A stretch of DNA of 64,000 bases from Magnetococcales bacterium (lineage in GTDB: Bacteria; Pseudomonadota; Magnetococcia; Magnetococcales; Magnetaquicoccaceae): NCBI GenBank assembly GCA_015231755.1, contig JADGAZ010000015.1:1-64000 (forward strand), read 5' to 3'. Below the pieces are notes generated by a model. It made no database searches. It was not told where the DNA came from and worked only from the letters and a program-made list of their open reading frames with translations. This document shows, one piece after another, positions 1-64,000 of this stretch. A program made the position numbers and the translations under genes. Each line of letters begins with the position of its first letter. Position 1 is the first letter of the stretch.

Positions 1-264
1 AGGCTGTTTTGATGCTTCAGACCGCCTGAAGCGTTTTACTGGGCTGAACGGTTACCAAAAATCTGGATCTGGCACAAACGGATGTAAAATTTATACTGGT
101 GATCCGTGGTCATCAGGATGCCTGGCTTCCGCCCCTGCAAGACGCATTAAAGAAGGCTTTGCAAGCGACGATCAAAACATGGTCGTTCTCTCAGCCTTCC
201 GTCGTGGTCATCAACGATAGCGGCGCCAAGGCTGCGCGCTGCGCTTTTCAAAACAAAAGAAAAG
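1..264. other. left-edge region without a confident gene
   Basis: No gene is called here. A plus-strand frame is open from the window edge to a TAG at about 221-223 and could be the 3' end of an upstream gene, but its product is not recognised. A second plus frame beginning at 99 runs straight into the repeat at 265-308, so it is probably not a real gene. A GCGCGC/GCGCTTTTC stretch at about 232-250 matches the module found beside other hairpin repeats in the window. Confidence 0.4.
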
Positions 265-308
265 GCAAAACCCTGGGAGAGGAATCTCCCAGACCCGCTC
301 TTTTTTTT
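265..308. repeat. intergenic hairpin repeat, copy 1
   Basis: The core CTGGGAGAGGAATCTCCCAG (273-292) is an inverted repeat followed by ACCCGCTC and eight T residues. It belongs to the family seen throughout the window. It lies just downstream of the chemoreceptor gene, which is on the minus strand, so it may act as its terminator. Confidence 0.8.
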
Positions 309-333
309 CAATTCTTTCAATAGGGTATCGAGG

Positions 334-2739
334 CTAGATTTCCGCGTCCCGCAACGACCGGATCACCGCGTTGGCCTCCTTGGACATGAACAGCTTGTCC
401 AGTAACACAAACATCTGGGCGCGCAGGGTCTGGAAATCGTCCATTTCGGCAATGGCGGACTCTTTTTCGTGACGGGAAATCTTGGCGACAATGGAACGGG
501 CGGTTTCGTGAACCCGCATGTGAACCTTGCCCAACTCCACGAACAAGGGAATGGCACCGAACCGGGCCGTGCCTTCGGAGTCGTACCATTTGCCGAAAGC
601 GCATTCGTGACCGCTGGCCACCTCTTCCGGACGCAGTTTGGCCCGACCACGGATCACGTGTTCAAGCTTGCCAAGCCACTTGAGATGGGCGTTCTTGACC
701 GCCTGCACATCGAACGCCGGGGAACTGTAGGAGAATCCCTCCTCCCACTGCTTGAGGGCTTCGCTGATCTCGTGGACCACGGTGGTCAGCATGGCGGCGT
801 GATGGATCGAGCCGTTGAGATATTCCTGCAGATCCAAAGCCTGCAACACCTGTTTTTGCACATTGATCGAGGCGATATAGATCTCCTCGGAACCCATCTG
901 CAAAGACGCGGTGCGCTCCTGGGCCATGGAACTCTCCTGGGCCACATTGGAAGCCCCCACCGCCACGTTGGAAGCGGCACGGGCGATCTCCGTGGTGCCG
1001 GCGGCGGCCTCGACAGCGGCGCGGGCCACCTCCTGGGAGGCCATGGCCAATTCCGAGGCGTTGCGGGTCACCTCGTCGGCGGCCTGGGTGACGCTGCGCA
1101 TCGACTGGGCGATGTTGCCCACCGCCCGGGCCTGATCGTCCACGGAACGGGTGATCTCCAGATTGGTTTCGGTGATCTGCTCGATCAACGTGGTGACATC
1201 CCGGGTGACACTGGCGGCTTCCCGGGTCTTGTTCTGGATTTCCCGGGTCTTTTCGTGGATCATCCGGGTGGCGTCGGCGGTCTGACGGGCCAACTCCTTG
1301 ACCTCGTTGGCCACCACGGCAAAGCCCTTGCCTGCCTCCCCGGCTCCCGCCGCCTCGATGGAGGCGTTCAAGGCGAGCATGTTGGTCTGATCGGCGATGG
1401 TCTTGATCATGCCCACCACCTTGCCGATCTCCCCGGCGGCCACCGCCAGCTTGTCCATCACCCCGAGGCTGGCGCGGGCGTTCTGGTTGGCTTTTTCCGA
1501 ACGTTGATCCGCCAGTTGACACCGCTCCCGCACCGCCCCCAAAGAAGAAGTCAATTGGGTCATGGAGGCCGACACCGTGCTCACCGCCTGATTCACCTGT
1601 CCGAGACTGGTGTTGACGTTTTCGATGTTGGCGGTCATCTGCTCGGCGGCGGAGGCCATGGTGGTCACATTGACGCTCGCCTGCTCGGAAGCGGCGGCAA
1701 TCGAGGAGACGTTGTTGGACAACTCGTGGGCCACTTCGTTGACGGAGTTGATGTTCTCCTTGACCTCGTCGATCTTGACCTTCAGCCCCTGGGTCTCCTG
1801 GTCCAGACTGTCGTTGAGCCGCAACACCTGTTTGGACAACGACACCGTGCCCTGGGAGTCCGCCGCCAGCAGTTCCCGCAACGGGATCAACTCGTTGACC
1901 ACCGCCAGCACGCTTTCCGCCTGCAACCGCTGCTGACGCAACGAATGGGTGATCTGCTCGGTGACCAGATTGAACTTCTGACCGATGAACTCCAGTTCCG
2001 GGATATAGCCCTCCATGAAATGGACCTCCAGGTTGCCCTGGGCGTACTCTTCGAGCCGATTGGAAAAATCACCGATCTGATGGGTCAAAGACCAGTTGCG
2101 CCAAGTCAGAAACATCAAGCCCACCAGCACCAAAGCCAGATTGCTCCCCACCAGCAACCGGACCGCTCCGGTGACCCGATCCTGGGTGATGCGGGACTGG
2201 GCGGTCATGCGCTGGACAGCCTTGTCCATGTTGACCAGCAGGACCACGTTCTCCTCGATGACATGTTTCTTGATGGTTTCCAGATCTCCGGGTCCGGCCA
2301 GACCGGAGCGCACGTTGCGCTGAAAGGACTCCCAGCGATCCGCCACGGCCTGAAGATCCGCCAGCACTTCCGAAGAAGGGGTCAACATGGCCTCGAAGGT
2401 GGTCTGCTCCCGGTTGAGGGAGGAGGGGGCATTGCCGCCGGTCATCAGGGCTTTCAGAGTGAGATCAAAGATTTCCAGGCTCTCTTCGGACTGTTTCTTG
2501 ATCCCCCGGTCCCCGGTGACCAGATAGATGAAAAACTCCTTGGTGGCTTTCTGGATCAACATGCGTTGCCGACCCGCCAGATTGATGGTGGCGGCGTCTT
2601 CGCTTTTGAGGCGGGAGGCGTAGTAGAGATTGCCCGCCGCCAGCAGGGCCAAAACCACCAAAAGCGCGCCAACGGTCTGCAACGACGCCTTGATGCCGAT
2701 TTTTTGATCCCAGGCGTGGATGTTGATTTTTGACGTCAT
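334..2739 (-). CDS. methyl-accepting chemotaxis protein with PilJ-like sensor and CZB domain
   Basis: Membrane chemoreceptor of 801 aa that should signal to CheA/CheW. Residues about 21-40 form the first membrane segment. [10 protein letters not shown] motif (53-61) opens a PilJ/NarX-type four-helix sensor region, and a second membrane segment follows near 200. The long C-terminal coiled coil contains the signalling hairpin ([17 protein letters not shown]). Close to the C-terminus, a [10 protein letters not shown] block with flanking histidines marks a chemoreceptor zinc-binding (CZB) domain. I chose the ATG at 2739 because AGGA lies upstream and the membrane segment follows directly; the open frame continues to 2841. 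It is divergent from pqiA. The ligand is unknown; CZB domains of this family bind zinc and respond to oxidants such as HOCl. Confidence 0.93.
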
Positions 2740-2875
2740 GGGGATTTCCTGGTAAATAAGAGAGACGGTTCGCCCCTGTTGATCCAATTCGCGAGCCAAA
2801 AAGCGCGCGTGCCCGAAATCCGGACACGAAAATCCTTGCACACGTGCATTATAGAACAGATGAACGGCGCGTCAA

Positions 2876-4168
2876 ATGGAATGCCGACACACCCCTCGCG
2901 CAGAAAGCGTCACAGGGTCCATTCAGGATTCCTGGACCTTGTGTCACGACTGCCACGCTCCGTCCCGTCTGCCCCCACTGCCACCGGGTGGCGTGGCCCG
3001 GTGTCCCCGTTGCGGGGCGGAACTGGCCCGACGCGGCACCTCCTCTCCCGACGCTCCCCTGGCTCTGGCTTTGGCCGGATTGATCCTGTACCTCATGGCC
3101 AATGCCCAGCCCCTGTTGATTCTCAGGCTTGGCGGACGGCAACTGGGCAACACCCTGCTGGCGGGAGTCCTGGCCATGACCCGGGAAGGGATGTGGGATC
3201 TGGCGCTGCTGGTTTTTCTGACCAGCATGCTTTTTCCGGCCTTGATGCTCCTGGGACTGATCCATACCCTGTTGCCCCTGAAGTTGGGACATCAGCCCCG
3301 GCAAGGGATCAGGGTCTTCAAGATGGTGCTGGCGGTGACCCCCTGGTCCATGGTGGGAATCTATACCCTGGGACTGTTCGTGGCCTATGTCAAGTTGACC
3401 TCCATGGCCAGCGTGATGCCCGGCATGGCCCTGTACGCTTTTTTCGGTCTGCTGCTGGTCACGTCGGCGGCCCGGGCCACCCTGAATCCGGCCCAGGTCT
3501 GGGAACGGCTCGCCCCGGCGACCCCTCCCCCCCCTTCCGACGATCCCTGTCAGCGGGACCGGACCTTGTGTCACGTCTGCGCCCTGCCGGCGCGCCTGCC
3601 GGAAACCAAAAATTCCCATCCACCCCGCTGCCTTCGCTGTCACTCCCGGCTGCACCCCCGCAAAGCCGCCAGTTTGACCCGTACCTGGGCTTTGCTGTGG
3701 ACCGCCACCTTTTTGTACATTCCGGCCAACCTCTATCCGGTGATGACCGTGATCAAAATGGGACGGGGAGAGCCGGATACCATTCTGAGCGGAGTCAAGC
3801 ATCTGATCGAAAGCGGCATGTGGCCTTTGGCCCTGCTGGTCTTCATGGCCAGTATCGTGGTGCCGGTGATGAAAATCGTGATCCTGATGTTTCTGCTGAT
3901 TTCCGTCAAACGCGGCTCGGTACTGCGCTGCCGGGACCGCACCACGCTTTACCGGGTACTGGAAACTTTCGGCCACTGGTCCATGGTGGATATCTTTCTG
4001 GTATCGATTCTCACCGCCCTGGTGGATTTTGGCTCCCTCGCCTTGATCAAGCCGGGGATCGGAGCCTCTTTTTTCGCAGCGGTGGTGGTCCTGACCCTGT
4101 TTGCGGCACGGGCGTTCGATCCCAGATTGATCTGGGATCCTTTAAACGAGAAACAGCATGAATCATGA
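2876..4168 (+). CDS. pqiA: PqiA-type intermembrane transport membrane protein
   Basis: Inner-membrane protein of 430 aa, close to the usual PqiA length. It has two homologous halves, each with a CxxC...CxxC zinc-ribbon-like motif (C23/C26/C43/C46 in the first, and LCHVC...RCLRC in the second) followed by four hydrophobic segments. PqiA partners with the MCE protein PqiB in a lipid-transport path across the periplasm. The gene overlaps pqiB by 11 bp and is the first of a pqiABC operon. No strong ribosome binding site precedes the ATG, so the start is less certain than the family call. Confidence 0.93.
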   Translation: MECRHTPRAESVTGSIQDSWTLCHDCHAPSRLPPLPPGGVARCPRCGAELARRGTSSPDAPLALALAGLILYLMANAQPLLILRLGGRQLGNTLLAGVLAMTREGMWDLALLVFLTSMLFPALMLLGLIHTLLPLKLGHQPRQGIRVFKMVLAVTPWSMVGIYTLGLFVAYVKLTSMASVMPGMALYAFFGLLLVTSAARATLNPAQVWERLAPATPPPPSDDPCQRDRTLCHVCALPARLPETKNSHPPRCLRCHSRLHPRKAASLTRTWALLWTATFLYIPANLYPVMTVIKMGRGEPDTILSGVKHLIESGMWPLALLVFMASIVVPVMKIVILMFLLISVKRGSVLRCRDRTTLYRVLETFGHWSMVDIFLVSILTALVDFGSLALIKPGIGASFFAAVVVLTLFAARAFDPRLIWDPLNEKQHES

Positions 4169-5984
4169 CTCCCCGCCCCAACCCCAACCGCTCGCCACGG
4201 AAACCCCCAACCCCTCTCCGGGGGAACCCTGGAACGATGCCCCGAACCCCTCTCCCACCGAAGCCCCGTGCCACCCCCAGACGACCGAATCCCCCGACCC
4301 TCTCCCTTCGGCCACGGTGGAAACCAAAGGATCCGGCGGATGGCAACTGGTCTGGTTCATTCCGCTGGTGGCGCTGTTGATCGGAGCCTGGCTGGTCTTC
4401 AAGACCTGGTCCGAGGCCGGTCCGGAAATCGTCCTGAACTTTAAAAGCGCCGAGGGCATCGAGGCGGGCAAAACCCGCATCAAGCACAAAGAGGTGGAAG
4501 TGGGTCTGGTGGAAACCGTCACCTTGAGTCCGGACTTCACCCATGTGCGGGTTCACGCGGCCCTGGTCAAGGGAACCGAACCCTTTCTCACCAGCGGCGC
4601 CAAATTCTGGGTGGTGCGACCCCGTTTGAGTCTGCGGGGCATTTCCGGACTGGGCACCCTGGTTTCCGGCGCCCACATCGAGATGGAACCGGGTCAAGGC
4701 TCTCCGCAACGCAATTTCAACGGCCTGGAAAATCCCCCCCAGGTACGGGTCGGCGCGCCGGGCAGTCGCTATCTCCTGGAGGCGCCCTCCCTCGGTTCCC
4801 TGGACGTGGGGGCGCCGGTCTATTACCGGGACATCCCCGTGGGGGAGGTGCTGGGTTATGAACTCAACAAGGACAAAAAAGGGGTCACCCTGCCCATCTT
4901 CGTGCAGGAGCCTTACAACGCCCTGATCCGGGATACCACCCGTTTCTGGGAGACCAGCGGTGTCGATCTGGTGGTGGATGCGGGAGGGTTCCGGTTGCGT
5001 TCCAGTTCGGTGAGTCGTCTGCTGATGGGGGGAGTCACCTTCAATACCCCGGAAACCCTGGAATCCGGCCAGTTCGCCCCGGAAAACAGTCGTTTCACCC
5101 TCTTCAAGAGCGAAACCGCCGTCGCCGAAGGCTCCTATACGCAAAAATTGTTGTTCGTGTTGTATTTCAAAGGATCGGTACGCGGTTTGAGCGTTGGCGC
5201 GCCGGTGGAATTCCGTGGCATTCAGGTGGGCAAGGTCACGGACATCCGGCTGGAATACGATTTCCAGGAGACCACCTTCCGCATTCCGGTCCTGGTTCAG
5301 ATCGAGCCGGAACGGGTGATCGAAATTTCCGCCAACGGCATCAAGACCCTGCGGGGGGACTCTCCCCACGAGTTCCTGCAAACCCTGGTGAAACGGGGAC
5401 TGCGGGCGCAACTCAAGACCGGCAGTTATCTCACCGGACAATTGTTCGTCGAATTGGATCTGCACCAGAACGCGCCTCTCACCCTGGTGGGAGGAACCCA
5501 GACCGTGCATCCGGAACTGCCCACCATTCCCACCAGTCTGGACGAGATCACCGCCTCGGTGACCCGTTTCCTGGACAAGATCCAGTCCTTGCCTCTGGAG
5601 GGGATCGGCAAGGAGCTGCATGAAACCCTGAAAGGGACCAACCGGGCCGCCAACGCCCCGGAAACCCTGGAGACCATCCGGGCCGCCCACGGAGCCTTGA
5701 CCGAAGCCCGCAATCTTTTGAAAAATCTCAATCTGCAAGTCGAACCCATGGCCACGGGGGTCAAGGGGGTGAGTGGCGCGGCCACGGCCACCTTGAAGCA
5801 GCTCGAAGAGACCCTGGTCAAGGTGGATGGTCTAATCGGTCCCAAGGCGCCGTTGCATTACGGCATGGTGGAGGCGGTGCGGGAGTTGGCCGCCGCGGCC
5901 CGTTCGGTACGCAGTCTGATCGATCTGCTGGAACGCAAACCCGAATCCTTGATCTTTGGCAAGGAAAAGGAAGGAGTCCGCTGA
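4158..5984 (+). CDS. pqiB: PqiB-type MCE protein (three MCE domains)
   Basis: Periplasm-spanning lipid transport protein of 608 aa, a little longer than E. coli PqiB because of a proline-rich cytoplasmic N-terminus of about 60 residues. One membrane segment (LVWFIPLVALLIGAWLVF) follows. Three MCE repeats begin near NFKSAEGIEAG, LDVGAPVYYRDIPVGEV and GLSVGAPVEFRGIQVGKV. The C-terminal part is helical, as expected for the needle formed by PqiB hexamers. It starts inside pqiA and its stop overlaps the pqiC start (TGATG), so translation of the three genes is probably coupled. Confidence 0.94.
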   Translation: MNHDSPPQPQPLATETPNPSPGEPWNDAPNPSPTEAPCHPQTTESPDPLPSATVETKGSGGWQLVWFIPLVALLIGAWLVFKTWSEAGPEIVLNFKSAEGIEAGKTRIKHKEVEVGLVETVTLSPDFTHVRVHAALVKGTEPFLTSGAKFWVVRPRLSLRGISGLGTLVSGAHIEMEPGQGSPQRNFNGLENPPQVRVGAPGSRYLLEAPSLGSLDVGAPVYYRDIPVGEVLGYELNKDKKGVTLPIFVQEPYNALIRDTTRFWETSGVDLVVDAGGFRLRSSSVSRLLMGGVTFNTPETLESGQFAPENSRFTLFKSETAVAEGSYTQKLLFVLYFKGSVRGLSVGAPVEFRGIQVGKVTDIRLEYDFQETTFRIPVLVQIEPERVIEISANGIKTLRGDSPHEFLQTLVKRGLRAQLKTGSYLTGQLFVELDLHQNAPLTLVGGTQTVHPELPTIPTSLDEITASVTRFLDKIQSLPLEGIGKELHETLKGTNRAANAPETLETIRAAHGALTEARNLLKNLNLQVEPMATGVKGVSGAATATLKQLEETLVKVDGLIGPKAPLHYGMVEAVRELAAAARSVRSLIDLLERKPESLIFGKEKEGVR

Positions 5985-6622
5985 TGTCTTGTTTTCAGAA
6001 GGTTCACAGCCCCTTGTTTTTACTGGTCCTAACCCTGCTGTTGACCGCGGGATGCGCCGGACCGGCCTCGCCGCCGACCCGGTTTTTCCTGCTCACCTCC
6101 CTGCCCGTCCAGGAGGAGGCCGTCAAACCGGTGGCCAACCGGCAGCAAGGATTGGTGGTGGAGTTGGAACCGGTGGAGATTCCCCAGTATCTCAACCGTC
6201 CGGAGATGGTCACCCGCGCCGGTGGCAATCGTTTGCGGCTGGAGCGGTTGAATCAGTGGGCCGGGGATTTCAAGGAGGACATCGGGCGGGTCACCATGGA
6301 AAATCTTTCCCGCCTGTTGGGTTCGGATCGGGTGGTGATTCTGCCCAATCGGGCCGAAAGCGCGCCTCATTTCCGCATCGCCACCACCATCAACCGTTTC
6401 GAGCCGGATGAAGCGGGTCAGGTATCGCTCGACGCCCGTTGGACCCTGTTCGACGGCAAGGGAGGGGTGCTGCTCACCCGTCATACCCGTGTCACCGCCC
6501 TAGCCGACAAGGCCGAGGATCATGAATCGTTGGTGGGAGCCATGAGCAAGACTTTGGGCATGCTCAACCGGGAGATGGGCGAGGCGATCCTGGCCCAATC
6601 CGGCAAGGGAAAAGAAAAATAA
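5984..6622 (+). CDS. pqiC: PqiC-type outer-membrane lipoprotein (ABC transport auxiliary family)
   Basis: Lipoprotein of 212 aa that should anchor the PqiB needle at the outer membrane. The N-terminus is a lipoprotein signal with lipobox LTAGC. It is followed by the RFFLLTSLP strand and the VELEPVEIPQYLNRPEMV segment typical of the DUF330/PqiC family. AAGGAG sits just before the ATG, which overlaps the pqiB stop. It is the last gene of the operon; the convergent gene begins 28 bp further on. Confidence 0.92.
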   Translation: MSCFQKVHSPLFLLVLTLLLTAGCAGPASPPTRFFLLTSLPVQEEAVKPVANRQQGLVVELEPVEIPQYLNRPEMVTRAGGNRLRLERLNQWAGDFKEDIGRVTMENLSRLLGSDRVVILPNRAESAPHFRIATTINRFEPDEAGQVSLDARWTLFDGKGGVLLTRHTRVTALADKAEDHESLVGAMSKTLGMLNREMGEAILAQSGKGKEK

Positions 6623-6650
6623 ACCCAACCCTTCAAACCAACGATCCGGT

Positions 6651-7940
6651 TCAGGACAAAACCATGGCGCGGGTCATGCTGTCGGGTTCCACGACCCGCA
6701 GCAGCCCCAATCCTTCCAGTTTCCGGGCCAATTCGGACAACTCCCAGACCGGTTTTTTAATGATTCCGGCGATGGCGAGCAGATCATTGGTACCATTCGC
6801 GTAGGCGAGCAGATTCCGCAACGCCGCCATGGAAAAAACGCCACGCTTGATGTTCAAGGTGGGATACAAGCCGTATTGGCCCAATTGGGGTTCTCCGAGG
6901 CAGGTGGCGCGATAGACCCGGTTCATCTCCGCCACTTCGATGCAGCGCTGCACATACCTAAATCCCCCGGCTAGCCCCTTGGGGGTGACCAGATCGAGAT
7001 TGTCCAAAGAGGTGTGGTATTCCGGATAGGTGCCGTACTTGCTGCGACACACGGAGACCACAGGCAGATCCACGCCGGGGCTGCAATATTGCCGTTCGTC
7101 GCTGCCCCGTTCCAAAAACGAGTAAACCTGATGCCTTCCTTCCAGATGGGGCAGCACCTGGTTGACAATCCGATCCGCGAGCGTATTGGCATAGGGGGTG
7201 GACACGCAGGAATACAGGCGCTCGTCCCCGAGGCAGGAGAGATTGAAACCGGCGATCACCCGTTCTTTGAGTGTATCCAGATGTTGACTCAGATAGGCGA
7301 GGGAACCGATCGTCTCGGGAATGAAAAGCAACCGATACGAATAACGGCGCGGTTCCGACATCAGCCAGCGTCCGATCCAGGTCAGGATCACCGGACCGGA
7401 CAGCTCATTGTTGGCCATGGAAGGATGACAAATATCGGTCGAGAGCAAAATTTCCTGTCGAGATTCCCCCGGCAGCAGGCATTCGCCATAGGTCAGGTAT
7501 CCATCGGACAGATCGCTGTCGATCACCACCCGATACTGTCCGGGTTGCAGTTTGAGCCTTTCCCGATGCGCCAAGCAAAAGCCCCATCGTTCCGCATAGT
7601 AGGAGGTCACATACGGAATGGCCTCGGGTTGCTCTTCGAGGCTGTACAGGTGATCCTGCAACGCTTCCAGCGAAAACCAGGCATCCACCGGAACGGAATA
7701 TCCGACCACGTGCAGATTGTTCTGTCGAAAGTCCACGATCCGCCGCCCATCGGCGGTGGCGATGAAGGCGTCGCGGATGTTCCACTCCCTGGGGATGGTC
7801 CAGTCGAACACTTTGGTTCCGGTCGGCAGTTCGGTCTGCCGGAGCGGAAGGTGATCCGCGATGATTCCAAGGGTCTCGCGGACGCCCTGACCGGTAAGGC
7901 TGCGACAGATTGGAAATAATTTTTGCAACAGGTCGTACAT
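6651..7940 (-). CDS. DUF4910/DUF2172 aminopeptidase-like protein of a glycan locus
   Basis: A 429-aa soluble protein with the M28-peptidase-like fold signature of the DUF4910/DUF2172 family. It shows LSTDICHPSMANNELSGP, a later LERGSDERQYCSPGVDLPV, and a C-terminal YPEYHTSLDN. The His, Asp/Asn, Glu and His positions are those expected to bind zinc in M28 enzymes. Members often sit in polysaccharide or nonulosonate clusters and their substrate is not established. A winged-helix-like C-terminus (about 370-425) follows the catalytic domain. It lies 41 bp downstream of the methyltransferase on the same strand, so the two are probably cotranscribed. Amidase or deacylase activity on a sugar substituent is possible but only inferred. 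Confidence 0.8.
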   Translation of the reverse strand: MYDLLQKLFPICRSLTGQGVRETLGIIADHLPLRQTELPTGTKVFDWTIPREWNIRDAFIATADGRRIVDFRQNNLHVVGYSVPVDAWFSLEALQDHLYSLEEQPEAIPYVTSYYAERWGFCLAHRERLKLQPGQYRVVIDSDLSDGYLTYGECLLPGESRQEILLSTDICHPSMANNELSGPVILTWIGRWLMSEPRRYSYRLLFIPETIGSLAYLSQHLDTLKERVIAGFNLSCLGDERLYSCVSTPYANTLADRIVNQVLPHLEGRHQVYSFLERGSDERQYCSPGVDLPVVSVCRSKYGTYPEYHTSLDNLDLVTPKGLAGGFRYVQRCIEVAEMNRVYRATCLGEPQLGQYGLYPTLNIKRGVFSMAALRNLLAYANGTNDLLAIAGIIKKPVWELSELARKLEGLGLLRVVEPDSMTRAMVLS

Positions 7941-7981
7941 GGAAGCCTCTTCCGGCGTTCATGAACCTTGGAGATACCGGT

Positions 7982-8884
7982 TTATCCTCCCGCCTTGACG
8001 GCCTCCACGACAAACGCGGAGCACAGAAAATAGCCACGCCAGTTGGATGATTCGTGTTCCAGGGCCATGGCCTCTTCGCGGAACAGGCCCGGATTGTCGG
8101 CTGCCAGATAGGGCATGGCCGGGTGATAATGGTACCAACGCAATTGGATATCGATGAAGCCATGCCGTTTGAACTGTTCCACCACCTCGAAAGGGTTGTG
8201 GAACCTGGAAAGAATCTGATCGTATCCGGGGGCGTTTGAGCCTTCGACCTGTGTCCGCAGCGGTGGCATATCCATGCGCAGGCGGGATTCGAGTTCCTGG
8301 GCGACTTTTTGTTTGAGTTCTCCGGAGACGCCCGCGAGCAGATCGTTCAAGATGAACTCGTGGGTCAGTCGGTTGAGGGTGAACAGGGAAAACAGTTTGT
8401 TGCGGAATTCGACAAACACGCTTCCGCCCGGACGAATCATGGTGGCCATGTTTTCCAGCACGTTGTCATCATTGGCGACGTGGGGCATCACGCCCATGGC
8501 CATGAGTCCATCGAACAGTCCTTCCCGCAGAAAGTGGGCATAGGTCACCGGATCCTGAATATCGCCATAGCCGATGTGATCCGGATTCAGGTGATTTTCC
8601 CGCATGCGTTCCTTGGATTGTGCGACCATCTGCTCGGAGATGTCGAAGCCCCACACTTCCATTCCCGCCTTTGCCAGGGTTGCCAGGGGTGTTCCTTCCC
8701 CGACGCCCACTTCGATCACCCGTTTGAGTCCCTTGTTGATAAAAGCATTCAACAATAACTGTAAACGAAAATAATTGGCCGGATAACGCGCCTGGGGATC
8801 ATGCAGAAAATCACGATTATACCTTGCCTGATACGCGGATGCAGTGGCATCATAATGCTGAGTAACCAATTGTGTTGGTTGCAT
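7982..8884 (-). CDS. class I SAM-dependent methyltransferase
   Basis: A 300-aa protein with SAM-binding motif I VIEVGVGEGTPLATLA (about residue 56), an acidic GFDISEQM motif II, and a later GLMAMGVMPHVAND segment. The size and N-terminal HYDATASAYQARY match methyltransferases of surface-sugar or small-molecule clusters. The target is unknown; an O- or C-methylation of a glycan or nonulosonate is likely from its neighbours. AAAGGA lies 7-8 bases before the ATG. It precedes the DUF4910 gene and is divergent from the NeuB-like gene. Confidence 0.82.
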   Translation of the reverse strand: MQPTQLVTQHYDATASAYQARYNRDFLHDPQARYPANYFRLQLLLNAFINKGLKRVIEVGVGEGTPLATLAKAGMEVWGFDISEQMVAQSKERMRENHLNPDHIGYGDIQDPVTYAHFLREGLFDGLMAMGVMPHVANDDNVLENMATMIRPGGSVFVEFRNKLFSLFTLNRLTHEFILNDLLAGVSGELKQKVAQELESRLRMDMPPLRTQVEGSNAPGYDQILSRFHNPFEVVEQFKRHGFIDIQLRWYHYHPAMPYLAADNPGLFREEAMALEHESSNWRGYFLCSAFVVEAVKAGG

Positions 8885-9029
8885 ATTTTTTCCTTTGGAT
8901 CCGATTGCCCGACACCTGTGCCATAAAGCGCCTTTTCATTTTCCGATTCAGGAATGGTAAGGCTTAATCATAATGTTTGCAACCCGGGTCTTTTCCATTC
9001 ATCCCTTCATTTTCGAGGTTCCTTGCACC

Positions 9030-9716
9030 ATGATGTTCATCGCGGAAATCGGCATGAATCACAACGGTCACTTCGCGTTGGCCGGAGAGTTGATCCGTCA
9101 GGCGCAAATGGCGGGGGCGGATGTGGTCAAGATGCAGTTGGGCTGGCGGGACGGGGAGGGGGAGATCAACCGGTTGACTCCGGAGGTGATTGCCCAGTTG
9201 TATCGCCTTGCGGATTATTATGGCATCGAGTTGTTGTTTTCGGTCATCCGTCCGGACGCCTGGGAAACCTTGAAGCCGTTTCATCCCCGGCGGATCAAGA
9301 TCGCCTCCCGCACGGTCAACGACTATCCGGAGTTGGTGCGTGAGGTGATTGCCACGGGTTTGCCGGTGATCATTTCTTTGGGCATGTGGCAAGGGGAGGG
9401 ATTGCCTTTCGGGCAGCCGGCCAATGTGGAGTATTTATGGTGTCGTTCCAGTTATCCGGCTCACGCCTGGGATTTGACCGCGTTGCCCAAATCGTTCATC
9501 GGGACGCCTTATGCGGGCTACAGTGATCACTCTTTGGGGATTGAGGTTCCCTTGCTTGCCATTGCGCGGGGGGCGCGCATCATCGAGAAACATTTCACTT
9601 TGGACAAGTCCGACACCACCATTCGGGATCATGTGTTGAGTGCCACTCCGGAGGAGTTTGCACGGATGGTGGTTTTGGGACGGGGCATGCGACGCGCGAT
9701 CCAGGCCGGCGTATAA
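9030..9716 (+). CDS. short NeuB-family (N-acetylneuraminate synthase-like) protein
   Basis: A 228-aa protein matching only the TIM-barrel half of NeuB-type synthases, which condense phosphoenolpyruvate with an amino sugar to give nonulosonic acids. It has FIAEIGMNHNG at the N-terminus, VKMQLGW where canonical enzymes have VKFQ, GYSDHSLGIEVPLLA, and GARIIEKHFTLDKS. The C-terminal SAF (antifreeze-like) domain of about 80 residues that normally completes the active site is absent, and a stop follows directly. The ATG at 9030 (or 9033) is preferred over upstream starts because FIAEIG is the usual N-terminus and GAGG lies upstream. It may act alone, with a separate SAF partner, or as a truncated homologue with another role. 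Confidence 0.82.
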   Translation: MMFIAEIGMNHNGHFALAGELIRQAQMAGADVVKMQLGWRDGEGEINRLTPEVIAQLYRLADYYGIELLFSVIRPDAWETLKPFHPRRIKIASRTVNDYPELVREVIATGLPVIISLGMWQGEGLPFGQPANVEYLWCRSSYPAHAWDLTALPKSFIGTPYAGYSDHSLGIEVPLLAIARGARIIEKHFTLDKSDTTIRDHVLSATPEEFARMVVLGRGMRRAIQAGV

Positions 9717-9723
9717 TCGACCC

Positions 9724-9781
9724 ATTGAAGAAAAGAGGGGGTCTGGGAGATTCATCTACCAGACCCCCTCTTTTCTTCAAT
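9724..9781. terminator. perfect 23-bp inverted repeat, bidirectional terminator (repeat copy 2)
   Basis: Arms 9724-9746 and 9759-9781 are exact reverse complements of 23 bp, ending in TTTTCTTC in both directions, with a 12-base loop. It lies between two convergent genes and includes the TGA stop of the glycosyltransferase (9777-9779). It is the most symmetrical member of the hairpin family. Confidence 0.9.
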
Positions 9782-10466
9782 GGTTTGGAATCGATCCGTC
9801 CATCTCGCGCAACTTCTGATCGTAAACCGCCAGATCCTCATGATTGTGCGTGCGATTGGTGGCGTGATGACGGTATTTGTAAAACGGAAATTCCAATCGC
9901 CCAATGCGATACTTCTCCTCGAAACGCCGCCGCAACTCATGCCCCTCCCGCATCCGAAACTCCGGATTGTACAACCCGATGTCAAACAAACACTCCTTGC
10001 GAAACATGATCCCGCAAGCAATCTGATCCTCCATGCAATTGAAACGGCCCAACGCGTTTTCCAGATGATCCACCTTCACATAATCCACCGCCACCGCCTG
10101 ATACTGACGGTTGACATCCAGAAACAATTTCATGATCTGCAAACAACTGCGATTCAAATAATCATCCGCATCCACCCGCACCACATACCGCCCCCTGGCC
10201 TGACGAATGGCATTGTTGAGCGCAACCGGCAACCCCTGGTTGATCTCATGCACCAACACGCGCAAATTCCGCACAATGGCCAGATTGCCCAACACCTCCT
10301 GGGTGTGATCCCCACTGCCGTCATCCACCACTAAAATCTCGAAAGTCCCCGGGGAAAGCCCCTCTTGATGATTGATGCTGCGCACACACCGCTCCACCCA
10401 GCGCCCCTGGTTGTAACAGGCGACAATCACCGAAATGTCAGGCAGATAAGAGGGATCCTTGCTCAC
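9777..10466 (-). CDS. family 2 glycosyltransferase
   Basis: A 229-aa GT-A-fold transferase. It has [20 protein letters not shown] at the N-terminus, [12 protein letters not shown], and [12 protein letters not shown], which provides the DxD metal/nucleotide-sugar motif. It should add one sugar to the glycan made by this locus; the donor and acceptor are unknown. The GTG at 10466 is chosen because GGGAGG lies just upstream and it overlaps the stop of the preceding fusion gene by 4 bp (GTGA); a TTG at 10484 is the longer alternative. Its last codons lie inside the hairpin repeat. Confidence 0.9.
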
Positions 10467-12223
10467 ACGCCGCCTCCCAGACAATCCCGCACCGCCGCCA
10501 ACGCATACCGGGCCGCCTTCAACTCGGAATCCCGCGTCAACCCGGCGATGTGCGGCGTGATGACCAGATGATCGTTCCCATTGGCGTAACGAATCAACCG
10601 ATGCCGCCGCTTGTCGGACAAGAATTCATCGGAAATCACATCCAGTCCCGCCGCGGCCAGATGACCATTGGCCAAATGAACCAGTAACGCCTCCTCGTCA
10701 ATGATCTCCCCACGGGAGACATTGATGAAAATCGCCCCCGGCTTCATGGCGGCAAACCAGGCGTCATTCACCATGCCCGCCGTCGTGGCGTCCAGATGCA
10801 CCGCGATCAACACGATGTCCGCCACAGCCAACACCGCCTCGTGACTGGCGCACGGCTCCACGCCGGGAGCGTCGATGGTCTTGTACGGATCGAAGGCCAC
10901 CACCCGCATGCCGAACGGCTGGGCATACCGGGCCACATTGCCCCCGATGCGTCCAAATCCGATGATGCCCAAGGTGCGACCTTGAAACTCCACCGCCCGC
11001 AATTCATCCTCGATGTCGCGCCAATACCCCTGCTTGACCCGCTCCACCGCCTGAGGCAACTTGCGGACCGTGGCCATGATCAACGCCCAGGTGAACTCCG
11101 AAGAGGCGAAAATGGAATGAACGAAATCACTGTCCTTCAACCGGGAGACCACCACGCCATGCGCGGCACACCAGTCGAGATCAATATGGTTGGAACCCGT
11201 GGAAGGCGTGGCCAAAACCCGCAACCGACCCCGGGAAGCCTCCAGCAATCCCGCGTCGATGGTGTAGGTCGGACACGGCGAACAGATCCAGCCATCCACC
11301 TCCGGCAACAAACCCGCCACCTCGTCACGGCTGGCCCCGTGGGCCAAAATCACATCGGCGAAAGCCTGCAACTCCTCCCGGATCTCCGGCAAAAAATGGA
11401 TCGGCGTGGTCACCAGCACCACAGGCCGTCCGCCGTGCAGCAACCGCTCCACCCCGGATTCCAGCACCGGCACCGGACGGTTGTTGCAAAACCCGTGACG
11501 CATCATGCACTCGGCCAACGGCAGATCCATGCGCTCGTCGATGTTGATGGAACGCTCCGGCTCCATGAGATAGGGACGACTGTCCGCCCCGTGCCGACTC
11601 CCCTCCTCCACGATCACCCGCCGGGTCATGGAATAAATGGCCCCATTGCGGATGTACGACGGGGGCTTCAGATCCTGACGCCGGGAACCGATGGCCGGTT
11701 CCGGATACTCTTGGGTGAAATCCACAATCTGATCATCGACGATGCGCTTCAAACGGATCGGATGTTTCTCCCCGGTATCCACCATGCTGATGACCGAATC
11801 CGCCCCGGTATCCAACAATTTCCGCAACGCCCCGTCGATGTCCCGCCCATCCCGCAACGGCGCCACACACGGCAGTTCCACCACCAGATCGTATTCGATC
11901 CCGAGGATCTTTTCGGTCTCCAACACCGCGAAACGCAACGAAGGCGCGGAAGCCACCAGATCCCCGGACAACTCCGCCGGTCGCAAAAACGGCGTCATGG
12001 CCCCGTAACGCCGGGCAATGGCGGCATAAACCGGACTGTCGGTGGAAACCACCACATGGGTCACCATCCGGGAATCCAAAGCCGCCCGGATGGAATAGGC
12101 CATCAGGGGATGCCCCAGAAGGGGATGAATGTTCTTGTCGGGAATCCCCTTGGAACCGCTTCTGGCCTGAATGACCGCCAGAACCTTGGGCCCAGTGGAG
12201 TCGGAAATGCCGGAATCGGACAT
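10463..12223 (-). CDS. fusion: CMP-nonulosonate (NeuA-like) cytidylyltransferase + D-2-hydroxyacid dehydrogenase
   Basis: A single 586-aa frame with two complete-looking enzymes. Residues about 14-240 match acylneuraminate cytidylyltransferases: [16 protein letters not shown] (nucleotide-binding), [22 protein letters not shown], and [15 protein letters not shown]. Residues about 255-586 match NAD-dependent D-2-hydroxyacid dehydrogenases of the SerA type: [15 protein letters not shown] (GxGxxG), [14 protein letters not shown] with the catalytic Arg, and [14 protein letters not shown] with the catalytic His. Cytidylyltransferases activate an alpha-keto acid sugar with CTP. The dehydrogenase half would reduce or oxidise a 2-keto or 2-hydroxy acid, perhaps one linked to this sugar. 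The ATG at 12223 has AGGTG upstream; a GTG at 12235 is also possible. I do not recall this domain pair as standard. Confidence 0.9.
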
Positions 12224-12254
12224 GGCGCAAATCACCTGAAATGAGTGAAGGATA

Positions 12255-12366
12255 AAAATGGCGCGCTGCGCTTTTTTCGCAAAAGGCGCGCAGAAGTCAA
12301 AAGATTAAAGGATTGAAAGTCAAAATCCTGGGGAATGAATTCCCCAGACCCCTTCTTTTTTTCAAT
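12255..12366. repeat. composite repeat: GCGC/poly-A module plus hairpin, copy 3
   Basis: The left part (about 12258-12295) has GCGCGCTGCGC and CAAAAGGCGCGC flanking a T-run. It is joined by GTCAAAAT to the hairpin core CTGGGGAATGAATTCCCCAG (12328-12347), followed by ACCCCTTCTTTTTTT. It separates the methyltransferase end from the fusion gene start and may terminate the methyltransferase operon. Confidence 0.75.
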
Positions 12367-12368
12367 GG

Positions 12369-13625
12369 TCAAATCGTCGCGACGGATCCCGGCTCTTCAC
12401 GATAGGCCACGAAAAAATTCAATCCCACTCCGTTGGCGCCCCGAAACAGATGCCGCGTGGCGGATAAAAAAGACGCCACCCGCTCCACATCCCCGGTGGC
12501 CAACACGTTGAACAGCTCCAGAACCTCCCCCAACAACGCCTCGGGCTGGTCCTCCTGGGGAAAGGTTCCCAATCCGGCCCGCACCCCCTCCAGCAACCGC
12601 TCCGACGCCGCCGCCAACGACCCCGGATCCACCCGGCTGGAAGCGGTGACATCCGCCGTCTGCCGAACCAGATCCTCCAGCAATGCGCTCAAACGCCGCG
12701 ACCGCTCCAGCCACACCTCACCACTGCGGGCGTCGTCCACCCGATGGGTCAGCCATCGCAACTCCGCCCCCCCCGCCGCCGCCGGATCCATGGCCAACTG
12801 GTGCATCACCCCCTTGATGGGAGGATCCACCAGTTCCGCCGGCATCACCGGCGGCCAGGCCGAATAGACCCGCAAACCGCTCCTGGCAAACCACGCCATC
12901 ACCTCGCCCGTACACGGACAGTCGATCTTGGGATTGACATAGGTATCCTGAATGATCGCCGCCCGGGAACGCCGCCCGAAACGCTCCGCCCGGTCGATGT
13001 TCTCCCGGAACAACCGCTCGGCCAAAGCGGGGATCTCCGCCTCCTCCCGGGCCAGGGAACGGATGACCAGTCGCTGCAAATCCCGCTGAAACATCCCGGC
13101 GCGGGTGCAGATGGCCAGGATCAGAAATCCACCCGGCTTCAGACAGGCTGCCAAACGCTCAAACCCTGCCTCCTTGGCCCCGGTATGATGCAACACCCCC
13201 TCGCAGGCCACGATATCGAACCGTTCTTCACCCGGATCATAGTCGAACAATGACCGCTCCACGAACCGATACCGGGCCTCCCGAGGCGCACGCAGGGCGA
13301 AAATCTTTCGCGCCCGCTCCAAAGCCAAAGGATTCATCTCCACCAGGGTGCAATCCGCCCCCCAGCGGCTGTAGAAAATGGCATGCTCCCCGGTCCCGCA
13401 CCCCAGATCCAACAGACTGGCTCCGCGAAACAGCCGTGGCGGCAATTTCAGATAGTCCCGGAACAACAACACCCGTCGCCGTTCCTCTTCCCGCAGACGC
13501 TCATCCGACTCCAGAAAGCGTGTCGAAGGATTTTCCTCCTGGTAAACCCGCAACACCTCCCGCTCCACGCTCAGACGCTGCGCCTCCTCCACCCGCGACC
13601 CCTCTTGCGGCAGCCGATCAGCCAT
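12369..13625 (-). CDS. class I SAM-dependent methyltransferase with long C-terminal region
   Basis: A 418-aa protein. Residues about 65-200 are a SAM-binding domain with LLDLGCGTGEHAIFY (motif I), VEMNPLALERA (motif II) and VACEGVLHHTG (motif IV region). The C-terminal half, about 200 residues, contains a CPCTGEVMAWF segment and a helical tail; I do not recognise it. The ATG at 13625 has AAGGTGG upstream and overlaps the carbamoyltransferase stop by 8 bp, which suggests coupled translation and a joint role in decorating the same glycan. Confidence 0.85.
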   Translation of the reverse strand: MADRLPQEGSRVEEAQRLSVEREVLRVYQEENPSTRFLESDERLREEERRRVLLFRDYLKLPPRLFRGASLLDLGCGTGEHAIFYSRWGADCTLVEMNPLALERARKIFALRAPREARYRFVERSLFDYDPGEERFDIVACEGVLHHTGAKEAGFERLAACLKPGGFLILAICTRAGMFQRDLQRLVIRSLAREEAEIPALAERLFRENIDRAERFGRRSRAAIIQDTYVNPKIDCPCTGEVMAWFARSGLRVYSAWPPVMPAELVDPPIKGVMHQLAMDPAAAGGAELRWLTHRVDDARSGEVWLERSRRLSALLEDLVRQTADVTASSRVDPGSLAAASERLLEGVRAGLGTFPQEDQPEALLGEVLELFNVLATGDVERVASFLSATRHLFRGANGVGLNFFVAYREEPGSVATI

Positions 13626-15429
13626 GACAGCCACCTTGAGAAGAGTCCCGGGCCGGCTTGCTCACCAGCCACGAACCGATCCACACATGGGAAAGCCCGG
13701 AACGAAGCCAAGTGCTGACCGCATCCTCCGGTCCGGCCACCATCGGCTCCCCGTGCAGATTGAAAGAGGTGTTCAACACCGTGCCCACGCCGGTGCGCTC
13801 CTGGAAGGCCGAAATCAAGGCATGATAGTCGGGATTCACCGCCCGGCTCACCACATGGGGACGGGAGGTGTGATCATACGGATGCAAACCGCTGATCATC
13901 TCCTTGCGCCCCAGAGGGGTGGAATCGAAGGCCAGGGTCATGTAGCGGGCATCCAGCCCCTTGGGATTGATGAAATAATCGTCGGCCCGCTCCTCCAACA
14001 CGCTGGAGGCGAACGGCATCCAGAAATCCCGCTGCTTGATGATTTCGTTGATCTGACGCACCACGTGGGGATTGCGGGGATCCGCCAGGATCGAGCGGTT
14101 GCCCAAAGCCCGGGGACCGAACTCCCAACGACCGGCGCAACGGGCCACCACCTCTCCTTGGGCCAAAAGCTCCGCCACCTCTCCGGCTCCGGCCTGCCGC
14201 ACCCGGCTCCCCTCGGGAATGCCGCCGGTCTCGATGGCCCGCAACGCCTGCTGGTCGGTGAAATCCTCCCCCAGATACGGGGTGGTGAAAGGCCGCAAAT
14301 GCTCCACCTGCTCCGCTTTCACCGTGGGATGGGCGGCGGCGGCGATGCAGGCCGCGCCCACGGCAAGCGACTCGTCCCCGGCTCCCGGCGGCACGAACAA
14401 AGAGGTGACATCCGGCAATTCCCAGATCACCTTGTTGGCCTTGATGTTCATGGCCACCCCCCCGGACATCACCACATCCCCGATTCCGGTGGCTCCCACC
14501 CCGTTTTGCACCCATCGGGACAACAACTCCTCGGTGCGCCGCTGCACACCCCAGGCGATCCCGTCGAAACGCACCCCCTCCAGCCGCTCCTTGAACCAGA
14601 AGAAATGGTCCGCAGGCTGCGTGGTGTACGAAAATCCCAACCCGTGATTTTGCAGGGTTCCGGCATAGACCTCATAGGCCTGCCGCCCGTATTTTTCGTT
14701 GGCGTAAGGGGCCAGTCCCATGGTCTTGAAGGCGTGCTCGAATTGCTTCATGCCCAGCAGCAGCGTGGCGTAACGGTAGATCCGCCCGATGTTGCACTTG
14801 GCGTCCCGATGCAAAAGCCGCAAGGCTCCCCGGTCGCGCCCCTCCCAGACCGTGCCGTTGGCCCCATCCCCGCCCCCGTCCGTGGTGAACACCAACAGAT
14901 CCCGATCCCGGTTCGGATGGGTCATGTAGGCGTACCAGGCGTGACAGGTGTGGTGATCGTGAACGCTGATGCGCTCCGCGGGCAGGCCGCTGTAAGCTTG
15001 GAGATGCTTCAGCCGGGCCTTGAGCATGCCTTCGGCGTCGTCTTCATGGGCGATGAGGCTTTCGTCGTAGATCCGGCGGGCCGGATCGATCCGATCCGCG
15101 AACACCTCCAGATAAGAAGGGGTGCCGGTGCCATCGAGACGGGGTTTCCAGTAGTGGGTCTGCTCCCGCCAGAAATCGGCGATGGAAAAGTTCTCCCGGG
15201 GCACGAAAAAATATTTCGGCGGCAGTCGCAAGGTGGAAAGGGCGATGTGATCCACATCCCCCATGGTCAGTCCCGCCAGAGCCAGCACCCGCTCCACCGA
15301 CTGAAACGGAAATCCCGAACGGGTGGAAAAGCGTGTGGGCCGATCCTCGCTCATGGCCGCCACCAGCCGTCCGTCCACCAGCAAAGCCGCACTGGCCCCA
15401 TGCCCGTCGTGAATGCCCAAAATGACCAT
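13618..15429 (-). CDS. NodU/CmcH-family carbamoyltransferase
   Basis: A 603-aa enzyme that transfers a carbamoyl group from carbamoyl phosphate to a hydroxyl, as on Nod factors or antibiotics. It starts MVILGIHDGHGASAAL (N-terminal YgjD-like fold), contains the metal-site motif VHDHHTCHAWYAY, VFTTDGGGDGANGT, and VMSGGVAMN, and ends with the carbamoyl-AMP domain (FGPRALGNRSILADPRN, LNTSFNLHGEPMV). The ATG at 15429 is chosen because GGAG lies upstream and the family motif begins there; the frame is open to 15477. It is first in the methyltransferase operon. Confidence 0.93.
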   Translation of the reverse strand: MVILGIHDGHGASAALLVDGRLVAAMSEDRPTRFSTRSGFPFQSVERVLALAGLTMGDVDHIALSTLRLPPKYFFVPRENFSIADFWREQTHYWKPRLDGTGTPSYLEVFADRIDPARRIYDESLIAHEDDAEGMLKARLKHLQAYSGLPAERISVHDHHTCHAWYAYMTHPNRDRDLLVFTTDGGGDGANGTVWEGRDRGALRLLHRDAKCNIGRIYRYATLLLGMKQFEHAFKTMGLAPYANEKYGRQAYEVYAGTLQNHGLGFSYTTQPADHFFWFKERLEGVRFDGIAWGVQRRTEELLSRWVQNGVGATGIGDVVMSGGVAMNIKANKVIWELPDVTSLFVPPGAGDESLAVGAACIAAAAHPTVKAEQVEHLRPFTTPYLGEDFTDQQALRAIETGGIPEGSRVRQAGAGEVAELLAQGEVVARCAGRWEFGPRALGNRSILADPRNPHVVRQINEIIKQRDFWMPFASSVLEERADDYFINPKGLDARYMTLAFDSTPLGRKEMISGLHPYDHTSRPHVVSRAVNPDYHALISAFQERTGVGTVLNTSFNLHGEPMVAGPEDAVSTWLRSGLSHVWIGSWLVSKPARDSSQGGCHG

Positions 15430-15530
15430 AATCGCTCCCGCGCGCGCCTTTTCAAAAGGACAAATCCGATCCGCCAACCCGCCGCCATCCCACCCACGAC
15501 GCGCCGATTCTTAAGAAAAATGAAAGATAG

Positions 15531-15560
15531 AGTGTAATCGCATTCTTGCGGATTGTTCAA
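15531..15560 (-). promoter_or_regulatory. predicted sigma-70 promoter for the carbamoyltransferase operon
   Basis: On the minus strand TTGAAC (15555-15560) and TACACT (15531-15536) are separated by 18 bp, about 100 bp upstream of the carbamoyltransferase start. Position and spacing fit; there is no other support. Confidence 0.5.
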
Positions 15561-15789
15561 TCCATTTCGGCCTGGGAACACCGGAATCCACAAGAACTCA
15601 CCCCTTTTTTGACACCACTCCCCCCTCTTGCCGAAGCAAACCCGGGACCACCGCAACGCTGACCACCACGGAAAACGTGCTTGACAATGCCTGAGAAAAA
15701 TGGCGTCATGATCGATGTTGACCAAACGGTTTCAGCCGGATGGCATCCATCGCCCTCGAATTCATCACATTCCAGAGCCACACCCTCTC
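15561..15789. other. divergent intergenic region upstream of wzm
   Basis: Gap between the carbamoyltransferase and wzm. A TTGACA at 15682 could be a -35 box for the exporter genes, but no good -10 box follows. No gene is seen; frames here are short and unsupported. Confidence 0.4.
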
Positions 15790-16659
15790 ATGACGCCCGA
15801 TCCGGATACCATCCCCCTCGCCGTGCGCACCTATTCGGCCCAATCGAGAATCCGCCATCCGGATGGCCTGTTCCTCGCCATGGTTCTGGATCTGTGGCGC
15901 TCCCGGGAACTGGCCTGGAGACTGTTCATCCGGGAAATCAGTCAACGCTACCGCCAATCGGTGCTTGGCATCCTGTGGGTGCTGGTGCCGCCGCTGGCCA
16001 CCACCGCCATTTTCGTGGTACTCAACGCCCGCAAGATCCTCAACCTCGAACCCACCGAAATCCCCTATCCGGTCTACGTGCTGCTGGGCACGCTGCTTTG
16101 GCAGATCTTCTCCGAAAGCGTGCTGGCACCCCTCAAGGCCTTCGAGGGATGCGTGCCCATCATGATCAAGATCAACATGCCCCGGGAAGCCCCCATCCTC
16201 TCCGGCATGGCCCAGGTGCTCTTTCTGGCCGGCGTGCAACTGCTCCCGGCCCTGGGGGTGATGGTGTGGTCCGGAGTGGTTTTCACCCCCGCCATCCTGC
16301 TCGCCCCCTTCGCCATCCTGATGCTGGTGCTGCTCGGCACCGCCATCGGACTGTTCCTGGTTCCCCTCGGGGGACTCTACCGGGATATCGGCGAAGGCAG
16401 CGCCATGGCCCTCAAACTGGCCTTCTTCCTCACCCCCGTGGTCTATCCGCCCCCCCAGGAGTGGCCCTGGTCCCTGCTGGTCGCCTTGAACCCGGTGGTC
16501 CCCCTCCTCCAAGGAGCCCGGGATCTCATGTCCATCGGCACCATGCACGACCCGGCAGCCTTCTGGATTACCTGCGGCGGTACCCTCGTCGCCCTGCTGG
16601 CGGGCCTGCTCTTCTATCGCCTCGCCACCCCGCTGGTCCTGGAACGGATGGGAGCTTGA
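15790..16659 (+). CDS. wzm: ABC-2 type polysaccharide exporter permease (Wzm-like)
   Basis: A 289-aa inner-membrane protein with about six hydrophobic segments. The ABC-2 hallmark near the N-terminus (LAWRLFIREISQRYRQSVLG) is followed by ILWVLVPPLATTAIFVV. It should form the channel that moves an undecaprenyl-linked glycan across the inner membrane together with the ATPase just downstream. The start is uncertain: ATG 15790 gives a short hydrophilic N-terminus and ATG 15715 a longer one. The gap to the ATPase is 8 bp. Confidence 0.87.
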   Translation: MTPDPDTIPLAVRTYSAQSRIRHPDGLFLAMVLDLWRSRELAWRLFIREISQRYRQSVLGILWVLVPPLATTAIFVVLNARKILNLEPTEIPYPVYVLLGTLLWQIFSESVLAPLKAFEGCVPIMIKINMPREAPILSGMAQVLFLAGVQLLPALGVMVWSGVVFTPAILLAPFAILMLVLLGTAIGLFLVPLGGLYRDIGEGSAMALKLAFFLTPVVYPPPQEWPWSLLVALNPVVPLLQGARDLMSIGTMHDPAAFWITCGGTLVALLAGLLFYRLATPLVLERMGA

Positions 16660-16667
16660 CATCTCAC

Positions 16668-17897
16668 GTGTCCAACGACCTGCTCATCGACGTGGAGTCC
16701 ATCTCCAAAAAATTCTGCCGCAGCCTCAAACGCTCCTTGTGGTACGGCATCCACGACATCTCCCGGGAACTCACAGGACAAGATCGCTTCGCCACCTTGC
16801 GCAAGGATGAGTTCTGGGCCATCCGGGATTTGAGCCTCCAGGTGAAACGGGGCGACATCCTGGGCATCATCGGCTCCAACGGCTCGGGCAAAACCACCCT
16901 GCTGCGGCTGATCAACGGCCTGATCATGCCCGATTCCGGCCAGGTCACCATCCGGGGTCGGGTCGGTGCCCTCATTCAGCTCGGAGCCGGCTTCAGCCCG
17001 GTACTCAGCGGACGGGAAAACATCCTCATCAACGCCGCCGTCCTGGGCATCTCCAAACGCGAACTCGACTTGTGCCTCGATGAGATCATCGACTTCGCCA
17101 ATCTGGGGGAGTTCCTCGACGCCCCGGTGCAAAGCTACAGCTCCGGCATGCGCGCCCGGCTGGGATTCGCCGTCGCCATCCACATGCGACCGGATATCCT
17201 GCTGGTGGACGAGGTGCTCTCCGTGGGGGATCTGGTGTTCCGCAACAAGGCCCTCGACCGCATGGACAAACTGGCCCACTCCGGCGTGGCGGTGATTTTC
17301 GTCTCCCACAACCTCGGACAGGTGGACCGACTCTGCTCCCGGGTGCTTTATCTGCAAAAGGGACAAACCGTGGCCCTGGGCCCCACCGCCGAGGTGATCT
17401 CCCGCTACGTGGGGGAAACCACCGCCCTCGACACCACCTTGCGCCACCATCCCGGCACCGAACACTCCTTCGTGGTGCGCTCGGTCAACCTGCGCGACGT
17501 CAACGATCAGCCGCTCCAACACCTGATCTGCGGAGAGTCCCTCCGGATCTCCCTGACCCTCGACGTGCGCCAACCCCTGAAATCCCCGATGTTCTGTTTC
17601 ATGTGGGAACCCGAAGGACGCTCCATCATCCTGGCCTATACCCACCAGCCCCGGGAGGCGGAAGCGCGTCCCTCCCTGACTCCGGGTCAACACGTGATCG
17701 AAATCTCAATTCCCAAATTGCCCTTTCTTCCCGGACGCTATACACTGCGTTTATCGGTCTCCGGCACGATCGAGTCACAACTCCTGGGCAAGGTCGATCA
17801 TCTGGCCACCCTGAACGTACTCCCCCGGCCCGGACAGTACATCATCACCAACGAAGCCGGATTCCTGGAACTGGACGCCAATTGGCGTTTTTCGTGA
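16668..17897 (+). CDS. wzt: ABC-type polysaccharide exporter ATPase with C-terminal binding domain (Wzt-like)
   Basis: A 409-aa ATPase. The nucleotide-binding domain (about 1-245) has Walker A GSNGSGKTT, signature YSSGMRARLGFAVAI and Walker B ILLVDEVLSVGD. About 165 further residues resemble the C-terminal beta-sandwich of Wzt proteins, which recognises the modified non-reducing end of an O-polysaccharide before export. That fits the methyl- and carbamoyltransferases in the same locus. The start is a GTG at 16668 right after the wzm stop. The frame stays open far upstream, but that part shadows wzm. Confidence 0.92.
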   Translation: MSNDLLIDVESISKKFCRSLKRSLWYGIHDISRELTGQDRFATLRKDEFWAIRDLSLQVKRGDILGIIGSNGSGKTTLLRLINGLIMPDSGQVTIRGRVGALIQLGAGFSPVLSGRENILINAAVLGISKRELDLCLDEIIDFANLGEFLDAPVQSYSSGMRARLGFAVAIHMRPDILLVDEVLSVGDLVFRNKALDRMDKLAHSGVAVIFVSHNLGQVDRLCSRVLYLQKGQTVALGPTAEVISRYVGETTALDTTLRHHPGTEHSFVVRSVNLRDVNDQPLQHLICGESLRISLTLDVRQPLKSPMFCFMWEPEGRSIILAYTHQPREAEARPSLTPGQHVIEISIPKLPFLPGRYTLRLSVSGTIESQLLGKVDHLATLNVLPRPGQYIITNEAGFLELDANWRFS

Positions 17898-17936
17898 ATT
17901 TTCGTCAATCAAGGACACGACCCGTTCAATCCCGAC

Positions 17937-19262
17937 ATGTCCAAGAAACTGCATCGCCTCATGCTTATGTCCGGCAGGGATCTCAAAGAAAATCCCTACC
18001 GGGAATTGATCATCAAGCGTCTGCTGGAACAGCGGGGCGTGGAGGTGAAACTGGTGGTGCCCGGTCGCGGAATCAACAAAGGCGCGTCGGCGGAACCGGT
18101 CCGGGATGATCCGATACTCACCAAAGAAGGCGCCATCCAGATCGACGGAGAATGGCACTTCCGTCAGGCCATGCGGGGCTGTCAGATCGTGGTGTTCAGC
18201 ACCTGGCGCAGCTATCTCCCCCTCACCCGGCTGGCCCAGGCGGAAGGACGCCCCACCATCAATTTCTGCGCCACCTCCGGACTGGATCACTGGTCCCATG
18301 GGGTGGAACGCTGCCTGATCCGCAGCCAGTTCACCCACCGCATGTTGCGCTTCGAGCACGAAACCATGGGACTTCCCATGCCCCCGGATGATCAGATCCG
18401 CATCGTCGGCTCCATCCAGTACGAATACCCAAAAGACCATCAACCCCCCGCCTTCCCCAGCCGGGAACAATTCTGTCACCATTACGGCCTGGATCCCGCC
18501 CGCCCCATCGCGGTCCTGTTTCCCAAAGGCATCCAGTCGTTCCACAAAAAGGTGGCCGCTTGGTTTCCCCATTGGAATGCCCAACAGGTGGATCGGTATC
18601 ATCAATGGTTCCTGGATCGCTACGCCCGTATCTGCGAACAGACCAGAAACGCCGGCTGCAACCTGTTGATCAAGATGCATCCCACCGCCTATGTGGGTTA
18701 CAACTGCGATACCGCCTCGGAATCGGAATTCTGGCAACAGTTCCCCTGGACCAAAATCCTGGAAGCCCAACACACCATGGCCATGTTCCAGCACGCCGAC
18801 GTGGGATTGGGAATCAACTCCCACGCCTCCCTGGACATGGGCTATTTCAACAAACCCTTCATCTATGTGGATTCCGACCTCATTCCGCTGCCGGATCTGC
18901 CCATTTTCAACGTCAACAAGCTGGTCCACCTGACGCCCGGCCCATCCACCCACTGGCACACCCAACCCATGGATATCAATCCCTGGTTCCGCTCCTGGCT
19001 GGGGGCCTTCAGCCGGGTCGAGGATCTGCCCGGATTGCTGATGGATCCGGCGCGCACCCTGCCCATCCAGCCTGGGGACCGGGAGGCCTTCATCACGGAA
19101 TTCTGGGGCGTGGGGGACAATCAGGCATCGACGCGCATTGTCGATGAGATTCTGCAATTTGGCGAAGAGTCGCTTTCATCCTGGTCCCACCAACTCTCCT
19201 GGCCCCGCTGGCGGGGCAGGGTGGCGGATGGCATCCATCGATTGCGGGGCCGTCACCCCTGA
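17937..19262 (+). CDS. GT-B-like protein of the polysaccharide locus, function unassigned
   Basis: A 441-aa soluble protein without a signal peptide. The N-terminal half looks like a Rossmann-type domain (IKRLLEQRGVEVKLVVPGRG; ACQIVVFSTWRSYLPL-like strands). The C-terminal half has LLIKMHPTAYVGYN, VGLGINSHASLDMGYFNKPFIYVDS and a ligand-site-like acidic stretch. This layout recalls GT-B transferases and CDP-glycerol-type glycerophosphotransferases (KxHP...SS..D.....KP.i). It follows wzm/wzt by 39 bp and is the last plus-strand gene of the locus. Its 3' end overlaps mutM (convergent) by 10 bp. Confidence 0.72.
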   Translation: MSKKLHRLMLMSGRDLKENPYRELIIKRLLEQRGVEVKLVVPGRGINKGASAEPVRDDPILTKEGAIQIDGEWHFRQAMRGCQIVVFSTWRSYLPLTRLAQAEGRPTINFCATSGLDHWSHGVERCLIRSQFTHRMLRFEHETMGLPMPPDDQIRIVGSIQYEYPKDHQPPAFPSREQFCHHYGLDPARPIAVLFPKGIQSFHKKVAAWFPHWNAQQVDRYHQWFLDRYARICEQTRNAGCNLLIKMHPTAYVGYNCDTASESEFWQQFPWTKILEAQHTMAMFQHADVGLGINSHASLDMGYFNKPFIYVDSDLIPLPDLPIFNVNKLVHLTPGPSTHWHTQPMDINPWFRSWLGAFSRVEDLPGLLMDPARTLPIQPGDREAFITEFWGVGDNQASTRIVDEILQFGEESLSSWSHQLSWPRWRGRVADGIHRLRGRHP

Positions 19263-20095
19263 TCGTCAACCACCGGACCCGGCTGGCAGCATGGACAATA
19301 AAAGGCGGACCGCTGACCCAGACGCATCCGCCGGATCGGGGTTCCGCAACTCGGACAAGGCGCCCCATCCCGCCCGTAGACCCGCAAGGCCACCGCGAAA
19401 TAACCGGGCCGTCCATCGCTTTGCCGATAATCCCGCAAGGTGGTGCCCCCCTGTTCGATGGCGGCCCGCAACACCCGTTGGACTACTTCCACCAGCTTGG
19501 CGCATTGGGAACGGGTCAAAGTCCCCGCCGGCAACGCCGGATGCAACCCCGCCAGAAACAACGACTCGGCAGCATAGATGTTCCCCACCCCGACCACCAT
19601 ATGGGCGTTCATGAGCCAGCTCTGAAGCGCCACCCGCCGATTGCGGCTCCGGTCGAACAGATGATCGGCGTGGAAATCCCCCTCCAGGGGTTCCGGTCCC
19701 AGTCCCGCCAGCAACGGATGCCGTTCCCAATCCCCCTCGATCCACAAAACCGCTCCGAAACGACGGGGATCGTTGAGACAGACCAAAGTGCCGTCGTCCA
19801 GGGTCCAGATCACATGATCATGGCGTTCCCGGGGTGCCAGGGGATCGGGGGTGAACAGGCGACCCGACATGCCCAGATGAATCAAGACATGACCCGTGCC
19901 GCAGGCCCACAGCAAATATTTGCCCCGCCGTGTCACGGAACGGATGGTCTGTCCCAGGATGGACAGTTCCAGTCGTTGGATGGGAATGGGCCAGCGCAGC
20001 GTCGGAGTATGGATCCGAAGCGATCGGATCACCCGGCCCGTCAGGCGGGGAGCCAGCCCGGCCCGGATGGTTTCGACTTCGGGAAGTTCAGGCAT
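19253..20095 (-). CDS. mutM: formamidopyrimidine-DNA glycosylase
   Basis: Base-excision-repair enzyme of 280 aa that removes 8-oxoguanine and Fapy lesions and nicks the DNA by beta/delta elimination. It begins MPELPEVETIRAGL, with catalytic Pro2 and Glu3. It contains HLGMSGRLF and NIYAAESLFLAG, and ends with a zinc finger CPSC...CPCC. Length is typical. It is 13 bp upstream of, and on the same strand as, the end of the PrxQ gene, so they could be cotranscribed. Confidence 0.97.
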   Translation of the reverse strand: MPELPEVETIRAGLAPRLTGRVIRSLRIHTPTLRWPIPIQRLELSILGQTIRSVTRRGKYLLWACGTGHVLIHLGMSGRLFTPDPLAPRERHDHVIWTLDDGTLVCLNDPRRFGAVLWIEGDWERHPLLAGLGPEPLEGDFHADHLFDRSRNRRVALQSWLMNAHMVVGVGNIYAAESLFLAGLHPALPAGTLTRSQCAKLVEVVQRVLRAAIEQGGTTLRDYRQSDGRPGYFAVALRVYGRDGAPCPSCGTPIRRMRLGQRSAFYCPCCQPGPVVDDQG

Positions 20096-20108
20096 TCCAA
20101 GGGATCGA

Positions 20109-20585
20109 TCAGGCCGCGCCGAGCCTGCGGGTCAACTCCGCCAGCACCGCCTCGGCGTGACCTTTGGTCTTGACGTTGGTGTAGACCTTGCGGACCACCC
20201 CTTCGGCATCCACCACGAAGGTGGAACGGACAATGCCCATGCTGGTCTTGCCGTACTGGGTTTTTTCTTGCCAGACGCCGAAAGCCTCGCACAACGCCCC
20301 ATCCCCGTCGCTCAACAGGGTGAAGGCCAATCCGTATTTGGCGCAGAATCCGACGTGAGAGTTGACCGAATCCTTCGAGACACCAATCACCTCATGGCCC
20401 AGTGCGGCAAAGGCCGGACCCAGCGCCTGAAAATCATTGGCCTCCAGCGTGCAGCCCGGCGTATTGTCCTTGGGGTAGAAGTAGATGATCCCCCCTTTGG
20501 CTCCCAACCGGGCGCGCAGGGGCTTGGTCTGGTTGTGTTGATCCGGAGCGGAAAGGTCCGGAATGGTCGAACCGGGTTGCAACAT
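20109..20585 (-). CDS. bcp: peroxiredoxin of the Bcp/PrxQ family
   Basis: Thiol peroxidase of 158 aa that reduces hydroperoxides with electrons from thioredoxin. The peroxidatic Cys45 is in DNTPGCT. The resolving Cys that E. coli Bcp has five residues later is Asn50 here. Cys81 (HVGFCAKYG) sits where PrxQ enzymes of the alpha-3 type place their resolving Cys, so disulfide chemistry is probably kept. ATG 20585 is preferred because AGGAG lies 7 bp upstream; the frame is open to 20642. Confidence 0.94.
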   Translation of the reverse strand: MLQPGSTIPDLSAPDQHNQTKPLRARLGAKGGIIYFYPKDNTPGCTLEANDFQALGPAFAALGHEVIGVSKDSVNSHVGFCAKYGLAFTLLSDGDGALCEAFGVWQEKTQYGKTSMGIVRSTFVVDAEGVVRKVYTNVKTKGHAEAVLAELTRRLGAA

Positions 20586-20648
20586 GGCATGGCTCCTTTC
20601 AAAAGATTCACCGGACCACGCAAACCGTGACCCGGCGTGCAAGCGGAA

Positions 20649-21659
20649 TCACTCGAACACCGCAGACAGGGATGGGGCGTCCAGGGTACGGTCGATCCAG
20701 GTTTCCAATGTGTCCAGATCGGCGGCAAGCACCCGCTCCCGCACATCCTCCGGAACCACCCCGAACTGACGACGCAACAAACGCATCAGCATCGAAGCCG
20801 CCTCCTCCCGCCGGCCTTCCTGACGGCCTTCCCAGCGGCCCTCCTGATGGCCTCCCTGCCACCACTCCTGACGACGCGCCTCTTTCCAGGTCTCTTTCCA
20901 GGCTTCGAAACGGGTTTGCATCATGGTTGTCACCTCCAACAGATCCACCGGGTGGGTCGGCGGCACCGGTCCATCGCCGCCCATCAGTTCCATGACATTG
21001 TACAGCATGATCGCCAGCACCGGCTTCAGGGCCGAAAACTCGGGACGCTGCGTAAACCACGCCAGCAGCTCTTTGGCCAGGGCGATCAGATCGTCCGGAT
21101 CCTGGCACTGCTCGACCCGGAACACCAGCGCCGAGAGCGAATCCCGATCTTTTTTCAGATCTTCCGGCGCCAGATGGGTGGCGTCGATCAGAAAAAATCG
21201 TCCATCCGGCTGAAAGTGCCACAAGGGCGAACCATCCGGCAAGCCGATCTGATCCCGCAAACGCACCGGCATCAGCCAGGGGGAATCCCCATTGTAAAGC
21301 ACCATCGGAAAGATCGGCGGCAAAGGGCCTGAAGCGGGAATCCGTTTTTCGTGCAGCAGTTGCAGCCACAGCAGACACTCGTAGATGACGACCCTCAGGG
21401 GCATCCAGCGTTCCACCGTGGACTGGAATTCCAGCAGCACCAACAGATACATCACCCCTCCGCCCCGCATGGGAACCTGCCAGACGATGTCGCTCTCCCG
21501 TTCCGGCAGGCCCGGTACCTGATAGCGGGTCTTGACCGGTTCCAAACGGGACAGATCCAGCTCCTGGACCCAAGGTTCGGTCACAAAACGCCTCAACAGA
21601 TCGGCCATCATTTCCGGATGGGCGTACAATTGGTGATAGATACCGTCGTGATCGGTCAT
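20649..21659 (-). CDS. Rpn/YhgA-like PD-(D/E)XK nuclease family protein with DUF4351
   Basis: A 336-aa protein. The N-terminal domain (about 1-210) matches the Rpn/YhgA-like 'recombination-promoting nuclease / putative transposase' group: a DGIYHQLYAHPEMM start, SDIVWQV and YLLVLLEFQS, which supply the D...ExQ variant of the PD-(D/E)XK core. A lysine/arginine-rich stretch with EGR repeats leads to a C-terminal DUF4351 (LLRRQFGVVPEDV...LETWIDR). Family members promote RecA-independent recombination in E. coli; many sit alone as here. AAGGAGG lies 5 bp before the ATG. Not a classical transposase; no terminal repeats were seen. Confidence 0.85.
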   Translation of the reverse strand: MTDHDGIYHQLYAHPEMMADLLRRFVTEPWVQELDLSRLEPVKTRYQVPGLPERESDIVWQVPMRGGGVMYLLVLLEFQSTVERWMPLRVVIYECLLWLQLLHEKRIPASGPLPPIFPMVLYNGDSPWLMPVRLRDQIGLPDGSPLWHFQPDGRFFLIDATHLAPEDLKKDRDSLSALVFRVEQCQDPDDLIALAKELLAWFTQRPEFSALKPVLAIMLYNVMELMGGDGPVPPTHPVDLLEVTTMMQTRFEAWKETWKEARRQEWWQGGHQEGRWEGRQEGRREEAASMLMRLLRRQFGVVPEDVRERVLAADLDTLETWIDRTLDAPSLSAVFE

Positions 21660-21956
21660 GTCGCCTCCTTGCAAGGAAACATTGTGACCGGCGCACCGTT
21701 GAAAATCCATCAAAAAAATCGTCCCCCGCCGCCGGGGTGGGCGCTACGATGGCTTGACAGGGATTCATGACCCATTCAACCATGGATGGCCCTCTTGAGC
21801 CTGTGATCGGCGGTCCTGTCTGGGCATGTGGATAGTCAAGCCCGGTTTGTTATACATATCATGGATGACTTGTATAAAAAATCCGATTTTCTATACAGGT
21901 CACCACGTCGTTTCAAGAAACACGAAGAGGAGACGACGTTGCAGACCGGAAGGGGA

Positions 21957-22032
21957 TGGTGCGCCCGGCAGGACTCGAACCTGCAACCTACGGCTTAGAA
22001 GGCCGGTGCTCTATCCATTGAGCCACGAGCGC
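21957..22032 (-). tRNA. tRNA-Arg (anticodon TCT)
   Basis: Reads on the minus strand from GCGCTCG (acceptor 5') at 22032 to CGGGCGC-A at 21960, with CCA encoded at 21957-21959. The D arm, an anticodon loop CTTCTAA with anticodon TCT, and a T arm with GTTCGAGTC are all present. The acceptor stem pairs with one G-T wobble. Confidence 0.96.
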
Positions 22033-22069
22033 ACGACAAAGAGGAAACGCCATGGGGAAGATTCAAAGA

Positions 22070-22146
22070 TGGTCGGGGCGAGAGGATTCGAACCTCCGGC
22101 CCTCGGCTCCCAAAGCCGATGCGCTACCAGACTGCGCCACACCCCG
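22070..22146 (-). tRNA. tRNA-Pro (anticodon TGG)
   Basis: Reads on the minus strand from CGGGGTG at 22146 to CGCCCCG-A, with encoded CCA at 22070-22072. The anticodon loop TTTGGGA gives TGG. The T arm GGAGGTTCGAATCCTCT is complete. It is 37 bp upstream of tRNA-Arg and probably in the same transcript. Confidence 0.96.
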
Positions 22147-22159
22147 ACATCACCCAAAA

Positions 22160-22189
22160 ATCCTAACCCAAAATCACCTCTCTGGGCAA
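22160..22189 (-). promoter_or_regulatory. possible promoter of the tRNA-Pro/tRNA-Arg unit
   Basis: On the minus strand TTGCCC (22184-22189) and TAGGAT (22160-22165) are 18 bp apart, ending 13 bp before the tRNA-Pro 5' end. Confidence 0.35.
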
Positions 22190-22345
22190 TAGCCGGAAAG
22201 AAAAAATCACAGCCGGTCAGACCCCATGGCATGGAAACTTGGTTTCCGGGCTTCATTCGGGCTATGATGACGCATTGCGGGACCACGCGCCACAGCAGTC
22301 TCATCCCAAAAACGGAGCGCCCGAATCGGGAATGATCGTCTCTCC

Positions 22346-23611
22346 ATGAAGATCGTCATCGTCGGCTTGAGTCACAAAACCGCGCCCGTGGCCATTCGGG
22401 AACGTCTGGCGTTCACCGCAGAGGAGCTGCCGCGCTGTCTGAACGAACTGCGGACCACCCCGGTGGTGCGGGAAGCGGCGTTGCTGTCCACCTGCAATCG
22501 TGTGGAGATTTATGGGGCGGGCCAGAATCCGGAGCAGGTCGCCGAGGAGATCATGGGCTGGCTGACCACCGTGCGTGGTCTGGACAGGGATCTTCTGGAG
22601 TCCCATCTGTACCGCCTGACCGACCGGGACGCGGTGCGACACGGTTTCCGGGTGGCGGCGAGCCTGGACTCTTTGGTGGTGGGGGAGGCCCAGATCCTCG
22701 GTCAGATGAAACAGGCCTACCAACTGGCCGGAGAGGCGGGATCCTCGGGCACGGTTTTGGATAAATTCTTTCAGCACGCCTTTCACGCGGCCAAGCAGGT
22801 GCGCAACGATACCGGCATCGCGCGCAATCCGGTCTCCATCGCCTCGGCGGCGGTCTCCCTGGCCCAGCGGATCTTCGGCAACCTGAAAGGATGTCGCTGT
22901 CTGTTGATCGGCGCCGGGGAAATGTGCGAACTGGCGGCCCGTCATCTGGTTTCCGACGGGGTGGAAATCCTGGTGGCCAACCGGACGCTCTCCCGGGCCG
23001 TGGCCCTGGCGGAAACCTTCGGGGGGGAGGCGGTGGCCCTGGCCGAGCTGGAAAACAATCTGGACAAGGCCGACATCATTTTATCGTCCACCGGAGCCAC
23101 CGGACATGTGGTCACGGCCCCCATGATCAAGACCGCCCTGAAAAAAAGGCGTCAGCGTCCCCAGTTTCTCATCGACATCGCGGTGCCCAGGGATCTGGAT
23201 CCGGCCATCGCCCAACTGGACAACGCCTATCTGTACGACATCGACGATCTGTCCCGGATTGTCGAAAACAATCTCAAGGATCGGGGCAAGGAGGTGATCG
23301 CCGCCGAGGTGATCGTCGAAAAACGCAGTGACGAATTCATGCGCTGGCTGGAGACCCTGGAACTCTCCCCGGTGCTGGCCGCCCTGCGGGAAAAACTCGA
23401 AACCATCCGCGATCAGGAGGTGGCCAAAGTCGTGGGAACCTGGCCCAACATCTCCCCCGAAGAACAAAAAAGGGTGGAACAATTGGGTCGTCTGCTGGTC
23501 AATAAAATACTGCACGCCCCGTTGAGTCGTCTGAAACATCTGGCCGCGGAGCCGGATGGGGATCTCTACGTGGACGCGGCGCGACAACTGTTTCAACTGG
23601 ATCAGGCGTGA
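22346..23611 (+). CDS. hemA: glutamyl-tRNA reductase
   Basis: First enzyme of the C5 haem pathway. It reduces glutamyl-tRNA(Glu) to glutamate-1-semialdehyde with NADPH. The 421 aa include LSTCNRVEIY with the catalytic Cys, GEAQILGQMKQAY, and the NADPH site LIGAGEMCELAARHL. It is followed 4 bp later by prfA, the usual hemA-prfA pair, and hemL lies two genes on, so the pathway's first two steps are together. The start ATG has no strong ribosome site. Confidence 0.97.
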   Translation: MKIVIVGLSHKTAPVAIRERLAFTAEELPRCLNELRTTPVVREAALLSTCNRVEIYGAGQNPEQVAEEIMGWLTTVRGLDRDLLESHLYRLTDRDAVRHGFRVAASLDSLVVGEAQILGQMKQAYQLAGEAGSSGTVLDKFFQHAFHAAKQVRNDTGIARNPVSIASAAVSLAQRIFGNLKGCRCLLIGAGEMCELAARHLVSDGVEILVANRTLSRAVALAETFGGEAVALAELENNLDKADIILSSTGATGHVVTAPMIKTALKKRRQRPQFLIDIAVPRDLDPAIAQLDNAYLYDIDDLSRIVENNLKDRGKEVIAAEVIVEKRSDEFMRWLETLELSPVLAALREKLETIRDQEVAKVVGTWPNISPEEQKRVEQLGRLLVNKILHAPLSRLKHLAAEPDGDLYVDAARQLFQLDQA

Positions 23612-23615
23612 TGGC

Positions 23616-24707
23616 ATGACCAACTCGTTTTTGCGTAAATTCGACACCATGCGGCGGCGCCACGCGGAGCTGGATGCCCTGCTGGGTCAATCCACCACCC
23701 AGGCGGACGCCTCCGAATACGCCCGCCTGAGCAAGGAATACGCCGACCTTGATCCCCTGGTGGAAGCCTGGATGGGATATCTCAAGCTCGAAGAGGAGAT
23801 CCAGGAGACCGAAGCCCTGCTCGACGATCCGGACAGCGATCCGGAAATGAAACGCATGGTGCGCGACGAACTGGATCAACTCAAAACCCGGCTCGAAGAA
23901 AAAATCCCGGAACTGCAACTCCTGCTGGCTCCCCGGGATCCCCACGAGGGTCGCAACGTCATCCTGGAAATCCGCGCCGGCACCGGCGGCGAGGAGGCGG
24001 GACTGTTCGCGGCGGATCTGCTGCGCATGTATGGCCGTTTCACCGAGCAGAGCCGTTGGCGCCTGGAACCGTTGTCCAGCAGTCAGACCCAACTGGGTGG
24101 ATTCAAGGAGGTGATCGCGATGATCTCCGGCAAGGGGGCGTGGTCGGCCTTCAAGTTCGAGTCCGGGGTGCATCGGGTGCAACGGGTTCCGGCCACCGAG
24201 GCAGGGGGACGGATTCACACCTCGGCGTGTACCGTGGCGGTGCTCCCGGAAGCCGACGAGGTGGAGGTGGCCATCAACGAACGCGATGACCTGCGCATCG
24301 ACGTATTCCGCTCCTCGGGTCCGGGGGGACAGAGCGTCAACACCACCGATTCGGCGGTACGCATCACCCATCTGCCCACCGGCATCACCGTCAGTTGTCA
24401 AGACGAAAAGTCCCAGCACAAAAACAAGGCCCAGGCCATGAAGGTACTCAAGGCCCGCCTCCTGGACATGGAACAACGCGCCGCCCACGACGAACGCTCC
24501 CGTGACCGACGGGATCAGGTGGGTTCCGGAGATCGTTCCGAACGAATCCGCACCTACAACTTTCCCCAGAACCGGGTGACGGATCACCGGGTCAATCTCA
24601 CCTTGCACAAGCTCGATCAGGTGATGGAAGGGGATCTGAAAGAGCTGATCACCACCCTGACCGCCCATCATCAGGCCGAACTGCTGGCCCGCCTGGGAGA
24701 GGAGTGA
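23616..24707 (+). CDS. prfA: peptide chain release factor 1
   Basis: Releases peptides at UAA and UAG. The 363 aa contain the RF1 tripeptide region (RVPATEAGGRIHTSA), the GGQ catalytic motif in SGPGGQSVNTTDSAVRI, and the usual N-terminal helical domain. ATG 23616 is chosen over the open frame from 23556 because upstream codons overlap hemA. No frameshift is present, as expected for RF1 rather than RF2. prmC, which often follows, is absent here. Confidence 0.97.
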   Translation: MTNSFLRKFDTMRRRHAELDALLGQSTTQADASEYARLSKEYADLDPLVEAWMGYLKLEEEIQETEALLDDPDSDPEMKRMVRDELDQLKTRLEEKIPELQLLLAPRDPHEGRNVILEIRAGTGGEEAGLFAADLLRMYGRFTEQSRWRLEPLSSSQTQLGGFKEVIAMISGKGAWSAFKFESGVHRVQRVPATEAGGRIHTSACTVAVLPEADEVEVAINERDDLRIDVFRSSGPGGQSVNTTDSAVRITHLPTGITVSCQDEKSQHKNKAQAMKVLKARLLDMEQRAAHDERSRDRRDQVGSGDRSERIRTYNFPQNRVTDHRVNLTLHKLDQVMEGDLKELITTLTAHHQAELLARLGEE

Positions 24708-24714
24708 AAAAAAC

Positions 24715-25242
24715 ATGATCCCACCGTCCCGACATCGTATCCTCCGCACCTTTCCCGGATGGTCCGGGTTGGGAATGATGTGGATCCTGGCATGGGCCTG
24801 GCTTTGGCCGACGGGTGAAGCCCAGGCTTCAGTGGCCAAGAGTTACCGGCAACCGGCCTACATCAGCAACGCCTATTTTTCCGACAAAATGATCCGGAAG
24901 GGCGAAAACATGCAGCCCATGTCGGTGGTCAAGGCGCTGCGCGCCGGATCGGACAAGGTGGCGGGCTATTTTGTGCTGGATCTGGTGTTGATCAGCAACG
25001 GCACCCACCATGTCAAGGTGGATATCCTGGATCAGGCGGGCAATCTGGCCACACGGCTGGATTATCCGCCGATCAAAGCCGCCAAGGAGGATCATCTGCC
25101 CATGTACACGGCAGTCGGCACCATCGGAGGGAAACTGCCCCCCGGTTTATGGTTTTTCAAGGTATTCGATCAGCTCGACAAAAAGGGGTGGGAAACCCTG
25201 GGAACCCAGGCGATCCTGGTGGTGGCCCCCTCCAAAGAGTGA
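24715..25242 (+). CDS. secreted protein of unknown function
   Basis: A 175-aa protein with a long signal peptide (GLGMMWILAWAWLWPTGEAQA) and then a beta-rich mature domain of about 130 residues: YISNAYFSDKMIRKGE, VLDLVLISNGTHHVKV, and PPGLWFFKVFDQLD. It lies 8 bp after prfA with AGGAG upstream, and 43 bp before hemL, so it probably belongs to the hem operon. It has no catalytic motif I can name. Confidence 0.7.
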   Translation: MIPPSRHRILRTFPGWSGLGMMWILAWAWLWPTGEAQASVAKSYRQPAYISNAYFSDKMIRKGENMQPMSVVKALRAGSDKVAGYFVLDLVLISNGTHHVKVDILDQAGNLATRLDYPPIKAAKEDHLPMYTAVGTIGGKLPPGLWFFKVFDQLDKKGWETLGTQAILVVAPSKE

Positions 25243-25285
25243 TGTTCGTCTAGAAATCTTTCAGAATTGATAGGGAGATCAGGTC

Positions 25286-26572
25286 ATGTCGCATTCGGAA
25301 GCGTTGTTTCTCAAGGCACAACAGGTGATTCCCGGCGGAGTCAACAGTCCGGTGCGCGCCTTCAAGTCGGTCGGGGGCACTCCCCCCTTCATCCGCTCGG
25401 GCAAGGGCGCCCTGATCACGGACGTGGATGGCAAAACCTATGTGGATTATGTCGGTTCCTGGGGTCCGTTGATCGTCGGTCATGCCCATCCGGCGGTGGT
25501 GGAGGCCATCTGCAAGGCGGCGGAAGGGGGGTGTTCCTTCGGCGCTCCCACCGAGGGGGAAATCCTGCTGGCGGATCGGATCATCGCCCGTTTTCCCGGC
25601 ATGGAGATGGTGCGTCTGGTCAATTCCGGCACCGAGGCGGTGATGAGCGCGGTCCGTCTGGCCCGGGCGGCCACGGGTCGGGATCTGCTGGTGAAGTTCG
25701 AGGGGTGTTATCACGGTCACGCGGATGGATTGCTGGTAGCCGCCGGATCCGGAGCCGCCACCTTCGGAGTGCCCACCTCCCCGGGCATCACCCGTTCCAC
25801 GGCCCGGGACACGCTGGTGCTGCCCTACAACGATCTGGAAGCCGTGGAGGCCATGTGGTCCTTGCGGGGCGAGGAGATCGCCGCCGTGATCGTGGAACCG
25901 GTGGCCGGCAACATGGGATGTGTGCTGCCGGCGCCGGATTTTCTGGCGTGTCTGCGTCGGGTGTGCGACGCCAGTGGATCGTTGTTGATTTTCGACGAGG
26001 TGATGACCGGTTTGCGGGTGGCCCATGGCGGCGCCCAGACCCTGTACGCCATTCAACCGGATCTCACCACCCTGGGGAAGGTGATCGGTGGCGGTCTGCC
26101 GGTGGGGGCCTACGGTGGACCCCGACGGCTCATGGAAATGATCGCTCCCTCGGGTCCGGTCTATCAGGCGGGAACGCTTTCCGGCAATCCTTTGGCCGTG
26201 GCCGCGGGTCTGGCCACCCTCGACCTGCTGGACGCGCCGGGAGTCTACGCCGCCCTGGAGTCCAAAACCCGTTACCTGACCAAAGGTCTCTCCCAGGTGA
26301 TGTGCGCCCACAACATTCCCTGTGTGATCAATCAGGCGGGATCCATGTTCGGGCTGTTCTTCACCGACGCCCAGGCGGTCACCAACTATACCGACGCGAC
26401 CCGATGCGATCTGAAGCGTTTCAACCAGTGGTTCCACGGCATGTTGCAAGAGGGGATCTATTTGGCTCCCAGCGCCTTTGAAGCCGGTTTCGTCTCTTTG
26501 GCCCACGACGAATCCCTGCTCGACCTCACCCTCACCATGGCGGAACGGGTCGCCGAAAGCCTGCGAGGCTGA
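25286..26572 (+). CDS. hemL: glutamate-1-semialdehyde 2,1-aminomutase
   Basis: PLP enzyme that makes 5-aminolevulinate from the HemA product. The 428 aa show [27 protein letters not shown]-like [28 protein letters not shown], and the PLP-binding lysine in [23 protein letters not shown] lies upstream of the ATG. It is the last gene of the hemA-prfA cluster; a hairpin-rich stretch follows. Confidence 0.97.
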
Positions 26573-26593
26573 CCATTCAAACCCATCAAAAAC

Positions 26594-26640
26594 CATTAAG
26601 AAAAAGAGCGGGTCTGGGAGATTCCTCTCCTTTAGGATTT
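26594..26640. repeat. degenerate hairpin repeat, copy 4
   Basis: AAAAAGAGCGGGTCTGGGAGATTCCTCTCC matches one half and the loop of the hairpin family, but the other arm is altered (TTTAGGATTTTGAC). It lies just after hemL. Confidence 0.7.
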
Positions 26641-26729
26641 TGACTTTCGCTTTTGCTTTCAAACGCGCTTTATAAACACGTTTTTTTCGCGCCGTTTGCG
26701 AAAAAATGCCGCGCACAGCCTTGTATCGG

Positions 26730-26760
26730 CCTCCGTTTTTCACCTTTTGAAAAACGGAGG
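26730..26760. terminator. hairpin between convergent hemL and phosphoesterase genes
   Basis: CCTCCGTTTTTCA (26730-26742) and TGAAAAACGGAGG (26748-26760) are exact inverted arms of 13 bp around a short loop. Its place between convergent genes suits a bidirectional terminator. Confidence 0.65.
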
Positions 26761-26803
26761 TCGCGCCTTGCCAATCCCTGCCCCTTCCCCAACACCCGCC
26801 AAC

Positions 26804-27700
26804 CTATCTCCCCACCCGACTCCGGTGCAACACCGCCCCCCGGTCGTCGAACATCGTCACCAACAGCTCCTGCCTGCCCACCTCCACCTGGGCGAACCCA
26901 TACCGTCCTTGAAGGGCGAATTCCGAGCCGGGGAGGCGTTCTTTCACCCGGTAGAGCACATGCCCTCCGGCCCCGGAGATCACCTGCAACGGCTCGCCGG
27001 GCAGACGGATCACTTCCATGTGGTGATCATGCCCGCATAAGTAGGCGTCCGTGGCGGTGGATTGCAATACCGGCAACAAATCAGACAACAACGTTTTGCT
27101 GGAGCCGTGTTCGCCACTGGAACGCAACGGATAATGGGCCGCCACCACCCGCCAGAGGGGATTCCCGGATGACAGGGCGCCAGCGGCGAAACGGCTCTGT
27201 TCTGCCATCGGCAGGGTGGAATCCAACAAAACCAGCCGCAACAACGGCCCTCCCCCGGCAGCGACACCGAAATCCAAAGAGTCCTGACGGGCCCGCATGC
27301 GCCAGCGACCACTGCCCAGATGATCCCGACCATACAGCACCTGGGCCTCCGGATCGGAACGGATGTCGTGATTGCCCAGTACGGCCAGAAACGGGGTCTT
27401 GGCGAGAACGGTGCCGGTATAGATCGACTCGAACGCCGCAGACCACAAGGGATCGGTCACGGACAGCACCCCGTTGGGATAAAAATTGTCCCCCAGCAAC
27501 ACCACGAAATCCACCCCGCCACGGGCGGCGGCCACCTGTTCCATGGCCTCGGCCACCCGCTTTTGATGCGAACTCCCCGACCCCTGATCCCCCAGGGCAA
27601 AAAAGACCACCCGTTCCGGATCCCGCACCGGAATCGCCTCCGTGGCGGCCAGCAGTGGCCCGCACCACAGCAGCCAGATGATTCCGATCAACAGCCTCAT
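26804..27700 (-). CDS. secreted metallophosphoesterase (purple/tartrate-resistant acid phosphatase-like)
   Basis: A 298-aa protein with a signal peptide (LLIGIIWLLWCGPLLAA) and the metallophosphoesterase motifs ALGDQGSG, LLGDNFYPNG, LGNHDIR, AAHYPLRSSGEHG and LCGHDHHMEV. It should hydrolyse phosphate esters in the periplasm. The ATG at 27700 has AGGAG upstream; the frame extends to 27784 but that part lies in a repeat. It is followed by a long gap with hairpins, and nothing nearby suggests its substrate. Confidence 0.9.
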   Translation of the reverse strand: MRLLIGIIWLLWCGPLLAATEAIPVRDPERVVFFALGDQGSGSSHQKRVAEAMEQVAAARGGVDFVVLLGDNFYPNGVLSVTDPLWSAAFESIYTGTVLAKTPFLAVLGNHDIRSDPEAQVLYGRDHLGSGRWRMRARQDSLDFGVAAGGGPLLRLVLLDSTLPMAEQSRFAAGALSSGNPLWRVVAAHYPLRSSGEHGSSKTLLSDLLPVLQSTATDAYLCGHDHHMEVIRLPGEPLQVISGAGGHVLYRVKERLPGSEFALQGRYGFAQVEVGRQELLVTMFDDRGAVLHRSRVGR

Positions 27701-27727
27701 GGTCCATGCTCCTTTCATTGGTGAAAA

Positions 27728-27862
27728 CAAAGAAGGGGTCTGGGGGATTCCTCCCCCAGGGTTTTGACTTGAAATGTTAATCAAGATAGAATTTTTTTGT
27801 TTTTAACGATAAAAAAAGTAAATTCTTGGGGGATGAATCCCCCAGACCCCCTCTTTTTTTTC
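27728..27862. repeat. paired hairpin repeats, copies 5 and 6
   Basis: Two family members face each other: core 27740-27759 preceded by AAAGAAGGGGT, and core 27825-27844 followed by ACCCCCTCTTTTTTTT. Together they form a large inverted repeat with an AT-rich centre of about 65 bp. It separates the phosphoesterase from pilD. Confidence 0.85.
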
Positions 27863-27962
27863 AAGAGTGGCGATATTTCACCCTGTTGAAGCGGCATTGT
27901 CAAATCCCCTGCCACCCTGTAACGTATCCCGAGTTCTTCCACCGAAATCAAGGAACACACAC

Positions 27963-28754
27963 ATGTCCTGGGATCTCATGGCCCTGTTGCTGCTGATCGG
28001 CGCGATCTGGGGCAGTTTTCTGAATGTTTGCATCCACCGCATCCCGCTGGAAGAAAGCGTGGTCCTGCCCAACTCCCGCTGTCCGGCCTGTCGCCACGTC
28101 ATCGCCTGGTACGACAACATCCCGATCCTGAGCTGGTTTGTGCTGCGGGCCCGCTGCCGACATTGCCAGACCGCCATTTCGCCGGTCTATCCCATCATCG
28201 AATCCCTCACCGCCCTTCTCACCCTGTCCACCCTGCTCCACTTCGGCCTCACCCCCACGGGAATCGCCCTCACCGTGCTGGGATACGCCCTGATCACCCT
28301 GACGGTCATCGACTTTGAACACTACATTCTTCCCGATGTCATCACCCTGCCCGGAATCGTCATCGGCGTGATCTTGAGCCTGCTGCCATGGTTTTTCCCC
28401 CCCCTGGCCTCCTGGCAGAACGCCCTCATCGGAGTCACCGCCGGAGGGGGTGGATTGTGGCTGTTCGGCTGGCTGTTCCAACGCTTCACCGGAAAGGAAG
28501 GCATGGGACTGGGCGATGTCAAGCTCACCGCCCTGCTCGGCGCCTGGCTCGGCTGGCAGGCTCTGCCCTTCACCATTTTCGCCGCCGCCCTGATCGGCAG
28601 CTTCGTGGGACTGCTGTGGATCGCCGTGTCGGGCCGGGACCGCTCCCTGCCCATCCCCTTCGGACCCTATCTGGCCCTGGGGGCCTGGGGATATCTTTAT
28701 TTCGGCCCGACGGTCTATGGATGGTATCTGGGCCGTCCCCTGATGATGTTCTGA
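27963..28754 (+). CDS. pilD: type IV prepilin peptidase / N-methyltransferase
   Basis: Inner-membrane bifunctional enzyme of 263 aa that cleaves prepilin or pseudopilin leaders and methylates the new N-terminus. It has the two cytoplasmic CxxC pairs (CPAC and CRHC), and the catalytic aspartates in VIDFEHYILPD and GMGLGDVKL. About eight hydrophobic segments are present. AAGGA precedes the ATG at 27963. It is followed 8 bp later by coaE, the pairing seen in many proteobacteria; no pilus genes lie in the window, but a gspC-like gene does. Confidence 0.95.
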   Translation: MSWDLMALLLLIGAIWGSFLNVCIHRIPLEESVVLPNSRCPACRHVIAWYDNIPILSWFVLRARCRHCQTAISPVYPIIESLTALLTLSTLLHFGLTPTGIALTVLGYALITLTVIDFEHYILPDVITLPGIVIGVILSLLPWFFPPLASWQNALIGVTAGGGGLWLFGWLFQRFTGKEGMGLGDVKLTALLGAWLGWQALPFTIFAAALIGSFVGLLWIAVSGRDRSLPIPFGPYLALGAWGYLYFGPTVYGWYLGRPLMMF

Positions 28755-28762
28755 CCCGATCC

Positions 28763-29440
28763 ATGCTCTTCATTCTGGGCATCACCGGCTCCATCGGCTG
28801 CGGCAAATCCACCGTCACCCGTCTTTTCGGACAGATGGGAGCCCGTACCCTGGATGCCGATCTCCTGGCCCGCAACGCCCTGGATCCCGGATCTCCGGCC
28901 CTGGCCGAAGTGACGAAAGCCTTCGGCGCCGACCTGCTCACCGGCGACGGTCCCCCCGCAACCCGTCGCCTCGACCGGTCCCTGCTGGCCCAACGGATCT
29001 TCTCCGATCCGGCCCGACGCCGCCAACTGGAAGCCATCGTCCATCCGGCGGTATTCCGCGCCATGGCCGCCACCCTGGCCGAATGGGACCGATCCACCCC
29101 CCCGGATACCCGAACCATCGCCGCACTGGAAATCCCCCTGCTGCTGGAAACCGGCTCCGCAGCCTTGTGCGATGGCATTGTGGTGGTGGCCTGCGGCGAC
29201 CACCAGAACGAACGACTCGCCCAACGTCCCGGACTGTCGGAAACCACCCGACAACAGATCATCGCCCAGCAGCTGCCGGAAGCGGTCAAATGCCGACAGG
29301 CCCACTGGATCATCGACAACCGCCACGATCCCGCCGAACTTTCCACCCAATTGCTGCCGGTATGGGCCACCATTCTCGCCCAAAAATCCCCCATTCAACC
29401 GGCTTGGCCCCTGCAATGGCGCTCTTTCTTAAATTCCTGA
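28763..29440 (+). CDS. coaE: dephospho-CoA kinase
   Basis: Last step of coenzyme A synthesis: phosphorylation of dephospho-CoA. The 225 aa start MLFILGITGSIGCGKST (P-loop), with LDADLLARNALDPGS as the CoA-domain aspartate region. Size is typical. ATG 28763 lies 8 bp after pilD; upstream frame is pilD shadow. Confidence 0.95.
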   Translation: MLFILGITGSIGCGKSTVTRLFGQMGARTLDADLLARNALDPGSPALAEVTKAFGADLLTGDGPPATRRLDRSLLAQRIFSDPARRRQLEAIVHPAVFRAMAATLAEWDRSTPPDTRTIAALEIPLLLETGSAALCDGIVVVACGDHQNERLAQRPGLSETTRQQIIAQQLPEAVKCRQAHWIIDNRHDPAELSTQLLPVWATILAQKSPIQPAWPLQWRSFLNS

Positions 29441-29770
29441 CATGATATTTTCAACTGTGGACGATTTTGTTATTGACTTTCACAAAATACCCGCATAAAT
29501 TAACGCAAATCGACCTGCAACAAAATGTAAAATCATGCACGTGTCGGAACGTGCCAGATCGTGGATCGCCCCGAAGCCTCAAGATCTCCCGACACCCGAT
29601 CAACCCAATTGATCCCGACTCAAATGACCGCGCAGCGAATGATCGCGCGTTTGAAACGAATTACCCGCTTTCATGCCCATGCCGTTCCCTGCCCGACCTT
29701 CCGAGTGCCTTGGAAAGACGTGCCTTGAACGGTTTTTGTTACTCAAATCCTTAAGACAACTTCCACCAGC
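29441..29770 (+). promoter_or_regulatory. rho leader with predicted promoter
   Basis: This 330-bp gap holds TTGACT (29473-29478) and TAAATT (29496-29501) with a 17-bp spacer, giving a leader of roughly 260 nt before rho. Long leaders are common for rho, which is often autoregulated by Rho-dependent attenuation; that role here is inferred. No gene is seen. Confidence 0.55.
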
Positions 29771-31207
29771 ATGCCAAAAAAACGTATACATCCCCAGAAC
29801 GATCCCCTCGCCGACCCGGCGGATATGGCGCAACCTCCCTTTCCCGGAGACGACGACACTGCGCCACCCACACCCGCCCGCCGCGAACCGGCGACGACGG
29901 ACCAACCCGCGACAGCCAGCAGCAAACCCGATCGACCCCCCATCACCCATTTAAGCGATCTGAAGGCCCTGCCGGTCACCACCCTGTCGGAGATGGCTTC
30001 TGCGCTCAACGTGGAAGGTCTCATGGGGATGCGCAAGCAGGAGTTGATCTACGCCATCCTCAAGGCCGAAAGCGCCAACAACAACGCGCAAATCTACGCC
30101 GAAGGGGTGCTGGAGGTGCTTCAGGACGGCTTTGGCTTTCTGCGCGCTCCGGATACCAACTATCTGCCCGGTCCGGACGACATCTACGTCTCCCCCTCGC
30201 AAATCCGCCGTTTCGGACTGCGCACCGGCGACGTGGTGGAAGGTCAGATCCGCTCCCCCAAAGAAAGCGAACGCTATTTCGCGCTGCTGCGGGTCGAAAA
30301 GATCAACTACGAAGATCCCATCAAGGCCCGCAACAAGATCAACTTCGACAACCTCACCCCCTTGTATCCGGACGAGCGGCTGATCATGGAACTGCCCGAC
30401 TCCTCCGCCAACAAGGATGCGGGTACCCGGGTGATCGACCTGTTGTGTCCCATCGGCAAGGGGCAGCGGGGCCTGATCGTGGCCCAGCCCCGTACCGGCA
30501 AGACCATGCTCATGCAGAGCATCGCCCACTCCATCGCCGAAAACCATCCCGAAGTGATCCTCCAGGTGCTGCTCATCGACGAACGGCCCGAAGAGGTCAC
30601 CGACATGAAACGGTCGGTCCGGGGCGAAGTGGTCTCCTCCACCTTCGACGAACCGGCCACCCGTCACGTCCAGGTGGCGGAAATGGTCATCGAAAAAGCC
30701 AAACGCCTGGTGGAACACAAACGCGACGTGGTGATCCTGCTGGACTCCATCACCCGTTTGGCCCGGGCCTACAACACCGTGGCTCCGTCTTCGGGCAAGG
30801 TGCTTTCCGGCGGTATCGACGCCAATGCCCTGCAACGCCCCAAACGGTTCTTCGGCGCCGCACGCAACATCGAAGAGGGCGGCTCCCTGACCATCATCGC
30901 CACGGCCTTGGTGGAAACCGGTTCCCGCATGGACGAGGTGATCTTCGAGGAGTTCAAAGGCACCGGCAACATGGAGGTGAGCCTCGATCGCAAACTGGTG
31001 GAACGCCGCATTTTCCCGGCCATCGACATCGCCCGCTCCGCCACCCGCAAAGAGGAACTCCTGATCGATAAAGACGATTTGAGCAAACTTTGGGTGCTGC
31101 GACGCATCCTCCTGCCCATGGGGGCCCAAGATTCCATGTCTTTCCTCCTGGACAAAATCAAGGCCACGAAGAATAATGAGGAATTTTTCGCCAGCATGAA
31201 CAATTGA
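29771..31207 (+). CDS. rho: transcription termination factor Rho
   Basis: Hexameric RNA helicase of 478 aa. An extra N-terminus of about 60 polar residues precedes the Rho N domain ([20 protein letters not shown]). Then come the cold-shock-like RNA-binding domain ([20 protein letters not shown]) and the RecA-type motor. The P-loop reads AQPRTGKT, against APPKAGKT in E. coli Rho. Walker B ([16 protein letters not shown]) and the Q/R-loop regions ([21 protein letters not shown]) are complete. It is cotranscribed with rpmE. Confidence 0.97.
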
Positions 31208-31226
31208 CGGTCAAGGAATGACATCC

Positions 31227-31454
31227 ATGAAAAACGATATCCATCCCCAGTACAAAGACGTAACCTACACCTGCATCGGTTGCAGCCACGTCTTCAAAAC
31301 CCGCTCCACCGGTTCGGATCTCACTCTGGGCGTCTGCTCCGAGTGCCATCCCTTCTACACCGGCAAGCATAAGCTCGTGGACACCGCCGGTCGCGTGGAA
31401 CGCTTCATGCAGAAGTACGGCAAACAGCAGTACGCCGCCAAGGGCGCCCGCTAA
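31227..31454 (+). CDS. rpmE: 50S ribosomal protein L31
   Basis: A 75-aa zinc-type L31: [16 protein letters not shown] with Cys pairs CIGC and CSEC and the [17 protein letters not shown] core. ATG 31227 has AAGGA nine bases upstream; an in-frame ATG at 31218 is too close to that site. It follows rho by 19 bp. Confidence 0.95.
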
Positions 31455-31480
31455 ACCGCATCGCCCCGCCGCTTTACAAG

Positions 31481-31527
31481 CCGTTCGCCAGACACCTCAA
31501 GAGGCAGACAAGGTGTCTGGCGAACGG
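31481..31527 (+). terminator. hairpin terminator after rho-rpmE
   Basis: CCGTTCGCCAGACACCT and AGGTGTCTGGCGAACGG are exact 17-bp arms around a 13-base loop, 27 bp past the rpmE stop. A strong T-run is lacking on either side. Confidence 0.75.
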
Positions 31528-31541
31528 AACTCCACGAGTTT

Positions 31542-31900
31542 TCAGTCACTTCCCGGTTTCTTCGGTTTCGCTTCTCCGGTCTCAGGGCTTCCACGGCGAT
31601 GCAAAAGGGTGTCGTCCATGGCGATATTCACATTGACCCATCGGGCAGGCGTCTCCCCCCCACCAACGTGCGCAAGACCTCCCACAACCTCCGGATCCGG
31701 TTCCATGGCGTCCAACGCCGAGGGGAGAGGGATGGCTTCGTCATCCCGGAACATGGCGGACAGATGAAGCTCCAGCGCCTTTCCCGCATTCAACAGGATT
31801 TCATCCAACCAATCCCCCGCCGAAACGCATCCTGACAGTCCGGAAAAAAGCGCTGAAACCCGACTCGCTCTGGAAATCTCCTACCGCAATGTCAAACCGC
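31542..31900 (-). pseudogene. hicB-like antitoxin remnant with frameshift
   Basis: The minus-strand frame from 31542 encodes SGLSGCVSAGDWLDEILLN and NAGKALELHLSAMFRDDE, which are the HicB antitoxin core (usually PDLPGCFSAGD...EALELHLEG). The preceding part (FDIAVGDFQSESGFSAFF) continues in another frame. The switch falls at a run of six A/T (31844-31849). No start codon suits the N-terminus. It reads as a decayed gene, or a sequencing error in a homopolymer. The 3' end is intact to the stop. Confidence 0.7.
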
Positions 31901-31996
31901 TTTGACGTTCGATGGATGGGATGGTTCCGATCAGGATGATTTTTCTGGGGTGAGGCAGGGTCATTTTTTCGGGCCGATCCGGATGGATGGTCTGAA
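31881..31996 (-). pseudogene. hicA-like toxin remnant (C-terminal part)
   Basis: Minus-strand codons give HPDRPEKMTLPHPRKIILIG and then TIPSIERQSGLTLR before TAG at 31881-31883. This is the C-terminal half of HicA mRNA interferases (HPxRxGxVTVPHPxKxLxxGTLxSIxKQAGL). The N-terminal half with the catalytic His is missing; a hairpin lies where it should be. It immediately precedes the hicB remnant in the normal hicA-hicB order. Confidence 0.65.
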
Positions 31997-31999
31997 TTC

Positions 32000-32029
32000 C
32001 CGAGAGGGAAGCGTCGGCTTCCCTCTCGG
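32000..32029 (-). terminator. hairpin after the cytochrome c gene
   Basis: CCGAGAGGGAAGC and GCTTCCCTCTCGG form a perfect 13-bp stem with the loop GTCG, about 30 bp beyond the cytochrome gene's stop. No U-tract follows, so termination is plausible rather than certain. Confidence 0.6.
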
Positions 32030-32059
32030 TGGGACTGCGGGGATTGATCGTGTTCCAGA

Positions 32060-33355
32060 CTACAAAACCGTCTCGGCCTGACCGACCAGGGCCGGTTTTT
32101 TCAGATCTTCCGGAAGCTGTTCGCCGATTTTTTCCAGCATCGGTTTGGTGACCAGATTGTAAAACAGTTCGGCGCGAATGGTCTTGACCCCGGCGGCGGG
32201 AACCGCATAGTGCAGTACCCGCTTTTCACCCGGTTTCAGACGGCTGTCGGCGCCGAGTTTGGTGGCCTGGGGCGGCATGACCGAATGGCCTTCGTTGTTG
32301 AGCAGCTTGAGGATCAGAAGGGATTGGGGATCCTCCTTGTCCGGATCCTCCTTGAAGTTGCTCCAGACCACCTCGCCCTTGTCGTTGAGGGCCGTGACCT
32401 TCAGCACCATGTTGCGAAACGGCGCGCTGCTGGGCATGGAGTGCAGAAGGGTGTTTTTCAGGATGATCGTGGCCTGAAGCTTGGAGCCTTTATCCTCGGC
32501 GTACATGGAAAGGGCCACGGACTTGCGCACCTTGGCCGGGTCATGCCCGCCGAGAATCTCATGACTGGCAAATCCGTTGAGTACCGGCATGTGACAGGAT
32601 TGACAGGTGGGAGCAACCACATCCCGGGTCTCCTTGACATCCTTGCCCTTGACCTTGGTCTCCTTGACCTCCTTGCCCAACAGCAGATCACCGACCGTGC
32701 AGACCGCCACTTTCTGGGGATTGATCATGGTCTGGTGACAGCCCAGACAAATATCGGAAGTCTTGAACAGCTCCGAATTGGCCCGATGGGTGAAGGCGTT
32801 GACCTTGGGTTCATCTCCGCCACCCGGCGCCTTGACGGGTTGCTTGCCGTTGAAAACCCCTTCCGGCCCCCGCAGGTTGTCTTTGGAATATTCATAAGCC
32901 GAGGCGCCCAGAGTGGGTTTGCCCCCCTCTCCCACGACCCCCTTGAAGGCGGTCATGGTGTGACAGGCCACGCAGTTGACCCCTTCGGCGTACATGGGTT
33001 TGGCGTCGAGCTTGGTGGTTTTGTCCCGGGCGGCGATCGGGGCATGACATTGCAAGCAGGCCGGGAAGGCTTTGGTCACCTTGTGGGTCACCCCCTCTTC
33101 GGTCGGCTCACCGGCTTCCATCCGATAGACCGCGCCGTGAATCGGATCGGTCAAGGCCGTGCTTTTGGCATGCATGGAGCCTTGCCACTGACGATAGATC
33201 TCCTGATGACACTCGCCGCAATTGGCCGCAGGGACATGATTCAAAGGAGGACGGACACTCTCAGCCGGGGGGGAATCCGAAGCCCACAGCGTGGTGGCGA
33301 TCAACAACGCCCCCAGCAGTCCCAATGCCAATCCCTGTTTTCCCAACACGGCCAT
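32060..33355 (-). CDS. five-haem periplasmic cytochrome c (cytochrome c554-like)
   Basis: A 431-aa exported protein (signal peptide LALGLLGALLIATTLWAS). Five CxxCH haem motifs are seen: CGECH, CLQCH, CVACH, CLGCH and CQSCH. The first is in the NCGECHQEIYRQWQGSMHAKS context typical of the cytochrome c554 / hydroxylamine-oxidoreductase-associated group. The C-terminal 170 residues are haem-free and beta-rich. An ATG at 33355 has GGAGG upstream. Next to nnrS, it may take part in nitrogen-oxide or anaerobic electron transfer, but its donor and acceptor are unknown. Confidence 0.88.
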   Translation of the reverse strand: MAVLGKQGLALGLLGALLIATTLWASDSPPAESVRPPLNHVPAANCGECHQEIYRQWQGSMHAKSTALTDPIHGAVYRMEAGEPTEEGVTHKVTKAFPACLQCHAPIAARDKTTKLDAKPMYAEGVNCVACHTMTAFKGVVGEGGKPTLGASAYEYSKDNLRGPEGVFNGKQPVKAPGGGDEPKVNAFTHRANSELFKTSDICLGCHQTMINPQKVAVCTVGDLLLGKEVKETKVKGKDVKETRDVVAPTCQSCHMPVLNGFASHEILGGHDPAKVRKSVALSMYAEDKGSKLQATIILKNTLLHSMPSSAPFRNMVLKVTALNDKGEVVWSNFKEDPDKEDPQSLLILKLLNNEGHSVMPPQATKLGADSRLKPGEKRVLHYAVPAAGVKTIRAELFYNLVTKPMLEKIGEQLPEDLKKPALVGQAETVL

Positions 33356-33702
33356 TTCACGAACCTCCAGATCAAAAAGTGACAAAATCAGGCTCCCCCA
33401 TGCCATGATATCAAACTGCGGCAACCGACACCATGCCATCAGAAAAGCACATGTCAGAATAAAGGAGTTCTTGCGAGGTGCGCAAGATCGTACAAGCGTT
33501 CCCGGGTCTGATTTTTTCGATTTTCGGCCACGTTCCGGCCTGGAAGCTGGAGAGGTCCGAGGGCCAAAACCGGCGATCAGACCTGTCACGCCGGAAGGAT
33601 CCGGATCCACCCGACCCAGCCTGTCCCCTCCCGGCACCGGATCCATCCGCACGCAACACAGTCAAAAGACCATGGGCAACAACAGGCCCCCAAACCACAC
33701 CC
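33356..33702. other. gap between cytochrome c and nnrS
   Basis: No gene is supported. It should hold the cytochrome promoter and the end of nnrS. Several overlapping open frames here are shadows without family similarity. Confidence 0.4.
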
Positions 33703-34911
33703 TCACTCCTTTTTGCCCCCCAGACTCACCGGCACCAGCTCGCTGATCTTGAACAGCCGATATCCGGTGCGCACGCCCCACACACCCAGCAGGGTGGCAC
33801 CCGCCAGACTCATCCACAGGGTCCACCCTTCGTCCATGGGCCAGACCGGCGAGAAACTCCGGCTCCAGGCCACCACGGCCCACAATCCCACCAGATACGA
33901 GGTGGCCCGATCCGACAACACCGCTCCGGCGGAAAAAAAGCCCGTCACCCGCACCGTCACCCCCATGATCAAGGTGGTCAGGAAGGCGGCTCCCAGCAGA
34001 TGCACCGCCACATCCAAGGATCCCGTTCCCAGCAGCAGCCAAAGCGCCCCGGCCACCCCGTGGAAAAATCCCAAAGACAAGGTGACGTTGATCGAGGCCC
34101 AACCGAATCCACGGGCCGCCGGAATGAATCCGGTGCCGTGGAGCAGCAGCAGCAGCGTCATCAGCCATCCGGCCCCCGCCAGACGCCAGGATCCCCACGG
34201 GGTGAAAGCCGCCCACGCCGAACAGATCCAGGCCACCCCGAGGGCCACGACAAAACGCCGCGCCCCACGATCCTGGAGCAAAGTCCCGCCCATGACGTTT
34301 TGAATCAATTGCTGGGCCGCCACCAAAGCCATGGTGATCGGTCCACACCACAACACGAACAACGCCACCCCCGGATCTTCCAAAGGCAACCAGGGAGCGA
34401 TGGCCATCAGGGTCATGCCTGCGGCCAGCGGATATCCCCGGGGCAGACGCAGTTTCGGGTTGCCCTCAGAGGTGACCCGATACAAAAAGTATCCGGCCCC
34501 GCCATAGACCACGCTCACCACCAGATCCCCCAAGGTGGCCAACGGTGCGAAAGGAAACCCGGAAACCAGCAACCCGGCCCACAACAGATGACACAAATGC
34601 AACAGACTCCGGGAGGGCGGTGGTTTGCCTCCGGCCACGTGAGGTCCGGATTGCAGGGCGAAACCCAGCAGAAACGACCCCAAAAATCCCATGATCTGCA
34701 TCCGGGCGTGCCACAGCTTGTAAAAAAAATAGTCACCGCTCACCGCCAGCACCCCGTGTTGCCACATCCACAGGGCAAAACCCAACGAAAACCCCGCCAA
34801 TCCCGCCACCAGTCCCCCATACCAGAAGCGTTGCACCACGGGTTGACGGGTGAAGGTCATGGGCGAAAAGGTGGAATCGGAGGGGGTGAGAATCTGAATC
34901 AGGCGTTTCAT
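33703..34911 (-). CDS. nnrS: NnrS family protein
   Basis: Haem- and copper-containing membrane protein of 402 aa with about twelve hydrophobic segments. The family segment KLWHARMQIMGFLGSFLLGF is near residue 70, and later helices contain His-rich turns. NnrS protects against nitric oxide and is often found with denitrification genes. AGGAG lies upstream of ATG 34911; the spacing of 13 is long. It is divergent from the Cys-rich gene, and both may answer to the palindromes between them. Confidence 0.9.
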   Translation of the reverse strand: MKRLIQILTPSDSTFSPMTFTRQPVVQRFWYGGLVAGLAGFSLGFALWMWQHGVLAVSGDYFFYKLWHARMQIMGFLGSFLLGFALQSGPHVAGGKPPPSRSLLHLCHLLWAGLLVSGFPFAPLATLGDLVVSVVYGGAGYFLYRVTSEGNPKLRLPRGYPLAAGMTLMAIAPWLPLEDPGVALFVLWCGPITMALVAAQQLIQNVMGGTLLQDRGARRFVVALGVAWICSAWAAFTPWGSWRLAGAGWLMTLLLLLHGTGFIPAARGFGWASINVTLSLGFFHGVAGALWLLLGTGSLDVAVHLLGAAFLTTLIMGVTVRVTGFFSAGAVLSDRATSYLVGLWAVVAWSRSFSPVWPMDEGWTLWMSLAGATLLGVWGVRTGYRLFKISELVPVSLGGKKE

Positions 34912-35020
34912 GGTGATTTTTTCACTCCTGAAAGGTCTAAAGGATATTAAAGCCTGGGTGAAGGGATTCTCAAATGAGGAGGATCGGAGGGTCAAGGCTT
35001 GATGGGAAGATCAGGGGGAG

Positions 35021-35058
35021 AGGTGTAAAAAAAATTGCACCTGTAAAAATTTTTTACA
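35021..35058. promoter_or_regulatory. two overlapping palindromes in the nnrS / Cys-rich divergent region
   Basis: AGGTG(N12)CACCT spans 35021-35042, and TGTAAAAATTTTTTACA spans 35042-35058. The region is very AT-rich, and the two sites sit between divergent genes, as operators often do. The regulator is not known. Confidence 0.45.
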
Positions 35059-35256
35059 TTCTCATTCTATTGATAAAATTCAATTTTTCGCAAATTTCCC
35101 AAAACAGACCAATCATTCGCATGAATACTTAACAATCGCGACAGAAGCGATTTTGCAACCTATTGAATTTCATGGAAATAAAAAATTGTCATTCTGGCAT
35201 GCAATCTGCTCTTTTGTTAATTGAAATTGATCGATTCATCAAAGCGGAGGAGTACG

Positions 35257-35583
35257 ATGAAGAATTGCTGGGAGAAAAACCAATGTGGCCGCGAGCCTGG
35301 AGGCTCCAAGGAGACCAAGCTGGGAACCTGCCCGGTAGCGACATTCGCATTGGCGGACGGCTTTCTGGGAGGCAAAAACGGGGGACGGGCCTGTATTTTC
35401 ATTGTCGGCACCCTGGCTCCCACGGACCGGGTCAACTCCTGCGAATCCCTGGCCAACCGCAGCAAGCGGGACTGTTTTCAATGTGATTTTTTCCAGACCT
35501 TGAAGAAAAAATACAAAAAGGCGTTCAATCTGGAGGTGTTCAACCGTTACATCGAAAATTCCGCCACCCTGACTTTGGATTGA
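35257..35583 (+). CDS. small cysteine-rich protein with NCWE/CGREPGG motif
   Basis: A 108-aa soluble protein with seven cysteines. It begins KNCWEKNQCGREPGG and continues TCPVATFALADG, NGGRACIFIVGT, NSCES and DCFQCDFF. This spacing marks a cysteine-rich domain often found alone or on sensor proteins in environmental proteobacteria; metal or haem binding is possible but not shown. CGGAGGAG lies right before the ATG, so translation should be strong. It is followed 9 bp later by the convergent Lgt-like gene. Confidence 0.8.
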   Translation: MKNCWEKNQCGREPGGSKETKLGTCPVATFALADGFLGGKNGGRACIFIVGTLAPTDRVNSCESLANRSKRDCFQCDFFQTLKKKYKKAFNLEVFNRYIENSATLTLD

Positions 35584-35592
35584 TTTCCGGAA

Positions 35593-36378
35593 TCAAGGCG
35601 CCCGGAAACGGGAACGCCACAGAGAAATCCTCCAAAGCAGCATCCCCAGCAGGGTGAGGGCGCCAGAGAAGAGCTGACTGGTCTCCAGTCCCCACAGCAG
35701 CACGGAGCCTTTCAGGTCTGCGCGCCAGAAGGTGACCAGGAAATAGACCCCGAACAAAGCCACGATGGCCAGACCGGTGAGGCTGCCGGGGGCATCTTTC
35801 AGGCGCAGGCGTTGACCGAGCAACCATCGGCTCGACGCGATGGCCGCCAATCCCATATACAATTGAGTTGGATGAACCTTGAGTCCCGGCGGCGGACCGC
35901 CCCAAGGGGTGGTTCCAAAAATCACGCCCCAGGGCATTTCCGTGGCCACGCCATGGCAGCATCCCGCGGAAAAACAGCCGAAAGTCCGTTGCAGGCCATA
36001 GCCCAGAATGAAATAGGGCATGAGAAAATCCAGCACCCGCCAAAACGGCAACCCCTTCCAGAGACAATATCCCCACAGCGACACCGTGAACGCCCCGGTG
36101 ATGGCCATGGTGCCCAGATTTTGCAACCGTGTGGGATCCAGGTTGGCCCGCAGGGTGGACCAGGAGAGATCGGGGGCAAACGCCATGGAGAGCAATCCCC
36201 CGCCGAACCAGATGGAAAAAACCACCAAAAAACTGATATCCCCCAGATGGGTCCGTTCCAGCAGTTCCGGATCCCGTCCCCGGACCGCCAGAAAGTGGAC
36301 CAGAAACAAGGAGACCATCATCACGAAGCCGTAAGTGTAAAAGGTCAGATCCCCCAGTCGACCCAGAATCGGATACAT
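35593..36378 (-). CDS. Lgt-like prolipoprotein diacylglyceryl transferase family protein
   Basis: A 261-aa membrane protein with seven or so hydrophobic segments. It keeps the YTYGFVMM N-terminus, VFSIWFGGGLL, and HPTQLYMGL near the C-terminus. The Lgt signature GRxGNFINGE is replaced by RTFGCFSAGCCHGVA, so it is a divergent relative that may move another lipid or substrate. The canonical lgt could lie elsewhere. It starts 3 bp after the stop of the membrane protein on the same strand, so they are an operon. Confidence 0.75.
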   Translation of the reverse strand: MYPILGRLGDLTFYTYGFVMMVSLFLVHFLAVRGRDPELLERTHLGDISFLVVFSIWFGGGLLSMAFAPDLSWSTLRANLDPTRLQNLGTMAITGAFTVSLWGYCLWKGLPFWRVLDFLMPYFILGYGLQRTFGCFSAGCCHGVATEMPWGVIFGTTPWGGPPPGLKVHPTQLYMGLAAIASSRWLLGQRLRLKDAPGSLTGLAIVALFGVYFLVTFWRADLKGSVLLWGLETSQLFSGALTLLGMLLWRISLWRSRFRAP

Positions 36379-36381
36379 GGT

Positions 36382-37068
36382 TCAGGCAGCTCCCCGGGTA
36401 CGATTTTCGGCGATGCGGTGAATGATGACCGTGCTCAAGCCCCAATCCATGGCCAGGGTGATGTCCACCCCCAAAGACTGAAAATAGGGATTGTAATAGT
36501 GCCAGTATCCCAGTTGCACACAGGTGTACTCCCCCAGGGTGCCCAAAAGCGCCCCGATGACAAAGTGCAACAGATCCCGTTCTTCACGCCAGTATCCGGC
36601 CATGGTGATGAGAAATCCAGCGTAAAGCAGATAGACGAGGGGCATTTTGTTCATCAAGGCCAGGGTGGCGAAGGCGTACAGGGCCACCAGAAGAGCCAAA
36701 AAATCAAAAAACCGGTCGCGACTGGATCCGTGAGCGGGAATCGCGGCATGAATGACCCGTCCGAGACGGCGGTAAAGGGCAAAAAGATTGGCCCAGATGA
36801 GAGGAATCCAAACCGGCAGCCCCAGAATCAGGTTGGGGCCGTGATAGATCCATTCACCCAGATGGACGCTGACCGCTTCGGCGGGAGTGCCCAGAAGGGC
36901 GGCGGCGAGCATGGCCCGACGGTCGTTGGGGTGGGGATCGAAACGGGATTGGGCATAAAGAATGACCAGCAGCAGCAAGGTGGTCAGCCAGGGCCAGTTC
37001 CAGGTCAGCACCACCGAGGCGAACAACGCACCCCCGATCCCGGCGCAAAACATCCAATGCGTGATCAT
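36382..37068 (-). CDS. multi-pass membrane protein of unknown function
   Basis: A 228-aa protein with about seven hydrophobic helices. Two similar half-motifs appear: GTPAEAVSVHLGEWIYHGP and GTLGEYTCVQLGYWHYYNP, each G-T-x-x-E near a Trp-Tyr, suggesting an internal duplication. The ATG at 37068 has AGGGCGGG upstream; the longer frame to 37152 comes from the repeat. It is paired with the Lgt-like gene. No enzyme family is recognised. Confidence 0.7.
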   Translation of the reverse strand: MITHWMFCAGIGGALFASVVLTWNWPWLTTLLLLVILYAQSRFDPHPNDRRAMLAAALLGTPAEAVSVHLGEWIYHGPNLILGLPVWIPLIWANLFALYRRLGRVIHAAIPAHGSSRDRFFDFLALLVALYAFATLALMNKMPLVYLLYAGFLITMAGYWREERDLLHFVIGALLGTLGEYTCVQLGYWHYYNPYFQSLGVDITLAMDWGLSTVIIHRIAENRTRGAA

Positions 37069-37077
37069 CCCGCCCTG

Positions 37078-37215
37078 TTGAAAAAAAAAGAGGAGGTCTG
37101 GAGGATTCATCCTCCAGGGTTTTGCTTTGAGTCCTTCAAAACCAAAAATCACAATAAATTTATTTTAAAGTCAAAACCCTGGGGGAAGAATCCCTCAAAC
37201 CCCCGCTTTTTTTTC
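37078..37215. repeat. paired hairpin repeats, copies 7 and 8
   Basis: Core 37098-37117 (CTGGAGGATTCATCCTCCAG) preceded by a poly-A/AGAGGAGGT arm, and a less regular core from 37179 followed by CCCCCGCTTTTTTTT. They face each other across an AT-rich spacer, in front of the rpmH promoter. Confidence 0.8.
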
Positions 37216-37244
37216 AATCCATTAAAACAATCCATGCGACAGAC

Positions 37245-37273
37245 TTGACCCGTCACGCAGAGTATCGCATAAT
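37245..37273 (+). promoter_or_regulatory. predicted rpmH promoter
   Basis: TTGACC (37245-37250), a 17-bp spacer, and CATAAT (37268-37273), 46 bp before the rpmH start. It probably drives rpmH-rnpA-yidD-yidC. Confidence 0.65.
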
Positions 37274-37318
37274 GGATGGTCCGTTCAATACAAATCATGG
37301 AAAGAAGGATTCCCACCA

Positions 37319-37453
37319 GTGAAAAGAACCTATCAACCCAGCAAAATCCGTCGCAATCGCACCCACGGGTTCCGTGCCCGCATGGCCACCCACGATGGCC
37401 GCGCGGTGCTGTCCCGCCGTCGCGCCAAGGGACGTCACAAACTGATCCCGTAA
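37319..37453 (+). CDS. rpmH: 50S ribosomal protein L34
   Basis: A 44-aa protein that starts with [23 protein letters not shown], ending [12 protein letters not shown]. This is a full-length L34. It is too short for common ORF cut-offs. AAGGA lies upstream of the GTG. It is the first gene of the rpmH-rnpA-yidD-yidC run, 3 bp from rnpA. Confidence 0.97.
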
Positions 37454-37456
37454 CGC

Positions 37457-37822
37457 ATGCCGACTCCCGCAGATTTCCGGTTTCCGAAATCGGCGAGGCT
37501 TCTGACTTCCCGGGAATTTCAACAGGTTTCGTCCCGGGGACGCCGATTCACTTCGCGCTATTTCATTCTGCTGACCCGTGATGTCCCACTCGAACCCACC
37601 CGCATGGGCATCACGGTCAGTCGCAAGGTGGGTAACGCGGTACAGCGCAACCGGGTGAAGCGGATCATTCGCGAAATGTTCCGACTCCGCAGACCCATGC
37701 TGAAACCCGGCCTGGAGTGTATCGTCATCGCCAAACCCCTGGCGGGTCAAACGGTCAACGCGGATCTGAGCCTCAATCTGCGGGAACTGCTCGCCCATCA
37801 CGAAGTACGCGTACCTGTTTGA
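37457..37822 (+). CDS. rnpA: ribonuclease P protein component
   Basis: Protein subunit of the tRNA 5'-processing ribozyme, 121 aa. It has [11 protein letters not shown], a central FxxxxR region, and the RNR motif [15 protein letters not shown]. Start ATG is 3 bp after rpmH. Confidence 0.96.
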
Positions 37823-37833
37823 TAAAGATCATC

Positions 37834-38043
37834 ATGCACAAACTACTGCTCGGCATCATCCGTTTCTACCAGCTGGTGATTTCACCCGTGCTGCCGAGCA
37901 GTTGCCGCTTTTACCCGACTTGCTCCCACTACGCCGCCGAAGCCGTGACACGATACGGGGCGATGAAGGGAAGCTGGCTCACCCTGCGTCGATTGGGCAA
38001 ATGCCATCCATTCCACCCTGGCGGACTCGACCCCGTCCCTTGA
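37834..38043 (+). CDS. yidD: membrane protein insertion efficiency factor YidD
   Basis: A 69-aa protein with amphipathic N-terminus and the family core [22 protein letters not shown] and [19 protein letters not shown] (three conserved cysteines). It helps YidC-dependent insertion. ATG 37834 was chosen because the family starts there; the frame runs upstream in rnpA. Confidence 0.95.
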
Positions 38044-38065
38044 ATCGGTTACTAGGATAATCGCC

Positions 38066-39724
38066 ATGGACCAGCGCACTCTCCTGGCCATCACCTTGTC
38101 ATTCATTCTTCTGATCGCTTTTCAGACGTTCTCGGATATCTATCTGCCCCCGCCCCAACCAACCGTGGAGCAGGGCAAAGAGAACAAAGACAGCAAAGAA
38201 AACAAGGAGACCCAATCCGTCGAGAAAAAGGTCCAGGAACAGGCCAACGTGGAGGCCGCCAAGCCCCCGCAAGCCCTGCACGCCCAGACCATCCCCGGAT
38301 CCACACCCAATGCCAACGAACAACGCTTCGCGTTTGAAAACGGTGTGATGGCTGGTCATGTTTCCAATGTGGGGGCGTCGCTTTCCCAGGTGAGCTTCCT
38401 GAAATACCTGGATCATCTCCCCCCGGAAGGCAAACCCATCGAATTCATGTCTCCCGCCGGAGCCCATCTGTTCTTTGAGGAGAGTGGCTATCTGGGCGAG
38501 GTGGGGGTGGAACTCCCCACCCGCAAGAGTGTCTGGACCCGTTCCGGCAGTGGTCCCGTCGGCCCCAACGCCCCCCTCACCCTGGAGTGGGATAATGGCA
38601 AAGGTCTGAAATTCGAGAAAAAATTCTCCTTTGAAGCCGGTTCCTACCTGGTCACCACCACCGACCGGGTGATCAATACCACGGACAAACCGGTCTCGTT
38701 GTTTCACTTTGCCCACTTTGCCCGTATCGAACCCAAGCTCGATGACAAACAGGCCATGGCGGTATCCGACTTCCAGGGGCCCATGGGTTATCTGGACTCG
38801 GTGCGCGTGCAGCATGTGTACGAGGAACTCAAAAAACAGGATCAGCGCGTCAATGCCCAAGAGGGTTGGGCAGGCTTCAGCGATAAATATTTCCTGGCCG
38901 CCCTGGTGCCCGATCAGTCCGGTGGCATGAAGAAATTCTATTTCGATTACGACGAACCCACCCATCGCATCGGTGTCGTGGCCAGCAAACAGGAGTTGCA
39001 GGCCGGCGGTTCTTTGGAAAAATCCACCCGTCTGTTCATCGGTCCCAAGGAGGTGCGTACCCTGGAAGCCTCCGGTCTGAAACTGGAGCGGTCCATCGAT
39101 TATGGCTGGTTCCATTTCCTGGCGGTGCCCCTGGTCAAGGTTTTGTTGTTCTTCAACGACTTCATTCATAACTACGGCATGGCGATCATTCTGTTGACGG
39201 TGATCATCAAGCTGCTGTTCTTCCCCTTGGCCACCAAGAGCTACCGCTCGATGAACGCCATGAAGAAGCTCGCCCCCAAGATGGAGGAGTTGAAAAAGCT
39301 TTACGCCCACGACAAGGCCATGTTGCAGCAAGAGACCATGCGTCTGTATCAAGACAACAAGGTCAACCCGCTGGGTGGATGTTTGCCGATCATTGTGCAG
39401 ATTCCGGTCTTTTTCGCCTTGTACAAGGTGTTGTTTCTCTCCATCGAGATGCGGCACGCCCCATTGGTTTTCTGGATTCACGATCTGTCGGTGATGGATC
39501 CTTATTACGTCCTGCCGATCCTCATGGGCATCTCCATGATGATTCAGACCAAATTGAACCCGGCCCCGCCGGATCCGATCCAGGCCAAGGTGATGCTCTT
39601 TTTGCCGGTGATTTTCACGGTGATGTTTTTGAGTTTCCCGGCTGGACTGGTGCTGTATTGGCTGGTCAACAATGTGCTGTCCATTGCCCAGCAGGGGTAC
39701 ATCATGAAGTTGGAGTCCAAATGA
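38066..39724 (+). CDS. yidC: membrane protein insertase YidC
   Basis: Inner-membrane insertase of 552 aa. An N-terminal anchor (LLAITLSFILLIAFQTF) is followed by a charged, Lys/Glu-rich linker (about 30-60) and the large periplasmic beta-sandwich domain. The C-terminal five-helix core includes YGMAIILLTVIIKLLFFPL, NPLGGCLPIIVQIPVFFALY and PAGLVLYWLVNNVLSIAQQ. It lies 22 bp after yidD and 4 bp before mnmE. Confidence 0.97.
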   Translation: MDQRTLLAITLSFILLIAFQTFSDIYLPPPQPTVEQGKENKDSKENKETQSVEKKVQEQANVEAAKPPQALHAQTIPGSTPNANEQRFAFENGVMAGHVSNVGASLSQVSFLKYLDHLPPEGKPIEFMSPAGAHLFFEESGYLGEVGVELPTRKSVWTRSGSGPVGPNAPLTLEWDNGKGLKFEKKFSFEAGSYLVTTTDRVINTTDKPVSLFHFAHFARIEPKLDDKQAMAVSDFQGPMGYLDSVRVQHVYEELKKQDQRVNAQEGWAGFSDKYFLAALVPDQSGGMKKFYFDYDEPTHRIGVVASKQELQAGGSLEKSTRLFIGPKEVRTLEASGLKLERSIDYGWFHFLAVPLVKVLLFFNDFIHNYGMAIILLTVIIKLLFFPLATKSYRSMNAMKKLAPKMEELKKLYAHDKAMLQQETMRLYQDNKVNPLGGCLPIIVQIPVFFALYKVLFLSIEMRHAPLVFWIHDLSVMDPYYVLPILMGISMMIQTKLNPAPPDPIQAKVMLFLPVIFTVMFLSFPAGLVLYWLVNNVLSIAQQGYIMKLESK

Positions 39725-39728
39725 CCCG

Positions 39729-41123
39729 ATGATGGGTTCTTGCGTGTTGTTCGACGACGAGCCGATCGCGGCGTTGGCCACGCCGCCCGGCACGTCGGCG
39801 GTTGCGATCATCCGTATGAGCGGAGCCGGTTTGATTTCCCGATTGTTGCCTTTGTTGAGGCGTCCGGGGGGGCGATCGGTGGCTTTGGAGGATCTCAAGC
39901 CGCGACAGCTCAGACGCTTGGATGTGGTGGACGATCCGGAACCGGTGCTTCTGGATCAGGTGATGATGGTCTGGTTTCCCGCTCCCCACTCCTACACGGG
40001 TGAGGATGTGGTGGAATTGCAGGGACATGGGTCTCCGGTGGTGGTTCAACGCATCCTGGAGCGTCTGAGCGCCGCCGGAATCCGTCCCGCCAGACCTGGG
40101 GAGTTCACCCGACGGGCCTGTTTGAACGGCAAGATGGATCTCACCCAGGCCGAAGCCATTGCCGCCTTGATCAACGCCTCCTCGTTGCGTTCGGCACGGG
40201 AGGCGGTGCGTCAAATGGAGGGATCCCTCTCCGAACGAATTAATCATGCACGCGACCAATTGCTTACCGTTTTAGCCCATCTGGAAGCCAGTCTGGATTT
40301 CTCCGACGAAGATGTTGTCCCCCTGCCCTCTGCTGGCTTGTTGAAAGAAATCAGTGAAGTCTCCGAGTTGTTGGGGAGTCTCCTTCGGGGGGCGTCGATG
40401 GGGATTCGCTTACAGGATGGATTTCATCTGATCATCATCGGTCGCCCCAATGTGGGCAAATCCAGTTTATTCAATCGGATGTTGGGTCGAAAACGGGCGA
40501 TCGTCTCGCCGGTGCCGGGGACCACACGGGATTGCATTGACAGTCATGTGGAGATTCGGGGATTCCCGGTGACCTTGCTGGATACGGCGGGGTTGCGGGT
40601 GACGGACGAACCGGTGGAGGCGGAGGGGATTCAATTGACCCGTGAGCAGATGGTGCGGGCGGATGGGGTATTATTGGTTTTGGATGCTGAGGTTGGATGG
40701 ACCGATGAGGATCGTGTGTTGGTTCAGGGTTTGGGGCAGGATTCTCTGATCATTTGGAACAAGATGGATCTGTACGCCGGGGAGCATGCGTTGGTCTGCC
40801 CTGGTGATTGGCCGATGGTGCGTGTCAGTTCCGTCACGGGTGACGGGATGGAGGTTTTGGAGGGTATGATTGCCGAGCGGTTATTGCCGATGCCATTGGA
40901 TGGTGAAGGTGCGGTGATCATGGTGGTGCGTCAGAAAGAGGCGTTGGCGCGTGCGGTGAAGGCGTTGGCTGAGTGTGAGGCTTGGATCATTCACGGCAAG
41001 CCGGGTGAGGTCACGTCGCTTCCATTGAGGGTTGCTTTGGAGGCATTAGGTGAATTGGTTGGGCATGTTACACAGGAAGATCTATTGGATCGCATTTTCT
41101 CCACTTTTTGCATTGGCAAATAG
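39729..41123 (+). CDS. mnmE: tRNA-modifying GTPase MnmE
   Basis: Works with MnmG to make 5-carboxymethylaminomethyl-uridine at wobble U34. The 464 aa have an N-terminal folate-binding domain (IAALATPPGTSAVAIIRMSG), the G1 motif GRPNVGKSSL, G2/G3 (GTTRDC; DTAGLR), G4 (NKMD) and the C-terminal FCIGK with its conserved Cys. Two tandem ATGs (39729, 39732) are possible starts. The partner gene mnmG is next, after a 610-bp gap of repeats. Confidence 0.97.
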   Translation: MMGSCVLFDDEPIAALATPPGTSAVAIIRMSGAGLISRLLPLLRRPGGRSVALEDLKPRQLRRLDVVDDPEPVLLDQVMMVWFPAPHSYTGEDVVELQGHGSPVVVQRILERLSAAGIRPARPGEFTRRACLNGKMDLTQAEAIAALINASSLRSAREAVRQMEGSLSERINHARDQLLTVLAHLEASLDFSDEDVVPLPSAGLLKEISEVSELLGSLLRGASMGIRLQDGFHLIIIGRPNVGKSSLFNRMLGRKRAIVSPVPGTTRDCIDSHVEIRGFPVTLLDTAGLRVTDEPVEAEGIQLTREQMVRADGVLLVLDAEVGWTDEDRVLVQGLGQDSLIIWNKMDLYAGEHALVCPGDWPMVRVSSVTGDGMEVLEGMIAERLLPMPLDGEGAVIMVVRQKEALARAVKALAECEAWIIHGKPGEVTSLPLRVALEALGELVGHVTQEDLLDRIFSTFCIGK

Positions 41124-41300
41124 ATTTCTCAAATCAAACTATTGAAAAAAAAGAGAGGGTCTGGGGGATTCTTCCCCCAGGACTTTGACTTTCTTCTTTT
41201 GACTTTAGCGCGCTTTTACAAAAGCTTTTTTCGCACAGCGAAAAAAGCGCAGCGCGCTCTCAGCCCTCCCCCAGCGACAACGCCTCAATCGATCCCTCTT
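41124..41300. repeat. composite repeat, copy 9 plus GCGC module
   Basis: Right after mnmE: core 41160-41179 (CTGGGGGATTCTTCCCCCAG) preceded by AAAAAAAAGAGAGGGT, then GACTTTGACTT and a GCGC/poly-A block (about 41208-41262) with AGCGCGCTTTT...AAAAAAGCGCAGCGCGCT as inverted arms. The order is hairpin, GTCAAA-like linker, GCGC module, the mirror image of copies 3 and 10. Confidence 0.75.
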
Positions 41301-41303
41301 CTT

Positions 41304-41397
41304 GCCCATTCAAATCCAGTACTCACCTTGTAAAATCAACACATACTTTCCAATTCGCCCATTCAAATCCAGTGCTCACCTTGTAAAATCAACACAT
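41304..41397. repeat. 53-bp-period tandem repeat (two 41-bp copies)
   Basis: Copies at 41304-41344 and 41357-41397 differ at one base (AGTACTCACC against AGTGCTCACC) and are 12 bp apart. Each reads GCCCATTCAAATCCAGT, CTCACCTTGTAAAATC and AACACAT. It is not seen elsewhere in the window. Function unknown; iterated sites of this kind can bind a protein. Confidence 0.85.
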
Positions 41398-41459
41398 TTT
41401 CCAAAAGACGAAAACAATTCACAGCCATTCTCACTCACATAAAAACGAGTGAAAATTGG

Positions 41460-41660
41460 CCACGCGCTTGCGCTTTTTTCTCAAAAGGCAAATCAAAAAG
41501 ATCAAATGCATTTCCTTGATGCGCGCTTGCGCTTTTTTCTCAAAAAACGAGAAAAAAGCTTTTTTGAAAAGCGCGTCAAAGGCAAAACAAGAAAGTCAAA
41601 AGCTCAAAGTCAAAACCCTGGGGGAGGAATCCCCCAGACCCTCTCTTTTTTTTTAATAGT
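41460..41660. repeat. composite repeat, GCGC modules plus hairpin copy 10
   Basis: Two GCGC/TTTTTTCTCAAAA modules (41462-41490 and 41521-41580) lead by AAAGTCAAAA to the hairpin core 41618-41637 (CTGGGGGAGGAATCCCCCAG) followed by ACCCTCTCTTTTTTTTT. This is the fullest example of the composite element. Confidence 0.8.
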
Positions 41661-41700
41661 TATTGCGAGCCTTGCTGGCTTTTGATAGTATCTGTGAAAC

Positions 41701-41716
41701 TGTTTCACGTGAAACC
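41701..41716. promoter_or_regulatory. parS centromere site 1
   Basis: TGTTTCACGTGAAACC matches 15 of 16 bases of the consensus ParB-binding site TGTTTCACGTGAAACA. It is 17 bp upstream of mnmG. A parAB operon is 2.7 kb away. Confidence 0.92.
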
Positions 41717-41733
41717 TCTCACCATCCAATACC

Positions 41734-43590
41734 ATGCCCGCCACCCATCACTTCGATATCATCATTGTCGGCGGCGGCCACGCCGGCTGCGAGGCCGCCT
41801 ACGCAGCCGCACGCATGGGCGCACAGACGCTCCTGCTGACCCAAAACCTCGATACCATCGGCCAAATGTCCTGTAATCCCGCCATCGGCGGCTTGGGCAA
41901 AGGCCACCTAGTGCGCGAAATCGATGCCCTCGGCGGCCTCATGGCAACCCTGGCAGACCGCGCAGGTATCCACTTTCGCATCCTCAACCGCAGCAAAGGC
42001 CCCGCCGTACACGGCCCACGCGCCCAAATGGATAAACTGGACTATCGACGCGAAACCCGAACCAGCCTGGAATCTCTCCCAAACCTCACCCTCCGCCAGG
42101 GCGAAGCCGTCAGCCTCATCATCGAAAACCAAACCGTATGCGGCATCACCACCGATTGGGGCTATGACTGCCGTGCGTCCGCCGTCGTCCTCACCACTGG
42201 AACCTTCCTGCAAGGACTCGCCCATATCGGTGAACGCACCTTCCCCGCCGGACGCCTGGGAGATGCACCCAGCATGACCCTCAGCAACTCCCTGCGGGAA
42301 CTGGGACTGGAAATCCATCGCCTGAAAACCGGAACCCCCCCCAGACTCGATGGCCGCTCCATCGATTGGTCACGACTGGAACCCCAACCCGGCGAAAATC
42401 CACCAGTCCCCTTCTCCTTCATGACTCCCTCCATCCAACGCCCACAGGTGGTGTGCCATATCACCTTCACCAGCGAAAAAACCCATGAACTGATTCTTGA
42501 TAATCTTCACCGCGCCCCACTCTACTCGGGACAAATCAAAGGAATCGGACCCCGCTATTGCCCGTCCATCGAAGACAAAGTCGTGCGCTTCAAAGAACGT
42601 GAACGACACCAGATCTTCCTGGAACCGGAAGGATGGCGCACCAAAGAAATCTATCCCAATGGCATCTCCACCAGCCTGCCTATCGATGTCCAACTCGATA
42701 TGATCCACTCCATGGAAGGACTGGAACAGGCCGTGATCCTGCGACCGGGATACGCTATCGAATACGATATGGTGGATCCCACCCAACTCAATGACGCCCT
42801 CGCCGTCAAAGGGGTGAAAGGACTATATCTGGCAGGACAAATCAATGGCACCACCGGCTACGAAGAAGCCGCCGCCCAAGGACTGGTGGCCGGAATCCAA
42901 GCCGTGCGCCACCACCGCAATCTCCCCCCGATCCGCTTCGATCGCTCCGAAAGCTATATCGGCGTCATGATCGATGACCTGGTGACCAAAGGGGTCGATG
43001 AACCCTATCGCATGTTCACCTCCCGCGCCGAATTCCGCCTACTACTGCGCTCGGATAACGCCGATACCCGATTGACCCCGCTGGGACGAAAAATTGGATT
43101 GGTGGATGAGGCGCGATGGGTCAAATTTCAGAAAAAACAGGATACGCTCCACGAAGCACGAAACATGCTTCGCGCTATCAAGATCCACGCCAGTGAAACA
43201 GGATTGACAAACGGAAAAGACCGCAAAACCGCCTGGGATTGGCTCCGGGGCGAAGAGATAAGCTCGGAAGATGTCTTCCAAAAAGCAGGCCTGGGAACTG
43301 CCGCTGACGAAATCAAAGGAATCCTGAATGCCGAAGCTGGATACGAAGGCTACTTGACCCGACAACAAGAAGAAATCAACCGCTTTCGCAAAGCGGAATC
43401 CATGGAACTGCCGGAAGATTTCGATTGGATGGCCGTGCCCGGATTGTCCACAGAAATGAAACAAAAATGGATGAAGATCAAACCCCGTACACTCGGACAA
43501 GCCTACCGGGTCCCCGGATCCACACCGGCCTCCCTGTCGGTGCTGATGATCCACTTGAAAACCCATCCCCCCACCCCCTCCAAACGCTGA
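41734..43590 (+). CDS. mnmG: tRNA uridine 5-carboxymethylaminomethyl modification enzyme MnmG
   Basis: FAD-dependent partner of MnmE, 618 aa. It has the FAD-binding [20 protein letters not shown] and LSCNPAIGG-like [31 protein letters not shown], and the C-terminal RIPxDFDY-like [13 protein letters not shown]. Codon use shifts to C-ending codons compared with mnmE just upstream. A hairpin repeat lies 50 bp downstream. Confidence 0.97.
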
Positions 43591-43634
43591 AGGCCATGAA
43601 AATTGAGGGTTGAGATGAAATTGTGATTTTGAAA

Positions 43635-43690
43635 AAGAGAACCCTGGGGGATGAATCCCCCAGACCCCCTCTTTTTTTTTAATTGTTAAA
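43635..43690. repeat. hairpin repeat, copy 11
   Basis: Core 43644-43663 (CTGGGGGATGAATCCCCCAG), then ACCCCCTC and ten T. It follows mnmG on the plus strand and could be its terminator. Confidence 0.85.
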
Positions 43691-43708
43691 AACAGGAATG
43701 ACGGCACT

Positions 43709-44380
43709 ATGGATTATGATTGGGAAGGTTGCTTCAATAGCATTCAACTGGTTCTTGGATACCCTTTGAATGATAGGGTCCAACAACAATTGCAACGCTA
43801 TACCCAATACCTGCTGGAATGGAATCGAACCTATAACCTAATCGGACCTGCGGCGGTCCATGACCTGCTTTCCCGACATATTCTGGATTCGGTCTCCCTG
43901 ATCCCCCTCCTCCCGGAAACAGCCAAAATCGCTGACATGGGATCCGGTGCCGGTCTTCCCGGATTGATCCTCGCCATGCTCTCACCACCTTCCCGACAAT
44001 TTCATCTCTACGAGGCCAATCAAAAAAAAAGCCGATTTCTTAACTATATCGCCACAGAACTGCAACTGATCGATCGCGCCCACATCCACAAGCAACGCGT
44101 CGAAGAATTACACCCGGATTCACATACCTACGACATCACCACCTGCCGCGCCCTGGCCAGCCTGGAAATCATTGCCAAACTTTCACGATCCCTCCTGAAA
44201 CCCGATGGCGTCTGCCTTGCCATGAAAGGCCGTAACGCCCCGGATGAAATCCATATTTTCAAAAATTCCAAACTCGAAAAATATTTCACATCACCCACCA
44301 TCCATCCCATACCCCACAACCCGGAGGGTATGATCATCCAGATGCGGATGGTTTCACGTGAAACAGGTATGCACCCATGA
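43709..44380 (+). CDS. rsmG: 16S rRNA (guanine-527-N7) methyltransferase
   Basis: SAM-dependent enzyme that methylates G527 of 16S rRNA, 223 aa. It has NLIGPAAVHDLLSRHILDS, SAM motif ADMGSGAGLPGLILAM, and the RALASLEIIAKLS segment. AGGA precedes the ATG. A parS site lies inside its last codons (44350-44365), and its stop overlaps the parA start by 4 bp. Confidence 0.96.
   Translation: MDYDWEGCFNSIQLVLGYPLNDRVQQQLQRYTQYLLEWNRTYNLIGPAAVHDLLSRHILDSVSLIPLLPETAKIADMGSGAGLPGLILAMLSPPSRQFHLYEANQKKSRFLNYIATELQLIDRAHIHKQRVEELHPDSHTYDITTCRALASLEIIAKLSRSLLKPDGVCLAMKGRNAPDEIHIFKNSKLEKYFTSPTIHPIPHNPEGMIIQMRMVSRETGMHP
44350..44365. promoter_or_regulatory. parS centromere site 2, inside rsmG
   Basis: GGTTTCACGTGAAACA matches the consensus at 15 of 16 bases and is the mirror mismatch of site 1. 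It encodes part of the C-terminus of RsmG (VSRET) and lies 12 bp before the parA start. Confidence 0.92.
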
Positions 44381-45150
44381 ATCGGATTATCGCCATCGTC
44401 AACCGCAAGGGAGGAGTGGGCAAAACTACCACGGCGGTCAATCTGGCCGCCACAGCCGCCGCCTCTGGCAAGAAAACCCTGTTGGTGGATTTCGATCCTC
44501 AAGGCAATGCCACCACCGGCTATGGCATCCCAAAAGAAAATGGTCAACCCACCATCTACGATGTCATCACCGGACAAGGAACCATACGGGAAGCCACCCG
44601 CAGCATCCTGGGCGCCACGCACCTGGGGGTCATTCCTTCGACCGCCGACTTGAGCGGAGCCGAGATAGAATTGGTCAATACCCGCAACCGGGAATTCCGC
44701 CTGCGAGAACGCCTCAAACACATCGAACAGGAATACGACTGGATTCTCATCGATTGTCCCCCCTCGTTGGGCCTGCTGACCGTGAACGCTCTGGCCGCCG
44801 CCCATGGGGTTTTAATTCCGCTGCAATGCGAATTCTACGCCATGGAAGGATTGAGCCAAGTGCTCAAGACCATCGAAATCATCAAAAAAAATATCAATAA
44901 ATCGCTGGAAGTGGATGGCATTCTCCTCACCATGCACGAACCACATAACCAGCACAACCTGGAAATCGAAAAAGAAATTCGCGCTCATCTCGGGGCCTTG
45001 ACCCTGGAGACGGTCATTCCCCGCGACCCCATTCTCAATATGGCACCACGCTTTGGACGACCGGGAGTCTGGTATCATCCCTGGTCGCCTGGTGCCTTGG
45101 CCTATCAAAATTTAACGCTGGAACTGCTTCAGAAGGAAATGCAATCATGA
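44377..45150 (+). CDS. parA: chromosome-partitioning ATPase ParA
   Basis: Deviant-Walker ATPase of 257 aa that moves ParB-parS complexes. It has NRKGGVGKTTTAVNLAA (P-loop), VDFDPQGNATTG, and the later DCPPSLGLLTVNAL. It is of chromosomal (Soj) size without a DNA-binding extension. It overlaps rsmG and parB by 4 bp each (ATGA). Confidence 0.97.
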   Translation: MNRIIAIVNRKGGVGKTTTAVNLAATAAASGKKTLLVDFDPQGNATTGYGIPKENGQPTIYDVITGQGTIREATRSILGATHLGVIPSTADLSGAEIELVNTRNREFRLRERLKHIEQEYDWILIDCPPSLGLLTVNALAAAHGVLIPLQCEFYAMEGLSQVLKTIEIIKKNINKSLEVDGILLTMHEPHNQHNLEIEKEIRAHLGALTLETVIPRDPILNMAPRFGRPGVWYHPWSPGALAYQNLTLELLQKEMQS

Positions 45151-46067
45151 AAAATACCCAATCCGGCATGGGACAAGGACTGGCTGCCTTGCTGGGGGAC
45201 GCGGCACACACCATCCCCTTGCAAGAAAAGGTGCTGCTGATTCCCATCGACCAGATTCAACCCAATCCCAATCAACCCCGTCAAAATTTCTCGGAAGAGT
45301 CCCTGCGTGAACTGGAACTCTCCATTCGGGAACAGGGCATCCTGTTGCCCATTCTCGTGCGGCCCAAACGGGGATTCGATGAGGTGTATCAACTGGTCGC
45401 CGGAGAACGCCGCTGGCGGGCCGCCAAAATGGCTGGACTTCTGGAAGTCCCGGCTTTGCTGCGCAACTGGAATGACCGGCAGGCACTCGAAGCCTCCATC
45501 CTCGAAAACGTGCAACGGGAAGATCTCAACCCCGTGGAAGTCGCCAGAGGATGTTCGGAGTTGATCGAAAAGTTCGGATACAGTCATAAAAAAGCTGCCC
45601 AGCGTATCGGCAAAAGCCGCGAAACCATCACCAATCTGTTGCGTCTGCTGCGCCTGCCGGAGTCGATTCTGGGACTGATCGAGTCCGGAACCCTCTCCAC
45701 AGGTCATGCCCGCGCTTTATTGCGCCTGGAAGAAAAACCGGAACTCATGGAACGTCTGGCCTCCGAAGTGTTGGCCAAGGAGTTATCCGTCCGACAAACG
45801 GAAACCATGGCCCGGGCCATGGAAACAGAAAGCGCGGCAGAGCAGGCAAATGAGTCCGAAACGACCGAAGAGGTGGAAGTGACCCCATCCAATCGGGGAC
45901 GCAAAAAGGATCCAATGATCTTGTCCATTGAAAGTCGATTGACCGAGACCCTGGGCGCTCAGGTGGCCATCACCCATTTGCGCGGCAAGGGCAAAGTGAT
46001 CGTGGAATATTCCAGCCTGGATGAGTTGGAAGCCTTGGCCGATAAACTGCTGAAAGGTCAATTGTGA
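45147..46067 (+). CDS. parB: chromosome-partitioning protein ParB
   Basis: CTP-dependent clamp that loads at parS, 306 aa. It has the CTPase motif GERRWRAAKMAG, LENVQREDLNPVEVA, an HTH region (SHKKAAQRIGKSRETITNLL), and a C-terminal dimer domain after a Glu-rich linker (205-225). It starts in an ATGA overlap with parA and overlaps the gspC-like gene by 4 bp (GTGA). Confidence 0.97.
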   Translation: MKNTQSGMGQGLAALLGDAAHTIPLQEKVLLIPIDQIQPNPNQPRQNFSEESLRELELSIREQGILLPILVRPKRGFDEVYQLVAGERRWRAAKMAGLLEVPALLRNWNDRQALEASILENVQREDLNPVEVARGCSELIEKFGYSHKKAAQRIGKSRETITNLLRLLRLPESILGLIESGTLSTGHARALLRLEEKPELMERLASEVLAKELSVRQTETMARAMETESAAEQANESETTEEVEVTPSNRGRKKDPMILSIESRLTETLGAQVAITHLRGKGKVIVEYSSLDELEALADKLLKGQL

Positions 46068-46933
46068 GGGCAGGAAAAAAATCCACTTCCGGATGGATGG
46101 TCCGCGCACTGCCGCTGATCAATCTGCCCTTGATTGCCTTGTTGGCCTGGGAGTTGGCTGACTGGACCTGGCGGGGAATCCAGGGAGAATGGAGCCGTAT
46201 CGATCCGGCTGTTGAAAGTCGGGCAGGGGGGATAGCCACACCATCCGGGGAAAAGTCGGGCAGGGGGGAAATGCAGGGCTTGGCGGGTCTGTTTGGCCAG
46301 GCCAAACCCGATGCGCTTGTCGTCCCGCAAAAGGTCACGAATGCACCAGTCACCCGTCTGGAGGCCAAGCTGTTGGGGATCTTGTCCGCGACGGACAATT
46401 CGGTCGTGCCACGGGCCATGATCGCAGGCACGAATATTCCCGAAGGGGCTTATGGGGTGGGGGATGAGGTGGGACCGGCGTTGATTCGCGGAATCGAATG
46501 GGATCGTGTGGTCTTGGACAATCACGGCAAGTTGGAAACCTTGCGATTGCCCAAGTTGGGCAGCGAGGGGAATGCCAAGGCGGAAGAACCGGCGGCCCAG
46601 AGCAAAGTTTCGGCGGAAACACAGGCGTTGATTGGTAAACTGTGGGGGCAGTTCGAGTCCAGACCGGAAAGCATTCTGGAAAATATACGCATCGAGCCGG
46701 TATTTGTGAAAGGGCAATTCAATGGGGTACAGTTGTTTCCGGGATCGGATCCGAAGTTTCTGGAACAATTCGGGGTTCAGGCCGGGGATGTCGTGAATTG
46801 GGTGAACGGGGTGGAGTTGACCGATCCCATGAAGGGCATGGAAGTCCTGGGAAAACTCGGAACGGCTGAGACCATGCAGTTCCGGGTCACCCGGGGATCC
46901 GAATCTCTCGCATTCGAGTTCCGCCGCCAATAA
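46064..46933 (+). CDS. gspC: GspC-like type II secretion protein with PDZ domain
   Basis: Inner-membrane protein of 289 aa. One membrane segment near residue 20 (LPLINLPLIALLAWEL) is followed by a GspC homology region (LEAKLLGILSATDN, GTNIPEGAYGVGDEV) and a C-terminal PDZ (GAGDVVNWVNG-like VQAGDVVNWVNGVELTDP). In type II systems GspC links the inner-membrane platform to the secretin. It starts with GTG overlapping parB, and no other secretion gene is in the window. No strong signs of transfer; the adjacency to parAB is odd. Confidence 0.85.
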   Translation: MRAGKKSTSGWMVRALPLINLPLIALLAWELADWTWRGIQGEWSRIDPAVESRAGGIATPSGEKSGRGEMQGLAGLFGQAKPDALVVPQKVTNAPVTRLEAKLLGILSATDNSVVPRAMIAGTNIPEGAYGVGDEVGPALIRGIEWDRVVLDNHGKLETLRLPKLGSEGNAKAEEPAAQSKVSAETQALIGKLWGQFESRPESILENIRIEPVFVKGQFNGVQLFPGSDPKFLEQFGVQAGDVVNWVNGVELTDPMKGMEVLGKLGTAETMQFRVTRGSESLAFEFRRQ

Positions 46934-46935
46934 AC

Positions 46936-47088
46936 CATTTAAAAAAAAGAAGGGGTCTGGGGGATTCATCCCCCAGGGTTTTGAATTTTTTGTCTTTTAA
47001 AAATAAAAATTAAATATTGTTATTCTAAAAGATTAAAACTCTGGGGGATGAATCCCCCAGACCCCCTCTTTGTTTTTAATAGTAACGA
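46936..47088. repeat. paired hairpin repeats, copies 12 and 13
   Basis: Core 46957-46976 preceded by poly-A/AGAAGGGGT and core 47041-47060 followed by ACCCCCTCTTTGTTTTT, facing each other across an AT-rich spacer between convergent gspC and folD. A bidirectional terminator role is likely. Confidence 0.85.
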
Positions 47089-47091
47089 CCA

Positions 47092-47946
47092 TTACAGCCC
47101 GTGGGTGCGTCTCAGGCTTTTGACGGTGTTTTGCAACAACATCGCAATCGTCATCGGTCCCACGCCTCCCGGTGACGGGGTGATGTAAGAGGCCCGTTCC
47201 GCCGCGGCAGCAAAATCCACATCCCCGCACAACGAGCCATCCGCCAGACGATTGGTACCCACATCGATCACCACCGCCCCTTCCCGGATCCACTCTCCCG
47301 GAATCATGCGGGGTCTGCCCACTGCAGCCACCAGAATATCCGCCGAACGAACCAATCCTGGCAAATCCACGCTGCGGGAATGGCAAACCGTCACCGTGGC
47401 ATCCGCCGCCAGCATCAGCAAAGCCATGGGCTTGCCCACGATATTGGAACGTCCCACCACCACCACATGACGGGATTTGGGATCAATCCCTTCGACGCGC
47501 AGCAACTCCATCACCCCGAATGGAGTACAAGGGGGAAACATTGGCTTGCCAATGGACAACAGACCCACATTATAGGGATGAAAGCCATCCACATCCTTGA
47601 ACGGAGAGATGGTTTCCAAAACCGCCCGTTCCGAAATGTGCCCCGGCAACGGCAATTGGGTGAGAATGCCATGTACGGCGGGGTCGGCGTTGAGTCGATG
47701 AATCAAATCCAACAAAGCCCCTTCCGACACGTCGCCAGGCAGTTCATGATGAAACGAAGCGATTCCGGCATTTTCGCAGGCTTGGCGTTTCATGCGGACA
47801 TAAACCTTGGAAGCCGGATCGTCACCCACAATGATCACAGCCAGACCGGGCACCAGACCGCGCTGCTCCCGCAACCACTGGACCTCCTGACGCAAGGTTT
47901 CCCGAATTTCGGCGGCAATCCGTTTGCCGTCAATAATGTGAGCCAT
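47092..47946 (-). CDS. folD: methylenetetrahydrofolate dehydrogenase / cyclohydrolase
   Basis: Bifunctional one-carbon enzyme of 284 aa. It shows [20 protein letters not shown] with the catalytic Lys, [28 protein letters not shown] for NADP binding, and [19 protein letters not shown] 47946 has GGGAGG upstream; the longer frame to 48003 is not preferred. It is convergent with gspC. Confidence 0.97.
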
Positions 47947-48066
47947 GATCACGCCTCCCGTGGAACGAAGATGTACACCCAATGATCGAAAGAACCAAAA
48001 CATAGCAGAAATTTTTGTCCGCTGCGACCGGATTTCTCAACCTTAGATTCATGCTGGAGCCAATCC

Positions 48067-48391
48067 ATGACCAACCCTCCCAACCGGTTGATCCACGAGA
48101 CCAGTCCCTATTTGCTGCAACACGCCCACAACCCGGTTGACTGGTTTCCCTGGGGAAAAGGTACCCAATGGCAATAAAATCGTCATCACATTTCGAGATC
48201 ATGTTGTACGACAACGTCTTGCTGGCGTGGGTCTATCTGGAGGCTTGGCAGTTGACCGGAGAGACGGGTCATGCCCAGGTGGTACGGAGAATTCTGGATG
48301 ATCTGCTGGAACGGTTTCGTTTGCCGGATGGAGCGTTTCTTTCCTCGTTGGACGCGGACAGCGCGGGGGAGGAGGCAGCTTTTACATTTTG
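48067..48391 (+). pseudogene. yyaL-type (DUF255 thioredoxin-like) gene remnant
   Basis: Frame 1 from ATG 48067 encodes [20 protein letters not shown], the N-terminus of the YyaL/spermatogenesis-associated family, and stops at 48175. From about 48189, in another frame, HFEIMLYDNVLLAWVYLEAW and LSSLDADSAGEEAAFTF match a region about 200 residues further along the family, then similarity ends. About 220 residues and the C-terminus are lost. GGAG precedes the first ATG. It is a deletion remnant, unlikely to be functional. Confidence 0.8.
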
Positions 48392-48427
48392 TTTCGTGTT
48401 GGTTCAGAAGTTTCGATTGGTTCAAGA

Positions 48428-48455
48428 CCCCTGGCCATCCGGTTGTGGCCAGGGG
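48428..48455 (-). terminator. hairpin after the CDGSH gene
   Basis: CCCCTGGCCA and TGGCCAGGGG form a 10-bp perfect stem with an 8-base loop, 16 bp past the CDGSH stop; a TCTTG stretch follows on the minus strand. Confidence 0.6.
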
Positions 48456-48470
48456 TGTCCCGAAGCCGTT

Positions 48471-48683
48471 TCAGCCCTTGTGGGATCCATCGCAAAATGG
48501 CGCCTTGCCGCTGCGGGTGCAGGAACAGACGGCCACCCGACCCGCCTCGTTCATCACCACATGACGCGGGGCGCGATCACTGCCTTGATGCGAACCATCA
48601 CAATAGGGGGCGTTGCCGGACTTTCCACAGACGCAGATGTAATGCTCTCCGGCGGGCAGATCCAGGATGATCGGGGTTTGCAT
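48471..48683 (-). CDS. double CDGSH iron-sulfur protein
   Basis: A 70-aa protein with two CDGSH motifs: CVCGKSGNAPYCDGSH and CSCTRSGKAPFCDGSH. Each binds a [2Fe-2S] cluster through three Cys and one His. The two-motif layout matches the small bacterial CDGSH family, whose role in redox or iron handling is not settled. AAGGAG lies 9-10 bp before the ATG. It is divergent from the LysR gene. Confidence 0.92.
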   Translation of the reverse strand: MQTPIILDLPAGEHYICVCGKSGNAPYCDGSHQGSDRAPRHVVMNEAGRVAVCSCTRSGKAPFCDGSHKG

Positions 48684-48863
48684 GGTGTTCCTCTCCTTGA
48701 GGTTTCAAGTCGGTGCCGGGTTGATTAAGATCCTGGGGTTGGGTGCGGTGCGTCTTGATGACCTTCCAGGTGACACACAGCATAGTTGACCCATGATTCC
48801 TTTACAATATCCCTTTCTGTAATATTATTGTTCACGAATCGTTGACAAATGCGGGAGGGCGGA

Positions 48864-49781
48864 ATGGATCGTCTGGCGCTGATGGAGAGTTTCGTGCGGG
48901 TGGTGGAGAGCGGCAGCTTTGCGGAGGCGGCCCGCAAGGGGCGGGTGTCCCGGGCAGCGGTCAGCAAACATGTGGAGACGTTGGAAGAGTATTTGGGAGT
49001 CCATCTGCTCAACCGTACCACGCGGCGTATGCATCTGACGGTCGAAGGCGAGGTTTTTTTTCGACGCTGTCGCGCCATCCTGGAGGAGGTGACCGAGGCG
49101 GAACAAGAGGCGACCCAACTGCATGCGGCACCACGGGGGCAATTGCGGGTGAATGCCCCCATGTCTTTCGGGGTTCATCATCTGGCCCCGGCGGCTGCGG
49201 CCTTTTTGTCGGAATATCCGGGCATCGAAATGGAACTGGTACTCAACGATCGCATCGTGGATCTGGTGGAAGAGGGATTCGATGTGGGGGTGCGTATCGG
49301 CGTACTGGAGGATTCGACCCTGATGGTCCGTCGTCTGGCCTGGGCGCAACTGGTCTTGTGCGCCAGTCCGGAATATGTGGCGCGACGGGGAATCCCCGCT
49401 CAACCCGAAGACCTGACCACTCACGCCTGCCTGATTTACAGTTATACCCAATCCCCGAACCTGTGGCGTTTCCGGCAAGGGGACGCGACGTTCACCGTGC
49501 GTGTGGCCGGCCCTCTCTGCGCCAATAACGGCGATGTGCTGCGGGTCGCGGCATTGGCGGGTCTGGGGGTGGCGATTCTGCCGGTGTTTCTCGTCAGCCG
49601 GGAGCTGGACGCCGGAACCCTGATCCCTTTGCTGCCCGCATACACCCTGCCTTGCCTCGGCATCTACGCGGTCACCCCTTCCAATCGCCATCTGTCGGCC
49701 AAGGTGCGGCGGTTGATCGATTTTCTGGCCAGCCGCTTCGGCAGCCAGACGAATGGCTCCAGGTTTGGCCGGTCTGACTGA
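48864..49781 (+). CDS. LysR-family transcriptional regulator
   Basis: A 305-aa regulator. The N-terminal winged helix-turn-helix (ESGSFAEAARKGRVSRAAVS) is followed by the linker helix and a periplasmic-binding-like effector domain (about 95-295). The profile fits the CrgA/AaeR-type subgroup. GGGAGG precedes ATG 48864. Its likely target is the divergent CDGSH gene, by LysR custom; effector unknown. Confidence 0.92.
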   Translation: MDRLALMESFVRVVESGSFAEAARKGRVSRAAVSKHVETLEEYLGVHLLNRTTRRMHLTVEGEVFFRRCRAILEEVTEAEQEATQLHAAPRGQLRVNAPMSFGVHHLAPAAAAFLSEYPGIEMELVLNDRIVDLVEEGFDVGVRIGVLEDSTLMVRRLAWAQLVLCASPEYVARRGIPAQPEDLTTHACLIYSYTQSPNLWRFRQGDATFTVRVAGPLCANNGDVLRVAALAGLGVAILPVFLVSRELDAGTLIPLLPAYTLPCLGIYAVTPSNRHLSAKVRRLIDFLASRFGSQTNGSRFGRSD

Positions 49782-50136
49782 TTGGGGAAGGGTCCATCGG
49801 CTTGGGTTCTTCCGACTTTCGGGTCTGGTATTTCCAAGGAAGCCCAACCCCATCATCAAAAGATACCGTTGACACGACAAGGGATCACAGGTTCAAATCT
49901 CATACTGTGCGCCATTTGCAAAGCCTTGCGCAGGAATGGAGAGTCGCTTATTTTATCTGGTCGTTTTTTGGGGGGAGTTCAAGCTGTCGTTTTGATTGGT
50001 TCCAAGACCGGGAGTTTGGAATCGCAGATCGCAGCGCAGTGGAGCGTGTTTTCAGGGAGTCGGGAGCGTTGCCAGGGAAGGCTAAAGAGGGTTTATCGGA
50101 AAATCAACGTCTGTAAGGTCGGGTAAGGAGCGAATC
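49782..50136. other. intergenic region between LysR and secreted-protein genes
   Basis: No supported gene. A TTGACA at about 49869 might be part of a promoter. A short TTCAAATC...GCGCCA run at 49890-49913 resembles a tRNA 3' end but lacks pairing. Open frames here are short and show no family similarity. Confidence 0.4.
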
Positions 50137-50508
50137 ATGAAGCATCTTCTTTCTGCAGCGGTTTTGTTGTCCTCTCAATTGTTGTTGGCCGGTTCCGTTC
50201 TGGCGGGTCCGAATCAGGATTTCACGCTGATCAACAAAACCGGTTATGTCATCGACAAGGTCTTCGTCTCTCCTTCCCACTCCGAAGACTGGGAAGAGGA
50301 TGTGCTGGGTCGTGACACCATGCCCGATGGCGAGACCGTGCCCATCCACTTCTCCCGTGGCACCACCACCTGCGAATGGGATCTGAAAGTGGTTTACGAG
50401 ATCGACAATTCGTCGGCGGTTTGGCACGACATCGACCTGTGTTCGGTTTCCAAGATCTCCATCTTCTGGAATCAAAGCTCGGGAAAAACCACGGCCAAAT
50501 ACGAATAA
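50137..50508 (+). CDS. small secreted protein of unknown function
   Basis: A 123-aa protein with a clear signal peptide (LLSAAVLLSSQLLLAGSVLAG) and a mature domain of about 100 residues that starts DFTLINKTGYVIDKVFVSPS and ends IDLCSVSKISIFW. Two Cys (in TTCEWD and DLCS) could form a disulfide. Related proteins with NKTGY/WEEDVLGRD/WDLKV occur across proteobacteria without a known role. A good hairpin follows its stop. Confidence 0.78.
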   Translation: MKHLLSAAVLLSSQLLLAGSVLAGPNQDFTLINKTGYVIDKVFVSPSHSEDWEEDVLGRDTMPDGETVPIHFSRGTTTCEWDLKVVYEIDNSSAVWHDIDLCSVSKISIFWNQSSGKTTAKYE

Positions 50509-50537
50509 GCCGTTTGGTCGCTTGATAGAGAGGGTGA

Positions 50538-50591
50538 CAACCCCGGTTTCCACCATGCCACGGCTGTGGGAATGGATCGGGACCGGGGTTG
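50538..50591 (+). terminator. hairpin terminator after the secreted protein
   Basis: CAACCCCGGT (50538-50547) and ACCGGGGTTG (50582-50591) are exact arms, with TTCC/GGAA and CAC/GTG inner pairs, 30 bp after the stop. Confidence 0.7.
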
Positions 50592-50878
50592 ACCTCTTTG
50601 TTGTGGATCCTGCCGTCAATTCCCCTTTCGCCGTTCTTCCAAATCAGGCTTTCCCGGATGGTTCGGGCAGAGTTTGCCGCCGTTCCTGTTGACACCCCAC
50701 TCTTTTTTCCTCTTTGACAGGCATCTCACTGGCTTGAAATGTCTATGGGAATGCTTTGGCATTTTTGTTGCAGCTTTCCATAACGCGCCGCACGTCGCTT
50801 GACTGTGCGGCTCCGATGAGATGTGATCCGTACCGCAAAACTTTATGTGACTAAAGATGGATGAAGGATGGAGAGCCA
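50592..50878. other. upstream region of the Hsp70 paralogue
   Basis: No gene seen. TTTGACAGG at about 50713 may be a -35. A CTTGAAA at 50733 recalls a heat-shock promoter, but no matching -10 (CCCCAT) follows at the right distance. Confidence 0.35.
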
Positions 50879-53146
50879 ATGAGCAGAATTATCGGCATCG
50901 ATCTGGGCACCACCAACTCCTGCGTCAGTGTGCTGGAGAATGGGGAGGTCATGGTTCTGGCGAACATGGAAGGTGGTCGCACCACCCCCTCGATGGTGGC
51001 CTATTCTGCCGATGGCGAACGCCGGGTGGGACAGACCGCCAAGCGTCAGATGGTGGTCAATCCGGAAAACACCCTGTTCGCCATCAAGCGGCTCATGGGT
51101 CGGCGTTTCAACGATCCGATCATCCAGCGGGAAAGACGCATGCTGGCCTACAGGCTGGTGGCCCTGGAAAACGGGGATGCGGGGGTGGAGGTGTGGGGTC
51201 AGAAGATGGCTCCGGCGGAGGTGTCGGCCATCATCTTGCAAAAAATGAAGAAAATCGCCGAGGAAAACCTCGGGGAACCGGTCCGGGACGCGGTGATCAC
51301 CGTACCGGCCTATTTCACCGAGTCCCAGCGTCAGGCCACACGGGACGCGGGCCGGATCGCCGGACTCAACGTGATGCGCATCATCAACGAACCGACCGCC
51401 GCCGCGTTGGCCTATGGTCTGGAAAAAGAGTCGGGCAAGACCATTGCGGTTTTCGATCTGGGGGGAGGCACCTTCGATATTTCCATTCTGGAGATCGGGG
51501 AGGGGGTGTTTCAGGTCAAGGCGACCAATGGGGACACCTTTCTGGGCGGGGAGGATTTTGATCAGTGCGTGATCAATCATCTGGCGGAAACCTTTTTGGA
51601 GCAGCACGGTCTGGATCCCCGTCTGGAAAAAGAGTCGTTGCAGCGCCTCAAGGAGGCGGCGGAAGTGGCCCGCATCGAGCTTTCCACGGGTTTGCGCACC
51701 GAGATTCATCTGCCGTTTTTATGTTTCGACGCCAAAGGTCCCAGGAATCTGCACCTGACCTTGACCCGCGCCAAGCTGGAAGAGTTGGTGGATGGTCTGA
51801 TTCAGCGCACCATCATTCCCTGCGTGATCGCCCTGAAGGATGCGGGCATCACCGTGGAGGGGATCGATGAGGTGATCCTGGCCGGAGGCATGACCCGCAT
51901 GCCCAAAATCCGTCAGACCGTGGCCAAGTTTTTTGGCCGGGAACCCCGCTCCGGGGTCAATCCCGACGAGATCGTGGCCATGGGAGCGGCCATTCAGGCG
52001 GGGGTGCTGGGGGGGGAGATTCGTGATGTCTTGCTGCTGGATGTCACGCCGTTGTCCCTGGGTATCGAGACCAAGGGGGGGATTTTCAATGTGCTGATCC
52101 CCAAGAACGAAACCATTCCCTGTCTGTTCACCAAGACCTTTTCCACGGTGATGGACAACCAAAAATTCGCCACCGTGCGGGTGGCCCAGGGGGAACGGGG
52201 TATTTTCAACGCCAACCATTTTCTGGGGGAGTTCACCCTGGATGGCCTGCCCCCCGCTCTCAGGGGTGTGCCCCGCATCGAAGTGTCGTTTGTGGTGGAT
52301 GCGGATGGCATGGTCAAGGCTTCGGCCATCGACAAGACCACCGGTCGTGCCCAGTCGATCCGGGTCAAGGTCTCCGGCGGGCTGGAAGAGCTGGAAATTC
52401 AACGGATGGTCCGTGAAGCGGAACTCCATGCCGAAGAGGATGCCCGGCAACAGTGGATGGTACGGGTGATCAATCAGGCGGATGGCACCTTGTATCGGGT
52501 GAAACAGTTCACCGTGTTTCACGGCAAGGCTTTGGAGTCCACCCGGCGGGAGGCGTTGAACGACGCGGCCCGGGAACTGCAAAAGGTGGTGGAGGCGGGA
52601 CAGGATCTTTCCGCCATCACCGAGTTGACCCGTCTGCTTGACGAACTGTTGCTGCACACCCCGGATCCGAGGATGGAAAAGGAAAGCCTGTCGGCTGACC
52701 AGGGCAGGGACCGGGAGTCGTCGGAGGCGCGTCACGGTGACGGAAGGTCATGGGATGGGATGGCTCCGGTGCTGGATCTGGAGGAGGGGGAGGAACTGGA
52801 AGGCTTCGAGGCTTCGGGGGGAGCCGATGAGCTGGATCAGGAGTTCGAGACCATCGGCGCCTTGGAAAATGATGCCGCGTTCGATGTGGAAGAGGCGTTG
52901 GATGAGGCGCGGTTTACGGTCAGGGCGGATCATCGGGATCTGGAGGCCATGTTCCACATGGGCGTTGTGGTGGACGATGAGCGTCCTGCGGGAATTGGGT
53001 CGAAAGGGGATGTCAGGTCCGAGGGGATCGGCATCAGCCGGATGATGGACCTTCCCCCGCCGGGACATCCGGTGGTCGGGATCCCTGGATCCATCGTGGC
53101 CAGGGAACCGGGCGCCTCTCCGGGTTGGATGGCTTTGGCCAGTTGA
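50879..53146 (+). CDS. Hsp70/DnaK paralogue with long acidic C-terminal tail
   Basis: A 755-aa chaperone, against about 640 for DnaK. The ATPase domain has IIGIDLGTTNSCVSVLENGE, INEPTAAALAYGLE and VFDLGGGTFDISILEIG. The linker and substrate-binding start is RDVLLLDVTPLSLGIETKGG. The beta-domain ends near residue 500. The helical lid is short, and residues about 600-755 are a low-complexity, Glu/Asp-rich tail instead of the EEVKD end. GGAGAG precedes ATG 50879 (ATG 50861 is an alternative). dnaJ and grpE are not nearby, so it is probably a specialised second Hsp70. Confidence 0.9.
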   Translation: MSRIIGIDLGTTNSCVSVLENGEVMVLANMEGGRTTPSMVAYSADGERRVGQTAKRQMVVNPENTLFAIKRLMGRRFNDPIIQRERRMLAYRLVALENGDAGVEVWGQKMAPAEVSAIILQKMKKIAEENLGEPVRDAVITVPAYFTESQRQATRDAGRIAGLNVMRIINEPTAAALAYGLEKESGKTIAVFDLGGGTFDISILEIGEGVFQVKATNGDTFLGGEDFDQCVINHLAETFLEQHGLDPRLEKESLQRLKEAAEVARIELSTGLRTEIHLPFLCFDAKGPRNLHLTLTRAKLEELVDGLIQRTIIPCVIALKDAGITVEGIDEVILAGGMTRMPKIRQTVAKFFGREPRSGVNPDEIVAMGAAIQAGVLGGEIRDVLLLDVTPLSLGIETKGGIFNVLIPKNETIPCLFTKTFSTVMDNQKFATVRVAQGERGIFNANHFLGEFTLDGLPPALRGVPRIEVSFVVDADGMVKASAIDKTTGRAQSIRVKVSGGLEELEIQRMVREAELHAEEDARQQWMVRVINQADGTLYRVKQFTVFHGKALESTRREALNDAARELQKVVEAGQDLSAITELTRLLDELLLHTPDPRMEKESLSADQGRDRESSEARHGDGRSWDGMAPVLDLEEGEELEGFEASGGADELDQEFETIGALENDAAFDVEEALDEARFTVRADHRDLEAMFHMGVVVDDERPAGIGSKGDVRSEGIGISRMMDLPPPGHPVVGIPGSIVAREPGASPGWMALAS

Positions 53147-53229
53147 GCGCAGGCGGGTACGATCGGGAGGGATCCGTCTGTTTCGGGATCTCGCGTATGT
53201 TTTGATTGATCACTATTTTTGGAGCAGCC

Positions 53230-54711
53230 ATGAATGCACCCCATACTCCGTCCGGCCAAGCCCCGGACCGCAATCACCTGATGGCCTTGATGCGCGCACT
53301 GGAGTGGCTGAAAGCCAAGGAGTTCACCCGTGCCGAGGGAATCGGGCTGCGGGTGGCCGAGGCCGATCCCAACAATGCCGATGCTCATTTCGTTTCCGCG
53401 GTGGCGGCCTACGAGCTGGGCAATCACCGGGTGGCCCTGTCCCGGCTTGATGTGGCCATCGATCTTCAGCCCAAGGCTCCGGAATTTTATTCCCAACGGG
53501 GGGTGGTGCTCAGCGCCATGGATTGTCGCGAGGCGGCAGTGGGAGAGTTTTGCCGTTCGTTGGAGTTGAATCCGTCGGATGTGCCCACTTTGGCCAATCT
53601 GGCCCGGTTGCTGTTGAAAATGGGCGATCCCCATCAGGCCTATCGTCCCATGCGTCGCGCCTTGGCTTTGCAACCCGACGATCCGGAGTTGCTCGGAGAC
53701 ATGGCGGTGATTCTGGTGGCCTGTCGTCAGCCCAGCGCGGCTTTGCCCCTTTACGAACAGGCCATCCGTCTGGTTCCCGGAGACGCGGAGCTGCATTGCA
53801 ATTACAGTCGCGCCCTGCTCATGCTGGGACAGTACACCCAGGGCTGGCGGGAAAATGAATGGCGTTGGCATTCCAACCACTACCGCAAGTCCGGCTCCAA
53901 CCTGCCCGCCCCGGAGTGGGATGGCAGCCCGGTGGAGAGCAAAACCATCCTGATCGTGTGTGAACAGGGATTCGGTGATGCGTTGCAATTCATCCGTTAC
54001 GTTCCCTGGATGCGTCAGCAGGGGGCCACGGTGCTGGTGCAGTGCCGTCCGGAGCTGGCGCGGCTGTTTCAGGCGGTTCAGGGGGTGGAGCGGGTCATTC
54101 CCATGGGAGAACCGTTGCCGGAGATCGATCTGGCGATTCCGATGCTGAGTCTGCCTTTGGTTCACGGTACCCGCATCGATACCATTCCTGCGGCCCGATG
54201 CCTGAGTCTGCCCGCCGAACCCGCTCCCCCGTTGCCGATCCGCAAGGGGAATATGCCCGTTCGGGTGGGTCTGGTGTGGTCCGGCAACAATCAGCGCACC
54301 ATGTGTTTCGAGGATCTGGCCCCGTTGCTGAAGATTTCCGGCATCGAGTTCCATTCCCTGCAACTGGGTCCGGAATCTCAAAAAGCCAGGGATCGCGGAT
54401 TGATCGACTGGTCCGGATGGCTGACCGATTTCGCCTCCACCGCCGCCGTCATGAGCCGTCTGGATCTGGTGATCACCATCGATACCTCCACCGCCCATCT
54501 GGCGGGCAGTTTGGGGATTCCGGCCTGGGTTTTGATCCACGCCACCGCCGATTGGCGTTGGGGCGCGACCGGAGAGCGTACCCCCTGGTATCCCGACGTG
54601 CGACTGTTCCGTCAGGAGCAGCCGGGTCAATGGGCCGGGCTGATCGGTCGGGTGTCCAGAGCCTTGCAGCGGCAAGCGGTTTTATATCGGGAGGAGAGAC
54701 GTGCCGGATGA
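53230..54711 (+). CDS. TPR protein with C-terminal GT9/GT41-like glycosyltransferase domain
   Basis: A 493-aa protein with about five TPR units (residues 25-195; for example LNPSDVPTLANLARLLLKMG) and a GT-B C-terminal half. The latter has KTILIVCEQGFGDALQFIRY, VGLVWSGNNQRTMC and VITIDTSTAHLAGSLGIPAW, the donor-site region of this group. Such proteins glycosylate proteins or surface sugars; the substrate here is unknown. ATG 53230 has GGAGCAG upstream and is chosen over 53206. It is 83 bp after the Hsp70 gene and overlaps dciA by 11 bp. Confidence 0.88.
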   Translation: MNAPHTPSGQAPDRNHLMALMRALEWLKAKEFTRAEGIGLRVAEADPNNADAHFVSAVAAYELGNHRVALSRLDVAIDLQPKAPEFYSQRGVVLSAMDCREAAVGEFCRSLELNPSDVPTLANLARLLLKMGDPHQAYRPMRRALALQPDDPELLGDMAVILVACRQPSAALPLYEQAIRLVPGDAELHCNYSRALLMLGQYTQGWRENEWRWHSNHYRKSGSNLPAPEWDGSPVESKTILIVCEQGFGDALQFIRYVPWMRQQGATVLVQCRPELARLFQAVQGVERVIPMGEPLPEIDLAIPMLSLPLVHGTRIDTIPAARCLSLPAEPAPPLPIRKGNMPVRVGLVWSGNNQRTMCFEDLAPLLKISGIEFHSLQLGPESQKARDRGLIDWSGWLTDFASTAAVMSRLDLVITIDTSTAHLAGSLGIPAWVLIHATADWRWGATGERTPWYPDVRLFRQEQPGQWAGLIGRVSRALQRQAVLYREERRAG

Positions 54712-55228
54712 ATCCGGGCCGTCCGGACCATTGGCCCATCTGATTCAGGCCGTGGCCGGGCGGCTGCTGGAACACCCTTCCGGCAAGGCTTCCCGACTGA
54801 GCCGGGATTGGCGTCAGGCTGTGGGTCCGCTGCTGGCGGCCCATACCGAACCGGTCCGGTTGCAAAACGGCACCCTCACGGTACGGGTGGATTCGTCGGC
54901 GTGGCTGACCGAGTTGACCTTTCTGACCCCGGAACTGCTTGCTCGTTTGCAGGAACGTCTGCCTCCGGGGGCGCTCACCGGATTGCGTTTCAAGCAGGAG
55001 TCGTTGCGTCAAGTGCCGGTGGTGGCCGCGAAAACCCCGCCTCCCCCCCGGCCTCATCTTCCCGAGGAGGAAGAGCGGGCCATGGCTTTGACGGTGGGAA
55101 TCACCGATCCGGTCTTGAGGCGGGCGGTGAGCGGTTTTTTCATCGCCGATATGGTGTTCAAGCGTCTGGGAGTACAATCGGGGGGGCCAGGGTCATCGAC
55201 TGGCCGCCGTTTCCCTTCCGGGCGTTGA
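54701..55228 (+). CDS. dciA: DciA-type replicative helicase loader (DUF721)
   Basis: A 175-aa protein with the DUF721 core WRQAVGPLLAAHTEPVRLQ and LTVRVDSSAWLTELTFLTPE. DciA loads DnaB in bacteria without DnaC. GGGAGGAG lies before the GTG start, which overlaps the TPR gene. The C-terminal part after residue 100 is proline-rich then basic. Its 3' end overlaps the convergent trmN-like gene by 71 bp. Confidence 0.85.
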   Translation: MPDESGPSGPLAHLIQAVAGRLLEHPSGKASRLSRDWRQAVGPLLAAHTEPVRLQNGTLTVRVDSSAWLTELTFLTPELLARLQERLPPGALTGLRFKQESLRQVPVVAAKTPPPPRPHLPEEEERAMALTVGITDPVLRRAVSGFFIADMVFKRLGVQSGGPGSSTGRRFPSGR

Positions 55229-55817
55229 CCAGTACCAGAATCGTCGCGCTTTCGGGCCGGGGCTGGACCGGAATCAGTCGAAGGGGTTGCAGACCGTGGG
55301 TCACGCAATTCCTTAAGATTTCCGGCAGGCGCTCGGGACGGTGGATCAGATCGAACTCTCCTTCTGACTGCAACAATCTGGCTCCGGCCTGAATGAAATC
55401 CCCAACCCCGCCCATCAGTTCAAAGCGGGCGGCGGCCCTGCTGGCATCCGGTGGCAGTCGTCCCGCCTGGGGGGAGAAGAATGGCGGATTGCAGAAAACC
55501 CGGGCATAGTGGCCGGCGGGCATGCAGGCGGGAAGAAAACGCAGATCCCCGGTCACCACCCGTACCCGGGCATTGAGCCCGTGGTGGTCGATCAGTTGTC
55601 GCGCCTGGTCGCACAGTTCGGTGCGGACTTCCAGGGCATCCACCGTCACTCCCGGATTGCTCAAGGCCACCCGGATGGATACTTCCCCACAGCCGCAACC
55701 CAGTTCGGCCATGCGTTCTCCGGGTTTTCCCTGGATTCTCGCGGCGAGCAGTCTGCCTTCCACCCCGCCCCCGACCCGACGACACAGCCCTTCCGGCACA
55801 CCTTGAAAATGGCTCAT
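55158..55817 (-). CDS. TrmN-like (tRNA1(Val) adenine-N6) methyltransferase
   Basis: A 219-aa small-domain methyltransferase. It has AELGCGCGEVSIRVAL (motif I), VDALEVRTELCDQA, and CNPPFFSP, the NPPF/Y catalytic motif of N6-adenine enzymes. It resembles YfiC/TrmN6, which methylates A37 of tRNA1(Val), but other targets are possible. The 3' end is convergent with and overlaps dciA. Confidence 0.85.
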   Translation of the reverse strand: MSHFQGVPEGLCRRVGGGVEGRLLAARIQGKPGERMAELGCGCGEVSIRVALSNPGVTVDALEVRTELCDQARQLIDHHGLNARVRVVTGDLRFLPACMPAGHYARVFCNPPFFSPQAGRLPPDASRAAARFELMGGVGDFIQAGARLLQSEGEFDLIHRPERLPEILRNCVTHGLQPLRLIPVQPRPESATILVLVNARKGNGGQSMTLAPPIVLPDA

Positions 55818-55834
55818 GAAATTATTTTTCAGTT

Positions 55835-56087
55835 CAAGTCGCGGGGCTCTGCCTAAGCCCCCGCCAGGGCGGTAACCGCCCTGGACCCGTCATGGTCTGC
55901 CACTATTGAAAAAAAAGAGAGGGTCTGGGAGATTCATCTCCCAGGGTTCTGCTTTTTTTTATTTTCCAAGTCGCGGGGCTCTGCCTAAGCCCCCGCCAGG
56001 GCGGGAACCGCCCTGGACCCGTCATGGTCTGCCACTATTGAAAAAAAAGAGAGGGTCTGGGAGATTCATCTCCCAGGGTTTTGCTTT
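55835..56087. repeat. 132-bp tandem duplication carrying hairpin copies 14 and 15
   Basis: Unit 1 (55835-55955) and unit 2 (55967-56087) are almost identical over about 121 bp with period 132. Each has CAAGTCGCGGGGCTCTGCC, a palindrome CCAGGGCGGTAACCGCCCTG (perfect in unit 1, 55864-55884), GTCATGGTCTGCCACTATTG, then the family hairpin with AAAAGAGAGGGT. It separates trmN-like from the cyclase end. Confidence 0.9.
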
Positions 56088-56111
56088 GGTGTGCTGGCGC
56101 TTTTTCCTCAA

Positions 56112-58082
56112 CTATTTCGACTCCATGCGCATGGTCACATCCCGGGCGCCTTTTTGGATGCGGTCCAGATGGAAACCGGCGCAGGGATCCGTTGCGGCCA
56201 GGGAGCGGAAGAGGGGTTCGGCCTGTTCGGGGTGACCGGCGGCCAGGAGGGCGTGGGCCTCTTGATAGCGGAGCATGGCCGGGGAACGGGCCTGTTCCGG
56301 GGTCAGGGGTTCGAGGACCGCGATGGGATGGCTTTTGCCTTTCAGCACCACCGAGGCCACCGGTCGGGCCGGCAGATGGGGACAACGGGAGGTGGTCTCT
56401 CCGGAGATGGCGACCCGTGCGCCGGTGAATTTGTTCAATCCTTCCAGCCGGGCGGCGGTGTTGACCGCGTCGCCCAAGGAGGTGTACTGAAAACGCACCT
56501 CGGAACCCATGTTGCCGATGGCGGCGAAACCGGTATGCACCCCGATACGGGTGACGCCGAAGGGAATATGGTTGTGTTCGGCCTCCAGGCGGAAGGCTTC
56601 GGCGAAGGTATCGAGTTCCAGGGCGCAGGCCATGGCGCGACAGGGGTGATCGTCTTGATGGGCCGGGGCGCCGAACAGGGCGAATACCGCATCCCCCATG
56701 AAATTGATCACCGTGCCTTCATGTTTGAGGATCACCTGACACAGCCCGTCGAGATAGCGGTTGAGCAGTTGGGTCAGGGCGGTGGCTTCCAGGGCTTCGG
56801 AAAAGGAGGTGAATTCCGCCACGTCCGTGAACAGGAAGGTCATTTCCCGTCGTTCTCCCCCCAGGCGCAGGGCGTGACGGTTGTTGAGCAGTTGTTCCAC
56901 CACCGCCGGAGCGAGATAGCGGCTGAAGGCGTTTTTGATAAATTTGCGTTGTTCCCGCTCTTCCCGCCCCAGATAGAGTTCTCCGGCGGCCAGGGCCAGG
57001 GCGAAGGTCAGGGTGGGAGACAGCAGGGGCAGCAGGGGTCCCCCGTAGTGGAACAATTGAAATCCCGCCACCCAGAAGAGCAGCAAGGCTCCCACCGCCA
57101 GAAACAGACGGGTGCCCAGGGTCAGCGGGAGGGTACTCCACACCGCGCCCAGCAAGGCGGTGGTCAACAGCAGGATGGCCCGGCCCAGATCTCCCGGCTC
57201 CGGGGAGTCCTGACACCTCAGCAATTGGGCCACCGCATGGGCGTGGACCACCACGCCGGGAGTGCCGGACTCGTAAAGTCCCCGGACCGTGTGGGAGATG
57301 GCGGAAAGAGGGGTGCGGTGCCGGTCGGTGAGGGAGAGATCCGCCCCGATCAGGATGATCTTGTCGGCGAACCAGTCTTTGGGCAACACGGGGACCATGT
57401 GGGCGGGAAAGATTCTGAAGGGTTCGGTGGTCGCGTCGGGTCGGCCCCGCCAAGTCATGGGAACGGTCTCTTGGGGGGGATCGATCCCCAGACGGGAGAC
57501 CAGCAGAGCCGCCACGCCGGGCAGATGTCCCTGACCGGGAATGGTCCCGCCCGGATAGATCCAGCGTACCGTGTTGTCGAAACGGTCCTTGATGAGGTTG
57601 GCCAGTCCCCGCTGTTCGACGGGAACGAAGTCGTCCAGGAAGGTGGATTGTTTATCGGTCAGGAAGTTGGCGCCGTGAATGTAGCTCACCACCGTGGGAA
57701 CCCGCATCTGGCGCAAGGTGGTGCGCAGGGTTTGATCTTTTTCCGGTTCGGTGGGCTGGTCCAGGAGAATGTCGAGAAAAATGGCCCGGGCCTGACGCTG
57801 TTCCAGCTCCCGCAACAGATCGCTGAGGAACTGCCGGTCGATGGGAGCCCGATAGGGAAACTGTTCCAGGGTTTCTTCGGTGATGGCCACCACGATGATC
57901 TGGGGATGTTGCGGCTCGGGGGGTTGCAGCACCGCCACCCGCAGATCCCCCACCCACTGTTCCACCATGCGCAGGATCGACAGATGTTCCACCCCGAACC
58001 ATCCCGACATGGCCGCAAGCAGCACGAACACGGTCAGGATTCCGTGTTCCTTGGCTGCTTTGCGGCTGTACATTCCGATCAT
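56112..58082 (-). CDS. CHASE2-domain adenylate/guanylate cyclase
   Basis: A 656-aa membrane enzyme. A signal-anchor (GILTVFVLLAAMSGWFG) precedes a periplasmic CHASE2 sensor (about 40-310; IDRQFLSDLLREL, ARAIFLDILLDQP). Three hydrophobic segments follow (about 320-395) and then a class III cyclase domain (EMTFLFTDVAEFTSFSE, INFMGDAVFALFGAP, VRFQYTSLGDAVNTAARLEG). The metal Asp pair is present (FTD, MGD). It should make a cyclic nucleotide in answer to a periplasmic cue. The ATG overlaps the FecR-like gene stop (ATGA); ATG 58073 is another start. Confidence 0.93.
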   Translation of the reverse strand: MIGMYSRKAAKEHGILTVFVLLAAMSGWFGVEHLSILRMVEQWVGDLRVAVLQPPEPQHPQIIVVAITEETLEQFPYRAPIDRQFLSDLLRELEQRQARAIFLDILLDQPTEPEKDQTLRTTLRQMRVPTVVSYIHGANFLTDKQSTFLDDFVPVEQRGLANLIKDRFDNTVRWIYPGGTIPGQGHLPGVAALLVSRLGIDPPQETVPMTWRGRPDATTEPFRIFPAHMVPVLPKDWFADKIILIGADLSLTDRHRTPLSAISHTVRGLYESGTPGVVVHAHAVAQLLRCQDSPEPGDLGRAILLLTTALLGAVWSTLPLTLGTRLFLAVGALLLFWVAGFQLFHYGGPLLPLLSPTLTFALALAAGELYLGREEREQRKFIKNAFSRYLAPAVVEQLLNNRHALRLGGERREMTFLFTDVAEFTSFSEALEATALTQLLNRYLDGLCQVILKHEGTVINFMGDAVFALFGAPAHQDDHPCRAMACALELDTFAEAFRLEAEHNHIPFGVTRIGVHTGFAAIGNMGSEVRFQYTSLGDAVNTAARLEGLNKFTGARVAISGETTSRCPHLPARPVASVVLKGKSHPIAVLEPLTPEQARSPAMLRYQEAHALLAAGHPEQAEPLFRSLAATDPCAGFHLDRIQKGARDVTMRMESK

Positions 58083-58864
58083 CGGGCCGAAGTGGCCGGG
58101 ACCGGCGGATCGGCTTTGGCCAGGGAACGTACCAGCGCCAGGGATTGGACTTCACATCCGCTCTCTTTCATCCACGCGGCCTGTACCGGGGCGGAGGTCA
58201 CCTGTTCCGGGATCAGGATCAGGGTCAGATCGGATTTGGTTTTGTCCAGAGTGATCTGATAGACCGCATCCTCTTTCAAGGGGAGGTTGAGAGGCGGAGC
58301 CAGCTTGTCCGTGCCCGCGGGCCAGCGGGTGGAGGCTTTCCAGGTGTTGCCCAGGGTGGTCAGACGGATTTCCGACTCCCGGTTTTTGTCGGGACGCCAG
58401 AAGATCACCGGTTCCCCCTCCCGCTGACAGTGACGGCCGGAACGGGTGACGTTGATCAACCATGGATCGGGCAGCCATCCTTTTCCCCCGTCCTTGAGAA
58501 CCGCCTCCGTGGAACGGGTCACCCCCATGTGATTGGGATCCGCGGCGCTTCCGGTGACCATGGCCTGAAGGGCGGCGGTCAATTTTTCCCCCTTGTCGGC
58601 TTCGTTTGGGGCCGGGGGTTGATCATGGGGTCCTTTCAACCGGATCACCCGGCCATTGGCGCCGATCAGCTCCACGGACTGGCCCTGGGTCAGTCGCAGG
58701 GGCTGGGTGCCGGAGACGGTTTGACCCGGCGTCAGGAAGATGCCGGTGGCTTTGAAGACCACCAGATTTTCGGCGACGCTGGTGGTGGTCAAAAGCAGCC
58801 AAGCCGAAACGGTCAGCAGTCCAAGGGCAGGTCGGGTCGAAAGGAAGCGTGTGAGGCGGTGCAT
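58079..58864 (-). CDS. secreted FecR-like protein paired with the CHASE2 cyclase
   Basis: A 261-aa exported protein (signal peptide around LGLLTVSAWLLLTTTSVAE). The mature N-terminus, GIFLTPGQTVSGTQPLRLTQ and VELIGANGRVIRLKGP, resembles the FecR-type beta-repeat. The rest is not recognised. It is translated with the cyclase through a 4-bp overlap, so it may be the periplasmic sensor or regulator of CHASE2. Confidence 0.7.
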   Translation of the reverse strand: MHRLTRFLSTRPALGLLTVSAWLLLTTTSVAENLVVFKATGIFLTPGQTVSGTQPLRLTQGQSVELIGANGRVIRLKGPHDQPPAPNEADKGEKLTAALQAMVTGSAADPNHMGVTRSTEAVLKDGGKGWLPDPWLINVTRSGRHCQREGEPVIFWRPDKNRESEIRLTTLGNTWKASTRWPAGTDKLAPPLNLPLKEDAVYQITLDKTKSDLTLILIPEQVTSAPVQAAWMKESGCEVQSLALVRSLAKADPPVPATSAR

Positions 58865-59127
58865 GGCATGCCCTCCACTCGGTCGGAAGTTAAGATGGAT
58901 TTACTCAATGAAAGTGCAAAGGCAGGACCATTTTTAATCATTAATTTTTCTATTGGTTCTTCAATGGGTTGACTCCATGATACCACGAAGGGTCACCCTG
59001 CGGGTTTGTTTATTTTTTTGTCCATGTAAAAAAAATTGGCATCCGGAGTGCAGATCCTTCAGGTCAGCCGTTGGCGATCATGCGGGGCGCGCTGCCTTGA
59101 AAACGGGATGCAAGAAGATTGACTGAA
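58865..59127. other. divergent region between FecR-like and outer-membrane-factor genes
   Basis: 263 bp with AT-rich stretches and no gene. It should hold both promoters; no clear -35/-10 pair was picked. Confidence 0.4.
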
Positions 59128-60981
59128 ATGATCAATTTTACAAAGATCGCGTGTGCGTTTTGGATCGTGACCGCTCTGGGCGGATGCGTTTTCAATCCCA
59201 TTCCTTTGACTCCCGAGGAACGCGAAAAGCGTATCCGTCTGGATCAGGAGGCGATTTTCGCCACCGGCACCCCCCTTGCGCCCGGTCCCGTGACTCTGGA
59301 AATGGCCATGGCCCGGGCGGTGCGGGATCATCTGGCCACCCGCGTCAAGTCCATGGAGGTGGCGGTGGCCCAGGGCTTGACGGATGTGGCCTCCTATCGT
59401 CAATTGCCCACCCTGGCGGTGGCCGCCGGTTACGAGACCCGTGACCGTCCCACCACCGAATCCCTCGATCAATACGAAAGCACCTATGCCCTGTCGGTCG
59501 CCTGGAACGTGCTTGATTTCGGCGTGAGTTATTTGAATGCCCGTCAGCAGGCGGATCGGGCCTGGATCGCCGCCGAGTTGCGTCGCAAGGCGGCTCATAC
59601 CCTGATTCAGGAAGTGCAGACCGCCTATTGGCGCGCCTGGGCGGCGCAACGGTTGCAGGCGCGCCTGGATCCCCTGTTGGAACGGGTGCGGGGGGCGTTG
59701 CGCAACGCCCGGGAGGCGGAAACCCAACGGTTGCAGCCGCCGATGCAGATTCTGGACTATCAGAAGAGCATGCTGAAGACTTGGCAGCAGTTGCAGGAGA
59801 GTTGGCGTGGACTGTCCGGGGCCAGGGTGACCTTGGCGGAATTGATGAACGTCCATCCCGGCACCCCTTTGGAGCTGGCCGCTCCCCCGGAGACCCCTCC
59901 CATGGATCTGGAGCGTTTTCCGCCTTTGGTCCGGCTGGAACTGGTGGCCCTGCGGCAGCGCCCCGAGTTGCGGGAAAAAGATTATCAGGCCCGCATTCAG
60001 GCGTTGGAGACCCGCAAGGAGCTGTTGCGCCTGTTGCCGGGCATCGAGTTCAAGAGCGGTCGGGATTACAACAGCGGCCATGCCTATGGGAACCATGTCT
60101 GGGCGGAATCCGGGATCAAGCTGGTGTGGAATCTGTTGAATCTGCTCTCCGCGCCGTCGCAGATCGCCTTGTCCAGTTCCCAGGAGGAGCATCAGGAGTG
60201 GTTGCGTCGCGCCTTGAGCATGAGCGTTTTGGCTCAGGTGCAGGTGGGATACCGGCGTTTGAGCCAGTCCATGGAGGAGTATGAAACGGCCCGCGCCTTG
60301 AGCGAGGTCAACGAACGGATTTTCCAGCACGCCTCGGCGGGCCGGGAGGCTACATCCATGAACGAGCAGGAATTGATTCAACGGGAGGCGGAACGTCTCA
60401 TTTCCGAGACCCGTCGGGACATGGCCCATGCGGAGCTGCGCAACGCCACCGCCGCCTTGTTTGTCACCCTGGGGGCGGATCTGCTCCCGGATACCGGGAA
60501 GGAGCTGCCTCCCCCCGCAATCCTGGAATCCCGTATCGCCCAGGGGTTGGCGGCGTGGGAAAAAGGTGAGCTTCCCGGCCTCGACAATACGCCGGAAGCG
60601 GATTCCTCCACCGGGCCGGTTTCCGATGTGGCGCAGGTGGGATGGCGGGTTCAGGTGATTCCCGACTCCTTCTGGCAGGATGTGGCCCGTCCCGAGTGGA
60701 TCGTCGAGCCGGGTGACGCGGGAACCGGTGATGAACCCGTGGATAAAAAAATCGATGGCAAGCCTGGCGGAAAAATCGGTGGAACCAGTGGCGGAAACTG
60801 GGAAACCGGTGGAACCGGCAAGAGTGATGGCAAGAGTGGCGTCACTGGAAAGCCTGCCCCGGACGGGGTGGCCCGTCCCGAGTGGGTGGTGGAAAGCCAG
60901 GACAAGGCCCCTTTGGTGGAAGAGGGCATCGCCCGACCCGAATGGATCATCGAAAGCGCAGGGGATGGGAAGGGAAAATGA
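59128..60981 (+). CDS. outer-membrane-factor (TolC/OprM-type) lipoprotein with repeat tail
   Basis: A 617-aa protein with a lipobox (TALGGC, Cys at about 20). Two outer-membrane-efflux-protein halves follow: LEMAMARAVRDHLATRVKSM and YQADRAWIAAELRRKAA-like segments, then ELVALRQRPELREKDYQARI. After residue about 470 the family ends. The tail has three copies of ARPEWIVE (at about 520, 590 and 605) and a Gly/Lys-rich linker. TolC-type proteins usually pair with a fusion protein and pump; none are beside it. ATG 59128 follows a weak ribosome site (the TTG at 59119 is an alternative). Confidence 0.85.
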   Translation: MINFTKIACAFWIVTALGGCVFNPIPLTPEEREKRIRLDQEAIFATGTPLAPGPVTLEMAMARAVRDHLATRVKSMEVAVAQGLTDVASYRQLPTLAVAAGYETRDRPTTESLDQYESTYALSVAWNVLDFGVSYLNARQQADRAWIAAELRRKAAHTLIQEVQTAYWRAWAAQRLQARLDPLLERVRGALRNAREAETQRLQPPMQILDYQKSMLKTWQQLQESWRGLSGARVTLAELMNVHPGTPLELAAPPETPPMDLERFPPLVRLELVALRQRPELREKDYQARIQALETRKELLRLLPGIEFKSGRDYNSGHAYGNHVWAESGIKLVWNLLNLLSAPSQIALSSSQEEHQEWLRRALSMSVLAQVQVGYRRLSQSMEEYETARALSEVNERIFQHASAGREATSMNEQELIQREAERLISETRRDMAHAELRNATAALFVTLGADLLPDTGKELPPPAILESRIAQGLAAWEKGELPGLDNTPEADSSTGPVSDVAQVGWRVQVIPDSFWQDVARPEWIVEPGDAGTGDEPVDKKIDGKPGGKIGGTSGGNWETGGTGKSDGKSGVTGKPAPDGVARPEWVVESQDKAPLVEEGIARPEWIIESAGDGKGK

Positions 60982-61012
60982 GTGGAGATGGAAAACGGGC
61001 TGGACCGTTCTT

Positions 61013-62344
61013 TCATTGTGGTCTGGTTCGTTTTGACAAATCCTTTTGCAATAACGCTTCGTAAATCGGCTTGTTCGAGAAAAATTCAGGGATGCTGTAG
61101 GACACGATGGAAACGATCATGAGCGGCAACAGTAGTTCGTAGCTGCTGGTCATTTCCAGGATCAGAATGGTTCCGGTGATCGGAGCCCGTACCACCGCAG
61201 AAAAATATCCCGCCATCCCCAATATGCCCCAAACGGAAAGATCGGTAAGATTGGGATAGACCAGTTGCGTCAGATAGCCAAAAAACGTTCCGGACAGGAC
61301 GCCCAGCAACAACATGGGCGTGAAAATGCCTCCGGGTGCCCCTGTGTTGTAGCTGAAAATTGTGAAAACGAATCTCAAGAAGAAAAACAGAGCCAGTTTG
61401 TCGATTCCCATCGTATGGTTCAGGATGTTCATTGTCAGCTCGGCACCTGTCCCCAGACATTCTGGAAAAATCAGACCTGTCCCGCCCAGGACGATTCCGA
61501 CCAATCCTCCCAAGAGGATTTTTTTCGACAATGAAAAATGTTGGGTGTGCATGGACGACGCCAACAGGAGTTTATTGAACAACAGCCCCAGGAAACCAAT
61601 GAAAATCCCGAAAACCAATAAGAGGGGCAGCAGGTTGATTTCAGGAGCGGTGTGAAGGTCGACCTTTAATACCGGAGTGGTGCCGATCATGACATGACAG
61701 ACAATGTCTGCCGTGATGCACGATACAAACGCGGCAACCAGCGTCGCCTGGTTGAAATCTTTGTACAACTCTTCCAGAACAAAAAAGACGCCGGCCAAAG
61801 GGGCGTTGAACGCGGCGGACAGTCCGGCCCCGGCTCCTGCGGAAACGAGTATTTTATGTTCGGTTTGGTTGGACGATACATAATCCCCGGATATTTTTCC
61901 AATGGCCGCCCCCATTTGAACGGTTGGTCCTTCTCTTCCAAGGGCGAGACAACTGCCGATTCCAACAATCCCCCCTATGAATTTCACCAACAGAATCCTC
62001 CAGGCCCGGAATCTGTTGAACCCTTCGAGATATCCCTTCAGATGGGGAATGCCGCTTCCGCTGGAGTCGGGTTCGATCTTGAGGGTGACATAAATCACGA
62101 GGATGGTGGTCAGTCCGCACAAGATCGAAGGGATGACAAGAAAAGGAGGGTCCATGGAAGAGATGGAAAGCAGAAACGAATTTCGCCATTTTTCAGCGGC
62201 TTCCAGTGACAAACGGAAGCTGATGGCCATCAATCCGGAAACGATTCCGATCCAGAAACATTTTAATAGTAATTTTCTTCTTTTTATTAATACTTTTTCT
62301 TGTTTTCTTGGAATGAGCACGTTGGTCGGCATGTTTGAACCCAA
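61013..62344 (-). CDS. ClC-type chloride channel/antiporter
   Basis: A 443-aa membrane protein of the ClC family. The three selectivity motifs are present: GSGIPHLKGYLEG, GREGPTVQMGAAIG with the gating Glu, and GAPGGIFTPMLLLGVLSG. A Glu pair in FVLEELYKDF sits where the proton Glu of the E. coli antiporter lies, and NKPIYEALL has the Tyr near the C-terminus. No CBS domains follow. That set suggests a 2Cl-/H+ exchanger rather than a channel. It has no linked operon partner; a minus-strand regulator lies upstream. Confidence 0.93.
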   Translation of the reverse strand: MGSNMPTNVLIPRKQEKVLIKRRKLLLKCFWIGIVSGLMAISFRLSLEAAEKWRNSFLLSISSMDPPFLVIPSILCGLTTILVIYVTLKIEPDSSGSGIPHLKGYLEGFNRFRAWRILLVKFIGGIVGIGSCLALGREGPTVQMGAAIGKISGDYVSSNQTEHKILVSAGAGAGLSAAFNAPLAGVFFVLEELYKDFNQATLVAAFVSCITADIVCHVMIGTTPVLKVDLHTAPEINLLPLLLVFGIFIGFLGLLFNKLLLASSMHTQHFSLSKKILLGGLVGIVLGGTGLIFPECLGTGAELTMNILNHTMGIDKLALFFFLRFVFTIFSYNTGAPGGIFTPMLLLGVLSGTFFGYLTQLVYPNLTDLSVWGILGMAGYFSAVVRAPITGTILILEMTSSYELLLPLMIVSIVSYSIPEFFSNKPIYEALLQKDLSKRTRPQ

Positions 62345-62437
62345 GACAGACGATTTTGATTGGTCAAATGGAATCGGAACCGTTTCAAAGAGTACACCAG
62401 GATCCTCGGTTTGACAAATTCAAACGTTTGGAACGGC

Positions 62438-63982
62438 TCACTCTTCCACGATCTGGTATTGCCGGATTTTGTTGTGCAGGGATTGGCGGGTGATTTCCAG
62501 CAGTTCGGCGGCCCGCACCTTGTTGCCGTGGGATTTTTTCAAGGCTTGTTGAATGAGGTCGATTTCCAGCCGTCTGCGCTGGCTGGGCAGGGAGAGGGTA
62601 TCCCCGGAGATGGCGTAGGACGGGGAAAGGGTACGGGACTCCAGCAGGTGGGGGGAGCAGTGTTGCGTGGTGATGGTTTCGCCATCCGGGGTCAGGGCCA
62701 CCAGGCGTTCCACCTCGTGTTCCAGTTGACGCACGTTGCCGGGCCAGGGATAAGACTCGAACAAGGCCACCAGATCCGAGGCGAACGTCTTGGGTTTCTT
62801 TTTGAAGCGTTCGCTGACCTGCTCTAAAAAGAGCAGCATCAAGGGCAGGATCTCCTCCTGGCGTTCCCGCAACGGGGGCAGGCGGATGTCGATGGAAAAG
62901 AGCCGGAAAAACAGATCCTCCCGGAATCGTCCCGCCTTGACCTCATCCCGCAGATCCCGGCTCGACGCGCTGATGATGCGGAAATTGTAGCGGTGAGTCT
63001 TGTTGCCCCCCAGTCGCACCCCTTCCATCTCCTGGATGGCCCGCAGAAAACGGGGCTGAATGGACAAGGGCATTTCGGCGATTTCGTCGAGAAACAGGGT
63101 TCCCCCGGTGGCCTCTTCGAACCGTCCCATGCGGCTGGTGGACGCGCCGGTGAACGCTCCCTTCTCGTGACCGAAGAATTCGCTTTCCATCAGGGTTTCC
63201 GGGATCGCCGAACAGTTGACCGCCACAAAAGGACGGGTTCGCCGTTCGTCGGGCTGATTGTGGATCAACCGGGCGATCACCTCCTTGCCCGAGCCGCTCT
63301 CCCCGGTGATGAATACATTCACCGGCAACGGCCCGATCTGCTGCACCAAAGCGAAAATGCGACGCATGGCCATGCTTTCGGCCACATAGCGTTCCTGGCC
63401 AAACGGTTCCACCGCCCGGGCGATCTCCTGATGCATGCCGCGGGTGATTTCGATGATCTCTTCGGTGACGGTGTTGTGTTCGATGGACAAGGCCAGATAT
63501 TTGACCAACTGGGTGAGCCAGGATTCGTCTTCCGGGGTGAAACCGGTCTGGTCTCGCTTGTTGAGGAGTTCCACTGCGCCGATGGTGTAATTCCCCGCCA
63601 GACTGCGGATGGGAACACACAGCAGATTGCGTGTGGTGAAGTCGGTTTTCTTGTCGGCGATGGCGTGAAAGCCGCTGCTGTGTTCCAGATTGTCCCGGGT
63701 CACGGTGCGGCCCGTGGAGATGGCTTCCCCCACGACACTGCCTTTCATGGGGGCGATGATGGATTTTTCCGTGAGTCCGGTGCCGAATTTCAGCCAGATG
63801 TTGTCCGTGGTCTGGTCCACCACAAACACGCTGCAACGTTCCGCGTGGGTGAGACGGGGGAGAACTTCGACGAAAAAACGCATCAGGGCTTCAAAGTCGG
63901 CTGGTCCCCAGGAACGGTGAATCCGTTCCAGCAGCGACTTGAGGGTTTCCAGACGTCGGTTCAGCTCCGTGGGCCGGTGCAT
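62438..63982 (-). CDS. GAF-domain sigma-54-dependent transcriptional activator
   Basis: A 514-aa regulator of the NtrC/NifA class. It has an N-terminal GAF sensor (about 25-180; [20 protein letters not shown]), a central AAA+ domain with Walker A GESGSGKE, the sigma-54 contact GAFTGAS, and Walker [14 protein letters not shown], and a C-terminal Fis-type HTH ([19 protein letters not shown]). No receiver domain is present, so it should respond to a small ligand. The gene ends 19 bp from the window's right end at its start codon. The target sigma-54 promoters were not found. Confidence 0.94.
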
Positions 63983-64000
63983 CGTATCCCCATGACCAAA

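Follow-up and report, generated by a model that had tools for sequence, protein, structure and literature searches.

The window analyzed here, a 64,000-nucleotide stretch of a Magnetococcales MAG (GenBank assembly GCA_015231755.1, contig JADGAZ010000015.1, positions 1 to 64,000), contains an open reading frame in which the initial annotation recognized both a CMP-nonulosonate synthetase and a D-2-hydroxyacid dehydrogenase (HDH). This raises the question of whether the fusion is genuine and, if so, what a dehydrogenase of this kind is doing beside the CMP activation of an acid sugar. The fusion gene, its two halves, and the genes around it are as follows.

6651..7940, minus strand: DUF4910/DUF2172/HTH_47 protein, with a homologue immediately before the fusion in genome G042 (L043:10441-11769)
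7982..8884, minus strand: SAM methyltransferase adjoining the cassette (Pfam)
9033..9716, plus strand: short NeuB-like synthase without a SAF domain (PF03102 without PF08666)
9777..10466, minus strand: GT2 glycosyltransferase, cassette type A (Pfam; same order in 11 viral type A cassettes)
10463..12223, minus strand: fusion gene, CMP-nonulosonate synthetase plus HDH (586 aa and stop; in 9 genomes; model pLDDT 91.6)
10472..11428, minus strand: HDH half, residues 266-584 (Pfam; alignment A2; Foldseek to PHGDH structures)
11489..12187, minus strand: CMP-synthetase half, residues 13-245 (CTP_transf_3; phmmer to CMP-Neu5Ac synthetases 1qwj and 1eyr)
12369..13634, minus strand: SAM methyltransferase upstream of the fusion (Pfam)
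13618..15477, minus strand: NodU-type carbamoyltransferase, with a homologue ahead of the unfused cassette in family f14 too
15715..16659, plus strand: ABC-2 polysaccharide exporter permease, Wzm-like (PF01061)
16668..17897, plus strand: ABC ATPase, Wzt-like (start codon deduced from the ORF); found next to the unfused cassettes of G010 and G012 as well

The frame lies on the minus strand, an amendment to its first description; it opens with an ATG at 12223, its final codon extends to 10466, and a TGA stop occupies 10463-10465, overlapping the GTG start of the GT2 gene by 4 bases. Within this single frame of 586 residues, Pfam detected CTP_transf_3 at residues 16-200 (70.2 bits, cut-off 22.6), 2-Hacid_dh at 269-364 (43 bits), and 2-Hacid_dh_C at 380-560 (165 bits), the last two likewise above their cut-offs. 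An AlphaFold2 model of the whole protein was confident in both halves and in the linker (mean pLDDT 91.6, pTM 0.84). We recovered the whole fusion from 9 of the 48 genomes of the class, on independent contigs and in two families: G000, G011, G014, G015, and G017 belong to the window's genus, and G041, G042, G043, and G045 to a second family, f14. Identity to the window's fusion was 99, 85, 84, and 82% within the genus and 49-52% in the second family. Eight further genomes carry the fusion uninterrupted, which rules out the failures against which the initial annotation had cautioned: an overlooked stop codon, a frameshift around 11500, or an accident of a single strain. An assembly artefact or a chance fusion of neighbors, for which we found no supporting point, is thus virtually excluded. 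Overall, we regard the fusion as real, conserved, and functionally meaningful, and as a new form of what is probably a CMP-ulosonate module.

The annotation had also seen a NeuA-type cytidylyltransferase and a SerA-type NAD dehydrogenase, each with its main motifs, and in the window's protein the Pfam domains and invariant residues bear out two real enzyme halves. The CMP half aligns over its full length with the CMP-Neu5Ac synthetases 1qwj and 1eyr (phmmer), and its motifs comprise a 12-residue stretch at 20-31, SRRQD at 181-185, and INID at 231-234. We compared it with the signature ARxGSKxxxxKN, RRQ, and two Asp residues (D209/D211 of the N. meningitidis enzyme). The first two elements are present and the second Asp is kept, while the first Asp is Asn throughout the subclade. 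It shares with the CMP-nonulosonate synthetases (NeuA/PseF/CMAS; 1qwj, 1eyr) the fold family, the CTP-binding signature, and the RRQ motif, but differs in the first Asp of DID, in a 10-residue second motif that is not of the QPTSPLR type, in a score below the cut-off of the PseF equivalog TIGR03584 (126.2 versus 205.7 bits), and in its C-terminal partner, a D-2-hydroxyacid dehydrogenase. Some CMP-nonulosonate synthetases do carry fused C-terminal partners, among them E. coli NeuA, with an esterase domain, and vertebrate CMAS. As the annotation had supposed, no standard bifunctional enzyme with the present pair was found.

The HDH half carries PF00389 and PF02826 together with R516, E545, H574, a GxGxxG motif at 433-438, and D456, as expected of the D-2-hydroxyacid dehydrogenase family; the catalytic R/E/H and the NAD motif are invariant in alignment A2. 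We take Arg516, Glu545, and His574 to be catalytic and Asp456 to belong to the NAD motif, from what is known of the family. In sequence and in fold (Foldseek) it matches structures of PHGDH and of glyoxylate/hydroxypyruvate reductase, and it has both Pfam domains, the catalytic residues, the NAD motif, and the fold in common with PGDH, GRHPR, and D-LDH. Unlike these, it forms a clade of its own, carries an STGxNHID motif, has longer loops after that motif and before the catalytic His, has no ACT domain, and is the partner of a CMP synthetase. A scan of the phylum with P0001 was swamped by generic SerA, and profile A1, built for the HDH subfamily, resolved it: across 398 genomes of the phylum, members scored 452-519 bits and generic SerA-type proteins at most 208, with a gap from 208 to 452. 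The possibility that this half is an ordinary SerA-type enzyme, converting 3-phosphoglycerate to phosphohydroxypyruvate from an incidental position, draws on the fact that PGDH (TIGR01327) is its best NCBIfam model. The score, however, is 174 bits against a cut-off of 454, the subfamily is separated from generic SerA in the tree (SH-aLRT 99), and the same genome has a longer SerA-like frame at C33 that groups with generic SerA. On its score and its separate clade we rejected the SerA assignment, which we regard as very improbable.

A further argument against SerA, and evidence that the two halves belong together, came from gene neighborhoods. When viral sequences were searched with profile A1, a CMP-synthetase-like ORF lay within 4 kb of the HDH gene at 78 of 80 loci, all of them uncultivated contigs and some of them near-duplicates. 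Most of these loci also had a NeuB-like gene and a small GT2. The dominant orders were NeuB-CMP-HDH-GT2 (type A), CMP-HDH-NeuB-GT2 (type B), and HDH-small CMP-like-NeuB-GT2 (type D), with viral cassettes at L147-L226 and L241-L283; the fusion keeps the type A order of CMP, HDH, and GT2. In the reverse test, for which the query was alignment A4 of type A and B CMP synthetases, HDH was present at all 37 loci scoring at least 280 bits (30 distinct sequences), and at only 1 of 35 loci scoring 120-200 bits (26 distinct sequences), 29 of which had NeuB. No CMP or NeuB neighbor was seen at 15 generic SerA-type loci, most of them scanned for about 1.5 kb on each side, and 40 other bacterial CMP-synthetase loci showed no HDH in the flanks that were retrieved. 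This reciprocal pairing, together with the controls, indicates that a single subclade of CMP synthetases is specifically associated with a single HDH subfamily.

Trees of the HDH and CMP halves agree, with the topology ((fusion, viral type A),(unfused Magnetococcales type B, viral type B)), and viral type D also groups with type B in the HDH tree. The fusions are monophyletic in both (SH-aLRT 100 for HDH, 96 for CMP), so that a single fusion event suffices. The fusion derives from an old, conserved pair of adjacent genes in a four-gene cassette, and the functional link between the halves that the annotation had suspected turns out to be far better supported than could have been known from the window. 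Elsewhere, 2 of 193 Omnitrophota genomes were positive, and one locus (L238) has NeuB, CMP, and HDH in a row. Dozens of marine viruses, and some bacteria, encode the two enzymes as separate neighboring genes, which suggests that a sugar pathway using them is widespread. Since a distant, shorter 2-hydroxyacid dehydrogenase (motif KWIHLSKTG) fills the HDH slot at five viral loci (L272, L275, L276, L280, L281), an enzyme of the 2-hydroxyacid dehydrogenase type seems to be required there.

The CMP/HDH pair was absent from the deposited phage genomes searched, where the single related CMP synthetase came from a record labelled Moritella viscosa; in PHROGs, HDH and GT2 each matched just one family, weakly, and neither family has a known function. 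Type D cassettes encode compact CMP-synthetase-like proteins of 180 aa (AIIPAKxDSxRL; L148, L160, L171, L188, and similar), which may be minimal cytidylyltransferases. The type A GT2 keeps DAD, and the type B GT2 has SAH in place of the usual GT-A DxD (L049:4578-5927, L184:3795-4433, L188:8277-8912), which could fit a metal-independent CMP-sugar donor. On plasmids of two Alphaproteobacteria, Leisingera and Acuticoccus (L100, L101), a CMP synthetase gene adjoins a PGDH-like gene whose product is a more distant HDH, and these pairs lie beside SIS/phosphatase or HpcH aldolase/HAD genes.

We also examined how fused and unfused cassettes are distributed within the Magnetococcales. In the window's genus, five genomes (G008, G010, G012, G013, G016) have separate, adjacent CMP and HDH genes; in family f6 (G025, G026, G028, G029) the two genes are about 0.6-1.1 kb apart, with a methyltransferase gene between them in G025. 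None of 22 Magnetococcales genomes had both a type A fusion cassette (9 genomes) and a type B cassette (13 genomes), many of these genomes being incomplete MAGs. Both kinds of cassette occupy one locus beside mutM in the window's genus, and the Wzm/Wzt exporter adjoins the cassette in several genomes (the window, L036, and L037 for type A; L045-L048 for type B). This arrangement looks like an exchange of alleles for a surface glycan. The DUF4910/DUF2172/HTH_47 protein adjoins the fusion cassette in both families.

The initial annotation had described a fusion of two enzymes, and here the two fusion-bearing families differ. Neither half has decayed in the window's genus, where purifying selection on each is strong (dN/dS 0.08-0.11 for CMP and 0.08-0.19 for HDH). 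In the four f14 fusions (G041, G042, G043, G045; L040-L043), ARxGSKxxxxKN, RRQD, and xID are gone from the CMP half while HDH is conserved, so not every fusion is bifunctional. The f14 stem branch is fourfold longer for CMP than for HDH (1.51 versus 0.39), and within the family dN/dS is roughly 2-3 times higher (0.16-0.27 versus 0.08-0.11), with synonymous sites near saturation. This decay would also suit a CMP half that is nowhere an enzyme any more and has become a scaffold for HDH or its regulator, but we consider that improbable: the window's genus retains every motif, with dN/dS near 0.1, and the window's genome has no close separate copy, the nearest other CMP synthetase being 37% identical. 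Each of the four f14 fusion genomes, for its part, encodes an intact type B CMP synthetase separately, on a different contig. Most simply, CMP activation in f14 has passed to this second enzyme, which would imply that type A and type B cassettes work on the same sugar or on similar ones. A decayed CMP half beside an intact separate synthetase thus amounts to a natural experiment on the purpose of the fusion.

The start of the NeuB-like gene was moved from 8973 to the ATG at 9033, at the Met where its homologues begin. The product keeps the NeuB core and scores far below TIGR03569 (126 versus 400 bits) and TIGR03586 (101 versus 340 bits); with so short a NeuB, lacking SAF and well under the NeuB/PseI cut-offs, calling the sugar a nonulosonate is uncertain. 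No hydrolysing 2-epimerase (PF02350) is encoded near the cassette, and a conventional run of epimerase (PF02350), NeuB, and CMP synthetase, a further nonulosonate pathway of the same genome, is found on another contig at G000 contig C2:47649-50541. Taken together, the missing SAF domain, the lack of an adjoining 2-epimerase, and the conventional run on C2 indicate that the cassette is a second, different system.

The fusion, its conservation, its obligate pairing, its intact active-site motifs, its purifying selection, and the co-inheritance of its halves are all shown by the data; what follows on the sugar, on the reactions and their order, and on the redox direction is our proposal. We think it probable that the fusion unites two co-inherited enzymes of a cassette that makes a CMP-activated 2-keto-acid sugar for a surface glycan, and that HDH performs a core redox reaction in it. 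In such a pathway a 2-keto-3-deoxy acid sugar would arise when the NeuB-like enzyme condenses PEP and an aldose; the CMP half would activate this sugar with CTP, and GT2 and the Wzm/Wzt exporter would place it on the surface glycan. HDH would carry out an NAD(H)-linked interconversion of a 2-hydroxy and a 2-keto acid as a core step next to CMP activation, most likely to build or tailor the acid sugar; it may, as the annotation suggested, supply or tune the CMP half's own substrate. D-2-hydroxyacid dehydrogenases need a carboxylate next to the reacting carbon. Because action at C2 would remove the anomeric center that CMP needs, HDH more likely acts on a precursor, on an acyl group attached to the sugar, or, if the sugar is a dicarboxylic acid, on its far end. 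Direct reduction at C2 was rejected for this chemical reason, as was a route from glyoxylate and PEP, which gives no ring. The HpcH-type aldolases beside the CMP synthetase and dehydrogenase genes of Acuticoccus might, speculatively, fit a dicarboxylic sugar, and an aldolase-PGDH-sialyltransferase run in C. coli (PMC3928612) would fit one too, though it is suggestive only.

HDH might instead make a D-2-hydroxy acid of the glycerate or lactate type with which the CMP-activated sugar is then acylated. This would agree with its being closest to PGDH and glyoxylate/hydroxypyruvate reductase structures, and hydroxyacyl nonulosonates do exist: A. baumannii has Leg and Pse bearing 3-hydroxybutanoyl groups (PMC9676051). 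We regard this as unlikely, given that the cassette has no recurring acyl ligase or acyltransferase and that the tight coupling is to a CMP synthetase rather than an acyltransferase.

Returning to the core redox step, we compared the fusion with known systems. In a Vibrio Pse cluster, an SpsF-type cytidylyltransferase is fused to an aldo-keto reductase (PMC7371886), which likewise joins a cytidylyltransferase to a redox enzyme within a nonulosonate cluster, but the cytidylyltransferase type and the redox family are both different. The ela/aci remodelling modules of A. baumannii, in which the putative oxidoreductase ElaA works with CMP-nonulosonate genes, resemble the fusion to that extent, but start from a full legionaminate pathway (PMC9676051). 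In genome G196 a CMP synthetase is fused in frame to an NAD(P) enzyme (L113:6951-8534); the cytidylyltransferase superfamily is the same, but the partner is a short-chain dehydrogenase, not HDH. The serA of E. coli K15 was set aside as a precedent, being merely a flanking marker. Within the open literature searched, we found no description of a D-2-hydroxyacid dehydrogenase or SerA in a nonulosonate-type pathway, or of the cassette in phages.

Tentatively, and at somewhat less than even odds, we suggest an undescribed pathway to a CMP-activated ulosonic, possibly ulosaric (two-carboxylate), acid, with HDH as its defining enzyme and the small GT2 as its transferase. Many marine viruses would carry it in the form of a four-gene cassette, and Magnetococcales would exchange it as alternative alleles of a locus for surface glycans. 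A dehydrogenase family for which no association with nonulosonates was found would then be the predicted core enzyme of such a pathway, and a single protein of 586 aa allows both predicted activities to be tested at once. To judge from its occurrence in numerous uncultivated viral contigs, the cassette may let viruses synthesize or modify an unusual acidic sugar, on their hosts or on themselves.
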